This document shows positions 1-64,000 of a DNA stretch of 64,000 bases, piece after piece. The notes under the pieces are model-generated. The model did not search any database. It was not told the DNA's origin and worked only from the letters and a program-made list of their open reading frames with translations. This DNA comes from Leifsonia virtsii (lineage in GTDB: Bacteria > Actinomycetota > Actinomycetes > Actinomycetales > Microbacteriaceae): assembly GCF_030433675.1 (NCBI RefSeq), contig NZ_JAROCB010000001.1:865333-929332 (forward strand), read 5' to 3'. Both the position numbers and the translations under genes were made by a program. Each line of letters begins with the position of its first letter. Position 1 is the stretch's first letter.

Positions 1-560
1 TGCCGCCCGCGATCCAGGCGGCCCTCGACGCGCACGAGCCGCCTCCCGCCGGCCTCGACCCGGAGGAGCGAGGCGCCTGGGACCAGCTGGCGTTCTTCTG
101 CGCCCACGGTCTCGCCTACGCGCAGGAGATGGGCAACCGCCCCCAGACCCTGTACGCGCTCGCCGACTCCCCCGTAGGCCTGGCCGCGTGGATGCTCGAC
201 CACGACGCCCGCAGCTACGACCTGATCGCCCGCGTCTTCGCGGGTGCGGCCGAGGGTTTGAGCCGGGACGACGTGCTCGACAACGTCACGCTGTACTGGC
301 TGACCAACACGGCCGTCTCCTCCGCCCGCCTCTACTGGGAGAGCAAGCTGGCGTTCTTCGCGCCGAAGGGCGTCACCCTGCCGGTCGGCGTGAGCGTGTT
401 CCCGGACGAGATCTACGCCGCCCCACGCAGCTGGGCGACCGCGGCCTACCCGAACCTGGTGCACTTCAACCGTCTCGACCGCGGCACGCACTTCGCCGCG
501 TGGGAGCAGCCGGAGCTGTTCTCGTCGGAGGTCCGCGCCACCTTCCGGTCGCTGCGCTGA
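1..560 (+). CDS. Epoxide hydrolase-like alpha/beta hydrolase, C-terminal part (5' end outside window)
   Basis: The reading frame is open from base 3, so the gene begins before the window; only about 185 C-terminal residues are present. They match the C-terminal half of the epoxide hydrolase family that carries an N-terminal EHN domain: a helical lid region (LADSPVGLAAWMLD), a conserved TLYWLTNTAVSSARLYWE stretch, and a final GTHFAAWEQP in which the histidine is the expected catalytic base. The nucleophile and oxyanion residues lie upstream and cannot be checked. The next hydrolase gene starts 4 bases after the stop, so the two are probably co-transcribed. The true substrate is unknown; family members act on epoxides or related esters. 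Confidence 0.85.
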   Translation, partial: PPAIQAALDAHEPPPAGLDPEERGAWDQLAFFCAHGLAYAQEMGNRPQTLYALADSPVGLAAWMLDHDARSYDLIARVFAGAAEGLSRDDVLDNVTLYWLTNTAVSSARLYWESKLAFFAPKGVTLPVGVSVFPDEIYAAPRSWATAAYPNLVHFNRLDRGTHFAAWEQPELFSSEVRATFRSLR

Positions 561-564
561 GCGG

Positions 565-1503
565 GTGCGGCGGATGGAACCCCTGCTCCGCATCCACGCC
601 GGCGACCTGGAGGTCGGGTACAGCGACACGGGCCCGCGGGACGGCGACGCCGTGCTACTGCTGCACGGATGGCCGTACGACATTCACAGCTTCGAGGAGG
701 TCGCGCCCGCCCTGGCCGGAACCGGGTTCCGGGTGGTCGTGCCGTATCTCCGCGGGTACGGCACGACCGCCTTCCTCGACCCGGCCACGCTGCGGAGCGG
801 TCAGCCGGCCGCCCTGGCACAGGATGCGGTCGCCCTGCTCGACGCCCTCGGCATCGACACGGCGATCGTCGCCGGCTGCGACTGGGGCGCCCGGACGACC
901 AACATCCTGGCGGCGCTCCGGCCGGACCGGGTCGCCGGGCAGGTCACCGCGAGCGGTTACCTCGTCGCGGGGCAGGCCGCCAACGCGCACCCGCTGCATC
1001 CGGTCGACGAGCTCACCTGGTGGTACCAGTTCTACTTCGCGACCGAGCGCGGCCGGGAGGGGTACGACCGGTACCGGGACGAGTTCGCCCGCCTGATCTG
1101 GCGCACCGCGTCGCCGCGCTGGGCCTTCGACGACGCCGCCTTCGAGCGCAGCCGGCCGTCGTTCGCCAACCCCGATCACGTCGCCATCGTCATCCACAAC
1201 TACCGTTGGCGGCTCGGCCTCGCCGCGGGCGATCCGCGGTACGACGAGTGGGAGGCGCGCATCGCCGAGCGACCGACGATCGGCGTGCCCGCGATCACGC
1301 TCGAAGGGGACGCGAACGGCGCCTTCCACCTCGACCCCGCCGCCTACCGCGACCGGTTCACCGGGCCGTACGAGCACCGTTCGGTGACCGGCGGCGTCGG
1401 CCACAACCTGCCGCAGGAGGCCCCGGACGCGTTCGCGCAGGCCGTCATCGACGTGGCGCAGCGAGCCGCCGAGCACACAGCGGAGGCGTCCGGTGTCCGC
1501 TGA
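565..1503 (+). CDS. Alpha/beta-fold hydrolase (Asp-nucleophile type)
   Basis: This is a 312-residue soluble alpha/beta hydrolase. The oxyanion motif HGW is at residues 34-36, the nucleophile elbow GCDWG at 104-108 puts an aspartate (D106) in the nucleophile position, and GGVGHNLPQEAP near residue 280 supplies the histidine. An Asp nucleophile is typical of haloalkane dehalogenases and epoxide hydrolases rather than serine esterases. The start taken is GTG; an in-frame ATG at 574 is an alternative three codons later. It follows the upstream hydrolase by 4 bases and overlaps the next gene by 11 bases, so the three form one operon. The actual substrate cannot be told from sequence. Confidence 0.85.
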   Translation: MRRMEPLLRIHAGDLEVGYSDTGPRDGDAVLLLHGWPYDIHSFEEVAPALAGTGFRVVVPYLRGYGTTAFLDPATLRSGQPAALAQDAVALLDALGIDTAIVAGCDWGARTTNILAALRPDRVAGQVTASGYLVAGQAANAHPLHPVDELTWWYQFYFATERGREGYDRYRDEFARLIWRTASPRWAFDDAAFERSRPSFANPDHVAIVIHNYRWRLGLAAGDPRYDEWEARIAERPTIGVPAITLEGDANGAFHLDPAAYRDRFTGPYEHRSVTGGVGHNLPQEAPDAFAQAVIDVAQRAAEHTAEASGVR

Positions 1504-2530
1504 CCGTCCCCACGCGCCGTTCCGGACGCTGGCGCACCGCCTCGCGGGCGACCGGGAGGAGCTGCCCGACGAGGGCCGGCTGCCCCCGTTCTCCCGGGCC
1601 ACCGGCTGGCTGAACAGCGAGCCGCTCACCCCGGGCGCGCTACGGGGCCGGGCCGTGCTCGTCGACTTCTGGACGTACACCTGCGTGAACTGGCTGCGCA
1701 CCCTCCCGTACCTGCGGGCCTGGCACGAGAAGTACGCGGCCGCGGGCCTGACGATCGTCGGCGTGCACACGCCCGAGTTCGGCTTCGAGCACGAGCGGCG
1801 CAACGTCACCGAGCGCACCAGCGCCCTCGGCGTCCGGTATCCCGTCGCCGTCGACGACGACTACGGCGTCTGGGAGGACTTCGCCAACCACTACTGGCCT
1901 GCCCTCTACCTCGCCGGCGCCGACGGCCGCCTGCGCTACCACCACTTCGGCGAGGGCGAGTACGCGCGGACGGAGATGATGATCCAGCGCCTGCTGATGG
2001 ACGCCGGCGCGACGGACCTCGATCCGGACCTGGTCATGGTCGACCCGCACGGCCTCGAAGTGGCCGCCGACTGGTCCCACCTCCGCTCGCCCGAGACCTA
2101 CCTCGGTTACGCCCAGAGCAGCGGGTTCGTCTCGGAGGCGGCGGACCGCTACGATCGCTCCACCTCGTACGCCGGCTCGACCGCGCTCCCGCCGAACGCC
2201 TGGGATCTGACCGGGAGATGGACGCAGGCCCGCCATGCGGCCGTGCTCGACGAGGCAGGGGGAAGCGTCGCGTTCGCCTTCCACGCCCGCGACGCGAACC
2301 TCGTGCTGGGTCCGACCCCGCCGGGCGCCCGCATCCCGTTCGAGGTGCGGCTCGACGGCCGGCCGCCGGGCGACGCCCACGGGACGGACGTGGACGCGGA
2401 GGGCCGGGGCGTGCTCGACCGGCAGGACACGCTGCAGCTGATCCGGCAGCCGGGTGCTGTGCGGGACGCGGTGCTGCAGGTGCGGTTCGGAGCCGCGGGC
2501 GCGGAGGCGTACTGCTTCACCTTCGGGTGA
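1493..2530 (+). CDS. Thioredoxin-like (redoxin) family protein with C-terminal extra domain
   Basis: This is a 345-residue protein starting at GTG, with GGAGG six bases upstream inside the previous gene. Residues about 40-180 form a thioredoxin fold of the kind fused to DipZ/CcdA: FWTYTCVNWLRTLPYL, then GVHTPEFGFEHE and WPALYL. The usual CxxC is CxxW (C64, W67), so it keeps one cysteine and is unlikely to act as a normal dithiol oxidoreductase; a peroxiredoxin-like or single-thiol role is possible. The C-terminal half (about 185-345) has the SPETYLGY motif that accompanies this redoxin type. No signal peptide or membrane segment is visible. It is the last gene of the operon with the two hydrolases. 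Confidence 0.85.
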   Translation: MSADRPHAPFRTLAHRLAGDREELPDEGRLPPFSRATGWLNSEPLTPGALRGRAVLVDFWTYTCVNWLRTLPYLRAWHEKYAAAGLTIVGVHTPEFGFEHERRNVTERTSALGVRYPVAVDDDYGVWEDFANHYWPALYLAGADGRLRYHHFGEGEYARTEMMIQRLLMDAGATDLDPDLVMVDPHGLEVAADWSHLRSPETYLGYAQSSGFVSEAADRYDRSTSYAGSTALPPNAWDLTGRWTQARHAAVLDEAGGSVAFAFHARDANLVLGPTPPGARIPFEVRLDGRPPGDAHGTDVDAEGRGVLDRQDTLQLIRQPGAVRDAVLQVRFGAAGAEAYCFTFG

Positions 2531-2537
2531 TGCGCTG

Positions 2538-3386
2538 TCACGCGATCCCGTGCCGCAGCGCGTACGCGGTCGCCTCGCTCCTGCGGGCGACCCCGATCTT
2601 CCGGTACAGGCTGGTGATGTGGCGTTCCACCGTCCGGTCGCTCAGCCACATCACCCCGGCAATCTCCTTGTTGCTGAGCCCCTGCGCGAGCAGCCCGAGC
2701 ACCTCCAGTTCGCGCCGGGTGAGGGCCGCCGCCGTCGCCGGGTCCACGTACGGTGGCCGCGGGCCGACCTCGACCGTGCCACCGGCGAACGCCTGTGTCG
2801 TGACACCGGCGTCGGCATCGCCGTCGTGCAGCGCGTCCGCCGCCTCCCGCACCCGGCGGGAGACGGCGGCCAGCGCCGGCGTCACCTCGTCGAGCAGAGA
2901 CCGGAGTTCGCTGCTCCGCCGGGCGAGCTCGCGCTCGGCCTCGCGCCGCGCGCGCTGCTCCGCGACGAGCCGGCGGGCGGTGTGCAGGGCGATGGCGGCC
3001 TGCCCGACCGCGACCCTCAGCAGGTGCGTCTCGCGCTCGGTCGGGAAGTCGGCCCGGTCGGCGGACGCCACCACCAGTCCGCTCCCCCACGGCAGCGCCA
3101 GCGCCAGGGTCGCCAGCCGCGCGATCCCGCCCTCGTCGCCCTCCCTCTCGCCGAGCGCAGCCTTCAGCATCCGCGGCGGGTCCGAGCCGGCCGGCCGCCA
3201 CGCCTCCAGCGGCGATCCGGCGCCCGGAGTGTCGAAGCGGGCGTACACCGCATCCAGCCGGAGCATCCCGACGAGAACGCCGAGCAGGCCGTCCGCGATC
3301 TCCGCAGGCGGGTGGCCGACCCAGAGCGACGGGAGGGCGAGCAGCGCGCCCAGGTCGCGCATCCACCGCCGCTCGTCGTCGTCCAT
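2538..3386 (-). CDS. LuxR-type HTH transcriptional regulator without receiver domain
   Basis: The product is 282 residues. The C-terminal 65 residues are a clear LuxR/NarL helix-turn-helix (LTRRELEVLGLLAQGLSNKEIA, then DRTVERHITSLYRKIGV). The N-terminal 130 residues look like a GAF-type sensor, and residues about 140-175 (RRLVAEQRARREAERELARR) are a likely coiled coil. There is no phospho-acceptor receiver domain, so it is not a classical response regulator. The ATG is preceded by GGGGAG with a 7-base gap; a GTG eight codons upstream is an alternative. It converges on the redoxin gene with 7 bases between stops. Targets are unknown. Confidence 0.85.
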   Translation of the reverse strand: MDDDERRWMRDLGALLALPSLWVGHPPAEIADGLLGVLVGMLRLDAVYARFDTPGAGSPLEAWRPAGSDPPRMLKAALGEREGDEGGIARLATLALALPWGSGLVVASADRADFPTERETHLLRVAVGQAAIALHTARRLVAEQRARREAERELARRSSELRSLLDEVTPALAAVSRRVREAADALHDGDADAGVTTQAFAGGTVEVGPRPPYVDPATAAALTRRELEVLGLLAQGLSNKEIAGVMWLSDRTVERHITSLYRKIGVARRSEATAYALRHGIA

Positions 3387-3572
3387 CCGCTCACTCCCCG
3401 GCGCGCTCACGCAGGAAGTCGGAGGGCGGCACGACGAACGGGCTCTCCTGCAGCTCGTCCGCTCCCATTCCGGCTCCCGCCCCGCGACGGTTGGAGGGTA
3501 GCCCAGCCGCCGCAGCGTGCACAACGGCGACCGACCGTTCCGCCGTGCTCGCGGTGCCACTACGCTCGCAGC

Positions 3573-3677
3573 ATGACGAACAAGACCCCGCGCGAAGAAG
3601 AGATCCAGAAGGAGCAGGAGGCGAAGGACGCCGAGAAGGAGCGTCTGGAGCAGGAGGAGGAGCGCCGACTGCGCTGA
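3573..3677 (+). CDS. Possible 34-residue highly charged small protein
   Basis: A short frame encodes 34 residues that are almost all Glu, Lys, Arg, Asp and Gln (starts MTNKTPREEE, ends EEERRLR), predicted to be one long charged helix. A TACGCT box at 3561-3566 lies six bases before the ATG, the spacing expected for a leaderless actinobacterial mRNA; other genes in this window show the same arrangement. Composition alone could be chance in G+C-rich DNA, but the promoter-like box and clean frame favour a gene. Its function is unknown. It stands alone between the divergent LuxR-type gene and the rtcB leader. Confidence 0.5.
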   Translation: MTNKTPREEEIQKEQEAKDAEKERLEQEEERRLR

Positions 3678-3684
3678 CCGCCTC

Positions 3685-3714
3685 TTGCCCCGGGGTGCGA
3701 CGACCCGGTACAGT
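3685..3714 (+). promoter_or_regulatory. Candidate promoter of the rtcB leader transcript
   Basis: TTGCCC (3685-3690), an 18-base spacer and TACAGT (3709-3714) form a plausible sigma-A promoter. Transcription would begin near 3721, just before a small hairpin (TGCGCC, loop AGAA, GGCGCA at 3724-3739). The region was read by eye only. Confidence 0.45.
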
Positions 3715-3779
3715 CGTGAACCTTGCGCCAGAAGGCGCAGGCAGCCCACGCTGAAGAACGCCGAGCGGAAGGACACGCG

Positions 3780-3851
3780 ATGAGTCACCTGCAGTATCAG
3801 CAGCTCGACAAGCGCGCCTTCCGCGCGCTCGAGCGTCCCCGGGGTCTGTAG
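3780..3851 (+). CDS. Possible 23-residue leader peptide upstream of rtcB
   Basis: A tiny frame begins at ATG 3780 with a strong ribosome-binding site, GGAAGGA, ending six bases upstream, and ends at TAG. The peptide reads MSHLQYQQLDKRAFRALERP plus RGL. Eleven bases after the stop comes a strong hairpin, and rtcB follows about 120 bases later. Position and size fit a regulatory leader peptide, but no run of a single amino acid points to a specific attenuation signal. It may instead be a free small protein. There is no evidence beyond the start site and context. Confidence 0.45.
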   Translation: MSHLQYQQLDKRAFRALERPRGL

Positions 3852-3862
3852 CACCACTGCCG

Positions 3863-3890
3863 CAGCCCCGTCGTTCGAGGACCGGGGCTG
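3863..3890 (+). terminator. Strong hairpin between leader ORF and rtcB (terminator or attenuator)
   Basis: CAGCCCCG (3863-3870) pairs perfectly with CGGGGCTG (3883-3890), and the stem can extend inward by TC/GA with one bulged G around the loop GTTCGAG. Only a weak T-rich stretch (TCCATCCTT) follows. It could end the leader transcript or control read-through into rtcB. Confidence 0.5.
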
Positions 3891-3972
3891 TCCATCCTTC
3901 GCGTCTCCCTGCCGGGAGCTCTCGCGTCGGTCCGGCCGTCCCGGCCGCACACCGATGAGAGACGAAAGGATC

Positions 3973-5148
3973 ATGGAAAGAATCTCGAACCGCCTGCTGA
4001 GCTGGGCCTCCCTCCTGGAGGACTCCACGCGCGAGCAGGCGGTCACCACCTCGCGGATGCCGTTCATCCACCCGCACCTCGCCCTGATGCCGGATGCGCA
4101 CCTGGGCCTCGGCGCGACGGTCGGCTCGGTCATCCCGACGCTCGGCGCGATCATGCCGGCGGCCGTCGGGGTCGACATCGGCTGCGGGATGATCGCCGTG
4201 CGCACGCAGTTCACGCGCGACGACGTCGCCGCGGTCGCGAAGCCGCTCTCCGTGCTGCGCGCCGACATCGAGCGGGCCATCCCGCTCTCCGCCGGCGCGC
4301 GCAACCGGAAGATCGTCGCCACCGCGGAGCCCCGCATCGCGGAGCTGACGCTCCTCGCCGAGGAGGCCGGCTTCGACCCGGCGGAGCACCGCAAGGACTG
4401 GGAGCTGCAGCTGGGCACGCTCGGCTCCGGCAACCACTTCATCGAGGTCAGCCTCGACGAGGACGGCAACGTGTGGTTGTTCCTGCACTCCGGCTCCCGC
4501 GGCGTGGGCAACCGGATCGCCGGGCACCACATCCGGGTCGCCCAGGAGCTGATGCGCCGCTGGTGGATCGAGCTCCCGGACAAGGACCTCGCCTACCTCA
4601 TCGAAGGCACGCCGGAGTTCGACGCCTACATCGCCCAGCTGCGGTGGGCGCAGCACTTCGCGCTGCTGAACCGCGAGGAGATGATGGACCGGGTGGTGCG
4701 GCAGACGTCCGAGTGGTTCGGGACGCCGGTCGTCGAGCAGGAGCGCATCAACTGCCACCACAACTTCACGGAGCGGGAGCACCACTTCGGGAAGGACGTG
4801 TGGGTGTCCAGGAAGGGCGCGATCTCGGCGCGACCCGGGCAGCCGGGCCTGATCCCGGGCTCGATGGGCACAGCGTCGTACGTCGTGGCCGGGAAGGGCG
4901 ACCCGTTGTCGCTGCACTCGTCGCCGCACGGAGCCGGTCGGCAGTTCTCGAGGTCGGCCGCGCGTAAGCGGTTCACGGTGGAGGAGCTGCGGGAGGCGAT
5001 GGCCGGCATCGAGTTCCGTGACACCGACGCGTTCCTCGACGAGATCCCGCAGGCCTACAAGCCGATCGACCGGGTGATGGCGGACGCCGCCGACCTGGTC
5101 GAGGTGCGGCACACCCTCCGCCAGCTCGTCAACGTGAAGGGCGACTGA
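3973..5148 (+). CDS. rtcB: RtcB family RNA-splicing/RNA-repair ligase
   Basis: This is a 391-residue GTP-dependent RNA ligase that joins 2',3'-cyclic phosphate (or 3'-phosphate) ends to 5'-OH ends, used in tRNA and RNA repair. Signature stretches are VGVDIGCGMIAV with the metal-binding cysteine, LGSGNHFIEV, INCHHNFTER, IPGSMGTASYVV and SSPHGAGR, and the C-terminal AYKPIDRVM. The ATG at 3973 (MERISNRLLSWAS) is preferred because homologues begin there; an in-frame ATG at 3955 is possible. No rtcA or rtcR neighbour is present. Its 3' end overlaps the convergent acetyltransferase gene by 20 bases. Regulation by the unusual leader upstream is inferred. Confidence 0.92.
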   Translation: MERISNRLLSWASLLEDSTREQAVTTSRMPFIHPHLALMPDAHLGLGATVGSVIPTLGAIMPAAVGVDIGCGMIAVRTQFTRDDVAAVAKPLSVLRADIERAIPLSAGARNRKIVATAEPRIAELTLLAEEAGFDPAEHRKDWELQLGTLGSGNHFIEVSLDEDGNVWLFLHSGSRGVGNRIAGHHIRVAQELMRRWWIELPDKDLAYLIEGTPEFDAYIAQLRWAQHFALLNREEMMDRVVRQTSEWFGTPVVEQERINCHHNFTEREHHFGKDVWVSRKGAISARPGQPGLIPGSMGTASYVVAGKGDPLSLHSSPHGAGRQFSRSAARKRFTVEELREAMAGIEFRDTDAFLDEIPQAYKPIDRVMADAADLVEVRHTLRQLVNVKGD

Positions 5149-5761
5149 CCGGCGCGGGCGGCACGTCACGCCACATGGTCGTGACGGCCGCCCCGTCGAT
5201 CACGGAGCGGAACCCGCCCACCGGGCGGAAGCCCGCGCGGCGGTAGCGGTGGTCGTTGGCGGGGTTCGTCGACTCGAGGTAAGCCGGGATGCCCTGCTCG
5301 TCGGAGCGCGCCAGCGTCTCGGCGAGCAGGGCCTGGCCGATGCCGCGACCGCGGTGCGCCGGATGCGTCGCGAGCAGGCTGAGATACCGGTGGGGCGGTT
5401 CGTGCGGGTGCGTCTCCTCGAACCGTTCCCAGAGCCGTTGGTAGGCCTCGAAGCGTTCCGGCGTCAGCGTCCGCTCCATCAGGGCGTCTAGTGCCGTCTC
5501 CTGGGTCTCGATCAGCTCCGGCACGCCCGGGGGGAGCCACACGGCGACCGTCGCGACCTCGCCGTCCGGTTCGTTCACGAGCCGGACGAAGCCGTGCGGC
5601 ACCGCGCCGTCGACGAAGAACCGCCAGAACGACTCCAGGTGCCCTGTGCCTCCGTCTGCCGCTTCGAGCGCCGGACCCCACACCGGGTCGTCGCGGAAGG
5701 CGAGCGCGATGGTGGTGGCGATCGCGGCCGCATCCTGCGGCTCGGCGGGGCGGCTCTGCAT
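5129..5761 (-). CDS. GNAT family N-acetyltransferase
   Basis: The product is a 210-residue acetyltransferase starting MQSRPAEPQDAAAIAT. The acetyl-CoA-binding motif A is plain near residues 140-155 (LATHPAHRGRGIGQALL), followed by the YLESTNPANDHRYRRAGF segment typical of the family. Family members transfer an acetyl group from acetyl-CoA to an amine; the substrate here is unknown. A longer frame exists upstream but it reads through the tRNA-Ala gene and is not real coding sequence. The 3' end overlaps rtcB by 20 bases in the convergent orientation. Confidence 0.85.
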   Translation of the reverse strand: MQSRPAEPQDAAAIATTIALAFRDDPVWGPALEAADGGTGHLESFWRFFVDGAVPHGFVRLVNEPDGEVATVAVWLPPGVPELIETQETALDALMERTLTPERFEAYQRLWERFEETHPHEPPHRYLSLLATHPAHRGRGIGQALLAETLARSDEQGIPAYLESTNPANDHRYRRAGFRPVGGFRSVIDGAAVTTMWRDVPPAPVSRPSR

Positions 5762-5914
5762 GCCTGAACTGTACCGAGACGTCGGGCAGAACAAGAACCC
5801 CCTGCGGTGCGCTCCGCGCTCGGCGCTCCGTCGGACATTCGGGCGATCCGCCTCCAGATCTCCGACGGAAGGCAGCCCAGCAGGAGATTCGAACGTTCGA
5901 TCGCTCACCAGGCC

Positions 5915-5950
5915 AAGCAAGAAGCCCCCGGCCGATGGCCGAGGGCTTCC
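5915..5950 (-). terminator. Intrinsic terminator after tRNA-Ala
   Basis: Reading the minus strand, GAAGCCCTCGGCC (5937-5949) and GGCCGGGGGCTTC (5921-5933) form a 13-bp stem with one wobble-type position and a three-base loop, followed by TTGCTTGG. It lies 6 bases beyond the tRNA CCA end and should stop transcription there. Confidence 0.75.
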
Positions 5951-5955
5951 GGAAA

Positions 5956-6031
5956 TGGTGGATCTGAGGGGACTCGAACCCCTGACCCCCTGCATGCCAT
6001 GCAGGTGCGCTACCAGCTGCGCCACAGACCC
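5956..6031 (-). tRNA. tRNA-Ala (anticodon GGC)
   Basis: The minus strand folds into a full cloverleaf. The acceptor stem GGGTCTG pairs with CAGATCC, the anticodon stem CCTGC/GCAGG encloses loop ATGGCAT with anticodon GGC (codon GCC), and the T-arm carries GGTTCGAGTCC. The CCA end is encoded (5956-5958). Confidence 0.95.
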
Positions 6032-6102
6032 AGAGTGTGATCCTTTCGGCCCTTCGGACCTCCCGGAACAACTCGTCCAGCGTACTACATCGCAGGCGTG
6101 AG

Positions 6103-6128
6103 AAAAAACTGAGGCGGGCTCGCGTCAG
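6103..6128 (-). terminator. Intrinsic terminator at the end of the zinc-ribbon gene
   Basis: On the minus strand CTGACGCG and CGCCTCAG pair (one mismatch) around loop AGCC and are followed directly by six T residues (6103-6108). The hairpin overlaps the stop codon of the zinc-ribbon gene. Confidence 0.7.
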
Positions 6129-6439
6129 TCGAAGAGCTCGCTGAGCCAGTTCTCGCGCTTCTTCTTGTACGGGCGCTGTCCGTAGGAGTGGTCGGAGCGC
6201 TGATCGCGGTACTGCGGCTCGGCGTATTGCGGCTCCGCGTACTGCGGCGGCGCGTACGACGGGGCGGCCGGCGCGGGAACCGGCGCGGCGGTCGGCTGAC
6301 CGGCCGTTCCGGCGCGGTCGATGATCTTGTCTAGCTCCCCGCGGTCGAGCCAGACGCCGCGGCACTCCGGGCAGTAGTCGATCTCGATGCCGTGGCGCTC
6401 GCTCATCACGAGGACGGCCTGGTCGTTCGGACACTTCAT
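6125..6439 (-). CDS. Zinc-ribbon (TFIIB-type) protein with Pro/Tyr-rich tail
   Basis: The product is about 104 residues. The N-terminus MKCPNDQ and DYCPECRGVWLDRGELDKII form the four-cysteine zinc ribbon with the hallmark WLDRGELD segment of small bacterial zinc-finger proteins. A low-complexity region rich in Pro, Ala and a repeated PQYAE unit (three copies) follows, then a basic stretch PYKKKRENWLSELFD. An upstream in-frame ATG at 6463 has a better ribosome-binding site (GAGAGG), so the protein may be eight residues longer. Its role is unknown; the fold suggests nucleic acid or protein binding. It lies downstream of rsfS and may share its transcript. Confidence 0.8.
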   Translation of the reverse strand: MKCPNDQAVLVMSERHGIEIDYCPECRGVWLDRGELDKIIDRAGTAGQPTAAPVPAPAAPSYAPPQYAEPQYAEPQYRDQRSDHSYGQRPYKKKRENWLSELFD

Positions 6440-6501
6440 GCATCCATCCAAGCGGTCGCGCATGAGAGACCTCTCAGGCGGACCCGCGAAGAGGCTGGGA
6501 G

Positions 6502-6879
6502 CTACTCCGCGCTCTCGTGCACCGGCAGCTCGATCGGGAGGGTCGGGCAGTCCTTCCACAGACGCTCGAGCGCGTAGTACATCCGGTCCTCCTCGTGGAA
6601 GACGTGCACCACGAGGTCGCCGAAGTCGAGCAGCACCCAGCGGCCCTCCCCCTTGCCCTCGCGGCGCAGGGTCTTCACGCCGGCCTCGTTGAGCCGGTCC
6701 TCCACCTCGGACGCGATGGCGATGACGTTGCGCTCGACCCGCCCGCTGACGAGCAGGAAGGCGTCGGTCAGGGGCAGCGGACCGGACACGTCGAGCGCGA
6801 CGAGGTCTTGGCCGCCCTTGGAGTCGGCTGCCGCTGCGGCCACCTGGAGGATCTCGCGGGCGTGCGGGGATGCGGTCAC
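6502..6879 (-). CDS. rsfS: Ribosomal silencing factor RsfS
   Basis: This is a 125-residue RsfS/Iojap protein. It binds ribosomal protein L14 on the 50S subunit and blocks subunit joining when nutrients are short. The family signature is clear: DLVALDVSGPLPLTDAFLLV, then RNVIAIASEVEDRL, GRWVLLDFGDLVVHVF and YYALERLWKD. Length is normal for the family. It follows nadD and the Pro/Ala-rich membrane protein on the same strand; the nadD-rsfS pairing is common in bacteria. Confidence 0.95.
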   Translation of the reverse strand: MTASPHAREILQVAAAAADSKGGQDLVALDVSGPLPLTDAFLLVSGRVERNVIAIASEVEDRLNEAGVKTLRREGKGEGRWVLLDFGDLVVHVFHEEDRMYYALERLWKDCPTLPIELPVHESAE

Positions 6880-6940
6880 GGACGGTCCTCCGGTCGCGTT
6901 CTGTGCGGGACGGGTGCGGGTCGAGCTGGGGTGCGGATGA

Positions 6941-8308
6941 TCAGAACACCTTCAGGACGTACGCGGCCACGAGCAGGCCGATGACACCGACGGCGAGCAC
7001 GCCGGCCGTGACCATGAGCACCACGGGCAGCGCGTTGCCGCGCTTCTTCGGCGGCGCGATGACACCGCGGGTCGAGGTGTGCGTGCTGATCGCGCGCGAT
7101 GCGCGGACGGGCTGCACCTCGGACGTGTTGAACTCGTTCTCCTCGCCGTCGAGCAGGCGGTCGATGTCGGACGAGTCGATCCGGTCGGGGTGCGCGCCGG
7201 TGGCGCCCATCCCCCGCGGCAGGTCGATGGAGCCTGTGACGAGGATCTCGCCCGTGCTCGTCAGCGGCGCAGCGCTCGGCTGCGGGATGGCCGGCAGGAT
7301 CAGCGCGTTCGTGGTGGTCGCGGCCGTGGACTGGGCGACGTTGCGCGACGTGATCGGCTGGTTCTGGTCGTCGAGCTCGGCCGCCGTCGACCAATGGCCG
7401 GTCGGCGGGGTGAACGGACGGCGCTCCTGCGCAGCGGTGTCCTCCGAGGTCGCGGAGGCGGCGGGAGCCGCAGCGGTGGGGGCCGCAGCGGCGGCCGGGG
7501 ACTCGGGCTCGGCCGGTGTCGACGGCTTCGGCGTGGCGGTCGCGCCGAAGGCGGCGAACGGCGACGCGGTGGTCTGCGTGACGGTCGGCTCCTCGGCACC
7601 GGCGCGCGCCGCGGAGGGCGCCGACGACGGGGTGAGCGGTGCGAACGGCCAGGCCGTCTTCTCGCTGGTGGACGTCTCCGCGCTCTGCGGCACGGCATCG
7701 CCCTTCGCAGCGTCGCCCGCGGAAGCGGACGACCCGGACTCCGGGCCCGACGTGAAGGCGACCGGGAAGACCTGCTCCTCGGAGGTCGCCGGGTGGTTCG
7801 CCTGCGCGTTCGCCTGCTGGGCCTGCTGCATCGCGCGCAGCTCGCGTCGCGTCAGCGTGCGCTCCGGGAAGGCTGCGGAAGCAGCGGGAGACGAGTCGGC
7901 GGAGGCGGCCTTCGGCTGGGCCGGCGTCTGCTGCGCCGGGGTCGCCGACTCCGGGGTCTGAAGGATCGCCATCGGCTGGGTGACGGGCTCCGGACGCGAG
8001 GAGTCGGGCGCCTGGCGGAACAGGTCGAAGCCGTCGCGTGACGGCGAGGAGACGCCGGGCTCGGCGAAGGCGCTCGCCGGGATGGCCGGGGCCTCGGCGG
8101 ACTCCTGCCCCTGCTTCTCAGGCCGCGGGGCGTCGGAGGGCTGCGCGGTGTCGCTGTCGTCGGCCGGCCGCGGCGGGGCGGAGGTCGTCATGTCGGGCAC
8201 CTGGCCGGCCGGGGTCGGCTCCGCCGTCCCGGCGCGCCGGGCGAACTCCCTGGCCTGTCGCCGCGTCTGCGGCTGGCCCGTCGGCGGCTCTTCAGGCCAC
8301 GATGTCAT
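6941..8308 (-). CDS. Hypothetical Pro/Ala/Ser-rich protein with one C-terminal membrane segment
   Basis: The product is 455 residues of mostly low-complexity sequence rich in Pro, Ala, Ser, Thr and Glu, with a basic [14 protein letters not shown] motif near the N-terminus and a second basic motif ([16 protein letters not shown]) further in. The only hydrophobic span is at the very C-terminus ([20 protein letters not shown]), followed by five or six residues, so the long acidic N-terminal part should face the cytoplasm as a tail-anchored protein. Its ATG overlaps the nadD stop (ATGA), so translation is coupled. No enzymatic motif is recognised. Position between nadD and rsfS is typical for this group of actinobacteria, but the function is unknown. 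Confidence 0.75.
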
Positions 8309-8907
8309 GCCACGCTCCGATACAGATGGTGTTTGGAGATGTACTGAACCACTCCGTCCGGCACCAGGTACCAGACCGGGAATCCCCTGCTCACCCGGCT
8401 CCGGCAATCGGTCGACGAGATCGCCAGGGCCGGAACTTCCAACAAGGATACGTCCTGCTCCGGTAATCCAGAAATACTCAAGTCATGTCCCGGGCGACTC
8501 ACAGCCACGAAGTGGGCCAGCTCCCACAGCTCCTGGACATTGCGCCAGCTCAGGATCTGCGCGATGGCGTCGGCGCCGGTGATGAAGAACAGCTCCGCCT
8601 CCGGCCGTTCCTCGTGCAGGTCGCGGAGGGTGTCGATGGTGTAGGTGGGGCCCTCGCGGTCGATGTCGACCCGGCTGACGGTGAACCGCGGGTTGGACGC
8701 CGTGGCGATCACGGTCATCAGATAGCGGTGCTCGGCCTCCGTGACCGGGCCCTTCTGCCAGGGCTGACCGGTCGGCACGAACACCACCTCGTCGAGCCCG
8801 AACGACTGGGCGACCTCGCTGGCCGCCACCAGGTGACCGTGGTGGATGGGGTCGAACGTGCCGCCCATCACGCCGATGCGCGGTCGGCCCGTCTGCGTCA
8901 ATTCCAT
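8305..8907 (-). CDS. nadD: Nicotinate-nucleotide adenylyltransferase
   Basis: This is a 200-residue enzyme that adenylates nicotinate mononucleotide to deamido-NAD with ATP, in NAD synthesis. The nucleotidyltransferase signature is complete: [18 protein letters not shown] near residues 12-29 with the HHGH (HxGH) motif, and the C-terminal [13 protein letters not shown], the family's ISSTxIR region. The ATG at 8907 gives the usual family length. It is the first gene of a nadD - membrane protein - rsfS unit and overlaps the next start by four bases. Essential and cytoplasmic in known bacteria. Confidence 0.95.
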
Positions 8908-8936
8908 GCCGGGGTCAGCCCCATGCCAGGGGTTGG

Positions 8937-9173
8937 TCAGTGCCCCTGGGTCGGGTGCCCGCTGCCGTGGTGCGTCGCACCGGGGGCGCCGGCGTGGGCC
9001 GCGGCGTCGGGCGCCGAGCGGTGGCTGTGCCGGTTGGCCACGTCCTTGAAGCTCCAGGTGACGAAGACCAGGGCGATGAAGATCACGATCGCGATCGCTC
9101 CGAAGGCCCACGTGGGCATGGGCAGCTCGACGTGGGTCTCCGCCTCGGCGAGGACGGTCGTCAGGAATGACAT
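8937..9173 (-). CDS. Small single-pass membrane protein with His-rich tail
   Basis: The product is 78 residues: a short N-terminal part, one hydrophobic span ([19 protein letters not shown]) at about residues 22-40, and a cytosolic or periplasmic tail with many His, Ala and Gly residues ([13 protein letters not shown]). The start has a good ribosome-binding site (GAAAGGACC). A hairpin (GAGGGC/GCCCTC) lies in its leader and a TAGACT box (9214-9219, minus strand) may be its -10. Small proteins of this form are common next to nadD in related genomes, but no function is known. The His residues could bind metal; this is speculation. Confidence 0.75.
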
Positions 9174-9227
9174 CGTGCGTGGTCCTTTCTCGAGGGCTTC
9201 ACGCCCTCCGTCAAGTCTAGCGGTCGC

Positions 9228-10508
9228 CTATGCGCGGATCTGGCCGGACCCGCGGACGATCCACTTCGTGCTGGTGAGCTCCGGCAGTCCCATCGGACCG
9301 CGCGCATGCAGCTTCTGCGTCGAGATGCCGACCTCGGCGCCGAACCCGAACTCGCCGCCGTCGGTGAAGCGCGTCGACGCGTTGACCATCACGACCGCCG
9401 AGTCGACCTCGGCGAGGAACCGCTCGGCGTTCGCCAGGTCGTTGGTGATGATCGACTCGGTGTGCTGCGTGGAGTACCGGCGGATGTGGTCGATCGCCTC
9501 GTCGAGGTCGTCGACCACCTTCACCGAGATGTCGAGGCTCATGTGCTCTGTGGCGTAGTCCTCCTCCGTCACCGGCACGGACTCGCGCGCGAAGGGCCGC
9601 GACCGCTCGTCGGCGTGGATGGTGACCCCGGACTCGCGCAGCGCGCTCAGCACCGGCGGCAGCAGCCGCTCGGCGGCAGCCCGGTGCACGAGCACCGTCT
9701 CGACCGCGTTGCAGACGCTCGGCCGCTGCACCTTGGCGTTGCGGACGATGTCGACCGCCCAGTCTTCGCGCGCCGACTCGTCGAGCACGATGTGGACGAC
9801 GCCGGCACCGGTCTCGATGACGGGCACGGTGGACTGCGTGACAACGGCCTGGATGAGGTCGGCGCTGCCGCGCGGGATTAGCACGTCGACCAGGCCGCGC
9901 GCCGTCATCAGCTCGGCCGCGCCCTCGCGGCCGAAGTCGTCGATGGTCTGCACCGCCTCGGCCGGCAGCCCGGCGGACGCCAGCGCCTCGCGGATCACGC
10001 CGACGAGCACCCGGTTGGTCTCGATCGCTGCGCTGCCGCCGCGCAGCACCGCGGCGTTGCCGCTCTTGATGGCGAGGGCCGCGATGTCGATCGTGACGTT
10101 CGGCCGTGCCTCGTAGATCGCGCCGACCACGCCGAACGGCACCCGCACCTCGGTGATCTTCACGCCGTTCGGGAGCGCACTGCCGCGCACCGCCTGGCCC
10201 ACCGGGTCGGTCAGTGCGACGACCTCGAGCACCGCGTCGGCGAGCCCCTGCAGGCGTGCCGGGGTCAGGGTCAAGCGGTCGAGCAGGCCCGTCGACAGGC
10301 CGTTCTCGCGGCCGTTGGCGAGGTCGAGCTCGTTGGCCGGGAGGATGTCGGCCGATGCGGCCAGAACGCCGTCGGCGATGGCCCGCAGCGCGCGGTTCTT
10401 CTGCTCCGTCGTGGCCGTCGCCAGGGCACGCGACGCCGTCTTGGCGGCGGCCAGCCGCTCCTGCAGCGAGAGGGCGGCCGTGGGGGCCGCACCGGTGATC
10501 GAGGACAT
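9228..10508 (-). CDS. proA: Glutamate-5-semialdehyde dehydrogenase (gamma-glutamyl phosphate reductase)
   Basis: This 426-residue enzyme reduces gamma-glutamyl phosphate to glutamate-5-semialdehyde with NADPH, the second step of proline synthesis. The aldehyde dehydrogenase fold is evident, with PFGVVGAIYEARPNVTID, KSGNAAVLRGGSAA and the catalytic cysteine C266 in RPSVCNAVETVLVH; the C-terminus FGFGAEVGISTQKLHARGPMG is diagnostic for ProA. It starts at ATG 10508, nine bases after the proB stop, in the operon obg-proB-proA, so the pathway's first two enzymes are made together. Confidence 0.97.
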   Translation of the reverse strand: MSSITGAAPTAALSLQERLAAAKTASRALATATTEQKNRALRAIADGVLAASADILPANELDLANGRENGLSTGLLDRLTLTPARLQGLADAVLEVVALTDPVGQAVRGSALPNGVKITEVRVPFGVVGAIYEARPNVTIDIAALAIKSGNAAVLRGGSAAIETNRVLVGVIREALASAGLPAEAVQTIDDFGREGAAELMTARGLVDVLIPRGSADLIQAVVTQSTVPVIETGAGVVHIVLDESAREDWAVDIVRNAKVQRPSVCNAVETVLVHRAAAERLLPPVLSALRESGVTIHADERSRPFARESVPVTEEDYATEHMSLDISVKVVDDLDEAIDHIRRYSTQHTESIITNDLANAERFLAEVDSAVVMVNASTRFTDGGEFGFGAEVGISTQKLHARGPMGLPELTSTKWIVRGSGQIRA

Positions 10509-10517
10509 GCGTCGATT

Positions 10518-13006
<2,489 letters not shown>

Positions 13007-13264
13007 TCAGGCCTCGGCAGCGACGATGTTGACGACCTTGCGGCCGCCCTTCGTGCCGAACTCGACCGCACCCGCCGCGAGGGCGAACAGCGTGTCGTCG
13101 CCGCCACGGCCGACGTTCACGCCGGGGTGGAAGTGGGTGCCGCGCTGGCGGACCAGGATCTCACCCGCGTTGACGGTCTGGCCGCCGAAGCGCTTCACGC
13201 CGAGGCGCTGCGCGTTGGAGTCGCGGCCGTTGCGAGTGGAGCTCGCTCCCTTTTTGTGTGCCAT
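13007..13264 (-). CDS. rpmA: 50S ribosomal protein L27
   Basis: This is an 85-residue L27 near the peptidyl-transferase centre. The N-terminus [20 protein letters not shown] and the block [21 protein letters not shown] are diagnostic; there is no N-terminal extension that would need cleavage. It is 30 bases downstream of rplU and is co-transcribed with it. Confidence 0.98.
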
Positions 13265-13294
13265 GTCTTCTTCTCCTCGAGAACGGTCTGTCGG

Positions 13295-13603
13295 CTACTT
13301 GATGCCGGTGATCTTGACGCGGGTGAGCTCCTGGCGGTGGCCCTGGCGCTTCTTGTAGCCGGTCTTGTTCTTGAACTTCTGGATGACGATCTTCGGGCCG
13401 CGCAGGTCGCCCAGCACCTCGGCCGTCACGGTGACCTTGGCGAGCGACTTGGCGTCGGAGGTGATCTTGTCGCCGTCGACCAGCAGCACCGGCGCGAGCT
13501 CGACCTTGCCGTCCTTGTCGGCCTTGATGCGGTCCATCGTCACGATGGTGCCGACCTCGACCTTCTCCTGCCGGCCACCGGCGCGCACAACTGCGTAAAC
13601 CAC
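13295..13603 (-). CDS. rplU: 50S ribosomal protein L21
   Basis: This is a 102-residue L21, which binds 23S rRNA. It starts with GTG ([18 protein letters not shown]) and ends with the basic [20 protein letters not shown] region typical of the family. It is the first gene of the rplU-rpmA-obg-proB-proA unit. A strong promoter 170 bases upstream leaves a leader of about 160 nt that may carry autoregulation, as in other bacteria; no structure was assigned with confidence. Confidence 0.97.
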
Positions 13604-13769
13604 TTGTCAGTACCTTTTCATCGGGGAACAGCTCCTGGCGTAGCCTTCGGACCTGGTCCTGCTCTTCAACTGTTCTGGAAAATGAGTCCAGCCGGCTGCT
13701 ACTGCTGCCGGCGGCTCTCAGAAAACCATGATGGCGGTTCGGGTCGGGCCCGACACACACCAACGGTCA

Positions 13770-13798
13770 ACTTTACCCGACACGCCACTCACCGTCAA
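13770..13798 (-). promoter_or_regulatory. Promoter of the rplU-rpmA-obg-proBA operon
   Basis: On the minus strand TTGACG (13793-13798), an exact 17-base spacer and TAAAGT (13770-13775) match the housekeeping sigma consensus well. Transcription should start near 13763, giving a leader of about 160 nt before rplU. Confidence 0.8.
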
Positions 13799-13847
13799 TT
13801 CAGCGGGGGCGTCGGGAGCGCACGATCCCGCCTGCGGGACCGGTTCC

Positions 13848-13853
13848 TAGAAT
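13848..13853 (+). promoter_or_regulatory. -10 box for leaderless DUF4031 gene
   Basis: TAGAAT ends six bases before the ATG at 13860, so the mRNA should begin at or beside the A of the start codon. No ribosome-binding site is visible, which agrees with leaderless translation. Confidence 0.65.
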
Positions 13854-13859
13854 CATTCT

Positions 13860-14126
13860 ATGACGGTCCTGATCGATCCCCCGGCATGGCCGGCCCACGG
13901 CATGTTGTGGTCGCACCTGGTCAGCGACGCGTCGCTCGCGGAGCTGCACGCCTTCGCCGAGGCCAACGGGGTGCAGCGCAGGGCGTTCGACCTCGACCAC
14001 TACGACGTCCCCGACCGCCGCTACGACGAGCTGGTCGCCGCGGGGGCGCATCCCGTCTCCGGCCACGAGCTGGTCTCACGCCTCATCGCGAGCGGGCTGC
14101 GGGTGCGCGCGAAGGACCGCCACTGA
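13860..14126 (+). CDS. DUF4031 domain protein
   Basis: The product is 88 residues, starting MTVLIDPPAWPAHGMLWSHL and containing the conserved DLDHYDVPDRRYDELVAAGA block with many Asp and His residues, which identifies the DUF4031 family found across actinobacteria. The conserved acidic and histidine residues hint at metal binding, but no activity is established. It is divergent from rplU and convergent with RNase E, from which it is separated by a long perfect inverted repeat. Confidence 0.85.
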   Translation: MTVLIDPPAWPAHGMLWSHLVSDASLAELHAFAEANGVQRRAFDLDHYDVPDRRYDELVAAGAHPVSGHELVSRLIASGLRVRAKDRH

Positions 14127-14132
14127 CGAACA

Positions 14133-14185
14133 ATGGGGCGCAACACGCCGCGTCGCTCGCGCGATAACGGCGTGTTGCGCCCCAT
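14133..14185. repeat. 18-bp perfect inverted repeat, CRACACGCCG family
   Basis: The left arm (14133-14150) and right arm (14168-14185) are perfect reverse complements of 18 bp around a 17-base loop region. The arms contain CAACACGCCG. It separates the convergent DUF4031 and rne genes and could act as a two-way terminator. Its right arm and the following GGATGC are nearly repeated at 39911-39934. Confidence 0.85.
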
Positions 14186-14191
14186 GGATGC

Positions 14192-16735
14192 TTACTCGGA
14201 CTTGGGTGCGAGCTCCCCGCCGGCGATGACGGCCGTGCTGGCGCGACGGCTGCGGCTGCGGCCCTGACCCGGCTCCTTCGGAGCGGGCAGTGCGTCGAGC
14301 ACGGAGTCGAGCAGCAGCTCGGTCTCCTCGGCCGACGGGCGCGGCGCGGGCTCGTGCACGACGGCGGGCTCGGGAAGGTCGAGCAGCGGGAGCACGTGCT
14401 CCTGCTCCGGCTCGGCCTCGGCGGCCGCGTGGGGCGCTGCGTCGACGTCGGACGCCGCCGGCTCGGCCGCCGGTTCCGTCTCCCCGGCCGGCTCCGTCTC
14501 GGGCGCCTGCTGCCGGTCGGCGCCGCCCTTGCCCTTGCGGCGGCGCTTCTTCGTCGCGGTGACCTCGGTCACCACGACCTCCGCGACGCTGATCTCCGTC
14601 ACCTCGGCGGACGCGTCGGCGTCGTGCGCCTTCGCCTCCTCCTCGTGGTGGATGGTGGAGGCGGCGATCTTGGCGAGCGCGTTCTTGGCGTCGTCGGTGA
14701 TGGCGTGCGTGCCGGTGTGACCGTTGCCGTTCCCATTCCCGTTGCCGTTCGCGGGGGCGCCGCCGTTGCCGTTGCCGCCCCGGCCGCGCCTGCGCTCGTT
14801 CTGCTGCTGCGGCTGCTGCTGCTGGCGGTGCTTCACGACCGGGTCGTGGTGCACGATGACACCGCGTCCTGCGCAGACCTCGCACGCCTCGCTGAAGGTC
14901 TCCAGCAGGCCGAGGCCGAGCTTCTTGCGGGTCATCTGCACGAGACCGAGCGAGGTGACCTCGGCGACCTGGTGCTTCGTCCGGTCGCGGCTCAGGCACT
15001 CCACCAGGCGGCGCAGCACGAGGTCGCGGTTCGACTCGAGCACCATGTCGATGAAGTCGACGACGATGATGCCGCCGATGTCGCGCAGGCGCAGCTGGCG
15101 GACGATCTCCTCTGCGGCCTCGAGGTTGTTCTTGGTGACCGTCTCCTCCAGGTTGCCGCCGGAGCCGACGAACTTGCCGGTGTTGACGTCGACGACTGTC
15201 ATCGCCTCGGTGCGGTCGATGACCAGCGACCCGCCGGAGGGCAGCCAGACCTTCCGCTCCAGCGCCTTCTCGATCTGCTCGGTGATGCGGAACTCGTCGA
15301 ACGCGTCCCGATCCCCCGTGTACGCCTCGACGCGGTCGAGGAGGTCGGGGGCGACCTGTCGCAGGTAGTTCTCGATGGTCTGGCGGGCGTCGTCCCCGGC
15401 GATGACCAGCTTCTGGAAGTCCTCGTTGAAGACGTCGCGAATGATCTTGATCAGGAGGTCGGGCTCGCTGTGCAGGAGCGCAGGCGCCTGCTGCGACTCG
15501 ACCCGGGTGCTGATGTCGGCCCACTGCGCCTTCAGACGGTTGACGTCGAGAGTCAGCTGCTCCTCGGTGGCGCCCTCGGCGGCGGTGCGGACGATGACGC
15601 CCGCGCTCTCCGGCAGCACCTCCTTGAGGATCTTCTTGAGGCGCGAGCGCTCGGTGTCCGGGAGCTTGCGGCTGATGCCGTTCATGGAGCCGTTCGGCAC
15701 GTACACCAGGTAGCGGCCGGGCAGCGAGATCTGGCTGGTCAGGCGGGCGCCCTTGTGGCCCACCGGGTCCTTCGTGACCTGCACGAGCACGCGGTCGCCC
15801 GCCTTCAGCGCCAGCTCGATGCGGCGCGGCTGGTTGCCGGTCTCGACCGCGTCCCAGTCCACCTCGCCGGAGTAGAGGACGGCGTTGCGGCCGCGGCCGA
15901 TGTCGACGAAGGCGGCCTCCATGCTCGGGAGGACGTTCTGCACCCGGCCGAGGTAGACGTTGCCGATGAGCGACGCCTCCTGCGAGCGGGCGACGTAGTG
16001 CTCGACGAGGACCTTGTCCTCCAGCACGCCGATCTGGATGCGGCCGCCCTTCGAGCGCACCACCATCTGCCGGTCGACGGACTCGCGGCGGGCGAGGAAC
16101 TCGGCCTCGGTGATGACCGGACGGCGGCGCCCGGCGTCGCGGCCGTCGCGGCGGCGCTGCTTCTTCGCCTCGAGGCGCGTGGAGCCCTTCACCTTCTGCG
16201 GCTCGGTGATGAGCTCGGGCTCGCGCGGGGTGCGCACCTTCACGACTGTGTTGGCCGGGTCGTTCGCGCTCTCGCGGCCGGACTCCCCCGCGCGGCGGCG
16301 GGAGCGGCGGCGGACACCGCCGGCCGGCTCCTCGTCGTCCTCGGGGAGCGGCGGGAGCGGCAGCACGTCGGGCGCCTGGAACAGCAGCGTGGTCGGCGGC
16401 AGCCCCGGGGCGGCGGCTCCGGCGGCCGGGGCCTCCGGCTCGCCGTGCTGCTCCGGGAGCGCAGGCGGCTCGTGCGCGGCGCCGGGACCGGCGGGAGCGG
16501 CGGCCTCGGCCGGCGCGGCCTCGGCCTCCGCCTCCGGCGCGTTCGCCTCCGCCGTTCGGGCGTCGGGCGAGCTCGCCTCAGCGGCGGGTGCCGCCGGAGT
16601 CTCGGAAGCGTCGGCGTTCTCGGCCTGCGAACCCCGTCTCACGACGCGTCGTGCGCCGAAGAGGCCCTTCCGCTTCCGTCCCCCTGGTTCCGTCTCGTTG
16701 TTGTCCGTGTTGTCGATATTCTCGTTATCCACCAT
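14192..16735 (-). CDS. rne: Ribonuclease E/G
   Basis: This is an 847-residue Rne/Rng endoribonuclease, the main mRNA decay and rRNA processing enzyme of actinobacteria. A long acidic, Ala/Pro-rich N-terminal extension (about residues 1-210) precedes the catalytic core. The S1 domain includes GRNAVLYSGEVDWD; the RNase H-like catalytic part shows WLPSGGSLVIDRTEAMTVVD and IIVVDFIDM; the zinc link is CEVCAGRG. The C-terminal arm is disordered, with Gln runs (HRQQQQPQQQNERRR) and Asn-Gly repeats. It starts at ATG 16735. Confidence 0.96.
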   Translation of the reverse strand: MVDNENIDNTDNNETEPGGRKRKGLFGARRVVRRGSQAENADASETPAAPAAEASSPDARTAEANAPEAEAEAAPAEAAAPAGPGAAHEPPALPEQHGEPEAPAAGAAAPGLPPTTLLFQAPDVLPLPPLPEDDEEPAGGVRRRSRRRAGESGRESANDPANTVVKVRTPREPELITEPQKVKGSTRLEAKKQRRRDGRDAGRRRPVITEAEFLARRESVDRQMVVRSKGGRIQIGVLEDKVLVEHYVARSQEASLIGNVYLGRVQNVLPSMEAAFVDIGRGRNAVLYSGEVDWDAVETGNQPRRIELALKAGDRVLVQVTKDPVGHKGARLTSQISLPGRYLVYVPNGSMNGISRKLPDTERSRLKKILKEVLPESAGVIVRTAAEGATEEQLTLDVNRLKAQWADISTRVESQQAPALLHSEPDLLIKIIRDVFNEDFQKLVIAGDDARQTIENYLRQVAPDLLDRVEAYTGDRDAFDEFRITEQIEKALERKVWLPSGGSLVIDRTEAMTVVDVNTGKFVGSGGNLEETVTKNNLEAAEEIVRQLRLRDIGGIIVVDFIDMVLESNRDLVLRRLVECLSRDRTKHQVAEVTSLGLVQMTRKKLGLGLLETFSEACEVCAGRGVIVHHDPVVKHRQQQQPQQQNERRRGRGGNGNGGAPANGNGNGNGNGHTGTHAITDDAKNALAKIAASTIHHEEEAKAHDADASAEVTEISVAEVVVTEVTATKKRRRKGKGGADRQQAPETEPAGETEPAAEPAASDVDAAPHAAAEAEPEQEHVLPLLDLPEPAVVHEPAPRPSAEETELLLDSVLDALPAPKEPGQGRSRSRRASTAVIAGGELAPKSE

Positions 16736-17032
16736 CGCTGGTGCACTCCTCGACCGGTGGCGGTTCCCCGCTCACCGGGTACTCTCCGTCGGGAGGCGGC
16801 GCGTGCGGCGCCTCCCTCAATCCTGTTCGGATGCCTCCGGGCTCGTGGCGCGGCCTGCATCCGGCTCATGTTCTCGACCGGCCACCAGGGCCGGAAGTTC
16901 TCCGGGCGCTCCGGGCGCCCTCAAGCCTTCTGTCGGTGCTCCCGGCCTCGGCCGGGACGACTGCTGCAACGATTATCGCACGGGCCGGGCCCCTGACGGG
17001 TCTCCTCCCAGGGCGACACGCAGAGGGCGTGC
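16736..17032. other. Divergent intergenic region rne / VKOR gene
   Basis: About 300 bases with no convincing gene. On the rne side there is a stem GGGAGGCG (16791-16798) with CGCCTCCC (16809-16816), which would lie in the rne 5' leader; RNase E autoregulation through its leader is known in Escherichia coli, but there is no evidence for it here. The VKOR -10 box is at the right edge. Confidence 0.5.
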
Positions 17033-17038
17033 CATAAT
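17033..17038 (+). promoter_or_regulatory. -10 box for leaderless VKOR gene
   Basis: CATAAT ends six bases before the GTG start at 17045, predicting a leaderless mRNA. The A+T-rich box stands out in the surrounding G+C-rich sequence. Confidence 0.55.
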
Positions 17039-17044
17039 CCGAGG

Positions 17045-17659
17045 GTGTCAGCCAGTCCTGCCGAGGCCGCGTACCGCCGCCCGACCGCACTCGCCATCTT
17101 CCTCATCGTCGCCGGAGCCATCGGGTTCTGGGCCGCGTTCATGCTCACGGTGGACAAGTTCCACCTGCTGCAGGATCCCGGCGCCCAGCTCTCCTGCAAC
17201 TTCTCGGTGCTGGTGGGGTGCTCGAAGAACCTGAACTCCTGGCAGGGGTCCCTGCTGGGCTTCCCGAACCCGATCCTCGGCCTCGCCGGCTGGACCGCGA
17301 CCATCGCGGTCGGCGTGGGGCTGTTCGCCGTGCGGGCCCGGTTCGCCCGGTGGTACTGGATCGCGTTCAACGTCGGCGTGGTGCTGGCGCTGGCGCTCGT
17401 CATCTTCCTGATCACGACGTCGCTGACCGTGCTGAATGTGCTCTGCCCGTGGTGCATGGTCACCTGGGCGGTCACGATCCCGACCTTCTGGGCGGTGACC
17501 CTCTACAACCTCAAGGAGGGCAACATCCCCGTCCCCGAGCGGGCGAGGAAGCTCTTCGGCACCCTGTACAGCTGGGTGCCGCTCATCACGCTCGTCTGCT
17601 ACGCCATCGTGGCGGTGCTGGCGCAGATCCAGCTCGACTGGATCCACCGCGCGTTCTGA
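17045..17659 (+). CDS. Vitamin K epoxide reductase (VKOR) family membrane protein
   Basis: This is a 204-residue integral membrane protein with about five hydrophobic spans. It holds the two VKOR cysteine pairs: a loop pair (LSCNFSVLVGCSKN, about residues 58-68) and the redox-active CPWC within a membrane helix (LNVLCPWCMVTWAV, about 137). Bacterial VKOR proteins reoxidise a DsbA-like partner using quinone and so drive disulfide formation outside the cytoplasm; they replace DsbB in actinobacteria. No DsbA gene is adjacent. The start is GTG with a leaderless-type promoter. An inverted repeat separates it from convergent ndk. Confidence 0.92.
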   Translation: MSASPAEAAYRRPTALAIFLIVAGAIGFWAAFMLTVDKFHLLQDPGAQLSCNFSVLVGCSKNLNSWQGSLLGFPNPILGLAGWTATIAVGVGLFAVRARFARWYWIAFNVGVVLALALVIFLITTSLTVLNVLCPWCMVTWAVTIPTFWAVTLYNLKEGNIPVPERARKLFGTLYSWVPLITLVCYAIVAVLAQIQLDWIHRAF

Positions 17660-17662
17660 GCC

Positions 17663-17716
17663 GGTTGACGCGACACGCCGCCCGGCCGGGCGGCCGGACG
17701 GCGCGTCGCGTCAACC
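17663..17716. repeat. 18-bp inverted repeat with CGACACGCCG core
   Basis: Arms 17663-17680 and 17699-17716 match at 17 of 18 positions (the exception allows a G-T pair). The left arm ends in CGACACGCCG. It lies between the convergent VKOR and ndk genes; a bidirectional terminator is the simplest role. Confidence 0.8.
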
Positions 17717-17728
17717 AGGTGGGCCGGT

Positions 17729-18151
17729 TCAGCCGAACCAGAGGGCGAGCTCGCGCTGGGCGGACTCGGGCGAGTCCGAGCCGTGCACGAGGTTCTGCTG
17801 CACCTTGAGACCCCAGTCGCGGGCCAGGTCGCCGCGGATGGTGCCGGGGGCGGCGGTGGTCGGGTCGGTGGCGCCGGCGAGCGAGCGGAAGCCCTCGATG
17901 ACGCGGTTCCCGGCGAGCCGGATGGCCACAATCGGGCCGGATTCCATGAACTCGACCAGCGGCTCGTAGAAGGGCTTGCCCTCGTGCTCGGCGTAGTGCT
18001 GCGCCAGCAGGTCGCGGTCCGCCTGCAGCATCCGCAGGTCGACGAGCGAGTAGCCCTTCGCCTCGATGCGGCGCAGGATCTCGCCGGTCAGGCTGCGGGC
18101 GACCCCGTCGGGCTTGATGAGGACGAGGGTCTCTTCGACGGCGGTGGTCAT
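17729..18151 (-). CDS. ndk: Nucleoside-diphosphate kinase
   Basis: This is a 140-residue NDK that transfers the terminal phosphate of ATP to nucleoside diphosphates through a phosphohistidine. Diagnostic stretches are [19 protein letters not shown], the [20 protein letters not shown] loop and [15 protein letters not shown] with the active-site histidine. It starts at ATG 18151, overlapping the DUF4233 stop, with GGAGAA upstream. It is the last gene of the ileS-folC-DUF4233-ndk operon, an order conserved in many actinobacteria. Confidence 0.98.
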
Positions 18152-18585
18152 GGGTTCTCCGTTCCGTTGTCGGCCGCGCGGGCGGCCTGATTGTTTCGGT
18201 CGATGCGTGCGGCGGCGATCATGCAGTACGCCCACATGGCGGTGAAGATCGCGCCGACGATGAAGAAGGCGGGCACGAGGAGGCCGGCGGCGACCAGCAC
18301 GAGCTGCACGATCCAGCCGAGGACGACGCCCACGGTGTTCCGCAGCAGCGCGATCGCGACGATCATCAGCACGATCAGCGCGGCTCCCCCGCCGAGCGCG
18401 ACGGCGGCGGGGAGCGAGTGGAGCCCGAACAGCACGAGCGCGCCGAGGAAGACGACCAGCAGCTCGAAGCCGAGCACGATCGAGCCGAGCGACTCGCGCA
18501 ACGAGCGCTGACGGCGCGGCCGTCCGGCGCGGGCAGGGGCTGCGTCGTCCGCGCCGCCGTCCGGGCCTGTGGGGGCATCCGTCAC
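18148..18585 (-). CDS. DUF4233 membrane protein
   Basis: The product is 145 residues. After a charged, Ala/Pro-rich N-terminus, four hydrophobic segments follow ([77 protein letters not shown]). The protein sits between folC and ndk, the usual place of DUF4233 in actinobacteria. Its GTG start overlaps the folC stop (GTGA) and its stop overlaps the ndk start (ATGA), so translation is coupled on both sides. The function is unknown. Confidence 0.85.
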
Positions 18586-19949
18586 GACGCGGCCTGCTTC
18601 CACTCCTGCTGCTCGGCGTAGGCCATCGCCTGACCGACGAGCACGATGCTGCCGGCGACGACGACAGCGCGGCGCGGCTCCTCGGCCGCCCACTCGCGCG
18701 CCGCCTCGAGAGCGTCGACGGCGTCGGAGTAGACGATCGTCGCCTCGTCGCCGACCTCCTCGCGCACCAGGTCGCCGAAGTCCTCGGCCTCGCGGGCACG
18801 CTCCGACTCGGGCCGGGTCACGAAGAACTGCGTGGCCACCGGGGCGAGCGCGCGGATGACGCCGCGCGCATCCTTGTCGCCCAGGATGCCGACGACGAAC
18901 GTGATCTCGTCGAAGCCGAAGTAGCTGCGCAGCGCCTCGGCGAGCGTCTCGGCCCCGGCCGGGTTGTGCGCCGCGTCGACCAGGATGCTCGGCTCGATGC
19001 CGATCAGCTGCAGCCGCCCCGGCGAGGTCGCGGTGGCGAACCCCTCCTCGACCAGGTCGGCCTTGAGCGGCTGCGTGCCGCGGCCGAGGAACGTCTCCAC
19101 CGCGGCGACCGCGACGGCCGCGTTCTGCGCCTGGTGGTCGCCGTACAGCGGCAGGAAGACGTCCTCGTACGTCGCCGCACGGCCGCGGATCGTGACGAGC
19201 TGACCGCCGACGGCGACGCGCGTCGAGGCGACGTCGAAGTCGCCCGGCTGCTCCGCGAAGGTCGACTCCGTCAGCTCGGCCGCCTCGCGCAGCACCCGGT
19301 CGGCCTCCGGCGTCTGCCGCGACGACACGACGTCGGCGGACGGCTTCACGATCCCGGACTTGGTGCGGGCGATCTCCTCGACGGTGTCGCCCAGGGACTT
19401 GGTGTGATCCAGGGCGATCGGCGTGAACACGGCGACCTGGCCGTCCCCGACGTTGGTCGAGTCCCACTCGCCGCCCATGCCCACCTCGATCACGGCGACG
19501 TCGACGGGAGCGTCGGCAAAGGCCGCGTAGGCGAGCGCCGTCAGCGCCTCGAAGAAGGTCAGCGGAGGCTTGCCCGCCCCTTCCAGCTCCGCGTCCACGA
19601 TCTCCAGGTACGGGCTGATGTCCTCCCAGTTGCGCACCAGCGCCTCGTCCTCGATCGGCTCGCCGTCGATGACGATGCGCTCGTTGAAGCGCACCAGATG
19701 CGGGCTGGTCAGGAGCCCCGTGCGCAGGCCGTAGGCGCGCAGCAGGCTCTCCGCGATGCGGCTCGTCGAGGTCTTCCCGTTGGTGCCGGTCACGTGGATG
19801 ATCGGGTACGCCCGCTGCGGGTCGCCCAGCAGCTCCACGGCACGCCGGGTGGCGTCGAGCCGTCGCTCCGGCGCCCCCTCGCCGACCCGGGCGAGGAGGG
19901 CCTGGTAGACCTCGTCCGCCCGCTCCCGGTAGTCGTCCTCGTCGGTCAC
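18582..19949 (-). CDS. folC: Bifunctional folylpolyglutamate synthase / dihydrofolate synthase
   Basis: This is a 455-residue Mur-ligase-like enzyme that joins dihydropteroate to glutamate and then adds further glutamates to folate. The ATP loop is [20 protein letters not shown] near residue 50; other signatures are [32 protein letters not shown] and [16 protein letters not shown]. It starts at GTG 19949, overlapping the ileS stop (GTGA). Being in one operon with ileS puts folate polyglutamylation under the same T-box leader, at least at the level of transcript. Confidence 0.95.
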
Positions 19950-22900
19950 GACGCCGCCTCCGTCTCCTGCTCCGGGTCCACCTTGGTCACACCGACGGTG
20001 AACGCGCCGGCGTTCGCGAACTGCCCGGCGCCGAACTCCTGCCGGAAGCCGGAACCATCCCCCGACGATGCTCCCGCGCCGGAGAGCTGCACGGCTAGAG
20101 CCAATGTCTCGGCGGCGATGTCGACGTCGGCGGCGAGGCCGAGCGACTCCGCGTCCTCCGGGCTCTCGAACGAGAGGTGGAGGTGGATGCGGTCGCTCAC
20201 CTCGAGACCTGCGGCCTTGCGGGTGTCCTGCACGGCGCGGATGACGTCGCGGGCGAGACCCTCGGCCTCGAGCTCCGGCGTGGTCGCGGTGTCGAGCAGC
20301 ACGAACCCGCCGCCGGCGAGCAGGGCGAGCGCGGACGAGTCGTCGCCGCCGGACGCGGTCTCGAGCACGAGGTCGTACTCCCCTTCGGCCAGCTCGATGC
20401 CTGCGACCGTGACGACGCCGTCGGCCTCGGTCCAGTCGCCGGCGCGCGCGGCCTGGATGACCTGCTGCACCTGCTTGCCCAGGCGCGGACCCGCGGCGCG
20501 AGCGTTGACGGTCAGCCTGCTGGTGATGCCGTAGTGGGCGGCGCTGTCGTCCTGCAGCTCGACCAGCTCGACCGCCTTGACGTTGAGCTCGTCGCGCAGG
20601 ATGCCCTCGAACGGCCGCAGCGCCTCCGCGTTCTCGGCGACCACCGTGAGCGTGGCGAGCGGCAGGCGCACACGGCGTCCGGCCTGCTTGCGCAGCGACA
20701 GCGCGGTGGAGCTGATGGCACGGATGCGGTCCATCGCGTCCACCAGAGCGTCGTCCGCCGGGAACTCCGCGGCCTCCGGCCAGTCCGTCAGGTGCACGGA
20801 GCGGCCACCGGTGAGGTCCTTCCAGATCCGCTCGGTCACGAGCGGCAGGAGCGGAGCCGCGACGCGGGTGAGCGTCTCCAGCACCGTGTACAGCGTGTCG
20901 AAGGCCTCCGTGCCCGTTGCCTGCGTGCCGTTGCCGGACTCGTCGACGCCCTCCCAGAACCGGTCGCGCGAGCGGCGCACGTACCAGTTGGTGAGCACGT
21001 CGGCGAAGTCGCGCAGCTTGGCGGCGGCGAGGGTGGAGTCAAGCCCGTCCAGGTCGGCCGTCACGGCCTCCACCAGGTCGCGCGTCTTGGCGAGCAGGTA
21101 GCGGTCGAGCACGTCGGTGGACGCGGTCGATCGCTTCGCCTCGTAGCCGGTCGCGTTGGCGTACAGCGAGAAGAAGTACCACGTGTTCCACAGCGGGAGC
21201 AGCACCTGACGGACGCCCTCGCGGATGCCCTCCTCGGTCACCACGAGGTTGCCGCCGCGCAGCACGGGGCTCGACATCAGGAACCAGCGCATCGCGTCCG
21301 ATCCGTCGCGGTCGAACACCTCGTTGACGTCCGGGTAGTTGCGCAGCGACTTCGACATCTTCTGCCCATCGCTGCCCAGCACGATGCCGTGGCTGATCAC
21401 GTTCTTAAACGCGGGCCGGTCGAACAGCGCCGTCGCGAGCGTGTGCAGCAGGTAGAACCAGCCGCGGGTCTGCCCGATGTACTCGACGATGAAGTCGGCC
21501 GGGTTGTGGCTGTCGAACCAGTCGCGGTTCTCGAACGGGTAGTGCACCTGGGCGAACGGCATCGAGCCGGAGTCGAACCAGACGTCCAGCACGTCCGGGA
21601 TGCGGCGCATGGTGGACCGGCCGGTCGGATCGTCCGGGTTCGGCCGGGTCAGCTCGTCGATGAAGGGACGGTGCAGGTCCGGCTCCCCCGCGGCGTTCCG
21701 CGGCAGGCGGCCGAAGTCGCGCTCCAGCTCCTCGAGCGAACCGTAGACGTCGACGCGCGGGTACGCCGGGTCGTCGCTCTTCCACACCGGGATCGGCGAG
21801 CCGAAGTAGCGGTTGCGGGAGACCGACCAGTCGCGGGCGCCGGCCAGCCACTTGCCGAACTGGCCGTCCTTGACGTTCTCGGGCACCCAGGTGATCTCCT
21901 GGTTGAGCTCGCCCATCCGGTCGCGGAAGTCGGTCACGCGCACGAACCAGCTCGACACCGCCTTGTAGATCAGCGGGTTGCGGCAGCGCCAGCAGTGCGG
22001 GTACGAGTGCTCGTAGCTCGCCTGGCGGAGGAGGCGCCCCTCCTCCTTCAGCATGCGGGTCAGCGGCTTGTTGGCGTCGAACACCTGAAGGCCCGCGACG
22101 TCGGCGACGTCGGGCAGGAAGCGGCCGCCGTCGTCCACCGAGATGATGACCGGGATGCCGGCCTTCTCGGTGACGCGCTGGTCGTCCTCGCCGTAGGCGG
22201 GCGCCTGGTGCACGATGCCGGTGCCGTCCTCGACCGTGACGTAGTCGTCGACGAGGATGCGCCACGCGTTCTGCGTGCCCCACTTCTCGGTGTCGGCGTA
22301 GTAGTCCCAGAGCCGGTCGTACTCGACGCCCTCCAGCTCGGAGCCGCGGAGCGTGCCGGTGACGGCCGCGAGCGCATCGGCGGCGGACTCGTAGCCGAGG
22401 TCCTTCGCGTAGTTGCCCAGGAGGCTCGCGGCGATCAGGTAGCGACCGCTCAGCACATCCTGGTCGGGGGCTCCGGCGGAGTCGGCTGCACCGTTCGGCC
22501 CGGAGGGGACGACCGCGTACTCGATGTCGGGGCCGACCGCGAGCGCCAGGTTCGTGGGCAGCGTCCAGGGCGTCGTGGTCCAGGCCAGCGCCCGGACGCC
22601 GGTGAGGCCCAGCACCTCCGCCTTCTCGCCGACGAGGGGGAAGGTGACGGTGACCGTCTGGTCCTGACGCATCTTGTAGACGTCGTCGTCCATCCGCAGC
22701 TCGTGGTTGGACAGCGGCGTCTGGTCACGCCAGCAGTACGGAAGCACGCGGTAGCCCTCGTAGGCGAGGCCCTTCTCGTGCAGCTGCTTGAACGCCCAGA
22801 TCACGGACTCCATGTAGGTGGTGTCGAGCGTCTTGTAGTCGTTGTCGAAGTCGACCCAGCGCGCCTGGCGGGTGACGTACTCGCGCCACTCGCGGGTGTA

Positions 22901-23317
22901 GCGGAGCACGGAGTCCTTCGCGGCCTGGTTGAAGGCGGCGAGGCCCATCTCCTCGATCTGGCTCTTGTCGGTGATGCCGAGCTGCCGCTCCGCCTCCAGC
23001 TCCGCCGGAAGGCCGTGCGTGTCCCAGCCGAAGCGCCGCTCCACCTTCTTGCCGCGCATGGTCTGGAAGCGCGGGAAGACGTCCTTGGCGTAGCCGGTCA
23101 GCAGGTGGCCGTAGTGCGGGAGGCCGTTGGCGAACGGCGGGCCGTCGTAGAAGACCCACTCCTCGGCGCCGTCGCGGTTGTCGATGGAGGCGCGGAAGGT
23201 CCCGTCCTCGTCCCAGAACTTCAGGACGTCGGTCTCGATCTCGGGGAACGCCGGCGACGGGGTGACCTCGGCGCGCTGGTTGCGCTCGGCATCGTCCGCG
23301 GACTTGGGGTACGGCAT
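19946..23317 (-). CDS. ileS: Isoleucyl-tRNA synthetase
   Basis: This is a 1123-residue class I synthetase charging tRNA-Ile. The HIGH-type motif is HYGH in [15 protein letters not shown], the KMSKS loop is [13 protein letters not shown], and the large CP1 editing domain lies between ([13 protein letters not shown]). The length and the conserved [17 protein letters not shown] segment fit the eukaryote-like clade of IleRS found in many actinobacteria, which lacks the C-terminal zinc finger of the other clade. The ATG at 23317 is preceded by AGGAGAG; a T-box leader lies directly upstream. Confidence 0.96.
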
Positions 23318-23528
23318 CTCTCTCCTGGCAGGTTCACGTGCTGCACGAGGACGCCGGACGCTCTCACGTCCGTCGCGGTACCACCCCGCTTGCCCGCTCC
23401 GCCGCCGTCGCCGGGGAGGGCCTCTCCTTCTTCGGCTGTGACGGGCCGGCCCCGTTCGGTTCTACTGAGCGCTCGCGCGCCGTTCTTCCGAAGACTCCCC
23501 GGCGATACCCGGATCACAGTCTGTCCGT
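23318..23528 (-). promoter_or_regulatory. T-box leader of ileS (probably translational)
   Basis: The minus strand carries the T-box hallmark GGTGGTACCGCG (23374-23385), the sequence that pairs with the free acceptor end of uncharged tRNA. A short upstream stem contains GGGTATCGCCG, placing the isoleucine codon ATC (23504-23506) as specifier. Past the T-box, a GTCCTCGTG segment can pair with the AGGAG ribosome-binding site, so control of translation initiation is likely. This fits the actinobacterial ileS T-boxes with an ultrashort Stem I. Uncharged tRNA-Ile should raise IleRS production. Confidence 0.88.
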
Positions 23529-23530
23529 CC

Positions 23531-23536
23531 ATTCTA
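23531..23536 (-). promoter_or_regulatory. -10 box of the ileS transcript
   Basis: TAGAAT on the minus strand lies just upstream of the T-box leader. A -35 match is weak and would fall inside the neighbouring inverted repeat. Confidence 0.55.
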
Positions 23537-23539
23537 TAT

Positions 23540-23608
23540 CCCCGCCGAGTTGCACGTCGTGGCGGCCATTCGGCCGAAATAGCCGCCACGACGCGCAACT
23601 CGGCGGGG
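23540..23608. repeat. 27-bp inverted repeat between ileS leader and hypothetical gene
   Basis: Arms 23540-23566 and 23582-23608 match at 26 of 27 positions, and the centre holds the palindrome TTCGGCCGAA. It is the longest inverted repeat in the window. It sits after the stop of the minus-strand gene at 23616 and just before the ileS promoter, so it may terminate the upstream transcript. Confidence 0.85.
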
Positions 23609-23615
23609 CGAGAGG

Positions 23616-24011
23616 TCAGGCGGCGCTGAGGGATCGCCGCAGCCGGTCCGCCAGGGAGCGGACGTCGGCGTCCCGCCAGGTGAGGGAGCCCCCGTCCTCG
23701 CCCACCGGGACGACCGGCAGGACGGTCTCGCGCCCGGCCCGGTCGACGGTCACGAGGATCGCAAGCGCCACGACCGGCATGGGAGGGGCCGAACTGACCT
23801 CGCCGACACCGATCGAGCGGATGTCGGACGCCGGGACAGACACGATCGCGTGTCCGCTCCGGCTCGTGACGACCAGTGCCTCGCCCGCGACGGATACGCG
23901 CAGGGCGTAGGCCGTGAAGGGAAGCGACCCGCCCAGTCGTCGCACGGCGGTCGCGGTAGACGGATGACGCACCGCCGTGAACTCCGCCACATCCGACGAT
24001 CCGGACTCCAT
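23616..24011 (-). CDS. Hypothetical protein, 131 residues
   Basis: I do not recognise this protein. It is a soluble-looking 131-residue product, mostly beta-strand by composition (YALRVSVAGEALVVTSRSG, HAIVSVPASDIRSIGVGEV), which resembles a small PH-like barrel but this is only an impression. It ends with a charged helix (DADVRSLADRLRRSLSAA). The ATG has no strong ribosome-binding site nearby. It lies alone between two inverted repeats, downstream of the TetR gene on the same strand. Codon pattern (high third-position G+C) is like that of its neighbours, which supports a real gene. Confidence 0.65.
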   Translation of the reverse strand: MESGSSDVAEFTAVRHPSTATAVRRLGGSLPFTAYALRVSVAGEALVVTSRSGHAIVSVPASDIRSIGVGEVSSAPPMPVVALAILVTVDRAGRETVLPVVPVGEDGGSLTWRDADVRSLADRLRRSLSAA

Positions 24012-24042
24012 GCCCGGAGCGTAGCCGACGCAGGCCGCTCTC

Positions 24043-24116
24043 GCGCGACTGCGGTCCCGCGGAACGTCTGCGGGTGCGCGCGCACCAGCAGACGTGACGG
24101 GAGGCCGCAGTCGCGC
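24043..24116. repeat. Nested inverted repeat, GCAGACGT/CGCAGTCGC family
   Basis: Outer arms GCGCGACTGCGG (24043-24054) and CCGCAGTCGCGC (24105-24116) are perfect. Inner pairs TCCCG/CGGGA, ACGTCTGC (24064-24071)/GCAGACGT and GTGCG/CGCAC continue the hairpin. The stop codon of the TetR gene lies at its edge. Related elements occur at 45195, 53748 and, in part, 43484. Confidence 0.8.
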
Positions 24117-24733
24117 TAGAGGAAGGGGGCGTAGCCCGCGCAGACGGGGGCGACCGCGGTGCGCACGAGCGGGGTGAGCGGGCCGCGGCGGACGCCGGCA
24201 CGCGCCCAGGCCGCGGCGGCGGAGACAGCGGCGCCGACGACCGCGGTCGCGGCGGCCCGCGGAAGCAGCGCGTCCGACGGAAGTCCCGCCCGCTGGGCGA
24301 TGAAGGTTTCCAGCCGGCGCACCAGCGCCAGGAAACGGGGAAGCGCGGAGGCCTGCAGCTCCGCATCCGTGCCCATCAGCTCCACCTGGGTCACCGCCAG
24401 TGGGAGCCGGCCGGGGCCGAACGCGTCGGCGAGGCGCGTGAGCGCGTCGAGCACGGCGTCCATCGGGGCGGCATCGGCGGGTGCGGCCGCGAGCGTGTCG
24501 TCGAAGGCGGCGAGCGCTTCGTCGACCTCCAGCCAGAGCAGGTCGCTCTTCGCGCCGAAGTAGTTGAAGAAGGTGGCCCGGCTGACCCCGGCGCGGCGGG
24601 CGATGTCGTCGACGGTGGTGCCGGCGTAGGTCTGCTCGAGGAAGAGTTCGGCGGCGGCCTCCGCGATCATGCCGCGGGACGAGGAGCGCGGCCGGCCGGC
24701 GCCGGCGGGGCGGGCGGAATGCGCGAGCGCCAT
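24116..24733 (-). CDS. TetR/AcrR family transcriptional regulator
   Basis: The product is 205 residues with a typical N-terminal TetR DNA-binding domain (IAEAAAELFLEQTYAGTTVD, then RRAGVSRATFFNYFGAKSDL) and a helical C-terminal ligand-binding part. It is divergent from an MFS transporter gene 64 bases away, and a 13-base palindrome between them is the likely operator. The arrangement suggests a repressor of the transporter and of itself, released by the transported compound or a relative. The ATG at 24733 was chosen because longer frames run through the operator region. Confidence 0.88.
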   Translation of the reverse strand: MALAHSARPAGAGRPRSSSRGMIAEAAAELFLEQTYAGTTVDDIARRAGVSRATFFNYFGAKSDLLWLEVDEALAAFDDTLAAAPADAAPMDAVLDALTRLADAFGPGRLPLAVTQVELMGTDAELQASALPRFLALVRRLETFIAQRAGLPSDALLPRAAATAVVGAAVSAAAAWARAGVRRGPLTPLVRTAVAPVCAGYAPFL

Positions 24734-24759
24734 CGTGCGTTCCCCTTCCGTGCCATTAT

Positions 24760-24772
24760 TGGACCCGGTCCA
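24760..24772. promoter_or_regulatory. Palindromic operator TGGACCCGGTCCA between TetR and MFS genes
   Basis: A perfect 6-1-6 palindrome lies between the two divergent starts. It overlaps possible -10 boxes on both strands (CATTAT on the plus strand, TAGAAT on the minus strand), as expected for a repressor site controlling both genes. Confidence 0.7.
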
Positions 24773-24797
24773 GATTCTACCGTTCAGAAGGACACCC

Positions 24798-26120
24798 GTG
24801 ACTACCACCACCACTCCCGTCCGCAGCGAGACCGATCGCCCCGGGATCACCCCGGGCACCGCGCGCCGCGTCACCATCGCGTCGTTCGTCGGCACCGCGC
24901 TCGAGTCGTACGACTTCTATCTCTACGCGTACTTCGCCGCGTTCTTCGTCGGACCGCTGTTCTTCGCGCCGCTCGGCGCGTTCGGCGGGGCGCTGGCCGG
25001 GTTCCTCGCCATCGCCGCCGGGTTCGTCATCCGCCCGATCGGCGCGATCGTGTTCGGCAACCTGGGCGACCGGATCGGGCGCCGTCCCACACTGCTGATC
25101 ACCATCCTGATCATGGGACTCTCCACCGGGCTCGTCGGCGTGCTGCCGACCTACGCGGCGGCGGGATGGTTCGGCGCGATCGCGATCGTGCTGCTGCGCC
25201 TGCTGCAGGGCTTCTCCGTCGGCGGCGAGTGGGGCGGAGCGATCCTGCTCGCCACCGAGTACGCGAACCCGAAGAAGCGCGGCTTCTACGCGGCGCTCCC
25301 CCAGCTCGGCTCGCCGGTGGGCTCCATCCTGAGCGCCGTCGTCTTCATCGTCCTCACGCTCACCATGTCGACCGCGGACATCGCGGCGTGGGGCTGGCGC
25401 ATCCCGTTCCTGACCGCGTTCCCGCTGCTGCTGGTCTCGCTCTACCTGCGCTGGTCGATCGACGAGACGCCGGTGTTCCGCAAGCTGCTGGAGACCGGCA
25501 AGCGCGACGCCTTCCCGGTGGTCGACGTGTTCCGCAAGGCCCCCGCCGGCTTCGTCATCGGGATCGGCGCGGCCATCCTCGGCATCGGCTCCTACTCGCT
25601 GATGAACACCTACATGGTCGACTACGGCACCTCCGTGCTCGGCTTCAAGTACCAGGACCTGCTGGTCGCCACGACCATCGGCGGACTGCTGCAGCTGGTG
25701 ACCATCCCGCTCTTCGGCGCGTGGGCGGCCCGTATCGGCTCGGCGAAGGTCGTCGCCTACGGTGCGATCGGGACGCTGATCGTGGCATTCCCGATGTACT
25801 TCCTGCTGCAGTACGCGAACTTCGGCGTCCTTGTGGGCAGCATGATCATCGGCGGCATCCTGCCGACCCTGTCGTGGGCGGCCCTCGGCGGTCTGATGTC
25901 GGACCTGTTCCCGAGCGAGGTCCGCTACAGCGGGCTGTCGGTCGCGTACAGCATCGCGGCGCTGCTCACGTCGTTCGTTCCCGCGCTCACGCTCATCTTC
26001 GGCCAGGCCACCGGCAATGCCTGGTGGCACCCGGGCATCGTGCTCGTCGTCATGTCGGCGATCACCCTGGTGGCGGCCCTCTTCGCCGCCCGGCGGAAGC
26101 CCTTCGTCGACGAGGTCTGA
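24798..26120 (+). CDS. MFS transporter, metabolite:H+ symporter type (MhpT/ProP-like)
   Basis: This is a 440-residue protein with 12 hydrophobic segments. The first region TIASFVGTALESYDFYLYAYFAAFFVG, the loop-2/3 motif GNLGDRIGRRPTLLITIL and SVGGEWGGAILLATEYANPKKRG identify the MHS (metabolite:H+ symporter) group, whose members carry organic acids, proline/betaine or shikimate. The GTG start has AGAAGGA eight bases upstream. The divergent TetR gene probably represses it. The substrate cannot be assigned. Confidence 0.9.
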   Translation: MTTTTTPVRSETDRPGITPGTARRVTIASFVGTALESYDFYLYAYFAAFFVGPLFFAPLGAFGGALAGFLAIAAGFVIRPIGAIVFGNLGDRIGRRPTLLITILIMGLSTGLVGVLPTYAAAGWFGAIAIVLLRLLQGFSVGGEWGGAILLATEYANPKKRGFYAALPQLGSPVGSILSAVVFIVLTLTMSTADIAAWGWRIPFLTAFPLLLVSLYLRWSIDETPVFRKLLETGKRDAFPVVDVFRKAPAGFVIGIGAAILGIGSYSLMNTYMVDYGTSVLGFKYQDLLVATTIGGLLQLVTIPLFGAWAARIGSAKVVAYGAIGTLIVAFPMYFLLQYANFGVLVGSMIIGGILPTLSWAALGGLMSDLFPSEVRYSGLSVAYSIAALLTSFVPALTLIFGQATGNAWWHPGIVLVVMSAITLVAALFAARRKPFVDEV

Positions 26121-26203
26121 ACCGGGGCTCTGGCGCGTTCGGTAGTCTTGTAGGGATCCCACACTCAGGCACCTCGAGGACACGGTGCCGCACATATCGA
26201 ATC

Positions 26204-26209
26204 GGAGGA
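26204..26209 (+). promoter_or_regulatory. Ribosome-binding site fixing the valS start
   Basis: GGAGGA lies five bases before ATG 26215 and decides between this start and an in-frame GTG ten codons upstream. No T-box motif is seen in the valS leader. Confidence 0.7.
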
Positions 26210-26214
26210 CCCCC

Positions 26215-28821
26215 ATGAGCACGCCGAACGTGCCAGAAAAGCCCGCGCTGGAAGGGCTGGAGACCAAGTGGGGTGACCGCTGGCAGAGCGACGGCACCTT
26301 CCGGTTCGATCGGGAGGCCGCGCTCGCCGCCGGCCGCGACGGGGTCTACTCGATCGACACCCCGCCGCCCACGGCGTCCGGTTCGCTGCACATCGGCCAC
26401 GTCTTCAGCTACACGCACACCGACGTGATCGCGCGCTTCCAGCGGATGAGCGGGCGGAACGTGTTCTACCCGATGGGCTGGGACGACAACGGCCTGCCGA
26501 CCGAGCGCCGCGTCCAGAACTACTACGGCGTGCGCTGCGACCCGTCGCTCCCCTACGACCCGGACTTCACCCCACCCTTCGAGGGCGGCGACAACAAGAG
26601 CACCAAGGCCGCCGACCAGAAGCCGATCTCGCGCCGCAACTTCATCGAGCTGTGCGAGCGGCTGACCGAGGAGGACGAGAAGCAGTTCGAGGCGCTGTGG
26701 CGCACCCTCGGCCTCTCGGTGGACTGGTCGCAGACGTACCGCACGATCGGGCGCGACTCGATCCGCACCTCGCAGCTGGCGTTCCTGCGCAACATCGAGC
26801 GCGGCGAGGCGTACCAGGCGCTCGCGCCGACGCTATGGGACATCACCTTCCGCACCGCGGTCGCGCAGGCCGAGCTGGAGGACCGCGAGCAGCCGTCCGC
26901 ATACCACCGCGTCGCCTTCCACGGCGAGGGCGGCCCGGTCTACATCGAGACCACGCGCCCGGAGCTTCTCCCCGCCTGCGTGGCGCTCGTGGCGCACCCG
27001 GACGACGAGCGGTACCAGCCGCTCTTCGGCACGACCGTCCGCACCCCGCTGTTCGACGTCGAGGTGCCAGTTGTGGCGCACCACCTGGCGCAGCCGGACA
27101 AGGGATCGGGCATCGCCATGATCTGCACCTTCGGCGACATCACCGACGTCACCTGGTGGCGCGAGCTCGACCTCCCGAACCGCGCGATCATCGGCTTCGA
27201 CGGCCGCATCCTGCCCGAGCCGCCGGAGGCGATCACCTCGGACGCCGGCCGCGAGGCGTACGCGGAGCTCGCCGGCAAGACTGTGTTCTCGGCGAAGCAG
27301 ACCGTGGTGGAGCTGCTGCGCGCCTCGGGCGACCTGATCGGCGAGCCGAAGCCGATCCAGCACCCGGTCAAGTTCTTCGAGAAGGGCGACCGCCCGCTCG
27401 AGATCGTCTCCACCCGCCAGTGGTACGTCAAGAACGGCGCCCGCGACGAGGAGCTGCGCCAGCGGCTCATCGAGCTGGGCCGCGAGATCGACTGGCACCC
27501 CGACTTCATGCGCGTGCGGTACGAGAACTGGGTGAACGGCCTCACCGGCGACTGGCTGATCTCGCGCCAGCGCTACTTCGGCGTGCCGATCCCGGTCTGG
27601 TACCCGCTCGACGGCGACGGCAACCCCGTCTTCGACCAGCCGATCCTGCCCGCGCAGGAGCAGCTCCCGGTCGACCCGTCCTCCGACCCGGCACCCGGCT
27701 ACGACGAGGCGCAGCGCGGCCAGGCCGGCGGCTTCGTGGGCGAGCACGACGTGATGGACACGTGGATGACGTCCTCCCTCACCCCGCAGCTGGCGGGCGG
27801 CTGGATGCGAGACGACGAGCTCTTCGACGCCGTCTTCCCGTTCGACCTGCGCCCGCAGGGCCAGGACATCATCCGCACCTGGCTGTTCTCCACCCTGCTG
27901 CGCGCGAAGCTCGAGAGCGACGTCGCGCCATGGCGCAACGCCGCCCTGTCCGGCTTCATCGTCGACCCCGACCGCAAGAAGATGTCCAAGTCGAAGGGCA
28001 ACGTCGTGACCCCGGCCGACATCCTGGAGCGGCACGGCTCCGACGCCGTGCGCTACTGGGCCGCGTCCAGCCGGCTCGGCACCGACGCGGCGTTCGACCC
28101 GCAGAACCCGACCCAGATCAAGATCGGCCGCAGGCTCGCGATCAAGCTGCTCAACGCGGCGAAGTTCATCCTCGGCTTCGAGGCGCCCGCCTCGCTCGAC
28201 CTGGCGCAGGTGACCAGCCCGCTGGACCGCAGCATGCTGCAGAACCTCGCCGACGTCGTGGCCGACGCCACCGCCGCGCTCGAGAACTACGACCACGCGC
28301 GGGCGCTGGAGACGATGGAGACGTTCTTCTGGACGTTCTGCGACGACTACCTGGAGCTCGTGAAGGAGCGCGCCTACGGGGACGCCACGGCCGAGCAGGC
28401 CTCCGCAGTGGTCGCCCTGCGTGTCGCCCTCTCGGCGTTCCTGCGCCTGTTCGCGCCCGTGCTGCCGTTCGCGGCCGAGGAGGCGTGGAGCTGGTCTGAG
28501 ACCGGCTCCGTGCACCACGCCGCGTGGCCGGCCGCCGACGAGGTGGCGCAGGACTGGAATGCCGACCGCGCCGTGCTGGCGATCGTCGGGCGCGCGCTGA
28601 CCGGCATCCGCGGGGCCAAGACCGCTGCGAAGGCGTCGCAGCGCACCCCCGTCGACTCGGCGGTCATCGCCGGTCCGGCGGACGAGATCGCGGCCGTCGA
28701 GTCGGCCGCGGGCGACCTCCGCTCGGTGGGCAGAATTGCGGACCTGCGCTTCGCCTCCGCCGACGAGCTCTCGGTGACCGATATTCTGCTCGCCACAGCC
28801 CCGAGCGAGGAGGAACGATGA
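26215..28821 (+). CDS. valS: Valyl-tRNA synthetase
   Basis: This is an 868-residue class I synthetase for tRNA-Val. The HIGH motif is in SGSLHIGHVFSYTHTDVI near residue 55, the KMSKS loop in DPDRKKMSKSKGNVVTP, and the editing domain segment is IETTRPELLPACVALVAHP. The NVFYPMGWDDNGLPTERRVQ stretch fits the shorter ValRS type. There is no long C-terminal coiled coil, which agrees with the short length. Its stop overlaps the start of the next acetyltransferase gene (ATGA), so translation of that gene is probably coupled. Confidence 0.96.
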   Translation: MSTPNVPEKPALEGLETKWGDRWQSDGTFRFDREAALAAGRDGVYSIDTPPPTASGSLHIGHVFSYTHTDVIARFQRMSGRNVFYPMGWDDNGLPTERRVQNYYGVRCDPSLPYDPDFTPPFEGGDNKSTKAADQKPISRRNFIELCERLTEEDEKQFEALWRTLGLSVDWSQTYRTIGRDSIRTSQLAFLRNIERGEAYQALAPTLWDITFRTAVAQAELEDREQPSAYHRVAFHGEGGPVYIETTRPELLPACVALVAHPDDERYQPLFGTTVRTPLFDVEVPVVAHHLAQPDKGSGIAMICTFGDITDVTWWRELDLPNRAIIGFDGRILPEPPEAITSDAGREAYAELAGKTVFSAKQTVVELLRASGDLIGEPKPIQHPVKFFEKGDRPLEIVSTRQWYVKNGARDEELRQRLIELGREIDWHPDFMRVRYENWVNGLTGDWLISRQRYFGVPIPVWYPLDGDGNPVFDQPILPAQEQLPVDPSSDPAPGYDEAQRGQAGGFVGEHDVMDTWMTSSLTPQLAGGWMRDDELFDAVFPFDLRPQGQDIIRTWLFSTLLRAKLESDVAPWRNAALSGFIVDPDRKKMSKSKGNVVTPADILERHGSDAVRYWAASSRLGTDAAFDPQNPTQIKIGRRLAIKLLNAAKFILGFEAPASLDLAQVTSPLDRSMLQNLADVVADATAALENYDHARALETMETFFWTFCDDYLELVKERAYGDATAEQASAVVALRVALSAFLRLFAPVLPFAAEEAWSWSETGSVHHAAWPAADEVAQDWNADRAVLAIVGRALTGIRGAKTAAKASQRTPVDSAVIAGPADEIAAVESAAGDLRSVGRIADLRFASADELSVTDILLATAPSEEER

Positions 28822-29264
28822 CGGTGACCGTGCGACCGGTGCGGGACAACGAGTTCTTCACCTGGCTCGACCTGTACGCAGGCTACGGCGACTTCTACGA
28901 GAGCCCGGTGACGGACGAGAAGGCGCTGCTGGTCTGGAGCTGGATCTCCGATCCCGGCAACGAGCTGGAGGCGTACTTCGCCGTCGACGAGGAGGACACG
29001 CCCATCGGCCTCGCGCACGTGCGCGAGTTCGTGCGTCCGCTCGACGGCAGCAAGGGCCTGTACCTCGACGACCTGTTCGTGAGCCCCGACTCCCGCGGCG
29101 CCGGTGCAGGCGCCGCCCTGCTGGAGGCCGTCCGCGAGCAGGCCAAGGAGCGCGGCCTCTCGGTCGTCCGCTGGATCACGGCGAAGGACAACGAGACGGC
29201 CCGCCGCCTGTACGACAGGTTCGCCGAGAAGACCAAGTGGGTCACGTACGACCTCGTCCCCTGA
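28818..29264 (+). CDS. GNAT family N-acetyltransferase, copy 1 of tandem pair
   Basis: The product is 148 residues with a compact GNAT fold. The motif-A region is LDDLFVSPDSRGAGAGAALLEAV, followed by VVRWITAKDNETARRLYDRF, the typical GNAT motif-B segment. Its ATG overlaps the valS stop, so it is in the valS operon. A second, clearly homologous gene follows 70 bases later. Aromatic and acidic residues near the N-terminus (FFTWLDLYAGYGDFYE) are conserved in both copies and may shape the substrate pocket. The substrate is unknown. Confidence 0.88.
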   Translation: MTVTVRPVRDNEFFTWLDLYAGYGDFYESPVTDEKALLVWSWISDPGNELEAYFAVDEEDTPIGLAHVREFVRPLDGSKGLYLDDLFVSPDSRGAGAGAALLEAVREQAKERGLSVVRWITAKDNETARRLYDRFAEKTKWVTYDLVP

Positions 29265-29334
29265 ACCCGACCGCGATATGGTCGGAACACGCCCGGAGAC
29301 CTCTTCCGGGCGCGCACAGCGAACGGAGGAATCC

Positions 29335-29808
29335 ATGTCGATCGAGGTTCGACCGGTCAGGGACGGCGATTTCTTCGCCTGGCTCGATGTGTACGCCGAG
29401 TACGCCCGGTTCTACGAGACCGAGCTGACCGACCAGAAGGCGCTCGTCCTCTGGTCCTGGCTGACCGACCCCGAGCACGAGGAGGACGGCTACGTCGCCG
29501 TCGACGGGGACCGGATCGTCGGCCTCGCCCACGTGCGCGAGTTCGCCCGGCCGCTGGAGGGCGACCGCGGGCTGTTCCTCGACGACCTGTTCGTCGTCGA
29601 GGAGGAGCGCGGCAAGGGCGTCGGCTCCGCCCTCATCCAGAAGGCCCGTGCCCTCGCCGAGGAGCGCGGACTCGGCGTCGTGCAGTGGATCACCGCACAG
29701 GACAACGCCACGGCGCAGAAGCTCTACGACGCCGTCGCCAGCCGCACGTCGTGGGTCACCTACGAGATCGACCTGGCGTCCGCCCCTGTCGAGGCGGGGC
29801 GCGCCTGA
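29335..29808 (+). CDS. GNAT family N-acetyltransferase, copy 2 of tandem pair
   Basis: The product is 157 residues, more than half identical by eye to the preceding gene product: VRPVRDGDFFAWLDVYAEY, GLAHVREFARPLEGDRGLF, LDDLFVVEEERGKGVGSAL and VQWITAQDNATAQKLYDAV align without large gaps. It has its own strong ribosome-binding site (GGAGGA, five bases before ATG). The copy is longer by a short Ala/Val tail. The pair must come from a tandem duplication. Its last base overlaps the next start (TGATG). Confidence 0.88.
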   Translation: MSIEVRPVRDGDFFAWLDVYAEYARFYETELTDQKALVLWSWLTDPEHEEDGYVAVDGDRIVGLAHVREFARPLEGDRGLFLDDLFVVEEERGKGVGSALIQKARALAEERGLGVVQWITAQDNATAQKLYDAVASRTSWVTYEIDLASAPVEAGRA

Positions 29809-30077
29809 TGCAGCTCGGGACGCGCTGGGCCGTCGGCGACGAGTCGCCCGCAGCCCTGCCGGAGGTCGTGTCGTACGCCGTCCGCACGGTCGAGGAGGAG
29901 CTCGTCGCCACCGACGTCGAGACCGCCGGCTGGAGCTGGACGCTGACGTGGCTCGAAGGCAAGCCCGTGGTCACGCTCGACGACGGCACCGAGATCCGCT
30001 ACAACCAGGCCGAGGACTCCGCGACGATCACGCAGCCGGTCGAGGTGGAGGCATCCGACTACGACGAGGAGCCGTAG
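29808..30077 (+). CDS. Hypothetical protein, 89 residues
   Basis: I do not recognise a family for this small acidic protein (starts MQLGTRWAVGDESPAALPEV, ends VEASDYDEEP). It has no membrane segment. Predicted strands with conserved-looking Trp residues (ETAGWSWTLTWLEGKPVVTL, DDGTEIRYN) suggest a small beta-rich domain. It overlaps the stop of the preceding acetyltransferase by one base (TGATG), so it belongs to the valS-GNAT-GNAT operon. A CGACACGCCG core lies 12 bases after its stop. Confidence 0.75.
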   Translation: MQLGTRWAVGDESPAALPEVVSYAVRTVEEELVATDVETAGWSWTLTWLEGKPVVTLDDGTEIRYNQAEDSATITQPVEVEASDYDEEP

Positions 30078-30127
30078 GCTCCCGCACTCGACACGCCGCG
30101 CGTTCGCCTCGCGAACACAGACGATCG

Positions 30128-30313
30128 TCAGCGCGGCAGCTGCGGGAGGGTGCGCGTGGCGTCGTGGCGGGCGCGCTCGACCAGCGCGACGCGGTCGGCA
30201 TGGTGCGCCTCCCGCGCGAGCGGGCGGTCGCCCCAGGCGGTCAGCGCGCGCCCGAGGCGGAGCGCGACGCGGTGCGTGAGCGGACGGTAGGTGGAGACGA
30301 GGACGGCGGTCAT
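30128..30313 (-). CDS. Hypothetical small basic protein, 61 residues
   Basis: The product is 61 residues rich in Arg, Ala and Leu (MTAVLVSTYRPLTHRVALRL, then HHADRVALVERARHDATRTL). No family is recognised. Its ATG overlaps the stop of the MFS gene (ATGA), which itself overlaps the ArsR-like gene in the same way, so the three are translated as a coupled unit. This coupling is the main reason to accept it as a gene. It could form an amphipathic helix; whether it acts with the transporter is unknown. Confidence 0.6.
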   Translation of the reverse strand: MTAVLVSTYRPLTHRVALRLGRALTAWGDRPLAREAHHADRVALVERARHDATRTLPQLPR

Positions 30314-31563
30314 GACGGTTGTCCTTCCGGAACGGGCGCTTCGGCCGGCGTCTGGGCCGACGCGGAGAGGATGAGACGCGACGCGACGAGCGTCGCCACG
30401 ACCACCAGCCCGCCGCCGATGACGAACGGCAGCCGGAGGTCGATGCGGGCGACGAAGCCGCCCAGGACGGTGGCGATCGGGGTGAGCCCCCAGCCGATGG
30501 TGCGGACGATGCCGAGCGCGCGGCCGAGCATGTCGCTCGGGATGACGGCCTGGCGCAGCGCGCCCCACGGCACGTTCCAGACGGCGACGCCGAACGCGCC
30601 GAACGCGTACGCGCCGATGGCGACGACGACGTTGCCGGTGAGCCCGACGCCCACGATGCCGACCCCGCTGACCAGGATCGCCCAGAACATCACCCGCCCC
30701 CGGCCGAACCGCTCGACGAACCGGCTCGACACCAGCGCGCCCACGAGGGCGCCGATGCCGATCGCCGCCGTCACCACGCCGACCAGCGCAGCCGGCACGT
30801 GGAAGGTCTGCAGGAGGAGCAGCACGACGCTGCCCTGGGCGAACGCCAGCGCGGACGCCGTGAACGACGTGAGCAGGATCATCCACCGCAGGAAGCGGTC
30901 GTTCCAGAGGAAGCGCACGACGGCCGAGAGCGGCGGACGCGCCACGGACTCCCCCGCCGAGCCCGCCCGGTGGGCATGGGCCGCGGCGGCCGGGATGCTG
31001 AGCGCCAGCAGCCCCGCCACGAGGAAGCCGGCGCCGGTCAGCCAGACCGGGAGCACGATCGCGGCCGCGAACAGGAAGCCCGCGAGCGGGGTCGCGATGA
31101 AGTTCTGGATGGTGATCTCGGCCGACTGCATCCGCCCGTTCGCGCGGTCCAGCTGACCGCGGCCGACCAGCGCCGGGACGACGGTGGTGGTCGCGTTGTC
31201 GAACACCGTCTCGCCGAGCCCGAACGCCAGCACGCAGGCGTAGAGCGACCAGATCGTCAGCTCGCCGGTCGTGATCAGCAGCGCGACCACGGCGGCGACC
31301 GCGAAGCGAAGCGAGTTCGCCACCGCCATCGCGATGCGGCGGTCGACCCGGTCGAGCAGCATACCGGCCGGGATGCCGAAGAACAGCCACGGCAGGAACG
31401 TGACGGCGCTCAGTCCCGCGATGAGGGCCGGGTCGCGGGTCAGCGTCGTCGCGATCAGCGGCACCGCCGTGCGGCCGATGCCATCGGCGAGGTTGCTGGC
31501 GATCGCGGCCGTCCAGAGCCGGGAGAAGCCGGCGCCGAGCGGTTCGCGGGTGGCGGAGGGCAT
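30310..31563 (-). CDS. MFS transporter (drug-efflux type)
   Basis: This is a 417-residue membrane protein with 10-12 hydrophobic segments and the family start GFSRLWTAAIASNLADGIGRTAVPLIA, plus the loop motif IPAGMLLDRVDRRIAMAVANSL. This form belongs to the efflux-type MFS group often paired with ArsR-like regulators. The ATG overlaps the stop of the regulator gene (ATGA), so both are in one operon and the regulator probably controls export of a toxic compound. The substrate is unknown. Confidence 0.88.
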   Translation of the reverse strand: MPSATREPLGAGFSRLWTAAIASNLADGIGRTAVPLIATTLTRDPALIAGLSAVTFLPWLFFGIPAGMLLDRVDRRIAMAVANSLRFAVAAVVALLITTGELTIWSLYACVLAFGLGETVFDNATTTVVPALVGRGQLDRANGRMQSAEITIQNFIATPLAGFLFAAAIVLPVWLTGAGFLVAGLLALSIPAAAAHAHRAGSAGESVARPPLSAVVRFLWNDRFLRWMILLTSFTASALAFAQGSVVLLLLQTFHVPAALVGVVTAAIGIGALVGALVSSRFVERFGRGRVMFWAILVSGVGIVGVGLTGNVVVAIGAYAFGAFGVAVWNVPWGALRQAVIPSDMLGRALGIVRTIGWGLTPIATVLGGFVARIDLRLPFVIGGGLVVVATLVASRLILSASAQTPAEAPVPEGQPS

Positions 31564-32252
31564 CAGCGGTCCTCCTGCTCCACCAGCGGGAACGCGTTGA
31601 ACTGGACCTGCACGCGCTTGCGCTCGGCTGGGGGCTCCGTGCGGGCGTCGGCCTCGGCGTCCTCCGCCTTCCACTTCGCCTTCAGCCGGTCCTGCAGCGC
31701 GTAGTACTCGCGGCCGAATTCGGCCAGCTGCTCGCGCGTCACCTCGAGGTGGGAGGTGGAGAGCGTGCTGGACTCCATCCAGTCGAAGCCGAACGTGTCG
31801 AGCCCACGGCGAAGGAAGGCGGCCAGCCGACGTTCGTTGTTCTGCTGCCAGCCCAGCGAGATCAGCTCGTTCGCCTCGCGGCCTGCGGGCGTGCCGAGGG
31901 TCTCGGGCGAGCCGATGGTCACACCGCCGGGAGCCATGCGCCACCAGCGCTCACGGCCGGAGCCGCGCTCGGTGTCCTCGACGATGATGTCGTGCCGGGC
32001 GAGCTGGCGGAGGTGGTAGCTGGTCGCCCCGCTCGACTCCCCCAGCCGCTCGGCCAGCATGCTGGCGGTGGCCGGGCCGAAGTCGGACAGCTCGTTCATG
32101 ATCTCGACGCGCAGCGGATGGGCCAGCGCCCGGAGGGCCGCCATGCCCAGCGCATCCTCGAACGGGTCCCTCCCGCCCACCACGCCGGGCGCGGCCGGGT
32201 TCGCGGTGCCGGAGGGGTCTGCGGTGGTCTCGTCGGGACGGTCGTCGCTCAT
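31563..32252 (-). CDS. ArsR-like winged-helix transcriptional regulator
   Basis: The product is 229 residues. Residues about 30-110 form a winged helix of the ArsR type (MAALRALAHPLRVEIMNELS, then ESSGATSYHLRQLARHDII). The C-terminal half is helical and charged (EQLAEFGREYYALQDRLKAK) and may be a dimer or ligand domain; no metal-binding cysteine set is seen, so an organic ligand is more likely than a metal. The four-copy CTTTGCA array upstream of its start is the probable operator. It is divergent from the M3 peptidase gene. Confidence 0.85.
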   Translation of the reverse strand: MSDDRPDETTADPSGTANPAAPGVVGGRDPFEDALGMAALRALAHPLRVEIMNELSDFGPATASMLAERLGESSGATSYHLRQLARHDIIVEDTERGSGRERWWRMAPGGVTIGSPETLGTPAGREANELISLGWQQNNERRLAAFLRRGLDTFGFDWMESSTLSTSHLEVTREQLAEFGREYYALQDRLKAKWKAEDAEADARTEPPAERKRVQVQFNAFPLVEQEDR

Positions 32253-32269
32253 AGCCACCACGGTAGCAA

Positions 32270-32329
32270 TGCAAAGCTTTCTTTGCAAGCAAGTCTTTGC
32301 ATATTCTTCTTTGCAACGATTCCTTTGCT
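32270..32329. repeat. Array of four CTTTGCA direct repeats at 14-bp period (operator)
   Basis: CTTTGCA occurs at 32281, 32295 and 32309, and CTTTGCT at 32323, each exactly 14 bases from the last; an inverted TGCAAAG precedes them at 32270-32276, so the first pair also reads as a palindrome. The block is A+T-rich in G+C-rich surroundings. It lies between the ArsR-like gene and the M3 peptidase gene and its right end overlaps a candidate -35 for the latter. Confidence 0.8.
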
Positions 32330-32348
32330 TCCGCCGCACTGCGGTGTC

Positions 32349-32354
32349 TAGGCT
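32349..32354 (+). promoter_or_regulatory. -10 box for leaderless M3 peptidase gene
   Basis: TAGGCT ends six bases before ATG 32361, and TTGCTT (32325-32330) is 18 bases upstream as a possible -35, overlapping the last CTTTGCT repeat. A leaderless mRNA is predicted, although GGAGCA upstream of ATG could also be read as a weak ribosome-binding site. Confidence 0.55.
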
Positions 32355-32360
32355 GGAGCA

Positions 32361-34400
32361 ATGGCCGATACCGCGAATCCCTTCTTCACCCCGAGCACGC
32401 TCCCCTACCAGCTGCCGCCGTTCGCCGAGATCCGCGACGAGCACTACCTCCCCGCGTTCGAGCGGGGCATGGAGGAGCAGCTGGCCGAGGTGGACGCGAT
32501 CGTCCGCACCGAGGAGCCGACCACCTTCGAGAACACGATGCTGCCGCTGGAGCGCTCCGGCCAGATCCTGCAGCGCGTCGCCGAGGTGTTCTTCAACAAG
32601 AGCTCCTCCGACAGCACCGACTTCACCAATGCCCTGGAGGAGGAGATCGCGCCGCGGCTCGCCGCCCACCAGGACGCCATCCGCCTGAACCCCGCCCTCT
32701 CCGCCCGCATCGCCGACCTGCACGCGCGCCTCGACGAGCTGGGCCTCGACGACGAGTCGCGCTACCTCGTCGAGCGGTACCACACCGAGTTCACGCTCGC
32801 CGGCGCCGGTCTCGACGATGCGGACAAAGAGCGCCTGCGCGAGTACAACCAGCGCCTGTCGACCCTCACCACCCGGTTCGAGAAGAACCTGCTCGCCGAC
32901 ACGAACGAGCTCGCCGTCGTCTTCGACACGGCCGAGGAGCTGGCCGGGCTCGGCGAGGGCGAGCTCTCCGCCGCCGCCCAGGCCGCCGCCGACCGCGGGC
33001 TCGACGGCAAGTATGTCGTCACCCTCGTGCTGCCGACCGGCCACCCGTGGCTGGCCGACCTCACCGGGCGGTCGTCGCGCGAGCGCATCATGACGGCCTC
33101 CCGTGCCCGCGGCACGCACGGCGGCGAGCACGACACCCGCGACCTGGTGCTGGAGATCACCCGCCTCCGGGCGGAGCGCGCCCGCCTGCTCGGGTTCGAC
33201 ACGCACGCGGCCTACGTGACGGCCGACCAGACCGCCCGCACCCCGGAGGCTGTGGCCGACATGCTCGGCCGCCTGGCCCCGGCCGCCGCCCGCAACGCGC
33301 GCGCCGAGCAGGCCGACCTGCAGCGCCTGATGCCGGAGGGGCAGACCGTCGAGGCGTGGGACTGGGCCCACCTGACCGGCGCCGTGCGCGCGGAGAAGTA
33401 CGATGTCGACTTCGCTGCGATGCGACCGTACTTCGAGGCCGAGCGCGTGCTGCACGACGGAGTCTTCTACGCCGCGACCCGGCTCTACGGCATCACCTTC
33501 GCCGAGCGTCCGGACCTCGTCGCGTACCACCCCGATGCCCGCGTCTTCGAGGTGCGCAACGAGGACGGCTCCGAGCTCGGCCTCTACATCCTCGACCTGT
33601 ACACGCGCGACTCCAAGCGCGGCGGCGCGTGGATGAACCCACTGATCTCGCAGTCCTCGCTGCTGGGCTACCCGACCGTCGTGGTCAACAACCTCAATGT
33701 GCCGAAGCCCGCTGCCGGCGAGCCGACGCTGCTCACCTACGACGAGACCAACACGCTGTTCCACGAGTTCGGCCACGCCCTGCACGGCCTGTTCGCCCGG
33801 GTGACGTACCCGAAGTTCGCGGGCACCAACGTCTTCCGCGACTTCGTCGAGTTCCCGAGCCAGGTGAACGAGATGTGGATGCTCTGGCCCGAGATCCTCG
33901 AGAACTACGCCGTCCACCACGTCACCGGTGAGCGGATGCCGCAGGAGCTCGTCGACAAGCTGCACGCCGCCGAGTCGTTCAACGAGGGCTTCGCGACCAG
34001 CGAGTACCTCGCCGCGGCACTCCTCGACCAGGAGTGGCACCGTATCACCGCCGACGACACGGTCGACGACGTCGCCGCGTTCGAGGCCGCAGCGCTCGAA
34101 CGCGTGGGACTCGACAATCCGGCCGTGCCGCCGCGGTACGCGAGCACGTACTTCGCGCACACCTTCTCGGGCGGGTACGACGCCGGCTACTACTCCTACA
34201 TCTGGAGCGAGGTGCTCGACGCCGACACGGTCGAGTGGTTCCGCGAGAACGGCGGCCTGACGCGCGAGAACGGCGACCGGTTCCGGTCGCGCCTGCTCGG
34301 CGTCGGCGGCTCGAAGGACCCGCTGGAGGCGTACCGCGACTTCCGCGGGCGGGACGCGCAGCTCGAGCCGCTGCTCAAGCGCCGCGGCCTCGACCGCTGA
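32361..34400 (+). CDS. M3 family metallopeptidase (peptidyl-dipeptidase Dcp / oligopeptidase A-like)
   Basis: This is a 679-residue cytosolic zinc peptidase that cleaves short peptides. The HExxH motif is in NTLFHEFGHALHGLFARVTY near residue 467, and the third zinc ligand region follows in FPSQVNEMWMLWPEI. The N-terminal helical region (LPPFAEIRDEHYLPAFERGM) is typical of the Dcp group. Length is normal. No signal peptide is visible. It is divergent from the ArsR-like operon; the repeat array between them could couple its expression to that regulator. Confidence 0.93.
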   Translation: MADTANPFFTPSTLPYQLPPFAEIRDEHYLPAFERGMEEQLAEVDAIVRTEEPTTFENTMLPLERSGQILQRVAEVFFNKSSSDSTDFTNALEEEIAPRLAAHQDAIRLNPALSARIADLHARLDELGLDDESRYLVERYHTEFTLAGAGLDDADKERLREYNQRLSTLTTRFEKNLLADTNELAVVFDTAEELAGLGEGELSAAAQAAADRGLDGKYVVTLVLPTGHPWLADLTGRSSRERIMTASRARGTHGGEHDTRDLVLEITRLRAERARLLGFDTHAAYVTADQTARTPEAVADMLGRLAPAAARNARAEQADLQRLMPEGQTVEAWDWAHLTGAVRAEKYDVDFAAMRPYFEAERVLHDGVFYAATRLYGITFAERPDLVAYHPDARVFEVRNEDGSELGLYILDLYTRDSKRGGAWMNPLISQSSLLGYPTVVVNNLNVPKPAAGEPTLLTYDETNTLFHEFGHALHGLFARVTYPKFAGTNVFRDFVEFPSQVNEMWMLWPEILENYAVHHVTGERMPQELVDKLHAAESFNEGFATSEYLAAALLDQEWHRITADDTVDDVAAFEAAALERVGLDNPAVPPRYASTYFAHTFSGGYDAGYYSYIWSEVLDADTVEWFRENGGLTRENGDRFRSRLLGVGGSKDPLEAYRDFRGRDAQLEPLLKRRGLDR

Positions 34401-34433
34401 CCGTCTCCCGGCCCGTCCCCACCGTCGCTCTCC

Positions 34434-34469
34434 CGATCCTCGCTCTGCCGCCCGGCAGGGCGAGGATCG
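34434..34469 (+). terminator. 17-bp hairpin after the M3 peptidase gene
   Basis: Bases 34434-34450 pair with 34453-34469 at 16 of 17 positions plus a G-T pair, leaving a tiny loop, the inner pairs probably being open. No T tract follows. It begins 33 bases after the stop and is the likely terminator. Confidence 0.7.
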
Positions 34470-34531
34470 CAGGCTAGCCGCCGCCGACCGCGGCCCTCTA
34501 CTCTGAGCGCAACCGCGGGAGGGGGTCCGGG

Positions 34532-35839
34532 ATGTCGTCGACCGGTCAGCAGGAGATGCCCGCGCCCACCGCGCGCAGCCTCGCGCTGCTGAGCATTCCG
34601 GCCGTCGTCATCGGCGTGGTCAGCGCGCTGACCCTGTGGGCGGTGGACGAGCTGGCCGGCCTGGTCGAGGACGGCGTGTGGACGGCGCTCCCCCATGCCC
34701 TCGGCGTCGACCCGTCCTCTGGGTGGTGGATCTTCCTCGTGCTGACGGTCACCGGGTTCGCGGTCGGGCTCACGGTGTGGCTGGTGCCCGGTCATGCCGG
34801 ACCGGACTCGGCCACCACGGAGCTCGTCGCTCCCCCGCTGCGCATCGGCGTGGTGCCCTCGCTCGCCCTGGCCGCGATCCTGGGGCTCGCCGGCGGCGTG
34901 AGCCTGGGGCCGGAGAACCCGATCATCGCGATCAACATCAGCATCCTGGTCACCCTGGTCGGGAGGCTGTGGAAGGCGGTGCCTGCGCAGATCGTCATGC
35001 TCATGGCCGCGTCCGGAACGATCGGCGCCCTCTTCGGCACCCCGGTCGCCGCGGCGCTGGTGTTCACCGGGATCGTCGCGTCGGTGCGCGGCGGCGGCGC
35101 GCTCTGGGACAAGCTGTTCCTGCCGCTGGTGTCGGCGGCGGCCGGTTCGCTCACGATGACGCTGCTCGCGCATCCCCACTTCGCGATCCCGATGCCCGCG
35201 TACACGACGATCACGGGCTGGGACCTGCTGGCGGCGCTCATCATCGGGTCCGTGTCGACCGCGGTCGGCATCGCGGCGGCGGCCCTGTTCCCCGTGGTGC
35301 ACCGGGTGTTCCACGCGCTGCGGCATCCACTGCTGATCACGCTCGCCGGCGGTGTCGTACTCGGCCTCGTGGGGGCGCTCGGCGGCCCGATCACGCTGTT
35401 CAAGGGGCTGCAGCAGATGGGCGAGCTCGTGCAGAACCGCGCCGACTACTCTCCTGGCCAGCTGGCGCTGATCACCGTGGTGAAGTTCGTCGCGCTGCTC
35501 GTCGCTGCGAGCGCGGGCTTCCGAGGCGGGCGCGTGTTCCCGTCGGTCTTCATCGGCGCGGCGATCGGCACACTCGCAGCGGCGCTCGTGCCCGGCATTC
35601 CCGTTCAGGTCGCGGTGGCGTCCGCCGTCCTCGGAATCACACTCGCGGTCACGAAGGACGGCTGGATCGCGATCTTCGTCGGGGTCGCGGTCACCTCGAA
35701 CCTCTTGGTGCTGCCCATCCTGTGCCTCGCCGTGCTTCCGGCGTGGCTGATGGTGACCCGGGCGCCGGAGATGCTGATCACCCCGGCGCCGGCGGTTACG
35801 CCGACTTCTCCTCGCGCCGCGGGCGGTGCGGGACTATAG
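34532..35839 (+). CDS. CLC-family ion channel/transporter (YfeO-like)
   Basis: This is a 435-residue membrane protein with about 10 hydrophobic segments. CLC signatures are present: [15 protein letters not shown] corresponds to the selectivity-filter GxxGP region and [19 protein letters not shown] to the GxFxP region. The Glu in GPEN takes the place of the gating glutamate. The pattern fits the YfeO-like branch rather than ClcA. Substrates in the family are chloride, fluoride or other anions; which applies here is not known. Its 3' end overlaps the convergent clpX gene by 44 bases. Confidence 0.88.
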
Positions 35840-37070
35840 TCGGCGCCGCGTTCTCGAGCACGGCCTCCTTGGTGACCACAACGCGAGCAACCTCGGAGCT
35901 GGACGGCACCTCGAACATGATCGGGCCGAGCACCTCCTCCATGATCGCGCGCAGACCACGGGCGCCGGTCTTGCGCAGCACCGCGAGGTCGGCGATCGCC
36001 TCGAGGGCGGCGTGGTCGAACTCCAGCTGCACGCCATCGAGCTCGAACATGCGCTGATACTGACGAACGAGCGCGTTCTTCGGCTCGGTCAGGATCTGCA
36101 TCAGAGCGTCCTGGTCGAGCGGCGTGACCGTGGTGACGACGGGAAGACGGCCGATGAACTCGGGGATGAGACCGAACTTGTGCAGGTCTTCCGGCAGCAC
36201 CTCGCTGAAGAGGTTGATGTCGTCGCCCTTGGAGTGCAGCGGAGCGCCGAAGCCGATGCCCTTCTTGCCCGCGCGGGAGGAGATGATCTCCTCCAGCCCC
36301 GCGAAGGCGCCGGCGACGATGAACAGCACGTTCGTCGTGTCGATCTGGATGAACTCCTGGTGCGGGTGCTTGCGTCCGCCCTGCGGCGGGACGGAGGCGA
36401 CCGTGCCCTCCAGGATCTTCAGCAGCGCCTGCTGCACACCCTCGCCCGACACGTCGCGTGTGATCGACGGGTTCTCGGCCTTGCGGGCGATCTTGTCGAC
36501 CTCGTCGATGTAGATGATGCCCGTCTCGGCCCGCTTGACGTCGTAGTCGGCGGCCTGGATGAGCTTCAGCAGGATGTTCTCGACGTCTTCGCCGACGTAG
36601 CCGGCCTCGGTCAGCGCGGTCGCGTCGGCGACGGCGAACGGCACGTTGAGGCGGCGGGCCAGGGTCTGCGCGAGGTAGGTCTTGCCGCAGCCGGTCGGGC
36701 CGATGAGCAGGATGTTCGACTTGGCGATCTCGACGTCGTCGATCGTGTCGGCCGAGGTGATGGACTGCTTGGCGCGGACCCGCTTGTAGTGGTTGTACAC
36801 CGCGACGGCCAGGGAGCGCTTCGCCTGCTCCTGCCCGATCACGTACTCCTCCAGGAACCCGAAGATCTCCTTGGGCTTCGGCAGGTCGAACTCGCTCGAC
36901 GCCTCCTCGCCCGCCTCGGCGAGTCGTTCCTCGATGATCTCGTTGCAGAGCTCGACGCACTCGTCGCAGATGTACACGCCAGGACCGGCGATGAGCTGCT
37001 GGACCTGCTTCTGGCTCTTGCCACAGAAGGAACACTTGAGCAGATCGGCGCTTTCCCCGATGCGTGCCAT
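35796..37070 (-). CDS. clpX: ATP-dependent Clp protease ATP-binding subunit ClpX
   Basis: This is a 424-residue AAA+ unfoldase that feeds proteins to ClpP. The N-terminal zinc-binding domain has CSFCGKSQ and CDECVELC; the AAA+ core has Walker [19 protein letters not shown], Walker [14 protein letters not shown], and the pore and sensor segments KGIGFGAPL and [11 protein letters not shown], with the IGF loop needed for ClpP docking. The ATG at 37070 follows a strong ribosome-binding site (GGGGAGAGGG). Upstream lie a TAGGCT box and an inverted repeat. An AAA ATPase gene separates it from clpP2. Confidence 0.97.
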
Positions 37071-37105
37071 CCCTCTCCCCTCCTTCTTCGGGTGTCTTCC
37101 GTCGA

Positions 37106-37142
37106 GCCTAACCCGTGAGACCGACATTGGCGCGCATGTCGG
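37106..37142 (-). promoter_or_regulatory. clpX promoter region with inverted repeat
   Basis: On the minus strand a TAGGCT -10 box (37106-37111) lies 35 bases before the clpX start. Just upstream, CCGACAT (37121-37127) and ATGTCGG (37136-37142) form a 7-8-7 inverted repeat, a possible regulator site or terminator of the upstream ATPase gene. Confidence 0.45.
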
Positions 37143-37169
37143 CCGTTTTGCTTCACACGGCGGTTCTGC

Positions 37170-37916
37170 TCACAGCAGATGACGGAAGTAGCGCTCCGGA
37201 GCGTCGAGGAACGAACGCCAGTGCCGGACGATCTCCAGCTCCTCCCACGTCGTCTCGCGGATGCCCCACTCCCCCAGTTCGAGCAGGTGCGCGCCGGGAA
37301 GGGCTGCCAGGATCGGCGAGTGCGTCGCGCACAGCACCTGCGTGCCCCGCTTGGTCATCACGTCCAGGTTCGCCAGCCACGTCAGCGTGGACTGGAACGA
37401 CAGCGCGGCCTCCGGCTCGTCGAGGCAGACGAGGCCTGCGACGAACTGCGGGTGGTTGAGCTTGTCCGCCAGCAGGGCGTTGAACGACTCGCCATGGCTC
37501 ATCTCGTGCAGCAGCGGGTCGCCCGGCCCCCTGACCGACTCCGCGTAGCTGTAGTAGCCGTGCATGGTCTCCGCGCGCAGGAAGAAGCCCCAGCGCGGGG
37601 CCCACGGCGCCCGCTCCAGCAGCAGCCAGTCGGCGAGCGGCGACTCGGTGGGGCGCGTCACATGCCTGCCCTGGTTGCTCCCGCCCTCCGGCGGCAGCCC
37701 GTAGGCGGTCGCGACCGCCTCCACGATCGTCGACTTGCCCGCGCCGTTCTCGCCGACCAGCATCGTCACGCCGGCCGGCAGATCGAGCCCCTCCCGCAGC
37801 AGCTGGCGCACGGCGGGGATGTCGGCCGGCCAGCGGTCCGGGTCGTACCCGGCGCTCGGCGACCTCCGGATACGACGAACGGGACGGTCGTCGAAGCGAC
37901 CGTCCCGTTCCGTCAT
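37170..37916 (-). CDS. AAA family ATPase (SMC/ABC-like head, 248 residues)
   Basis: This is a single-domain ATPase with an ABC-type head. Walker A is MLVGENGAGKSTIVEAVATA near residues 52-71, a signature-like MSHGESFNALL follows near 150, and Walker B is LVCLDEPEAALSF; ATHSPILAALPGA holds the switch histidine. There is no coiled coil, transmembrane or nuclease domain. This form matches stand-alone AAA_21-type ATPases whose role is poorly known. It sits between clpP2 and clpX, an unusual insertion in a cluster that is normally uninterrupted, and has no overlap with either. Confidence 0.85.
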   Translation of the reverse strand: MTERDGRFDDRPVRRIRRSPSAGYDPDRWPADIPAVRQLLREGLDLPAGVTMLVGENGAGKSTIVEAVATAYGLPPEGGSNQGRHVTRPTESPLADWLLLERAPWAPRWGFFLRAETMHGYYSYAESVRGPGDPLLHEMSHGESFNALLADKLNHPQFVAGLVCLDEPEAALSFQSTLTWLANLDVMTKRGTQVLCATHSPILAALPGAHLLELGEWGIRETTWEELEIVRHWRSFLDAPERYFRHLL

Positions 37917-37929
37917 GGAGCGAAGGCTA

Positions 37930-38616
37930 CTACTTCACCAGCGCCGGGAGCGTCTTGCGGCTCGTCAGCACCTGGTCGATGAGGCCGTACTCGAGGGCCT
38001 CCTGGGCGCCGAGGATCTTGTCGCGGTCGATGTCCTTGTTGACCTGCTCCACCGTGCGGTTGGAGTGCTTCGCGAGCGTCTCCTCCAGCCAGGTGCGCAT
38101 GCGCATGATCTCGTTCGCCTGGATCTCGATGTCGGACGCCTGCCCCTGACCGGCCTCGCCGACGGCGGGCTGGTGGATGAGGATGCGGGCGTTCGGCAGC
38201 GCGAGGCGCTTGCCCGGGGTTCCTGCGGCGGTGAGCACGGCGGCGGCCGACGCGGCCTGGCCGAGCACGACCGTCTGGATCTGCGGGCGGATGTACTGCA
38301 TCGTGTCGTAGATCGCCGTCATCGCGGTGAACGAGCCACCGGGCGAGTTGATGTACATGACGATGTCGCGGTCCGGGTCCTGGCTCTCGAGCACGAGGAG
38401 CTGGGCCATGATGTCGTCGGCCGACGCGTCGTCCACCTGCACGCCGAGGAAGATGATGCGGTCCTCGAAGAGCTTCGCGTACGGGTCCTGGCGCTTGTAG
38501 CCGTAGGCCGTGCGCTCCTCGAAGCTGGGCAGGATGTAGCGGGAGCCGGGCGCCTGGATGCCACCGAAGGCCTGACCGCCGATTCCGGCGGAACCGCCGA
38601 GCATGGGGGTGTTCAT
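37930..38616 (-). CDS. clpP2: ATP-dependent Clp protease proteolytic subunit ClpP2
   Basis: This is a 228-residue serine protease subunit. The catalytic serine lies in GQAASAAAVLTAAG, the histidine in ILIHQP, and the aspartate in [17 protein letters not shown]. The N-terminus is extended (MNTPMLGGSAGIGGQAFGG), as is usual for actinobacterial ClpP2, and is probably removed by processing. In mycobacteria ClpP1 and ClpP2 form mixed rings; the adjacent clpP1 suggests the same here. It ends 13 bases before the start of the downstream AAA ATPase gene. Confidence 0.96.
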   Translation of the reverse strand: MNTPMLGGSAGIGGQAFGGIQAPGSRYILPSFEERTAYGYKRQDPYAKLFEDRIIFLGVQVDDASADDIMAQLLVLESQDPDRDIVMYINSPGGSFTAMTAIYDTMQYIRPQIQTVVLGQAASAAAVLTAAGTPGKRLALPNARILIHQPAVGEAGQGQASDIEIQANEIMRMRTWLEETLAKHSNRTVEQVNKDIDRDKILGAQEALEYGLIDQVLTSRKTLPALVK

Positions 38617-38643
38617 ACTGTTTTCCTTATCCTTCAGGCGTCG

Positions 38644-39237
38644 TCAGTTCTTGTCCGGCTCGGTGCCGCCGCCGCCGGCGACGTCGAGGGCCGACTCGCG
38701 GATGTGGTCGACGAAGCCGTACTCGAGGGCCTCCTGGGCGGAGAACCAGCGATCGCGGTCGCCGTCGGCGTTGACCTGCTCGACCGACTTGCCGGTCGCG
38801 TCGGCGGTGATCTGCGCCAGACGGTTCTTCATGTCGATGATGAGCTGCGCTTGCGTCTGGATGTCGCTCGCCGTTCCACCGAATCCGCCGTGCGGCTGGT
38901 GCAGCAGCACGCGCGCGTTCGGCGTGATGTAGCGCTTGCCCTTGGTGCCCGCGGTGAGCAGCAGCTGCCCCATCGAGGCGGCCATGCCGATGCCGACGGT
39001 GACGATGTCGTTCGGGACGAACTGCATCGTGTCGTAGATCGCCATGCCGGCCGTGATCGAGCCGCCCGGGGAGTTGATGTAGAGGTAGATGTCCCGCTTC
39101 GGGTCCTCCGCAGCGAGGAGCAGCAGCTTCGCGGCGATCTCGTTCGCGTTCTCGTCCCGCACCTCGGAGCCGAGCCAGATGATCCGGTCCTTCAGCAGTC
39201 GGTCGAATACGTTGGGCTGGATACCCATGTCGGCCAT
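38644..39237 (-). CDS. clpP1: ATP-dependent Clp protease proteolytic subunit ClpP1
   Basis: This is a 197-residue ClpP with all catalytic residues: serine in [11 protein letters not shown], histidine in VLLHQPHGG, and aspartate in [16 protein letters not shown]. The start ATG 39237 (MADMGIQPN) is chosen because GGAG lies six bases upstream; a frame ten codons longer has no ribosome-binding site. It pairs with clpP2, 27 bases downstream, to form the mixed protease. A TAGATT box near 39270 on the minus strand may be its -10. Confidence 0.96.
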
Positions 39238-39328
39238 GTTCGCTCCATTTCCTTTGTCGCTTGGCATCGAATCTATCGGAGCGTGAGGCGCATTTCGGTG
39301 CTGTTCGCCCTGGGCAGAGAAGGGGCCG

Positions 39329-39817
39329 TCAGTCGTCGTCGAGCGCGGCGGCGTACGCCGTCACGGCGCGGCCGTAACGGGGCAGGTGCGGGGCGAGGGC
39401 GCCGAGCGCCTCGCGCAGCGCGTCGGCCCGCATCCCGTCGTCGAAGAGCGCGAGCGCGGCGAACGCACGGGCGGCGTCGGCGAGGGGATGCTCGGGCTCG
39501 GCGAGCAGGAAGTCGCGCAGCAGCGCGAGCGCCTCGGCCGGCCGGTCGAGGTTGCGCAGGGTGCTCGCGAGCTGCACGATCGCCTGCCCGCGGTACGGCT
39601 CGTCCAGGCCGTGGGCGAGCGCTGCGCGGTAGAACGGCTCGGCGTCGGCCTCGCGGCCGGCGAAGTCGCGGGCGCTCGCGGCCTCGAAGAGCGCCTCGGG
39701 GTCGTCCGCGGGACGTTCTGCCACGAGCGCGTCGATCGCGGCGAGCGTCGCATCCTCGGTGCCGTCGGCGGCGTCCGTCCACACGGCGTCCACCCGTTCC
39801 CGCCAGTCGTCGCTCAT
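39329..39817 (-). CDS. Tetratricopeptide-repeat (TPR) protein
   Basis: The product is 162 residues, alpha-helical, with TPR-like repeats ([60 protein letters not shown]). The sequence resembles the 'tetratricopeptide repeat protein' found near tig in related actinobacteria, where it may be a scaffold or co-chaperone. The start ATG 39817 has GGAGGAGCG upstream. It lies between tig and clpP1, separated from tig by an inverted repeat, so it may have its own promoter. No catalytic motif is seen. Confidence 0.75.
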
Positions 39818-39871
39818 CCGCGCTCCTCCGCTCCCGCTGTGCTGCCTATCGTGCCAGACGGCCCTTCGGGC

Positions 39872-39934
39872 CATCCATGGGACGCAACACGCCGTTATCG
39901 CCGCGGCATTACGGCGTGTCACGTCCCATGGATG
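39872..39934. repeat. 24-bp inverted repeat, CRACACGCCG family (second copy)
   Basis: Arms 39872-39895 and 39911-39934 match at 22 of 24 positions. The left arm contains CAACACGCCGTTATCGC, which is also present (reverse strand) in the element at 14133. It lies after the tig stop on the minus strand and so may end the tig transcript. Confidence 0.85.
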
Positions 39935-39992
39935 CGCGAAAGCCGGGCAGCGCGTGGTGCGCGGCCCGGCTGTCGCGACGGGGAAGGGCGAC

Positions 39993-41399
39993 TTACTTGT
40001 CGTCGGCCTTCTTCTTGGTGGAGCGCTTCTTCGGCTTCTCCTCGGCGGCGGGGGCCTCCTCGGCGGCTTCGCCGCCATCGGACGGGGTCTCGGCGGCTTC
40101 GCCGCCGTCGGCGTCCTCGGAGTCGGGGAGGGCGGTGAACTCGGCCAGGTCGACCGGCTTGCCGTCGGTGTCGACGACCTTCACCTTGCCGAGGATGATC
40201 GCGAGCGCCTTGTTGCGGGCGACCTCGCCGACCATCGACGGGATCTGGCCGTTCTCGCTGAGGATCTTCACGAACTCGTTCGGGTCCATGCCGTACTGGC
40301 CGGCGCCCTGGATGAGGTACTGGGTGAGCTCGTCCTGGCTGACCTTGATGTCCTCGTTCTGCGCGACCTCGTCGAGGAGGATCTGCGTCTTGAACGTCTT
40401 CTCGCTGGACTCCTTGACCTCGGCGCGGTGCACGTCGTCCTCGAGGCGGTTCTCCTGCTCCAGGTGGCGGTGGACCTCGTCCTCCACCAGCTGCTCCGGA
40501 ACCGGGATCTCGACCAGCTCGAGGAGCTTGTCGACCAGCTGGTCGCGCGCGGCCGTGCCCTGGCCGAACACCTTGGCGCGCTCGACCTGCGTGCGCAGGC
40601 TCTGGCGCAGCTCGCCGATGGTGTCGAACTCGCTGGCGATCTGGGCGAAGTCGTCGTCGGCCTCCGGGAGCTCGCGCTCCTTGACGGCGTTCAGCGTGAC
40701 GGTGATCTGCGCGTTCTCGCCCTCGTGGTCGCCACCCATGAGCGGGGCCTCGAAGGTGGTGGTCTCGCCGGCAGTGAGGGTGTCGAGCGCCTCGTCGATG
40801 CCGTCGATGAGCTCGCCGGAGCCGATCTCGTACGAGATGTTGGCGGCGGTGTCGACCTCCTCGCCACCGATCTCGGCGGTCAGGTCGATCTGGGCGAAGT
40901 CGCCGGTCTTGGCCGGGCGGTCCACGGTGACGAGGGTGCCGAAGCGGCTGCGGAGGCGGTCCAGCTCCTCCTCGACGTCATCCACCGACACCTCGGCCTT
41001 GTCGACCGTGATGGTGATGTCGTCGAAGTTCGGCAGGGTCACCTCGGGGCGCACATCCACCTCGATGGTGAGCAGCAGGTCGCCCGAGAAGTCCTTCTCG
41101 TTCGGCCACTCGGTGATGTCCGCCTCCGGGCGGCCGAGCGGACGGACGTCGTTCTCCTCGATGGCACGGCGGTAGAACCCGTCGAGACCCTCGTTGACCG
41201 CGTGCTCCAGGACGGCGGCCTTGCCGACCCGCTGGTCGATGATGGGCGGCGGCACCTTGCCCTTGCGGAAACCGGGGATGGTCACCTGCTCGGCGATGTG
41301 CTCGTACGCGTGGGTGATGGACGGCTTCAGCTCCTCCGGCGTCACCGAGATGGTGAGCTTGGTGCGGGTGGGGCTGAGCTTCTCGACCGTGGTCTTCAC
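39993..41399 (-). CDS. tig: Trigger factor (ribosome-associated chaperone, peptidyl-prolyl isomerase)
   Basis: This is a 468-residue chaperone. The N-terminal ribosome-binding domain has the signature [11 protein letters not shown] near residues 43-53; the central FKBP-like PPIase domain (about 150-240) carries [20 protein letters not shown], and the helical C-terminal chaperone arms follow. The last 40 residues are acidic/basic low complexity ending in [12 protein letters not shown]. It starts with GTG. tig-clpP-clpX order links folding of new chains with degradation. Confidence 0.96.
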
Positions 41400-41459
41400 G
41401 ATGTCTGGGTTCTCCTGAATGATCGAACGATGGTCTTCTCGGAAGGAACGAGGTCCTCG

Positions 41460-41534
41460 TCGGGGCGACAGGATTCGAACCTGCGACCTCCCGCTCCCAA
41501 AGCGGGCGCTCTAGCCAAGCTGAGCTACGCCCCG
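41460..41534 (-). tRNA. tRNA-Pro (anticodon TGG)
   Basis: The minus strand gives a cloverleaf with acceptor CGGGGCG/CGCCCCG, anticodon stem CCCGC/GCGGG around TTTGGGA (anticodon TGG, codon CCA), and T-arm GCAGGTTCGAATCCTGT. CCA is not encoded. It lies between tig and tRNA-Gly, on the opposite strand from the latter. Confidence 0.95.
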
Positions 41535-41665
41535 GCTTGCGGCGCGAAAGACCGCCACCGAGTCTACTGCACGCGGCAAGGGACGCGGCACGGTGCGACC
41601 GTGTACTACGATGGTCTCCGGCCGCCGCGCAGAGGGCGGCCGCGGCGCCGCCTCCACGGCGCTCC

Positions 41666-41736
41666 GGGGATGTAGCTCAATGGTAGAGCCTCAGTCTTCC
41701 AAACTGATTACGCGGGTTCGATTCCCGTCATCCCCT
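41666..41736 (+). tRNA. tRNA-Gly (anticodon TCC)
   Basis: A 71-nt cloverleaf: acceptor GGGGATG/CATCCCC, anticodon stem TCAGT/ACTGA around CTTCCAA (anticodon TCC, codon GGA), T-arm CGGGTTCGATTCCCG. CCA is not encoded. Its anticodon-to-T-arm sequence is repeated at 43405-43427, so it is the likely integration site of the downstream island. Confidence 0.95.
41700..41722 (+). repeat. Island direct repeat, left copy (inside tRNA-Gly)
   Basis: The 23-base sequence starting CAAACTGATTACGCG inside tRNA-Gly is repeated exactly at 43405-43427. One copy inside an intact tRNA and the other at the far end of foreign-looking DNA is the pattern of an attL/attR pair. Confidence 0.7.
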
Positions 41737-41804
41737 CCGTTACAGACACTGGGCGAGCGGCACGTCGAGCGGAGAGCTCCGGAACGCGATCCCGGTCAAA
41801 ACCC

Positions 41805-41990
41805 CGTGAGCACGAGATCCTCCGTGACTACCTCGCCAAGATCGCCACGGCCACTGGCACGAAGTCACCCGACCACCGGGTGGGCTATCTCGACGGCTAC
41901 GCCGAGCCCGGGTTCTACGAGAACGAGATCACCCAAGGAACAACTGATGCTGTTGCGGCGCGCTCACCTGCGCGACGGGGTCCCGGATGA
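41805..41990 (+). pseudogene. Unidentified 3' gene remnant in the island
   Basis: A stretch of about 50 codons in one frame, ending at TGA 41988-41990, reads like natural protein (HEILRDYLAKIATATG, GYLDGYAEPGFYENEIT) but has no start codon or ribosome-binding site and no upstream part. It lies just inside the left island repeat. I do not recognise the family. It may be the end of a gene cut by recombination or a chance frame. Confidence 0.3.
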
Positions 41991-42118
41991 CGTCGCGACG
42001 GGCACTCAGGTTCGGGCCTAAGGAAGCGCACTGGCCGCGAAGTCGAGGCGCTCAAGTGCGCGGGAATACAAACCGTCGGTCAGATGGACAGCGTCTCGCA
42101 GTCTGAAGCCCGGAAGAC
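41991..42118. other. Island spacer without clear gene
   Basis: No convincing coding region is seen between the remnant and the arsR operator. Base composition is somewhat lower in G+C than the flanking chromosome. Confidence 0.4.
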
Positions 42119-42138
42119 AGTACACCGATCGCTGTACT
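42119..42138 (+). promoter_or_regulatory. Palindromic operator of arsR (AGTACA-N8-TGTACT) with -10 box
   Basis: AGTACA (42119-42124) and TGTACT (42133-42138) form a perfect inverted repeat with an eight-base gap. TACTAT (42135-42140), overlapping the right half, is a good -10 and ends seven bases before the arsR ATG at 42148. A bound repressor would block the promoter. Confidence 0.7.
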
Positions 42139-42147
42139 ATCGCTTTT

Positions 42148-42492
42148 ATGACCATCAGCACTCCAGCCGCAACGGTGACCCATACTGCCGCGCTGGCGCG
42201 GTTCGGCCACGCCCTATCCGACGCCACTCGCGTTGGAATATTGCTGACCCTGCGCGAGGCACCCGCGTTCCCGACCGATCTCGCTGATTCGCTCGGGGTG
42301 TCCCGTCAGGTGATGTCGAACCAGCTCGCCTGCCTCCGAGGGTGCGGCCTGGTCGAAGCCATCCCCGAGGGGCGGCGTATGTGGTACCGGCTGGCCGATA
42401 GACACATCGCTCCCGCCTTGGATGAACTGCTGCGTGTGACCCTGTTTGTGGAGCCAGGCTGCTGTGCGGGAGAGGAATGCCACTGCGCATGA
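42148..42492 (+). CDS. ArsR/SmtB family metal-sensing repressor (CmtR-like)
   Basis: This is a 114-residue winged-helix repressor (ALSDATRVGILLTLREAPAF, DLADSLGVSRQVMSNQLACL, EAIPEGRRMWYRLADRHI). The C-terminal tail is rich in cysteine and histidine (EPGCCAGEECHCA), and a cysteine sits in the recognition-helix region (LACLRGCGLVEA), the pattern of CmtR-type cadmium/lead sensors. It overlaps the next gene, a cation transporter, by four bases (ATGA). It probably represses this pair through the palindrome at 42119. It lies on a small island next to tRNA-Gly, and its base composition is lower in G+C than the neighbours. Confidence 0.88.
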   Translation: MTISTPAATVTHTAALARFGHALSDATRVGILLTLREAPAFPTDLADSLGVSRQVMSNQLACLRGCGLVEAIPEGRRMWYRLADRHIAPALDELLRVTLFVEPGCCAGEECHCA

Positions 42493-43145
42493 GCACCGCC
42501 ACCATCGACCGCACCGTCGTTCTTCACCGTCGCATCCGCTGGATCGTGGCCGCGACGATTGCCTACAACCTCATCGAGGCCGTCGTTGCGATTGCGGCAG
42601 GCACCGTGGCATCGTCCGGTGCTCTCGTCGGCTTCGGGTTGGACTCGACGATTGAGGTTCTCTCCGCTGCTGCCGTCGCATGGCAGTTCACGCGTCGCGA
42701 CCCCGAGCGATGGGAGAAGCCCACATTGCGGGTGATCTCCATCGCCTTCTTCGCGCTGGCGGGGTACGTGGTCATTAGCTCATCGCTGACGGCGCTCGGT
42801 CGCGTGGACATTCACCATTCACCGGTCGGAATCGTTCTGACCGCCCTCAGCGTTATCGTCATGCCTTTCCTGTCCTTCGCGGAGCGCCGCGCTGGACGCG
42901 AGCTCGGCTCGGCGGCGGCGGTAGCTGACTCGAAGCAGACGTTGATCTGCACATACCTCTCCGCCTCTGTCCTTATCGGCCTCCTGCTCAACTCGTTGTT
43001 CGGCTTGTGGTGGGCTGACCCGCTCGCCGGTCTGGTGATCTCAGTCTTCGCTATTCGCGAGGGAATAGAGGCGTGGAAGGGTGATGCGTGCGCAACCTCC
43101 GTCGGCATGCTCCTCGACGAAGACGGCCACGAGGATGTCCCGTAG
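42489..43145 (+). CDS. Cation transporter (cation diffusion facilitator family)
   Basis: The product is 218 residues with about six hydrophobic segments. GFGLDSTIEVLSAAAVAWQF and ADSKQTLICTYLSASVL hold the conserved aspartates of the CDF metal site. It lacks the long cytoplasmic C-terminal domain of larger members, which is usual for this short ArsR-linked type. The ATG overlaps the arsR stop (ATGA), so repressor and pump are made together; efflux of a divalent metal such as cadmium, lead or zinc is inferred. An alternative ATG 12 bases upstream is possible. Confidence 0.88.
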   Translation: MSTATIDRTVVLHRRIRWIVAATIAYNLIEAVVAIAAGTVASSGALVGFGLDSTIEVLSAAAVAWQFTRRDPERWEKPTLRVISIAFFALAGYVVISSSLTALGRVDIHHSPVGIVLTALSVIVMPFLSFAERRAGRELGSAAAVADSKQTLICTYLSASVLIGLLLNSLFGLWWADPLAGLVISVFAIREGIEAWKGDACATSVGMLLDEDGHEDVP

Positions 43146-43404
43146 CCCGATAGCAACTGACAGGAGCCTGTCCACTCGCGTGCCAGGGGAAACCCCTCCT
43201 GGAAACTGATCGCGCAATACCCGTCAGACAGGCGAAAAACCCCGTGACCGCGCATCGCCGACGAGCACCGAGCCGCACCGTCGCACCGTGAGTAACGGGG
43301 CTTGAACCTGCGACCTCCCCAGGAAATCACTGGTGAGAACGGGGCATGACGGCTCAGCGCGGCCTACACCGGTTCACCTCGGATCAAGTCTCACGGGCGC
43401 CTTT
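43146..43404. other. Right end of the island: no gene, tRNA-like debris
   Basis: No coding region is supported. There is a small hairpin CCAGGGG/CCCCTCCTGG near 43183-43202 that may end the transporter transcript, and a stretch near 43294 (ACGGGGCTTGAACCTGCGACC) resembles the 3' half of the reversed tRNA-Pro at 41460. No integrase gene is present. Confidence 0.45.
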
Positions 43405-43427
43405 CAAACTGATTACGCGGGTTCGAT
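43405..43427 (+). repeat. Island direct repeat, right copy (tRNA-Gly fragment)
   Basis: An exact 23-base copy of tRNA-Gly positions 41700-41722 stands here without the rest of the tRNA; similarity extends to 26 of 27 bases from 43401. It marks the probable right end (attR) of the integrated segment. Confidence 0.7.
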
Positions 43428-43483
43428 CCCCTATCTCCGGCTTCTTCCGCGATTGACACCGCTCGTCACGATTGCACCCGCTC

Positions 43484-43520
43484 GCCCCACCGCAGACGTG
43501 ACGCAAGCCCGCAGTCGCTG
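43484..43520. repeat. Partial copy of the GCAGACGT/CGCAGTCGC element
   Basis: CACCGCAGACGTGACG followed by CCGCAGTCGC matches the right half of the element at 24043-24116, but the left half is missing or decayed apart from GTCACG at 43465. It lies 57 bases past the island repeat. Confidence 0.6.
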
Positions 43521-43555
43521 TCGCCAGCAGCCGCCGCACGCGCCACAATGACCGC

Positions 43556-44263
43556 ATGGCGCCCCCATCCCCGCCGGACGACGCGCCCGGGCCCGCGCCC
43601 CACGCGCCGCCGCCCGAGCACCTCTCCGACGCGCAGCGCAGCCTGCGCGCGCAGCTGCTCGCGACCGAGCACTGGAGCCTGCTGGCGTCGCGCAGCACGA
43701 CGCAGAGCGAGGTGCTCACCCGCATCGCGATCTTCCTGACGCTGGTGTCGGCGGGGCTGGTGACGCTCGGGTTTATCGGGCAGGCGAGCGGGTTCCACGG
43801 GTGGTTCGGGATCGCGGCGCTCGGCGTGCTGTTGGTGCTCGCGCTGCTCGGGCTGATCACGATGGTGCGGGTGTTCAACACGTCCGACGAGGACATGATG
43901 TACGTCGTCGCCATGAACCGGTTGCGGGCGGCGTACCTCGACCTCGATCCGGGACTCGGACGGTACCTCTACGCGTCGGCCAACGACGATGAGCAGGGCA
44001 TCCGGACGACGTACCACTTCTTCTACGAGCGGGGCGCGAGTCCTGTGCTCGGCAGCTCGATGATGCTGATCGCGGTCGTGGAGTCGATCGTCCTCGGGCT
44101 GCTCGTCGGCAGTGCGACCGCATCCCTCGGGGCGGCGCCGGCGCTCGCGATCGTCGTCGGGGTGGTCGTCGCCGTCGTCGGCGTCGTGCTGGCGATGCTG
44201 TGGGGCTTCTCGATCTACCGGCGGGCCGTCGCGTCACTGCGGCCGGTCAACCCCAGCCGCTGA
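43556..44263 (+). CDS. Hypothetical membrane protein, 235 residues, four predicted membrane helices
   Basis: I do not recognise this family. After a Pro-rich N-terminus (about 25 residues) and a soluble helix (SDAQRSLRAQLLATEHWSLL), two hydrophobic segments follow (ILTLVSAGLVTLGFIG; FGIAALGVLLVLALLGLITM), then a cytoplasmic-looking loop of about 60 residues with DEDMMYVVAMNRLRAAYLDL, and two more membrane segments before a basic C-terminus. The loop between the pairs is conserved in style with 'DUF'-type membrane sensors but no catalytic residue is evident. It stands alone just outside the island. Confidence 0.7.
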   Translation: MAPPSPPDDAPGPAPHAPPPEHLSDAQRSLRAQLLATEHWSLLASRSTTQSEVLTRIAIFLTLVSAGLVTLGFIGQASGFHGWFGIAALGVLLVLALLGLITMVRVFNTSDEDMMYVVAMNRLRAAYLDLDPGLGRYLYASANDDEQGIRTTYHFFYERGASPVLGSSMMLIAVVESIVLGLLVGSATASLGAAPALAIVVGVVVAVVGVVLAMLWGFSIYRRAVASLRPVNPSR

Positions 44264-44283
44264 CTCCGACCCCGCCGCGACCG

Positions 44284-44496
44284 CTACTCGTTGCCGACGT
44301 GCTTGTCGGCCTCGTCGCGGGCGCCGTCGATCTTGTCGTCGAACTTGCCGCCGGTGACCTTCTTGGCCGCCCCGGCGACGCCGTCGAGCAGCTTGTCGCT
44401 GATGTCCTCGGCCTGCCCGGAGTTCAGGGCGTCCTTGACCTTCGGGTCGTTCAGGAACTCCTGCGCCTTCTTCGTGATGTCGTCGAATCCCGCCAT
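44284..44496 (-). CDS. MT0933-type antitoxin-like small protein
   Basis: The product is 70 residues (MAGFDDITKKAQEFLNDPKV, then DKLLDGVAGAAKKVTGGKFD), matching the MT0933/Rv0909 antitoxin-like family of charged helical proteins found in many actinobacteria. No toxin gene is adjacent: the next gene on the strand is a response regulator. Many chromosomal members of this family have no partner, so a true toxin-antitoxin role is doubtful here. The ATG at 44496 is preferred to one five codons upstream. Confidence 0.75.
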   Translation of the reverse strand: MAGFDDITKKAQEFLNDPKVKDALNSGQAEDISDKLLDGVAGAAKKVTGGKFDDKIDGARDEADKHVGNE

Positions 44497-44512
44497 GCGG
44501 CCATCCAACACC

Positions 44513-45163
44513 TCAGCGCTGCAGGAACGCCAGTACCGCCAGCACCCGGCGGTGGTCGTCCCCGGAGTCCTCCAGGGCGAGCTTCTGGAAGATCGAGGTC
44601 ACGTTCTTCTCCACCGCGCCGACGCCGACGACCATGCGGGACGCGATGGCCGCGTTCGTCCGCCCCTCCGCCATCAGCTCCAGCACCTCGCGCTCGCGCG
44701 GCGTCAGGGTGGCGAGCGGGTCAGTCCGGCGGGTCAGCAGCTCGCGCACCACCTGCGGGTCGAGCACGGTGCCGCCGGCCGCGACGCGGGTGACCGCATC
44801 CTGGAGCTCGTCGAGGGAGGCGATGCGGTCCTTGAGGAGGTAGCCGGTCCTGCCCTCTCCCCCGGCCAGCAGCTCCTGCGCGTAGGTCGACTCGACGTAC
44901 TGGGACAGTAGCAGCACGGCGATCGACGGATGCTCGCGCCGGATCCGCAGCGCCGCCCGCACGCCCTCGTCGCGGAACGTCGGCGGCATCCGCACATCGA
45001 GCACCACCACGTCCGGCATCAGGTCGGGCAGCGCCTCCAGCAGCGTGTCCGCATCGCCGAACGCGCCGACGGTGTCGAAGCCGGCCTCGTCGAACAGGCG
45101 GATGAGGCCCTCCCGCAGCAGCACGGAGTCGTCGGCGACGACGACGCGGAGAGGGGTGGGCAC
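44513..45163 (-). CDS. NarL/LuxR-family two-component response regulator
   Basis: The product is 216 residues. The receiver domain has the acidic pocket (VVVADDSVLLREGL) and phospho-aspartate in VVVLDVRMPP, with the switch Ser region (LLLSQYVEST) and Lys in GYLLKDRI. The C-terminal HTH is LTPREREVLELMAEGRTNAA. It is downstream of the sensor kinase gene at 45288, but a palindromic element of about 72 bases lies between, so the two may be transcribed at different levels. Target genes are unknown. Confidence 0.92.
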   Translation of the reverse strand: MPTPLRVVVADDSVLLREGLIRLFDEAGFDTVGAFGDADTLLEALPDLMPDVVVLDVRMPPTFRDEGVRAALRIRREHPSIAVLLLSQYVESTYAQELLAGGEGRTGYLLKDRIASLDELQDAVTRVAAGGTVLDPQVVRELLTRRTDPLATLTPREREVLELMAEGRTNAAIASRMVVGVGAVEKNVTSIFQKLALEDSGDDHRRVLAVLAFLQR

Positions 45164-45194
45164 CCATCCACCCTAGGGGCCCTGCGCGCAGCGA

Positions 45195-45266
45195 CGCGAC
45201 TGCGGTGGTCCGGAAGGTCTGCGGGTGCTCGCGCAGGCGCAGACGTTCCGGACCACCGCAGTCGCG
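45195..45266. repeat. 21-bp perfect inverted repeat, GCAGACGT/CGCAGTCGC family
   Basis: Arms 45195-45215 and 45246-45266 are perfect reverse complements; inside, GTCTGC and GCAGAC form a second stem pair. It lies between a sensor kinase gene and its response regulator gene on the same strand, and so could end or reduce transcription between them. Confidence 0.85.
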
Positions 45267-45287
45267 GAGGCGGGCGGGACGGACGGG

Positions 45288-46661
45288 TCAGGTGAGCGGG
45301 ATGCGCGCGCCGATCCGGGTCGGGCCGCCGGCGGGGCTGTCGACGACGAGCTCGCCGCGCAGGCCGCGCACCCGCTCCTCCAGCCCGCGCAGGCCGTGGC
45401 CGGCGACCGGCGACGCGCCACCGCGGCCGTTGTCGGTGAGCCAGACGTTCAGCCACGGGGTGCCCGCGTCGTCCACGCTTCGATCGAGGAAGAGCCGCGC
45501 GGACGAGGCGCCCGAGTGCTTGGCCAGGTTGGCGGCGAGCTCCGCGAGCACGTAGTACGCGTTGCGCTCGATCTCGGGACTGAACCGCTCCCCGGCCGGT
45601 AGCGACGACTCCACCGTCATCGGGATGGGACTGCGCGCGGCGAGCGACTCTGCGGCAGCCACGAGACCCCGGTCCTGCAGGATCGGCGGCGCGAACCCAC
45701 GGGACAGCGCGCGCAGCTCCTCCAGCGTGTCGCCGGCCTGCTGCCGCGCCTCGGCGAGCAGTGTCGCGGCGGCCTCCGGGTCGTCGGACAGCTTGCGCTC
45801 GGCCGCGGCGATGTCCATCTGCAACCGGATGAGGCGCTGCTGCGGGCCGTCGTGCAGGTCGCGCTCCAGGCGGCGCAGCGCCTGATCCTCCGCGGCGACG
45901 GCGGCACCGCGCGACGCGGACAGGTCGGCGACCTCGCGCTGCAGCTCCTCCGACGGCCAGCGGCCGAGCAGGCCGCGAGCGACGGCCTCGTGGATGACGG
46001 TCAGTCCGCGCGTGACGAACGGCAGCGTGACGGCGAAGACGATGCCGAGGAGGAACTCCAGGATGCGGTCGCCGACCACCGGGTCGAACGTCGAGTTCAC
46101 GCGGAACACGGCATCCACGATCGTGCTCGACAGGTAAAAGCTGCGGTCGCCCTGCGGGATGAAGCCCTGCCAGATCCACCCGGTCAGGCCGCCGAGGGCG
46201 ATCGAGGTCCAGACGATGGTGACGGTCCAGGAGAAGATGCTGACGATCGGGTTGACGATCGCGCCGTGCAGCAGGTACAGCCAGTAGTGGCCGTTCGCGA
46301 ACGGCGAGATGAGCCCGCGCCAGAACGACACCGGGGTGCCGGGCTTGCGCCACACCGGACGCGGGATGGACGGGCGGCCCGCCCAATCCAGCCGGGTCAG
46401 CTCGACGACACCGAAACCGCGCGCGGTGTAGAAGGTCGCGACGAGCACGAAGAAGCCGATGTAGATGACGATCGTGCCGACGCCCAGCCAGAACAGTGCC
46501 AGCAGCACGGACAGGCCGACGATCGCGATCGGCATGGTGAGCAGCAGGAAGCCGAGCTCCCGGGGCACGCCGCGCCACAGCGACCCGTAGCCGGTACGGG
46601 CGGACGACGGCGGTGCGGGGGTCACAGCATCCAGCGTGGCAGAAGAGGAGGTGGTGGTCAT
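45288..46661 (-). CDS. Sensor histidine kinase (HPK7/NarX type) with membrane sensor
   Basis: The product is 457 residues. About the first 200 residues contain four to six hydrophobic segments of the actinobacterial putative sensor domain (FLLLTMPIAIVGLSVLLALF, TIVIYIGFFVLVATFYTARG). The HisKA_3 dimerisation region has the phospho-acceptor in ERDLHDGPQQRLIRLQMD, and the ATPase domain shows LAANLAKHSGASSARL, VWLTDNGRGG and GHGLRGLEERV. It pairs with the response regulator downstream. The signal is not known; related systems in actinobacteria sense envelope stress. Confidence 0.9.
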   Translation of the reverse strand: MTTTSSSATLDAVTPAPPSSARTGYGSLWRGVPRELGFLLLTMPIAIVGLSVLLALFWLGVGTIVIYIGFFVLVATFYTARGFGVVELTRLDWAGRPSIPRPVWRKPGTPVSFWRGLISPFANGHYWLYLLHGAIVNPIVSIFSWTVTIVWTSIALGGLTGWIWQGFIPQGDRSFYLSSTIVDAVFRVNSTFDPVVGDRILEFLLGIVFAVTLPFVTRGLTVIHEAVARGLLGRWPSEELQREVADLSASRGAAVAAEDQALRRLERDLHDGPQQRLIRLQMDIAAAERKLSDDPEAAATLLAEARQQAGDTLEELRALSRGFAPPILQDRGLVAAAESLAARSPIPMTVESSLPAGERFSPEIERNAYYVLAELAANLAKHSGASSARLFLDRSVDDAGTPWLNVWLTDNGRGGASPVAGHGLRGLEERVRGLRGELVVDSPAGGPTRIGARIPLT

Positions 46662-46760
46662 GCTTCGAGCCTGGCCGGAGGGGCGCATCCGCCCCATCCC
46701 GCCGGCCGCCGAACCGGTCCGGGGGTTAACCCCTCCTTACTTAGCGGAGCCTTCGCTTCG

Positions 46761-46788
46761 TTGCGGAATTCCCAGCGCTCGGTAGCGT
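46761..46788 (+). promoter_or_regulatory. Candidate promoter of the dps gene
   Basis: TTGCGG (46761-46766), a 16-base spacer and TAGCGT (46783-46788) lie 30 bases before the dps start. The match is fair; stress sigma factors could also use this region. Confidence 0.45.
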
Positions 46789-46817
46789 TGAGGCAGGCAG
46801 ACGAAAGGACACCACCC

Positions 46818-47300
46818 ATGACGGACATCGCCGCAACCCAGAGTGTCTCCAACCCCGACGTCGCCGCGGGGGTCGCACAGTTCCTGAGCCCCGTGGTGGT
46901 CGACCTGACCGCCATCGTGGTCAACGGCAAGCAGGCGCACTGGCACGTGCGCGGAGCCAACTTCATCGGCGTGCACGAGCTGCTCGACACGATCGTCGAC
47001 CACGCCCAGGAGTGGGCCGACCTCGCCGCGGAGCGCATCGTCGCCCTCGGCCTCCCGGTGGACGCGCGCCTCGGCACCGTCGCCGCCAAGACGACCACGC
47101 CGGAGCTGACCGCCGGCTTCCGCCCCTCCACCGAGACCATCGCCGAGGTCATCGCGCAGCTCGACGCCGCGCTCGCCGGGGTGAACACGGCCGTGCGCGA
47201 GCTGGCCGAGCTCGACCAGACGTCGCAGGATGTGGCGATCGAGATCGCCCGCGGGCTCGACAAGGACCGCTGGTTCCTGTTCGCGCACATCAGCGAGTAG
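46818..47300 (+). CDS. dps: DNA-binding ferritin-like protein Dps
   Basis: This is a 160-residue Dps/ferritin-like protein. The ferroxidase centre motif is in GKQAHWHVRGANFIGVHELLDTIVDHA, including the conserved His, Asp and Glu; ERIVALGLPVDARLGTV follows. Dps stores iron as ferric mineral using peroxide and binds DNA, protecting cells in stationary phase. No lysine-rich N-terminal tail is visible, so DNA binding may use a different surface. GAAAGGA lies nine bases upstream of the ATG. A clear terminator follows. Confidence 0.95.
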   Translation: MTDIAATQSVSNPDVAAGVAQFLSPVVVDLTAIVVNGKQAHWHVRGANFIGVHELLDTIVDHAQEWADLAAERIVALGLPVDARLGTVAAKTTTPELTAGFRPSTETIAEVIAQLDAALAGVNTAVRELAELDQTSQDVAIEIARGLDKDRWFLFAHISE

Positions 47301-47310
47301 CACCCGCTGC

Positions 47311-47342
47311 GAAGGGCCGTCCGCGTGAGCGGGCGGCCCTTC
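47311..47342 (+). terminator. Intrinsic terminator after dps
   Basis: GAAGGGCCGTCCGC pairs with GCGGGCGGCCCTTC around GTGA, with one wobble-type position, followed by GTGCGTTT. It begins 10 bases after the dps stop. Confidence 0.75.
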
Positions 47343-47460
47343 GTGCGTTTCGGGCGCGATCGAAGCTGCAGCCGTCGGGGCGCGTGCGCTCGGGCTGTGG
47401 ACAGCGGTGGATGTTGAAAGTCGAATGGAGGCGTCGGATAGTCCGTCTGGGCTGACTCCC

Positions 47461-47497
47461 GTCGGAGATTCGGCCGGATCGCGTGCGAATCTCCGAC
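47461..47497. repeat. 12-bp perfect inverted repeat between dps and amidohydrolase genes
   Basis: GTCGGAGATTCG (47461-47472) and CGAATCTCCGAC (47486-47497) are exact reverse complements with a 13-base gap. It lies near the 3' end of the convergent amidohydrolase gene, which it probably terminates. Confidence 0.75.
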
Positions 47498-47521
47498 ACT
47501 ACGTCGGCGCAGCCTGCTCGC

Positions 47522-48979
47522 TCAGCGCAGCGCGTCGTGCGTGAAGCGGCCGGCGAGGAGGGTGGCGGCGACCGGCATCGTCCGCAGGTCGTCGGGCGCA
47601 GCGGCGAGCGGGTCGCGGTCGAGCACCGCGAGGTCGGCCGGCTGACCGGACGCGACGGAGGAGCGGACGGACGCGGCGAGGGCCGCCTCCACCGGCAGAC
47701 GCTGCTCGGGATGCCACGGCTCGCGGCCGTCGCGGGCGCGGCCCACGGCGGAGGCGATCGCGGCCCAGGGGTCGAGTGGCGCCACGGGCGCATCCGAGCC
47801 GAAGGCGAGGCGCGCGCCGCTGCGGTGCAGCTCGGCCAGCGGGAAGGCGCGGTCGGTGCGACCCGCCCAGAGGCGGTCGGCGACGTCCCGGTCGTCCATG
47901 GCGTGCTCGGGCTGGACGCTCGCGATGACGCCGAGGCGGGCGAACCCGGGCACGTCGGCGGCGTCGATCAGCTGCGCGTGCTCGATGCGGCCACCGGCAC
48001 CGACCGCCTCGAAGGCGTCGAGCGCTCGGCGGTTCGCCTCGTCGCCGATGGCGTGCACCGCGGGCTCCAGGCCGTGGGAGACGGCGAAGCGCATCCGGTC
48101 GATCAGCTCCGCCTGAGACAGGTTGGCGACGCCGTGGCCGCCGTCGGGGTACGGGTGCTCGCACAGCGCGGTGCGGGTGTTGAGGGAACCGTCGGAGATG
48201 ACCTTGAACGGGCCGACCGTGAGCAGGCCGTCGGTGCCGTCGATCGTCGCGCCCGTGCGGAGACCCAGCTCGGCGGCGCGGTCGAGGCCGTCCGCGTAGA
48301 TGCCGAACTCGACCCGGAGGATGCCCTCGCCGGCCGCGAGGCGGCGCGTCCAGACGTCGAGGTTCCAGCCATACTCGAGGTCGACGATCCCGACGACGCC
48401 CCGCGGCGCGGCGGACCGCGCGGCGTCGGCCGCCCACCGGTCGAGGGTCGCGTCGTCGGCGGTGGCGAGGCGGCTGGTGACGGCGAAGCTGGCGTCCTCG
48501 CGCAGCACGGCGTCCGTCGATCCCGGCGCGAAGCGGGCGGCGGCCGCGGTGTTCAGCCACGAGCAGTGCAGGTCGCCCGCGACGAGCACCACCGGGCGAT
48601 CGCCCGCCGCCGCATCCAGCAGCTCGCGCGTCGGCACGTCGGGCCAGAGGGCGTCGTGGAAGCCGAAGCCGACGACGAGATCGTCTCCCGGCTGCGCGGC
48701 GGCGCGCTCCCGGACGAGCGCCGCCGCCTCGGCCGCCGACGCGGCCCGCGAGACGTCCAGGCGCCGGGCGGTCTGCGCCCACTGGGTGAAGTGCACGTGC
48801 TGGTCCCAGAGGCCGGGCACCAGCCACCGCCCGTCGAGCGCGACACGCTCGGCCCCATGCCCCTCCGCACCCGAGGGCACGACAGAGTGGATGCGGCCCT
48901 CGACGAGCAGCACATCCACCGCGCCGTCGCGCCCGGGGAGGCGGCCGCCGGTCAGCAACAGCGGGGGCGCCGCCGTCAT
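47522..48979 (-). CDS. Amidohydrolase family protein (YtcJ-like)
   Basis: This is a 485-residue metal-dependent amidohydrolase of the YtcJ/amidohydrolase_3 group. The first metal ligands are in LVPGLWDQHVHFTQW (HxH), the next in AVHAIGDEANRRALD and RIEHAQLI, and the final aspartate in LAFGSDAPVAPLDPW. Length is typical. Substrates in the group are mostly unknown small N-acyl or cyclic amides. The ATG overlaps the stop of the upstream PaiB-like gene (ATGA), making an operon. Confidence 0.9.
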   Translation of the reverse strand: MTAAPPLLLTGGRLPGRDGAVDVLLVEGRIHSVVPSGAEGHGAERVALDGRWLVPGLWDQHVHFTQWAQTARRLDVSRAASAAEAAALVRERAAAQPGDDLVVGFGFHDALWPDVPTRELLDAAAGDRPVVLVAGDLHCSWLNTAAAARFAPGSTDAVLREDASFAVTSRLATADDATLDRWAADAARSAAPRGVVGIVDLEYGWNLDVWTRRLAAGEGILRVEFGIYADGLDRAAELGLRTGATIDGTDGLLTVGPFKVISDGSLNTRTALCEHPYPDGGHGVANLSQAELIDRMRFAVSHGLEPAVHAIGDEANRRALDAFEAVGAGGRIEHAQLIDAADVPGFARLGVIASVQPEHAMDDRDVADRLWAGRTDRAFPLAELHRSGARLAFGSDAPVAPLDPWAAIASAVGRARDGREPWHPEQRLPVEAALAASVRSSVASGQPADLAVLDRDPLAAAPDDLRTMPVAATLLAGRFTHDALR

Positions 48980-49614
48980 CGTGCGGCGCGGCGGCGGTCG
49001 TGCACGAGCTGCATCTCGCGGAGCAGGCCGGCGCTCGCGTACGGTCCGTCGCCGCCGAGCTCGGCCATGATCGAGTCGACGATGTGGTCGGGCCGGTTCT
49101 GGCTCATCTTCTGCTTCGCGACGATGCGGGTCGGCGTGAGCCGCAGCCCGACCGTGCCCGAGACGATGCGCTCGGCGTAGGCGGCGTCCTCCAGCGTTCC
49201 GCGCATGCGGCGGGGCGACGGGAGTTCGTCCTCGAAGTGGTCCACCAGGCGCGCGAGCACGTCGAGGTTCTCCTCGTCGCTCAGCAGCTCGGGCACGCCG
49301 GAGAAGTGAGCGGCGACGAAGTTCCACGTCGGCACGGCCGGCTTCTCGTCGTACCAGCCGGAGGAGATGTAACCGTGCGGGCCCTGCACGATCACGAGCA
49401 GCTCGTGCTCGCCCAACTCGTGCAGCTGCTCGTCCGGCCGGCCGACGTGGCTGAGCAGGCTCAGCTCGTCGCGGGTGTCGTCGAGAATGACCGGATAGTG
49501 GGAGGCGACCAGCCCGGCGGAGGTGCTGCTCACGAACGTGGCCCACGGGTTCTCGCGCACGAGCCGCTTGAGCTCGGCGGGCTCGGTGAGCGTGAAGCTC
49601 GGGTTCTGTCGCAC
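48976..49614 (-). CDS. FMN-binding negative transcriptional regulator (PaiB family)
   Basis: The product is 212 residues starting at GTG with an excellent ribosome-binding site (AGGAGGAG). Signature stretches are ENPWATFVSSTSAGLVASHYP, LSLLSHVGRPDEQLHELGE and VIVQGPHGYISSGWYDEKPA VPTWNF region, matching the PaiB/FMN-binding split-barrel family. Bacillus PaiB is linked to repression of sporulation and protease genes, but in actinobacteria these proteins are probably flavin or pyridoxamine-oxidase-like enzymes; a regulatory role should not be assumed. It lies between an Fpg gene and the amidohydrolase gene. Confidence 0.88.
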   Translation of the reverse strand: MRQNPSFTLTEPAELKRLVRENPWATFVSSTSAGLVASHYPVILDDTRDELSLLSHVGRPDEQLHELGEHELLVIVQGPHGYISSGWYDEKPAVPTWNFVAAHFSGVPELLSDEENLDVLARLVDHFEDELPSPRRMRGTLEDAAYAERIVSGTVGLRLTPTRIVAKQKMSQNRPDHIVDSIMAELGGDGPYASAGLLREMQLVHDRRRAAR

Positions 49615-49622
49615 GGCTCCTC

Positions 49623-50609
49623 CTAGGCCTGGTCGACCGGGCACCAGTACAGCTTGCGGCCGCCCAGCTCCTCCATCACGATGTTGGTCCCGCACACGCG
49701 GCACGGCAGGCCCTCGCGCTTGTAGACCCAGTGCCGGTCGTCGCGGCTCGCCATCGCCTTGCGGTAGGACTCGTCGTCCAGGTCGTCCATCGTCATCATC
49801 TGGCCGGTCTCGACGCCGATCCGCAGCAGGTGCACCCAGTCGCGCCAGAGCGCCCGAACGGTGTCCTCCGGCACCTTCTTGCCGGGCGTGTGCGGGTTCT
49901 GCCGCGCACGGAACAGCAGCTCTGCACGGTAGACGTTGCCGATGCCGCTGACGACGCTCTGGTCCATGAGCAGCAGCGCGATCGACGTCGGCTTGCGCCG
50001 CACGATCGAGACGAAGCGCTCCTCCGCCTCCGGCCCGTCGTCGACCTGCGGATCGGGGCCGAGTTTGGCGATGACCGCATCCACCTGGGCCGGGTCGAGC
50101 ACCTCGCACGCCGTCGGGCCGCGCAGGTCGGCGACGGCCGTGTCGGTCAGCAGGCGCACGCGCACCTGGCCGATCGGCTCCGGCGGGAAGGACGTGATCT
50201 CGGCCTCCACCTTCTCGGACTCGGCCATGCGCAGCCGGGTGCGCCGGGGCGCGCCGATGGAGTGGAGGGAGTTCTCACCGGCCGAGTCGAGGATCGGGTC
50301 GAGGTCGGTGCCGCGCTGGTTGGTCTGCCCCATGCGGCCGTTGGCGCTCGCGATCGTCGGGTCGATGCTGATGTCGCCGGCGAAATCCCACGCGCCGTAG
50401 AGGCCGAGGTGGACGCGCAGCCAGAGCCCGTTGTCGAACTCCAGGAACATCTGCTTGCCGACGGCCTTCGCGTCGGTCATCACGTGACCGTCGATGCGCG
50501 TGGCATCGGCGGCGAACCGGCCCTGCGGCGACGAGACCGCGACCCGGTGGCCGACGAAGTTGGCCGCGAACTGCCGCGCGATGCGGTGGACGGAGTGGCC
50601 TTCTGGCAT
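49623..50609 (-). CDS. Fpg/Nei family DNA glycosylase
   Basis: This is a 328-residue base-excision repair enzyme that removes oxidised bases. The N-terminus MPEGHSVHRIARQFAAN has the catalytic Pro-2 and Glu-3 once Met is removed; the helix-two-turn-helix region is LLMDQSVVSGIGNVYRAELLF. The C-terminal zinc finger reads LPCRVCGTNI and YWCPVDQA, so the fourth cysteine of the usual C4 set appears as Asp. The MPEGH start suggests the Nei2-like branch. It overlaps the rpiB stop by one base pair set (ATGA). Confidence 0.93.
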   Translation of the reverse strand: MPEGHSVHRIARQFAANFVGHRVAVSSPQGRFAADATRIDGHVMTDAKAVGKQMFLEFDNGLWLRVHLGLYGAWDFAGDISIDPTIASANGRMGQTNQRGTDLDPILDSAGENSLHSIGAPRRTRLRMAESEKVEAEITSFPPEPIGQVRVRLLTDTAVADLRGPTACEVLDPAQVDAVIAKLGPDPQVDDGPEAEERFVSIVRRKPTSIALLLMDQSVVSGIGNVYRAELLFRARQNPHTPGKKVPEDTVRALWRDWVHLLRIGVETGQMMTMDDLDDESYRKAMASRDDRHWVYKREGLPCRVCGTNIVMEELGGRKLYWCPVDQA

Positions 50610-51097
50610 CAGTGGTCCACGTTCTTGCCCGCGATGTCGCCGGTGGCCTCGTACTCCGCCAGCTGCGCGATGCGCCGCACGTGCCGCTCCTCGAACGAGA
50701 ACGGCTCGGCGATGAAGGTGTCGATGAAGCTCGTCGCCTCCTCGACCGTGTGCTGGCGGGCCCCCATCGCGATGACGTTGGCGTCGTTGTGCTGCCGTGC
50801 GAGGAGGGCGGTGGACTCGCTCCACACCAGTGCGGCGCGCACGCCCTTCACCTTGTTGGCCGCGATCTGCTCGCCGTTGCCGGAGCCGCCGAAGACGATG
50901 CCGAGCGCCTCGACGCCCGCCTGCTGGTCGCGCACGACGGCGGCCGCCGCGTTGATGCAGAAGGCCGGGTAGTCGTCGATGGGGTCGTACTCGGTCGGGC
51001 CGTGATCGATCACCTCGTGACCCGCCGCCGTCAGGTGCTCCTGCAGGTGCGTGCTGAAGTCGAGGCCGGCGTGGTCGGTGGCGATGTGGATGCGCAT
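50609..51097 (-). CDS. rpiB: Ribose-5-phosphate isomerase B
   Basis: This is a 162-residue RpiB/LacAB sugar-phosphate isomerase interconverting ribose-5-phosphate and ribulose-5-phosphate. MRIHIATDHAGLDFSTHLQE and FGGSGNGEQIAANKVKGVRA are diagnostic; GSGNG is the phosphate-binding loop, with Ser/Asn in place of the usual Cys of the E. coli-type active site. A TAAACT box (51104-51109, minus strand) lies six bases before ATG 51097, fitting a leaderless mRNA; a GTG two codons upstream is the alternative start. Confidence 0.93.
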   Translation of the reverse strand: MRIHIATDHAGLDFSTHLQEHLTAAGHEVIDHGPTEYDPIDDYPAFCINAAAAVVRDQQAGVEALGIVFGGSGNGEQIAANKVKGVRAALVWSESTALLARQHNDANVIAMGARQHTVEEATSFIDTFIAEPFSFEERHVRRIAQLAEYEATGDIAGKNVDH

Positions 51098-51103
51098 ATC
51101 CAC

Positions 51104-51109
51104 AGTTTA
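51104..51109 (-). promoter_or_regulatory. -10 box for leaderless rpiB
   Basis: TAAACT on the minus strand lies six bases before ATG 51097 and no ribosome-binding site is visible. The divergent pepN gene starts about 90 bases away and has a separate ribosome-binding site. Confidence 0.55.
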
Positions 51110-51200
51110 GGGACGACCACCGACCCCGCCCGCGCCGGTGGCTAAGGTGGTTGCCGTGGACACGATCCACGCCGTCCCATGATCGCTCAAGGAGTCAGCG

Positions 51201-53747
51201 TTGCCCGGAGAAAACCTCACCCGCATCGAAGCACAGGAGCGCGCGTCGCTCGTCCGCACCCACTCGTACGACGTCAGCCTCGATCTGACCACCGGGCCGG
51301 AGACCTTCCGCAGCACCACGACCGTGCGGTTCTCGGCGAAGGAGGGGGCGTCGACGTTCATCGACGCGATCACGCGGACGGTGCACTCGGTCACCCTGAA
51401 CGGCGTGGAGCTCGACCCCGCCGCGGTGAGCGACGGCGTGCGCATCCAGCTCGACGGCCTCAAGGACGAGAACGAGCTGACCGTCGACGCCGACGCGATC
51501 TACACCAACACCGGAGAGGGACTGCACCGCTTCGTCGACCCGGTCGACGGCGAGGTGTACCTGTACAGCCAGTTCGAGGTGCCGGACTCGCGGCGCATGT
51601 TCGCCGTGTTCGAGCAGCCCGATCTGAAGGCGCAGTTCACGTTCACCGTCACCGCGCCGGCCCACTGGGCGGTCGTGAGCAACTCCCCCACGCCCGAGCC
51701 GACCCACGCCGGCGACGACAAGAAGGTCTGGGCGTTCGCTCCGACCCCGGTCATCTCCTCGTACATCACCGCGCTGATCGCCGGCCCCTACGAGTCGGTC
51801 CACAGCGAGCTCACCAGCCGCGACGGCCGCACCATCCCGCTCGGCGTGTACGCGCGCAAGAGCCTGGCCGAGTACCTCGACGCCGACTACATCTTCGACA
51901 AGACGCGCGAGGGCTTCGCCTTCTACGAGGAGCGCTTCGACTACGCCTACCCGTTCGAGAAGTACGACCAGCTGTTCGTGCCGGAGTTCAACGCGGGCGC
52001 GATGGAGAACGCGGGCGCGGTCACCTTCACCGAGACCTACGTCTTCCGGTCGAAGGTCACCGACGCGATCAAGGAGCGCCGGGTCGTCACGGTCCTGCAC
52101 GAGCTGGCCCACATGTGGTTCGGCGACCTGGTCACCATGAAGTGGTGGAACGACCTCTGGCTGAACGAGTCGTTCGCGGAGTACGCCTCCACCCTGGCCA
52201 CCGCGGAGGCCACCGAGTGGACCGAGGCGTGGACCACGTTCGCCGCCATGGAGAAGAGCTGGGCGTACCGCCAGGACCAGCTGCCCTCGACGCACCCGAT
52301 CGTCGCCACGATCAACGACCTGGAGGACGTGCAGGTCAACTTCGACGGCATCACGTACGCCAAGGGCGCCTCGGTGCTCAAGCAGCTGGTCGCCTGGGTC
52401 GGCCAGGACGACTTCCTCGCCGGTGTCGCGCAGTACTTCAAGAAGCACGCGCACGGCAACACCGAGCTCAAGGACCTGCTGGTGGAGCTTGAGGCCACGA
52501 GCGGCCGCGACCTGACCGACTGGTCGAAGAAGTGGCTCGAGACGGCCGGGGTCAACACCCTGCGCCCGGAGCTGTCGGTGGACGCGGACGGCACGATCAC
52601 GTCGTTCGCCGTGCTGCAGTCCGCTGCGGCCGACTACCCGACCATCCGCCCGCACCGCCTCGCGATCGGCCTCTACAACCTCAGGGAAGGCAAGCTGGTA
52701 CGCGACCAGCGCCTGGAGCTGGACGTCGACGGCGAGCGCACCGATGTCGCCGAGCTGGTCGGCACGAAGCGCCCCGACCTGGTGCTGATCAACGACGACG
52801 ACCTCGCGTACGCGAAGATCCGTCTCGACGAGGCGTCGCTGGCGGTCGCGATCGAGCACCTCTCCGACATCGAGAGCCCGCTGGCCCGCTCGCTGGTCTG
52901 GGGCGCCGTCTGGGATGCGACCCGCGACGCCGAGACGAGCGCGAGCGACTACGTGCGCCTGGTGCTGGGCAACATCGCCTCGGAGACCGAGTCGACCACC
53001 ATCCGCACCACGCTGAACCAGCTCGTGCTCGCCGCGAACGCCTACGTCGCTCCGGAGCGGCAGACGGAGACCGCGCACGCCGCAGCCGACGCGCTGTGGG
53101 AGCTCGCGAAGGGCGCCGAGGCGGGCAGCGACGCGCAGTTCCAGTTCGTGAAGTTCTTCGCGGCCCTCGCCTCGACGGACGAGCAGCTGGCGACCATCGC
53201 GGGCCTCCGCGACGGCTCGATCGCCCTCGACGGCCTCACGGTCGACACCGATCTGTCGTGGGAGCTGCTCATCGCGCTCGTCGCGGGCGGCGCGGCGGGC
53301 ACCGCCGAGATCGACGCGGCCCTCGCAGCGGACAACACCGCGAACGGCGGCCAGTTCGCCGCGCAGGCGCGCGCCAGCATCCCGACGCTCGAGGGAAAGC
53401 AGGCGGCGTGGGACTCGGTGTTCGGCTCCGACAACCTGCCGAACACGATCGTCCGCTACACCGGGATCGGCTTCCAGCGCGCGAAGGACAAGAGCGTGCT
53501 CGCCGCCTTCGTCGGGCCGTACTTCGCGGCGCTGCAGGGCATCTGGACCTCGCGCACCTACAAGATCGCGGAGTACCTGGTCGAGGGCATGTACCCGGCG
53601 CCGCTCGCGAACGAGGAGCTGCGCGACGCGACCCGCGCCTGGCTCGACGCCAACAACGAGCCGGCGGCGCTCCGCCGCATGGTGGTGGAGAACCTCGCCG
53701 GGGTGGAGCGCGCGCTCGCCGCGCAGAAGCGCGACGCCTCCGCCTGA
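51201..53747 (+). CDS. pepN: Aminopeptidase N (M1 family zinc peptidase)
   Basis: This is an 848-residue M1 aminopeptidase removing N-terminal residues from peptides. The exopeptidase motif is in FNAGAMENAGAVTFTETYVF; the zinc motif HELAH (about residue 299) is followed by MWFGDLVTMKWWNDLWLNES, with the third ligand Glu. The start is the rare codon TTG, supported by GGAG seven bases upstream and by the N-terminus MPGENLTRIEAQERASLVRT, which is typical for actinobacterial PepN. The C-terminal ERAP1-like helical domain is complete. Confidence 0.96.
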   Translation: MPGENLTRIEAQERASLVRTHSYDVSLDLTTGPETFRSTTTVRFSAKEGASTFIDAITRTVHSVTLNGVELDPAAVSDGVRIQLDGLKDENELTVDADAIYTNTGEGLHRFVDPVDGEVYLYSQFEVPDSRRMFAVFEQPDLKAQFTFTVTAPAHWAVVSNSPTPEPTHAGDDKKVWAFAPTPVISSYITALIAGPYESVHSELTSRDGRTIPLGVYARKSLAEYLDADYIFDKTREGFAFYEERFDYAYPFEKYDQLFVPEFNAGAMENAGAVTFTETYVFRSKVTDAIKERRVVTVLHELAHMWFGDLVTMKWWNDLWLNESFAEYASTLATAEATEWTEAWTTFAAMEKSWAYRQDQLPSTHPIVATINDLEDVQVNFDGITYAKGASVLKQLVAWVGQDDFLAGVAQYFKKHAHGNTELKDLLVELEATSGRDLTDWSKKWLETAGVNTLRPELSVDADGTITSFAVLQSAAADYPTIRPHRLAIGLYNLREGKLVRDQRLELDVDGERTDVAELVGTKRPDLVLINDDDLAYAKIRLDEASLAVAIEHLSDIESPLARSLVWGAVWDATRDAETSASDYVRLVLGNIASETESTTIRTTLNQLVLAANAYVAPERQTETAHAAADALWELAKGAEAGSDAQFQFVKFFAALASTDEQLATIAGLRDGSIALDGLTVDTDLSWELLIALVAGGAAGTAEIDAALAADNTANGGQFAAQARASIPTLEGKQAAWDSVFGSDNLPNTIVRYTGIGFQRAKDKSVLAAFVGPYFAALQGIWTSRTYKIAEYLVEGMYPAPLANEELRDATRAWLDANNEPAALRRMVVENLAGVERALAAQKRDASA

Positions 53748-53817
53748 GCGACTGCGCCACCCTGTCACGTCTGCGGCTGCGCGCGCGGCCGCAGACGTGA
53801 CATACCGCAGCAGTCGC
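53748..53817. repeat. Inverted repeat, GCAGACGT/CGCAGTCGC family, after pepN
   Basis: GTCACGTCTGCGGC (53764-53777) and GCCGCAGACGTGAC (53788-53801) are a perfect 14-bp pair. Outside them GCGACTGCG (53748-53756) faces CGCAGCAGTCGC, which pairs with a three-base bulge. It begins one base after the pepN stop and likely ends its transcript. Confidence 0.8.
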
Positions 53818-53881
53818 GGGTCGGACCGGACCGAGTGCAGCGTCGTACCGGGGGACGATGACGCCGCGGCACGTGCGCCCC

Positions 53882-53887
53882 TAGTCT
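53882..53887 (+). promoter_or_regulatory. -10 box upstream of the ABC exporter operon
   Basis: TAGTCT ends seven bases before ATG 53895. GGAGG in between could be a ribosome-binding site only if transcription started further upstream; with this -10, the mRNA would be leaderless. Confidence 0.5.
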
Positions 53888-53894
53888 CGGAGGC

Positions 53895-54806
53895 ATGATC
53901 CAACTCGATCACCTCACCAAACGATTCGGTTCCAAGACCGCCGTCGACGACATCACCGTGACCATCCAGCCGGGCAAGGTCACCGGCTTCCTCGGGCCGA
54001 ACGGCGCGGGCAAGTCGACGACCATGCGCATGATCATGGGGCTCGACCGCCCCTCCGGCGGCCGCGCCCTCATCAACGGGAAGCGCTACGCCGAGTTCCG
54101 CTCCCCGCTCACCGAGGTGGGCGCGCTGCTCGACGCGAAGGCCGTGCACACCGGCCGCACCGCGTACTCGCACCTGCTGGCGATGGCCGCGACCCACGGC
54201 ATCCCGAAGGCCCGCGTGCACGAGGTCATCGGCATGACCGGCCTCGACTCGGTCGCGACCAAGCGCGTCGGCGGCTTCTCGCTCGGCATGGGGCAGCGGC
54301 TCGGGATCGCCGCGGCCATGCTCGGCGACCCGGCCACCCTCATCCTCGACGAGCCGGTCAACGGCCTCGACCCCGAGGGCGTGCTGTGGGTGCGCCAGTT
54401 CGCGCGTCACCTGGCGAGCCAGGGCCGCACGGTGTTCCTCTCGTCGCACCTGATGAGCGAGATGGCCCAGACCGCCGACCACATCGTGATCCTCGGCCGC
54501 GGTCGCGTGCTCGCCGACGCCCCGGTCGACCAGATCCTCGCCGGCGCCACCCGCCACGCGGTGCGCGTCCGCACGCCGCAGCCGGAGGAGCTGGCGCGTG
54601 CCGTCGCCGGCGCCGACGTCGCCATCACCGGCGTCGAGGCCCAGCTGTTCGAGGTCACCGGCCTCACCGCCGCCCAGATCGGCGAGGCGGCCGCGCGCAA
54701 CGGGATCGTGCTGCACGAGCTGACCCCGCTCAGCGCCTCGCTCGAGGAGGCCTACCTCGAACTCACCCAGGACGACGTCGAGTACCGCACGGAGGTCAGC
54801 CGATGA
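53895..54806 (+). CDS. ABC transporter ATP-binding protein (export type)
   Basis: The product is 303 residues. Walker A is GFLGPNGAGKSTTMRMIMGL near residue 40, the signature is SLGMGQRLGIAAAMLGDP, and Walker B LILDEPVNGLDPEG; the H-loop is SSHLMSEM. The family (DrrA/CcmA-like) exports drugs, lipids or peptides. The start codon of the permease gene overlaps the stop (ATGA). A kinase and response regulator follow in the same direction, which suggests that the exporter is part of a signal-response module. Confidence 0.93.
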   Translation: MIQLDHLTKRFGSKTAVDDITVTIQPGKVTGFLGPNGAGKSTTMRMIMGLDRPSGGRALINGKRYAEFRSPLTEVGALLDAKAVHTGRTAYSHLLAMAATHGIPKARVHEVIGMTGLDSVATKRVGGFSLGMGQRLGIAAAMLGDPATLILDEPVNGLDPEGVLWVRQFARHLASQGRTVFLSSHLMSEMAQTADHIVILGRGRVLADAPVDQILAGATRHAVRVRTPQPEELARAVAGADVAITGVEAQLFEVTGLTAAQIGEAAARNGIVLHELTPLSASLEEAYLELTQDDVEYRTEVSR

Positions 54807-55672
54807 GCACCGCCACCGCATCCACCCACACCGCCCCTGGGCACCCGCACTCCTCGCTCGGGCGGCTCAACTTCGCCCGCGTGGTCCGCTCCGAGTGGAT
54901 CAAGCTGCGCACGCTGCGCTCCACCTTCTGGACGCTTGGCAGCGCCGTCGTCCTGGTCGTGGGCATCGCGACGCTCGTCGCGGCGGCCATCCCGGAGAAG
55001 TCCGTGCTGGTGGGCGAGGTGCCCGCCGCGCGGCGTGCCGCGATCGAGGCGCAGGCCTCGGCGTTCGGCACCACCGCGGCCACCTCCGGCCTGACGTTCG
55101 CGTCGCTGGTCATCGCGGTCCTCGGTGTGCTCGTCATCAGCGGCGAGTTCTCGACCGGGATGATCCGCTCCTCCTTCACGGCCGTCCCCCGCCGGTTCCC
55201 GGTGTTCGCGGCCAAGACGCTGGTGCTGTTCGTCGTCGCCTTCGTCATCGGGCTGATCTCGTCGGCCGCGTCGTGGGCGGTCGCCATCCCGATCCTGAAC
55301 GGGAAGGGCTACAGCGGTGACCTCACCTCCTCCGACACGCTCTGGGCGATCCTCGGAGCCGCGCTCTACCTCGGGCTCGTCGCCGTGTTCTCGCTCGGCG
55401 TCGGCGCCATCCTGAAGTCCACCGCCGGCGGCATCGCCGCTGCGCTCGGCGTGCTGCTCGTGCTGCCGATCATCGCAAGTGTGGTCAGCGGCCTGACCCG
55501 CACCGAGTGGCTGGCCGACGCCCAGCGCTACCTGCTGAGCAACGCGGGGCAGGGCATCTCGGGCGTCGCCAACGGCGGCCTCGAGCCGTGGGTGAACGTC
55601 GTCACGGTCCTCGTCTGGTCCGCGGTCGCCTTCATCGTCGGCGCCGTGCTGCTGCAGCGCAGGGACGCCTGA
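54803..55672 (+). CDS. ABC transporter permease (ABC-2 type)
   Basis: This is a 289-residue membrane protein with about six hydrophobic segments. The N-terminus before the first one has RVVRSEWIKLRTLRSTFWTL, the hallmark of actinobacterial ABC-2 permeases; GEFSTGMIRSSFTAVPRRF is the conserved cytoplasmic segment. It works with the preceding ATPase as a half-transporter pair. Its ATG overlaps the stop of the ATPase gene. Substrate unknown; cationic peptides or cell-wall-active antibiotics are common for systems with adjoining kinases. Confidence 0.92.
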   Translation: MSTATASTHTAPGHPHSSLGRLNFARVVRSEWIKLRTLRSTFWTLGSAVVLVVGIATLVAAAIPEKSVLVGEVPAARRAAIEAQASAFGTTAATSGLTFASLVIAVLGVLVISGEFSTGMIRSSFTAVPRRFPVFAAKTLVLFVVAFVIGLISSAASWAVAIPILNGKGYSGDLTSSDTLWAILGAALYLGLVAVFSLGVGAILKSTAGGIAAALGVLLVLPIIASVVSGLTRTEWLADAQRYLLSNAGQGISGVANGGLEPWVNVVTVLVWSAVAFIVGAVLLQRRDA

Positions 55673-55680
55673 CCGGTCAC

Positions 55681-57051
55681 GTGACCCAGGGCGCCACGAC
55701 GACGGACACCCCGGGCGGGCTCGAACTTCCGAGACCGCCCGGGGTGATCCGTCGTTTCCTGGCGGCGCATCCCGTCGTCGTGGATGTGGCGGTCGCGGCC
55801 GTCTACCTCCTCCCGTCGCTGCTCGGGGCGATCGTGCTCTCGGCGCGGAATCCGACGCCGCAGGAGATCGTGCACATCGCGCTCACCGCGGTCGCCGGCA
55901 TCGCGCTGCTCGCCCGGCGGCGCCAGCCGGCGGTCGTCTTCGCGCTCGCCACCGTCCTCCTCGGCGCGAGCGTGTTCCTCGGCCGGGACATGGATGTGGT
56001 GCCCACCCTGATCGCGCTGTACGCGCTCGCGGTCTACCGCTCCATCCGGTCCGCCTGGGTCGCGTTCGGCGTGACCGCCGCGGTCACGGTCGTCACCGTC
56101 ACCGTGGAGACCGTGCTCGCCCAGGTGCGCGCGTTCACGCCGCTGGAGACGGCCGCGGTGCCCTCCGGCATCCTCGTGCTCTCGTTCTCGGTCGTCGCCG
56201 TGCTCATCGGCAGCAACGTCGGCAATCGGCGGAGGTACCTGGACGCTCTCATCGACCGCGCCCGCCAGCTCGCCCGCGAGCGCGACCAGCAGGCCGAGAT
56301 CGCCGCGGCCGCCGAGCGCGGCAGGATCGCGCGCGAGATGCACGACATCGTCTCGCACAGCCTCACCGTGATGATCACGCTGGCGGACGGCTCCGCCCGG
56401 CTGGTCGACTCGGCCGCCCGTGCTGAGGGCGCGGCAGCGCGAGCAGACGATGCTCCGACGCCGCTCGAGCGCTCGGCCGAGACGATGCGGCTGGTCGCCG
56501 AGACCGGCCGCGGCGCCCTCGCCGACATGCGCCGCCTGCTGGGCGTGCTGCGCGACGGCGACGGGAACGCGGCCCGCGAACCGCAACCCGGCGTGGCCGA
56601 GCTCGGCGACCTCGTCGAGACGTTCCGCGCCGCGGGCCTGCCGGTGCGGATCACCGTCTCCGGAACTCCCCCGGACGACGTCGGCCAGCAGCTGACCGTC
56701 TACCGCGTGGTGCAGGAGGGCCTCACCAACGCGCTCCGCTACGCCTCCACGGCGACCGCGGTCCGCGTCGTGATCGTCTTCCAGCCCGGCACGGTCGTCA
56801 TCACGGTCGACGACGACGCCGCCCTCCACCCGGACGCGGCGCAAGGCTCCGGTCGTGGCCTCGTCGGCGTGCGCGAGCGTGTCGGCCTGTACAGCGGGAC
56901 GATGGAGGCGGGCCCGCGACCGGGCGGCGGCTGGCGTGTGCGGACCGTGTTCGACGCGGTGCGCGGCCGGCCGGACGCCGACGCGGCCCCGAGCCCGGCC
57001 GTCACCGCAGCGCCTCCCACCCCCGACCCCACGCTCGAGGAGACTCCATGA
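55681..57051 (+). CDS. Sensor histidine kinase (HPK7 type)
   Basis: The product is 456 residues. Four hydrophobic segments are in the first 170 residues (VAVAAVYLLPSLLGAIVLSA; VHIALTAVAGIALLA), then a linker helix RARQLARERDQQAEIAAAA, HisKA_3 with the phospho-acceptor in IAREMHDIVSHSLTVMITLA, and an ATPase domain (YRVVQEGLTNALRYASTATA, GSGRGLVGVRERVGLYSGTM). The GTG start 55681 is chosen for the family's usual length; the ribosome-binding site is weak. The regulator gene overlaps its stop (ATGA). Confidence 0.9.
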   Translation: MTQGATTTDTPGGLELPRPPGVIRRFLAAHPVVVDVAVAAVYLLPSLLGAIVLSARNPTPQEIVHIALTAVAGIALLARRRQPAVVFALATVLLGASVFLGRDMDVVPTLIALYALAVYRSIRSAWVAFGVTAAVTVVTVTVETVLAQVRAFTPLETAAVPSGILVLSFSVVAVLIGSNVGNRRRYLDALIDRARQLARERDQQAEIAAAAERGRIAREMHDIVSHSLTVMITLADGSARLVDSAARAEGAAARADDAPTPLERSAETMRLVAETGRGALADMRRLLGVLRDGDGNAAREPQPGVAELGDLVETFRAAGLPVRITVSGTPPDDVGQQLTVYRVVQEGLTNALRYASTATAVRVVIVFQPGTVVITVDDDAALHPDAAQGSGRGLVGVRERVGLYSGTMEAGPRPGGGWRVRTVFDAVRGRPDADAAPSPAVTAAPPTPDPTLEETP

Positions 57052-57722
57052 CCGACGCCCCCGTCCGCATCCTGCTCGTCGACGACCAGCAGCTGGTGCG
57101 CCTCGGCTTCCGGATGGTGCTGGAGGCGGAGCCGGACCTGGCCGTCGTCGGCGAGGCCGGCGACGGCGCGGAGGCCGTGCGGCTGACCTCGGCGCTCAAA
57201 CCCGACGTGGTGCTGATGGACGTCCGGATGCCGGTGCTCGACGGCATCGAGGCGACCCGGCGGATCGTGGAGGCCGACCCGGCCGCCCGCATCATCATCC
57301 TGACCACGTTCGACCTCGACGAGTACGCCTTCGGCGGCCTGCGCGCGGGCGCGAGCGGCTTCCTGCTGAAAGACGCCCGTCCCGAAGAGCTGACCTCTGC
57401 CGTCCGTGCGGTCGCCGCGGGCGACGCCGCCGTCTCCGGCCGGGTCACCCGGGCGATGCTCGAACTGTTCGCCGACCACCTGCCCGCCGCCGGGTCGACG
57501 GCCCGGGGCGGCGCGGACCCGGCCGCCGCCCTGACCCCGCGCGAGCGCGAGATCCTGCTCGCCATCGGCGAAGGCCTCAGCAACGGGGAGATCGGCGCGC
57601 GCTTCTACCTGACCGAGTCGACGGTGAAGACGCACGTCGGCCGCGTGCTGTCGAAGCTGCAGCTGCGCGACCGGGTCCACGCGGTGATCTTCGCGTACGA
57701 GAACGGACTCCTGGAGCGGTGA
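57048..57722 (+). CDS. NarL/LuxR-family two-component response regulator
   Basis: The product is 224 residues. The receiver has LLVDDQQLVRLGFRMVLEAE and the phospho-aspartate in VVLMDVRMPVLDGIEATRRI; ASGFLLKDARPEEL holds the conserved Lys. The HTH is TPREREILLAIGEGLSNGEI. It is the partner of the preceding kinase (ATGA overlap) and probably controls the ABC exporter genes 53895-55672. The promoter of that operon could be tested for a binding site. Confidence 0.93.
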   Translation: MTDAPVRILLVDDQQLVRLGFRMVLEAEPDLAVVGEAGDGAEAVRLTSALKPDVVLMDVRMPVLDGIEATRRIVEADPAARIIILTTFDLDEYAFGGLRAGASGFLLKDARPEELTSAVRAVAAGDAAVSGRVTRAMLELFADHLPAAGSTARGGADPAAALTPREREILLAIGEGLSNGEIGARFYLTESTVKTHVGRVLSKLQLRDRVHAVIFAYENGLLER

Positions 57723-57750
57723 GTTCAGGCTCCGCCAAGCGGGTCGTCGG

Positions 57751-57756
57751 TAGGCT
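57751..57756 (+). promoter_or_regulatory. -10 box upstream of the mscS-like gene
   Basis: TAGGCT ends nine bases before ATG 57766, giving a very short leader of about two or three bases. Confidence 0.45.
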
Positions 57757-57765
57757 CGGTGGGGT

Positions 57766-58941
57766 ATGGGAATCCTGAAAGCGAACTTCTGGACCGACCT
57801 CGGCTCCTGGGCCGCCGAGGCCGGATGGAACATCCTCAGCGCGGCGTGCATCGTCGGCGGCGCCTTCCTGCTCAGCTGGATCCTGCGCGTGGTCATCCGC
57901 AAGGTGGTCGCGCGCATCGTCAGCGGCGTCAAGAAGGGGCAGAACGTCTCCGACACGCAGGCGCTGGTCGCCTCGCCGCTGGCGGCGGTGCGGCTGGTGC
58001 AGCGCACGCGGACGCTGGGCTCCGTGCTGACGAACATCGTCAACGTCACCATCGGGATCATCGCGATCATCCTCATCCTGAACGTGTTCGCGGCGAACGT
58101 GCTCGGCTCGCTCGCCCTGCTCACGGCCGCGATCGGCGCCGGCCTCGGTTTCGGCGCGCAGAACATCGTCAAGGACGTGCTCAACGGCCTGTTCATGGTG
58201 ATGGAGGACCAGCTCGGCGTCGGCGACGTGGTCGACCTCGGGTCGGCGACCGGTGTGGTGGAGGCCGTCGGAATCCGGGTCACCCAGGTGCGCGACGTGA
58301 ACGGGACCCTGTGGTTCGTGCGCAACGGCGAGATCCTCCGCGTCGGCAACATGTCGCAGGGCTGGGCGCGCGTGATCATCGACCTCGCTGTGCCGTACGA
58401 CGCCGACATCGAGGCGGTGCAGGCGAAGATGATGGAGGCCGCCACCGCGCTCGCGACGAGCACGAAATGGCGCTCGCGCATCCTGGACAAGCCGGAGCTG
58501 TGGGGGCTGGAGTCCATCTCCGCCGACGCCATGGTCATCCGCCTGGTGCTCAAGACGCGCACCACCGCGAAGGACGACGTCTCGCGCGAGCTGCGCGTCC
58601 GCCTCAAGCAGGCGCTCGACGAGCTGGGAGTGAAGCTGCCGTCGCTCTCCGCTGTCGTGCTGACCGGCTTCGACAGCGCGGCGAGCGTCGCCGGAGCGAA
58701 GCCCCCGCGCACCCGCCCGAGCCAGGTCGTGAACCCCGAGCCGCCGCTCAAGGGCCGCAAGGCGCGCGCGGCGGCGAAGCGGCAGGCGGCCGACGCGGGC
58801 CCGGCGCAGGCGCAGGCACAGCCCGCCGCGCCCAAGAGCCCGAAGCCGCCCGCCAAGCGGCCGGCCGACCCGGGCGCGATCCGCATCCAGCCGGCCATCG
58901 AGAACCAGCCGAAGCCCGACGGCGACGGGACGAAGCCGTGA
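57766..58941 (+). CDS. Mechanosensitive ion channel (MscS family)
   Basis: The product is 391 residues with three N-terminal membrane helices. The pore helix region is GAGLGFGAQNIVKDVLNGLFMVMEDQ, and the beta domain begins GDVVDLGSATGVVEAVGIRV, both diagnostic. MscS channels open under membrane tension and release solutes on osmotic downshock. The C-terminal 90 residues are Pro/Ala/Lys-rich and disordered (LKGRKARAAAKRQAADAGPA), longer than the minimal channel. Its stop overlaps the GTG of the haemoglobin gene. Confidence 0.92.
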   Translation: MGILKANFWTDLGSWAAEAGWNILSAACIVGGAFLLSWILRVVIRKVVARIVSGVKKGQNVSDTQALVASPLAAVRLVQRTRTLGSVLTNIVNVTIGIIAIILILNVFAANVLGSLALLTAAIGAGLGFGAQNIVKDVLNGLFMVMEDQLGVGDVVDLGSATGVVEAVGIRVTQVRDVNGTLWFVRNGEILRVGNMSQGWARVIIDLAVPYDADIEAVQAKMMEAATALATSTKWRSRILDKPELWGLESISADAMVIRLVLKTRTTAKDDVSRELRVRLKQALDELGVKLPSLSAVVLTGFDSAASVAGAKPPRTRPSQVVNPEPPLKGRKARAAAKRQAADAGPAQAQAQPAAPKSPKPPAKRPADPGAIRIQPAIENQPKPDGDGTKP

Positions 58942-59336
58942 GCATCCCGGTCGGTCCGCAGCCCAGCTTCTTCGACCAGATCGGCGGTCACGAGACCTTC
59001 CAGCGCCTCGTCGACGCGTTCTACGACGGCGTCGCCGCCGATCCCGTGCTGCGGCCGATGTACCCGGAGGAGGACCTCGGGCCGGCGAAGGAGCGGCTCG
59101 TGCTGTTCCTGGAGCAGTACTGGGGCGGTCCGACGACGTACAGCCAGCAGCGCGGCCACCCCCGCCTGCGGATGCGGCACAACCCGTTCAAGGTCAACCC
59201 GGACGCCCGCGACCGCTGGCTGGCCCACATGCGCGTCGCGGTCGACGGCCTGGGACTTGCGCCGCTGCAGGAGGAGACGCTCTGGAATTACCTGGAGCGG
59301 GCCGCGTTCGCTATGGTCAACACATTCGAGGAGTAG
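58938..59336 (+). CDS. Group II truncated haemoglobin (trHbO-like)
   Basis: This is a 132-residue haem protein starting at GTG with GTGA overlap to the upstream mscS-like gene. The truncated-globin motif FFDQIGGHETFQRLVDAFYD and the proximal-histidine region RGHPRLRMRHNPFKV are plain, followed by LGLAPLQEETLWNYLERAA with the Trp typical of group II. Members bind oxygen or handle nitric oxide and peroxide. Co-translation with a mechanosensitive channel is common among actinobacteria, though a functional link is not known. Confidence 0.93.
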   Translation: MSIPVGPQPSFFDQIGGHETFQRLVDAFYDGVAADPVLRPMYPEEDLGPAKERLVLFLEQYWGGPTTYSQQRGHPRLRMRHNPFKVNPDARDRWLAHMRVAVDGLGLAPLQEETLWNYLERAAFAMVNTFEE

Positions 59337-59371
59337 CCCTCGCAGCCATCCCGGTGCCGAAGGAGACACGG

Positions 59372-61018
59372 ATGACCAAGGAACCCGACGCGATCGTCGT
59401 CGGCGCCGGCCTCTCCGGGCTGGTCGCCGCATCCGAACTGCTCGACGCGGGACGGCGGGTGACCATCGTCGAACAGGAGCCGTCGGCCTCCTTCGGCGGG
59501 CAGGCGTGGTGGTCGTTCGGCGGTCTGTTCCTCATCGACTCCCCCGAGCAGCGCAGGATGGGCGTGCACGACTCCCTCGCGCTCGCCCGCGACGACTGGT
59601 TCGGCACCGCCGGTTTCGACCGCGCCGAGGACCACTGGCCGCGGCAGTGGGCGGAGGCGTACCTGCAGTTCGCGGCGGGCGAGAAGCGCGCCTGGCTGCA
59701 CGAGAAGGGCGTGCGGTTCTTCCCGGTCGTCGGCTGGGCCGAGCGCGGGGACGGACGCGCGGGCGGCCACGGCAACTCGGTGCCGCGGTTCCACATCACC
59801 TGGGGCACGGGACCCGGGGTGGTGGAGCCGTTCGCGCGCCGCGTGCAGTCGGCCGCGGCGAACGGCCGGGCGGCGATCCGCAACCGCCACCGGGTGGACG
59901 AGCTGATCGTCGAGGACGGCCGCGTCGTCGGCGTGCGCGGCGCGGTGCTCGCGCCCGACTCCGCCGAGCGCGGCGCTCCGAGCAATCGCGAGGTCGTCGG
60001 CGACTTCGAGCTGCGGGCGCCCGTCGTGATCGTGGCCTCCGGCGGCATCGGCGGCAACCACGACCTGGTGCGGGCGGCCTGGCCGGCACGGCTGGGCGAA
60101 CCCCCGGCGCACATGCTCTCGGGCGTTCCGGCGCACGTCGACGGGCGGATGCTCGGCATCGCGGAGACCGCGGGCGCGCACCTGATCAACGGCGACCGGA
60201 TGTGGCACTACACCGAGGGCATCCAGAACTGGGACCCGGTGTGGGAGCGGCACGGCATCCGCATCCTCCCGGGCCCATCGTCGCTGTGGCTGGACGCGCA
60301 CGGGGACCGGCTGCCCTCGCCGCTCTACCCCGGGTTCGACACGCTCGGGACGCTGGAGCACCTGCGCCGGACCGGGTCGGACTACAGCTGGTTCGTGCTG
60401 ACGCAGAAGATCATCGAGAAGGAGTTCGCGCTCTCCGGCAGCGAGCAGAATCCCGATCTGACCGGCAAGGACGTCCGGCTGCTCGCCAAGCGGGCCGCGC
60501 CGGGCGCTCCGGGGCCCGTGGAAGCGTTCAAGCAGCACGGCGCGGACTTCGTCGTCGCCGACACGCTCGACGAGCTCCTGGCCGGGATGCAGCGCATCGC
60601 GGACGTGCCGCTCGACACCGAGCTCGTGGCCCGGCACGTGCGCGAGCGCGACCGGCAGCTCGACAACGACTTCGGCAAGGACCTGCAGCTGGCCGCCATC
60701 CGCTCGGCGCGGAAGTACCGGGGCGACCGGCTCATCCGGGTGGCGTCGCCGCACAAGCTGCTCGACCCGGCGGCGGGGCCGCTGATCGCGGTGAAGCTGC
60801 ACATCCTGACCCGCAAGAGCCTGGGCGGGATCGAGACGGACCTCGACGGCCGCGTGCTCGGCGCCGACGGTGCGCCGGTGCCCGGGCTCTTCGCCGTCGG
60901 CGAGGCGGCCGGCTTCGGCGGGGGCGGGATGCACGGCTACCGCGCGCTGGAGGGCACGTTCCTCGGCGGCTGCCTCTTCTCCGGCCGCCAGGCCGGTCGC
61001 GCCGCCGCCCGTCCCTGA
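59372..61018 (+). CDS. FAD-binding dehydrogenase (fumarate reductase/KsdD-like)
   Basis: This is a 548-residue flavoprotein. The FAD-binding motif is DAIVVGAGLSGLVAASELLD near residues 7-26 and the C-terminal ATG-like motif is GLFAVGEAAGFGGGGMHGYR followed by ALEGTFLGGCLFSGRQAG. The family includes 3-ketosteroid-delta-1-dehydrogenases and flavoprotein subunits of fumarate reductase; the specific substrate is unknown. The ATG at 59372 has AAGGAG seven bases upstream; an in-frame GTG six codons earlier is less likely. A large inverted repeat follows the stop. Confidence 0.9.
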   Translation: MTKEPDAIVVGAGLSGLVAASELLDAGRRVTIVEQEPSASFGGQAWWSFGGLFLIDSPEQRRMGVHDSLALARDDWFGTAGFDRAEDHWPRQWAEAYLQFAAGEKRAWLHEKGVRFFPVVGWAERGDGRAGGHGNSVPRFHITWGTGPGVVEPFARRVQSAAANGRAAIRNRHRVDELIVEDGRVVGVRGAVLAPDSAERGAPSNREVVGDFELRAPVVIVASGGIGGNHDLVRAAWPARLGEPPAHMLSGVPAHVDGRMLGIAETAGAHLINGDRMWHYTEGIQNWDPVWERHGIRILPGPSSLWLDAHGDRLPSPLYPGFDTLGTLEHLRRTGSDYSWFVLTQKIIEKEFALSGSEQNPDLTGKDVRLLAKRAAPGAPGPVEAFKQHGADFVVADTLDELLAGMQRIADVPLDTELVARHVRERDRQLDNDFGKDLQLAAIRSARKYRGDRLIRVASPHKLLDPAAGPLIAVKLHILTRKSLGGIETDLDGRVLGADGAPVPGLFAVGEAAGFGGGGMHGYRALEGTFLGGCLFSGRQAGRAAARP

Positions 61019-61029
61019 GCTTCCGCCCA

Positions 61030-61095
61030 CCGTCGAGTCCGCAAAGACTCTACGGCCGCACGGCGTGTCGCGTGCAGTCTTTGCGGACTCGACGG
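61030..61095. repeat. 20-bp perfect inverted repeat with CGACACGCCG core
   Basis: Arms 61030-61049 and 61076-61095 are perfect reverse complements. The loop region holds CGGCGTGTCG (61061-61070), the reverse complement of CGACACGCCG. It separates two convergent genes. Confidence 0.85.
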
Positions 61096-61103
61096 GGGTG
61101 GGG

Positions 61104-61793
61104 TCAGCGGCGGAGGGACCAGGAGGTGCGGCGGACGAGAGTGTGGCCGCGGCGGGTGGTGAGGCGCGTCCAGGTGCCGGTCTCGTGGATGGTGACCGGG
61201 GTGTCGTCGCCGAGGAAGCCGAGGCTGTCGGCGGCGAACGCGGCTCCGGTCGGGACGTATTCGAGGCCCTCGATGGGACGGCCCCACACCTCGGCGCGGA
61301 CGCGCTGCACGAGCTGCTCGCCGGTGCCGGTGGGAACCGCTTCGGCGACCTCCGCCACGCCCGCCTGCGCGAGCGACCTCAGCAGCTCGGACGTCGTCTC
61401 CCCCACCGCGCGCCAGCCGCCGCGCGGCGGCGAGATGCCCGCCCAGGTGACCGTGGAGACCTCGAGCGGCAGGCGGATCTCCAGCGGGGCGCCGTCGGAC
61501 TCCTCCGCCGCCTCCGCGCTCTCGCGCACCCGGGCCACCCGGTCGAGCAGCGACCGGATGGGGACGACGACGTCGAACGTCACGTCGGCCCCCGTCGCGA
61601 AGGTGCGCAGGCCCAGCACGGTGGGCGTCTCGTCCAGGAGACCGCGCGGATACAGGATCGCCGTGTAGACGGCGAGGACCCCGGAGCCGGCGATCAGGCG
61701 CACCGACCCCTCCTCGACGCGGGCCGCCCTCGACAGATAGGTCTGCAGATCGGCGACGGCGAGGGTGTCCACAAGAGAAAACGACTGGCTCAT
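61104..61793 (-). CDS. Hypothetical protein, 229 residues
   Basis: I do not recognise this family, though it looks like a conserved actinobacterial protein. It is soluble by composition; the N-terminal third (SLVDTLAVADLQTYLSRAAR, RLIAGSGVLAVYTAILYPRG) is helix-strand mixed, and the C-terminal part has a conserved-looking WGRPIEGLEYVPTGAAFAAD segment and a basic tail (TTRRGHTLVRRTSWSLRR). A TAAACT box in the gap to the thioesterase gene might serve the divergent genes. Codon use is like that of its neighbours. Confidence 0.75.
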   Translation of the reverse strand: MSQSFSLVDTLAVADLQTYLSRAARVEEGSVRLIAGSGVLAVYTAILYPRGLLDETPTVLGLRTFATGADVTFDVVVPIRSLLDRVARVRESAEAAEESDGAPLEIRLPLEVSTVTWAGISPPRGGWRAVGETTSELLRSLAQAGVAEVAEAVPTGTGEQLVQRVRAEVWGRPIEGLEYVPTGAAFAADSLGFLGDDTPVTIHETGTWTRLTTRRGHTLVRRTSWSLRR

Positions 61794-61835
61794 CGGATGT
61801 CTAAACTACCAACAGACCACCGACTTGGAGGCACC

Positions 61836-62708
61836 GTGACCGAGCCCCTGGCTTCCCTTCTCACCGCGCTCGATCTCACCGACACCGGTGCCCGCACCAG
61901 CGAGGACATCTTCACCGGCCCGTCCCAGTGGATGCCGCTGGGCCGCGTGTTCGGCGGCCAGGTGCTTGCTCAGTCCATCGTCGCCGCGACGCGCACGGTC
62001 GAGGACGACCGGAGCATCCACTCGATGCACGGGTACTTCCTGCGGCCGGGCGACGTGAACTTCCCGATCACGTTCTCCGTCGACCGCATCCACGACGGCC
62101 GGTCGTTCTCGACGCGGCGCACCCAGGCGTACCAGAACGGGCTGCCGATCCTGTCGATGATCGCGTCGTACCAGACCGAGGACGACGGACTGGAGCACCA
62201 GGTCTCGATGCCGGAGGGGCTGCCCGAGCCGGAGGACCTGCCCTCGACGGCGTCGACCCTGGAGGACGTGCAGCATCCGGTCGCCCAATATTGGGCCAGC
62301 CAGCGGCCGTTCGACATGCGGCACGTGACCTCGCCTGTGTACCTCTCGGTCGAGGGCGAGCACGTCGCGGAGCAGGCGGTCTGGTTCCGCACCATCGGCG
62401 AGATGCCCGACGACCCCGCGCTGCACCGCGCGGCGCTCGCCTACGTGAGCGACTACACGATCATGGAGTCGATCATGCGGCGGCACGGGATCGCATGGGC
62501 GACCCCCGGGCTCAAGGCGGCGAGCCTCGACCACGCCATGTGGTGGCACCGCCCGGCCCGGGTGGACGAGTGGCTGCTGTACGTGCAGGAGTCGCCGACC
62601 GCCGGCGGCGGGCGCGGGCTGGCGCAGGGCCGCATCTTCACGCGCGACGGCCGCCTCGTGGCGAGCGTCGCCCAGGAGGCGACCATCCGGCTGCCGCGCG
62701 CGGACTGA
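61836..62708 (+). CDS. tesB: Acyl-CoA thioesterase II (TesB-like)
   Basis: This is a 290-residue double-hotdog thioesterase that hydrolyses acyl-CoA to fatty acid and CoA. Signature segments are WMPLGRVFGGQVLAQSIVAA, HSMHGYFLRPGD and, in the second hotdog, SLDHAMWWHRPARVDEWLLY with the catalytic aspartate, then GRGLAQGRIFTRDGRLVASV. The GTG start 61836 has GGAGG five bases upstream. The gene is divergent from the hypothetical at 61104. Confidence 0.93.
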   Translation: MTEPLASLLTALDLTDTGARTSEDIFTGPSQWMPLGRVFGGQVLAQSIVAATRTVEDDRSIHSMHGYFLRPGDVNFPITFSVDRIHDGRSFSTRRTQAYQNGLPILSMIASYQTEDDGLEHQVSMPEGLPEPEDLPSTASTLEDVQHPVAQYWASQRPFDMRHVTSPVYLSVEGEHVAEQAVWFRTIGEMPDDPALHRAALAYVSDYTIMESIMRRHGIAWATPGLKAASLDHAMWWHRPARVDEWLLYVQESPTAGGGRGLAQGRIFTRDGRLVASVAQEATIRLPRAD

Positions 62709-62723
62709 ACCGCCTGCCTGCGC

Positions 62724-63479
62724 TCAGTCGAAGGTGCTGCGCAGCAGCACGGTCCCATCGCCCGCCGAGCGGATGTCGACCGACGCGATGTCGGCCACCG
62801 GCACGCTCGTCGTCGCCACCGGCGTCGCGGTGGTGCCCTCGTCGGCCGTCCAGGTGGACACCTGGTACTGCTTGCCCGCACGGTCGGTGACGACCATCGC
62901 GTAGCCCCAGGCGTGCCCGCCGCCGTCCGCACCCACGCGCGCGTAGCTGCAGCGCGAGTCGATGCGCGTGCCCCACGGCTCCGAGGTCAGCCGGAGGTCG
63001 GCGCTGAGCGGGCTCGGCTCCACCTGCTGCATGACGACGTCGGCGCTGGGGGTCGCCGGCTGGAGCACGGCGGGCAGCACGAAGGCGCCGACGCCGACGA
63101 GCACCGCGGCCGCGGCGGCGGACAGCCCGGCCACGAGCCAGCGGCTGCGTGCCCGGCGCCGTCGGGCCCTGTGCAGAAGCGACGGGAGCAGGTTCTCGCC
63201 CGGGGCCTGGCCTGCGGCGAGCTCGGTCGTCGCGGTCTCACCGGCGGCCGAGTCCGCGGTCGCTGCGGTGGGCGCCGCCGCAGGCTCGGCGATCAGCGCC
63301 AGGGCGTCCTCGCGCGGGACGCGGGACAGGATGCCGGGCAGCCCGGCCAGCTCGGTCAGCCCCTCGGCGCACCGCTCGCACTCGCGCAGATGCGCCTCGT
63401 AGGCCCGGCGGTCGGTCGGCGAGAGGGCGCCGAGCACGTAGGCGGCGTCCCAGGTCGCGAACTCCTCATGCGTGGTCAC
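62724..63479 (-). CDS. Anti-sigma factor (RskA type, zinc-binding motif)
   Basis: The product is 251 residues. The N-terminal anti-sigma domain has the HxxxCxxC motif (HLRECERC, about residue 32) for zinc, then one membrane segment (RWLVAGLSAAAAAVLVGVGA, about 115-135) and an extracellular domain of the RskA type (AWGYAMVVTDRAGKQYQV, about 195 onward). The GTG start overlaps the stop of the sigma gene (GTGA), so both proteins are made at matched levels. It should hold the partner sigma inactive at the membrane until the anti-sigma is cleaved or altered. Confidence 0.9.
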   Translation of the reverse strand: MTTHEEFATWDAAYVLGALSPTDRRAYEAHLRECERCAEGLTELAGLPGILSRVPREDALALIAEPAAAPTAATADSAAGETATTELAAGQAPGENLLPSLLHRARRRRARSRWLVAGLSAAAAAVLVGVGAFVLPAVLQPATPSADVVMQQVEPSPLSADLRLTSEPWGTRIDSRCSYARVGADGGGHAWGYAMVVTDRAGKQYQVSTWTADEGTTATPVATTSVPVADIASVDIRSAGDGTVLLRSTFD

Positions 63480-63988
63480 GCTGACGTCACCCCTCTCTCC
63501 TGCAGTGCGAGCCGGAGCGCCCGCAGGCCGTAGTGCAGGCGCGACTTGACCGTCCCCTCCGGGATATCGAGCTCGCGGGCGATCTCGGCGACCGAGCGGC
63601 CGCCGTAGTAGGCGTGGACGATGACGGCCCTGTGCTCGTGCGACAGCTCCGCGAGCGCGTCGGATACGAGCCACGCGTCGAGCACCGCGTCGGCCTGGTC
63701 GCCGGGGGTCGGGCGCTCCGGGAGCGTGTCGGTGCCGAACTCGTGGCGGTTGGCGGCGCTCCGCTTGCCGTCGATGACGAGGTTGCGGGCGACGGTGAAC
63801 ATCCACGTGCGCGCCGACTGCTGCGACTGGTCGAGGACGGACGGCTTCCGCCAGGCGCGCAGCAGGGTCTCCTGCACGATGTCGTCGGCCATGGCCCTGT
63901 CGCCGGTGAGGTGGACGACGTACCGCCACACGGCCTGCGCGTGCTGGTCGTGCAGCTCGCGCAGCAGGCGGGCGTCCTCATCCGGCAT
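63476..63988 (-). CDS. ECF RNA polymerase sigma factor (SigK-type)
   Basis: This is a 170-residue ECF sigma. Region 2 is QAVWRYVVHLTGDRAMADDI and WMFTVARNLVIDGKRS; region 4 has the helix-turn-helix YYGGRSVAEIARELDIPEGT and VKSRLHYGLRALRLAL. The ATG at 63988 has GGAGGTGAAC upstream. The RskA-like partner gene overlaps its stop, placing the pair in the SigK/SigL-type group of ECF sigma factors, which respond to redox or envelope stress. Its own promoter lies beyond the window end. Confidence 0.93.
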   Translation of the reverse strand: MPDEDARLLRELHDQHAQAVWRYVVHLTGDRAMADDIVQETLLRAWRKPSVLDQSQQSARTWMFTVARNLVIDGKRSAANRHEFGTDTLPERPTPGDQADAVLDAWLVSDALAELSHEHRAVIVHAYYGGRSVAEIARELDIPEGTVKSRLHYGLRALRLALQERGVTSA

Positions 63989-64000
63989 GTTCACCTCCAC

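Follow-up and report, generated by a model that had tools for sequence, protein, structure and literature searches.

The palindrome under study, 63 bp long, lies between the genes of trigger factor (tig) and a TPR_5 protein in a stretch of 64,000 nucleotides of the Leifsonia virtsii genome, hereafter the window. A second palindrome of the same family stands in opposite orientation beside an RNase E/G gene, and palindromes with other arms are found elsewhere in the window. The features are given below, with letters A to I as the family labels of this analysis; palindromes carry no strand assignment.

39872-39934, no strand: family A palindrome, 63 bp, between the trigger factor and TPR_5 genes, beyond the ordinary tig hairpin
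39993-41399, minus strand: trigger factor (tig) gene, flanking the palindrome at 39872
39329-39793, minus strand: TPR_5 gene, on the other flank of the same palindrome
39935-39977, minus strand: ordinary compact terminator-like hairpin behind tig
14133-14190, no strand: family A palindrome, about 58 bp, in orientation opposite to the copy at 39872, between a plus-strand open reading frame (end 14126) and the RNase E/G gene
14192-16735, minus strand: RNase E/G gene, adjoining the palindrome at 14133
17663-17716, no strand: family F palindrome with GGTTGACGCGACACGCCG arms, in the convergent gap between a VKOR gene (plus) and an NDK gene (minus)
23540-23608, no strand: family E palindrome with GAGTTGCACGTCGTGGCGGC arms
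24038-24121, no strand: family D palindrome with CGCGACTGCGG arms
30089-30098, plus strand: lone decamer, in a convergent gap
43448-43519, no strand: degenerate copy resembling family D (67% to the reference)
45195-45266, no strand: family D palindrome; family F-type palindromes stand at the same gene end in congeners G004, G012, G013 and G018
53747-53818, no strand: family D copy, core 53763-53802
61030-61095, no strand: family C palindrome with TCGAGTCCGCAAAGACT arms, in a convergent gap; decamer at 61061-61070 on the minus strand

An earlier note on this DNA had described the elements at 39872 and 14133, and both proved to be real palindromes of about 58-63 bp at the positions it named. Inverted repeats were likewise recovered at 17663-17716 and at 61030-61095, as was a decamer (CRACACGCCG) standing alone at 30089-30098, and the intergenic position claimed for all five sites was upheld with our own simple gene caller, which was used for all gene calls and whose stop positions are firmer than its starts. 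The run said to be shared by the two family A elements does extend over 30 bases in opposite orientation, with one differing base that had been skipped: the minus strand of the 14133 element reads CATCCATGGG-G-CGCAACACGCCGTTATCGC, and the 39872 element reads CATCCATGGG-A-CGCAACACGCCGTTATCGC.

Compact hairpins similar to the one behind tig were recognized by eye in 26 of the 28 genus genomes, the two exceptions (G020 and G004) having a family F palindrome instead. Behind the same gene, the sequence YAT[CG]GTG[CG]CAGA was seen by eye inside the palindrome loop in G007, G008, G012, G013, G018 and G024, and outside the palindrome in G025 and in the window (39847-39858). Either the arms arose around DNA of the host, or this enclosed sequence later became free. 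These window positions correspond to a promoter-like TATCGTGCCAGA, a version of which lies within the palindrome loop of six congeners. At the gathering score, Rfam recognized only three tRNAs in the whole window, and the palindromes matched no Rfam family. Two direct repeats of 164 nt, 74% alike, were also noticed at 28830-28993 and 29347-29510.

Palindrome families and the decamer within them

The genome holds well over a hundred long, near-perfect hairpins that belong to at least eight sequence families and lie just behind genes. The palindromes measure 50-85 bp. A search for palindromes independent of sequence, performed on 864 kb, returned 65 with a score of at least 17, of which 51 contained motifs of families A-F, while one local shuffle of each of three stretches yielded none of this score. 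Eight arm families recur in the sample of the L. virtsii genome and a ninth in congeners, and the length of the spacer (loop) is nearly constant within each of them:

Family A: arms CATCCATGGGACGC-AACACGCCG, spacer 17 (one 18)
Family B: arms AGCTCCTGAGTTCTTCGA, spacer 19-20
Family C: arms TCGAGTCCGCGAAGACTGCACG, spacer 15-16
Family D: arms GCGACTGCGGTCGTCCGGAACGTCTGCG, spacer 14
Family E: arms GAGTTGCACGTCGTGGCGGCTATTC, spacer 5
Family F: arms GGTTGACGC-RACACGCCG, spacer 18
Family G: arms ATTCGTGCCGAATGTGCG, spacer 17
Family H: arms GAGGTGCTCGTCGTTGC, spacer 22, with one copy in the L. virtsii sample (two further listed copies belong to family E, at the mismatch limit) and more in congeners
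Family I: arms CATCGCTTCCTCGCTTAATCCGCC, spacer 15

By eye, a second inner pattern, approximately YTAT-N9-ATAR, is apparently common to families A, E and G. Family G-like units of 20 bases (GATTCGTGACGAA) form a short tandem array at G000:C2:144115-144175, and a further type of gene-end palindrome, with CGAGTGGYGACA-like arms, was noticed at G020:C32:60262-60300 (the site of window position 14133), G000:C3:92878 and G000:C3:268489.

In regard to the decamer, its extension GCRACACGCCG is present in 138 copies in the genome of 4.2 Mb, against 20 for the reversed control pattern, and 72 of these copies form 36 inverted pairs with the members 14-20 bases apart. Within the window the enrichment is mild, with 6 matches against a shuffle mean of 1.98, a number reached by 2 of 100 shuffles. 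The earlier note had proposed that its repeat family would fall if the decamer were no more frequent between genes than base composition predicts. When genic and intergenic decamers were counted in 1.033 Mb, about 90% of which was called coding, only 11 of 70 were genic, compared with 8 of 10 matches for the reversed decamer, and 51 of the 70 sit in inverted repeats. Similarly, the 17-mer CAACACGCCGTTATCGC, with up to 2 mismatches, occurs at 15 places, 14 of which are long palindromes, as judged by eye from their folds. The proposal of a dispersed palindromic repeat family was correct, except that the decamer does not define the family, since it recurs in families with unrelated outer arms. 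It is an inner module common to several palindrome families. In families A and F it is paired in the stem, in many copies of B, C and H and in one copy of I it stands singly in the loop, and none of the D, E and G copies listed contains it.

Two ideas about single decamers were abandoned. The one at 30089 is not a decayed family A copy, because the congener G020 retains the same decamer directly beside a complete A palindrome that is absent from L. virtsii. An orientation preference suggestive of an RNA signal, with 7 of 7 loops in tandem gaps pointing the same way at first, shrank to 9 of 11 with more data from the genus (one same and two opposite in L. virtsii, one same in G003), and two Mycobacterium loops pointed one each way.

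Placement behind genes and exchange between relatives

The family palindromes are strongly associated with gene ends. The set considered here was built by single-linkage clustering, which lumped families together and also admitted one assembly artefact and some few hairpins of the ordinary kind, and the counts of placement and of hairpin exclusion refer to this uncleaned set. In 1.033 Mb of the L. virtsii genome it comprises 98 elements, 57 of them in convergent, 34 in tandem and 5 in divergent gaps and 2 in genes, whereas gaps of at least 40 bp in the same sequence number 92 convergent, 294 tandem and 150 divergent. The excess in convergent gaps corresponds to an odds ratio of 7 (p ~1e-16), and the 91 family palindromes with a stop codon beside them lie at a median distance of 8 nt from it.

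A separate compact hairpin accompanies the family palindrome in only 2 of 61 convergent gaps that contain one, as opposed to 14 of the other 40 (p 2.8e-5). As both so rarely occur together, the palindromes appear to replace terminator-like hairpins in convergent gaps, with the caveat that room is limited there and that the exclusion may in part reflect this. Tandem gaps showed no such exclusion, with compact hairpins in 6 of 37 gaps with a palindrome and in 59 of 309 without (p 0.83). Behind the family palindromes viewed together with their flanks, no T-run was seen by eye, and the stems are long, unlike an intrinsic terminator, in which a U-tract follows a compact GC hairpin. In having a GC-rich stem without a U-tract they resemble the U-lacking, I-shaped terminators of GC-rich bacteria described from Streptomyces Term-seq data, which, in the available text of that study, are not presented as repeated sequence families (PMC8269248).

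The comparison with close relatives disclosed considerable turnover at these positions. The congener G020 is colinear with L. virtsii over 221 kb of aligned blocks with a mean identity of 93.6%. At orthologous gene ends, palindromes of one family are exchanged for those of another (F in L. virtsii for a G-like palindrome in G020, A for F and B for C), a plain hairpin is exchanged for a family C palindrome, and clean presence/absence of palindromes is found in both genomes. At one family B site the loop is reverse-complemented while the arms and flanks are unchanged. Among 48 family elements mapped by script in the two genomes, 18 were the same in place, 7 partly the same, a class that includes same-family sites with a changed loop, and 23 different or absent, as compared with 23 of 27 ordinary hairpins found the same in place; two family rows and one ordinary row were unmapped. 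The p value of this difference (8e-5) is too small, because the elements of both genomes were pooled and each common site was counted twice. Taken separately, 8 of 24 family elements against 11 of 13 ordinary hairpins were the same in place from the L. virtsii side, and 10 of 24 against 12 of 14 from the G020 side. Four L. virtsii rows from the 233 kb stretch were doubtful; with 36478 and 83766 re-filed as ordinary and 139597 and 139668 dropped, the pooled counts became 18 of 44 family elements and 23 of 29 ordinary hairpins (p 0.0016). The same kind of exchange was observed in four further congeners at the window gaps near 17660, 23537, 39830-39985, 45188 and 61018. Alignment of empty and filled sites, few in number and inspected by eye, gave no clear target-site duplication.

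Such a distribution could be explained without any mobility, by bidirectional terminators of recurring design that selection maintains through the RNA hairpin; a terminator design was one of the two readings offered at the outset. This explanation agrees with the position of the palindromes after stop codons and between convergent genes, with the exclusion of compact hairpins from convergent gaps, and with orthologous sites where one species has a plain hairpin and its relative a palindrome. Selection on a hairpin, however, would not conserve arms of 20 bases across unrelated gaps, and the recurrence of these arms is left unexplained. Maintenance of the RNA hairpin should leave more G-U than A-C mispairs on the transcript strand of tandem sites. 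A looser count did give 18 G-U against 9 A-C, an excess that was dropped when the family-anchored count gave 31 against 26 (p 0.30). Furthermore, at 10 sites occupied by the same family in L. virtsii and G020, stem changes were one-sided in 18 cases and two-sided with pairing kept in only 2, with pairing lost in 1. The arms at these sites differ at 24 of 432 bases (5.6%), close to the 6.4% of the aligned region, and the loops at 30 of 167 bases, 27 of the 30 being at three sites. As the arms change about as fast as the region around them and show no G-U preference, the near-perfect pairing points to recent arrival and not to selection on RNA. From this we infer that the elements are young, near-perfect and decaying, with additional events at the DNA level that change the loop. 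A terminator design as the sole explanation is therefore unlikely.

Distribution among genomes and the search for a mobiliser

The families differ greatly in copy number among related genomes. With up to 1 mismatch allowed, family B arms number 57 in L. virtsii, 108 in G020 and 3 in G013, and they are missing from the remaining 25 congeners and from 32 genomes of more distant organisms. For family E, counted with up to 3 mismatches, the balance is the opposite, with 83 arms in L. virtsii and 2 in G020, followed by 17 in G012, 16 in G018 and 0-4 in the rest, where low counts are possibly due to chance. Family C arms are more widespread, numbering 139 in G014, 90 in G013, 76 in G018, 63 in L. 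virtsii, 59 in G020, 51 in G012, 18 in G004, 14 in G025, 8 in G016, 1 in G015 and none in 18 genomes. Several family C copies in G013 carry one identical change on both arms, as expected if the palindrome is copied. Paired decamer cores occur in 18 of the 28 genus genomes, with 0 to 37 in each, and in 38 of 299 genomes of the taxonomic family, where two genomes of the genus g92 hold 38 and 20.

Repeated arms, a short variable spacer, extragenic position, jumps in copy number and presence/absence all speak for the other reading offered at the outset, that of a REP-like mobile element. In a REPIN, a short and diverse spacer separates two inverted arms, and the element is duplicated by a RAYT transposase (PMC8049555). 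The palindromes share with them the inverted conserved arms, the short diverse spacer, the hairpin, the many copies and the lone decaying halves (PMC8049555), and they too are extragenic, near the 3' ends of genes. Unlike in REPINs, there are many families per genome, different families at one orthologous site and a near-constant spacer. REPs also have a GTAG-type tetranucleotide at the foot of the stem. The Y1/RAYT domain (PF01797, E 0.001) was found in 0 of 28 genus genomes, that of L. virtsii included, and in 5 of 14 named genomes that served as a control. The architecture is REPIN-like, but membership among the REPINs fails because the transposase is absent. We know of no enzyme other than RAYT that spreads such hairpins.

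A search of the whole genome for an autonomous element with family B ends found none. Family B arms without a close partner at 1 mismatch, four in the sampled stretches and 11 outside them, were all paired when more mismatches were allowed (10 of those outside by script, one by eye). For the other families lone arms were counted only roughly and in 800 kb, and lone matches were mostly at the mismatch limit. These results bear on the possibility that the palindromes are MITE-like derivatives of a DDE transposon, with the arms as terminal inverted repeats. Inverted termini, bursts of copies and clean presence/absence would suit such derivatives, whereas the missing autonomous partner of family B, the absence of a convincing target duplication at the few sites inspected by eye, the near-constant spacer lengths and the presence of eight unrelated termini in one genome make this origin improbable. 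An origin from plasmids or phages was also rejected, as family A had no match in either and family C none in plasmids.

Other known repeats show partial similarities to the REPIN-like palindromes described here. The SLS families (Petrillo 2006, Cozzuto 2008) are repeated foldable stem-loops that lie at 3' ends and favour convergent gaps; one of them, Myt-1 of M. tuberculosis, is 72 bp long and has 75 copies (PMC1590033, PMC2267715). Site-by-site exchange, loop inversion and a common loop module are found in our palindromes and not in the available text of the SLS descriptions. The palindrome GAATCCAT(N)23ATGGATTC of Bradyrhizobium, an alphaproteobacterium, is likewise extragenic and near 3' ends, with different spacing and sequence (PMC5217627). 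None of the titles listed by our literature searches concerned the repeats studied here.

Outside the genus, a scan for GGGNCGCRACACGCCGTTAT matched 7 stretches of named genomes, two of them from Leifsonia sp. C5G2. In Mycobacterium pinniadriaticum and in a Pseudonocardiales MAG, convergent-gap palindromes with unrelated arms carry the decamer, and with it the CGACACGCCG module, in the loop. As the scan pattern itself selected for the decamer, such hits represent occurrence and not frequency. Among 13 further CCGACACGCCG loci of the Mycobacterium, the script placed 4 within such palindromes and one more was recognized by eye; the corresponding numbers are 0 of 12 fetched places in the same Pseudonocardiales genome, where one neighbouring decamer does lie in such a palindrome, and 0 of 5 in Microbacterium halimionae. 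A decamer loop as a dense feature of the Mycobacterium was dismissed, with only 9 palindromes of score at least 14 in 400 kb and none of them with the decamer; weaker decamer-bearing palindromes do exist there. Within the genus, the congener G003 contains no paired cores, and there the decamer sits in the loop of an arm family peculiar to that genome. Dispersed palindromes whose arms resemble CCCTGAGCCTGTCGAAGGGACG were seen in another genus of the taxonomic family (G182:C1 389, 672, 37369 and 114790), and a literature search on CCCTGAGCCTGTCGAAGGGACG-like strings returned nothing.

DNA uptake sequences reach about a thousand or more copies per genome, many of them inside genes. That the decamer is a signal for DNA uptake or protein binding, with inverted pairs that also serve as terminators in the manner described for Haemophilus, would fit its presence in families with unrelated arms and in palindromes of the Mycobacterium and the Pseudonocardiales genome, yet it is highly improbable given the modest total of 138 11-mers and the few genic decamers in the sample, the location of most decamers within palindromes, the listed D, E and G copies without any and the unconvincing orientation relative to tandem transcripts. 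The Haemophilus case is similar in its short motif in inverted pairs behind genes, and it differs in having about 1300 copies (PMC5217627). In our palindromes the outer arms are conserved by family.

Probably mobile palindromes as possible suppliers of transcript ends

Taken together, the elements are neither an artefact nor an ordinary set of terminators: they are REPIN-like palindromes without a RAYT that are exchanged at gene ends. We consider it probable that they are non-autonomous mobile palindromes standing in for terminator hairpins at gene ends. They would spread by copying, presumably through an enzyme acting in trans, and their hairpins are predicted to stop transcription. According to this model, an element consists of two inverted copies of a family-specific arm of 17-28 bp around a spacer of near-constant family length, and new copies would arrive as near-perfect palindromes behind stop codons. 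Palindromes could be tolerated or favoured there, since one long hairpin could end both converging transcripts and take the place of an ordinary terminator. Resident copies would then decay at about the neutral rate, disappear, undergo inversion or replacement of the loop, or yield to a palindrome of another family.

A bolder extension, which we put forward only tentatively and regard as doubtful, is that the palindromes represent an actinobacterial class of mobile hairpin DNA that does not depend on RAYT, with exchangeable arms and the common inner module CGACACGCCG. A putative enzyme acting on hairpins would insert, invert and replace them at gene ends, and each species would thereby rewrite the ends of its transcripts.

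As about three fifths of the sampled convergent gaps of at least 25 bp (61 of 101) hold a family palindrome, transcript ends in this lineage could be supplied and replaced by mobile DNA. If so, terminators would evolve through swapping and not by point mutation alone, and a mobiliser other than RAYT would be left to be found. Close species with opposite sets of families make such swapping directly testable.

The hairpins also seem to leave traces in the assemblies. In that of L. virtsii, homopolymer junk and Ns occupy a family E palindrome at G000:C2 ~955509-955771, as though sequencing had failed at the hairpin. In G020, family arms are found no more than about 130 bases from the start of contigs C9, C17, C23, C30, C31 and C32, and the decamer is equally close to the start of contigs C21, C35, C51, C58 and C82 of G344, which suggests that such hairpins break short-read assemblies.
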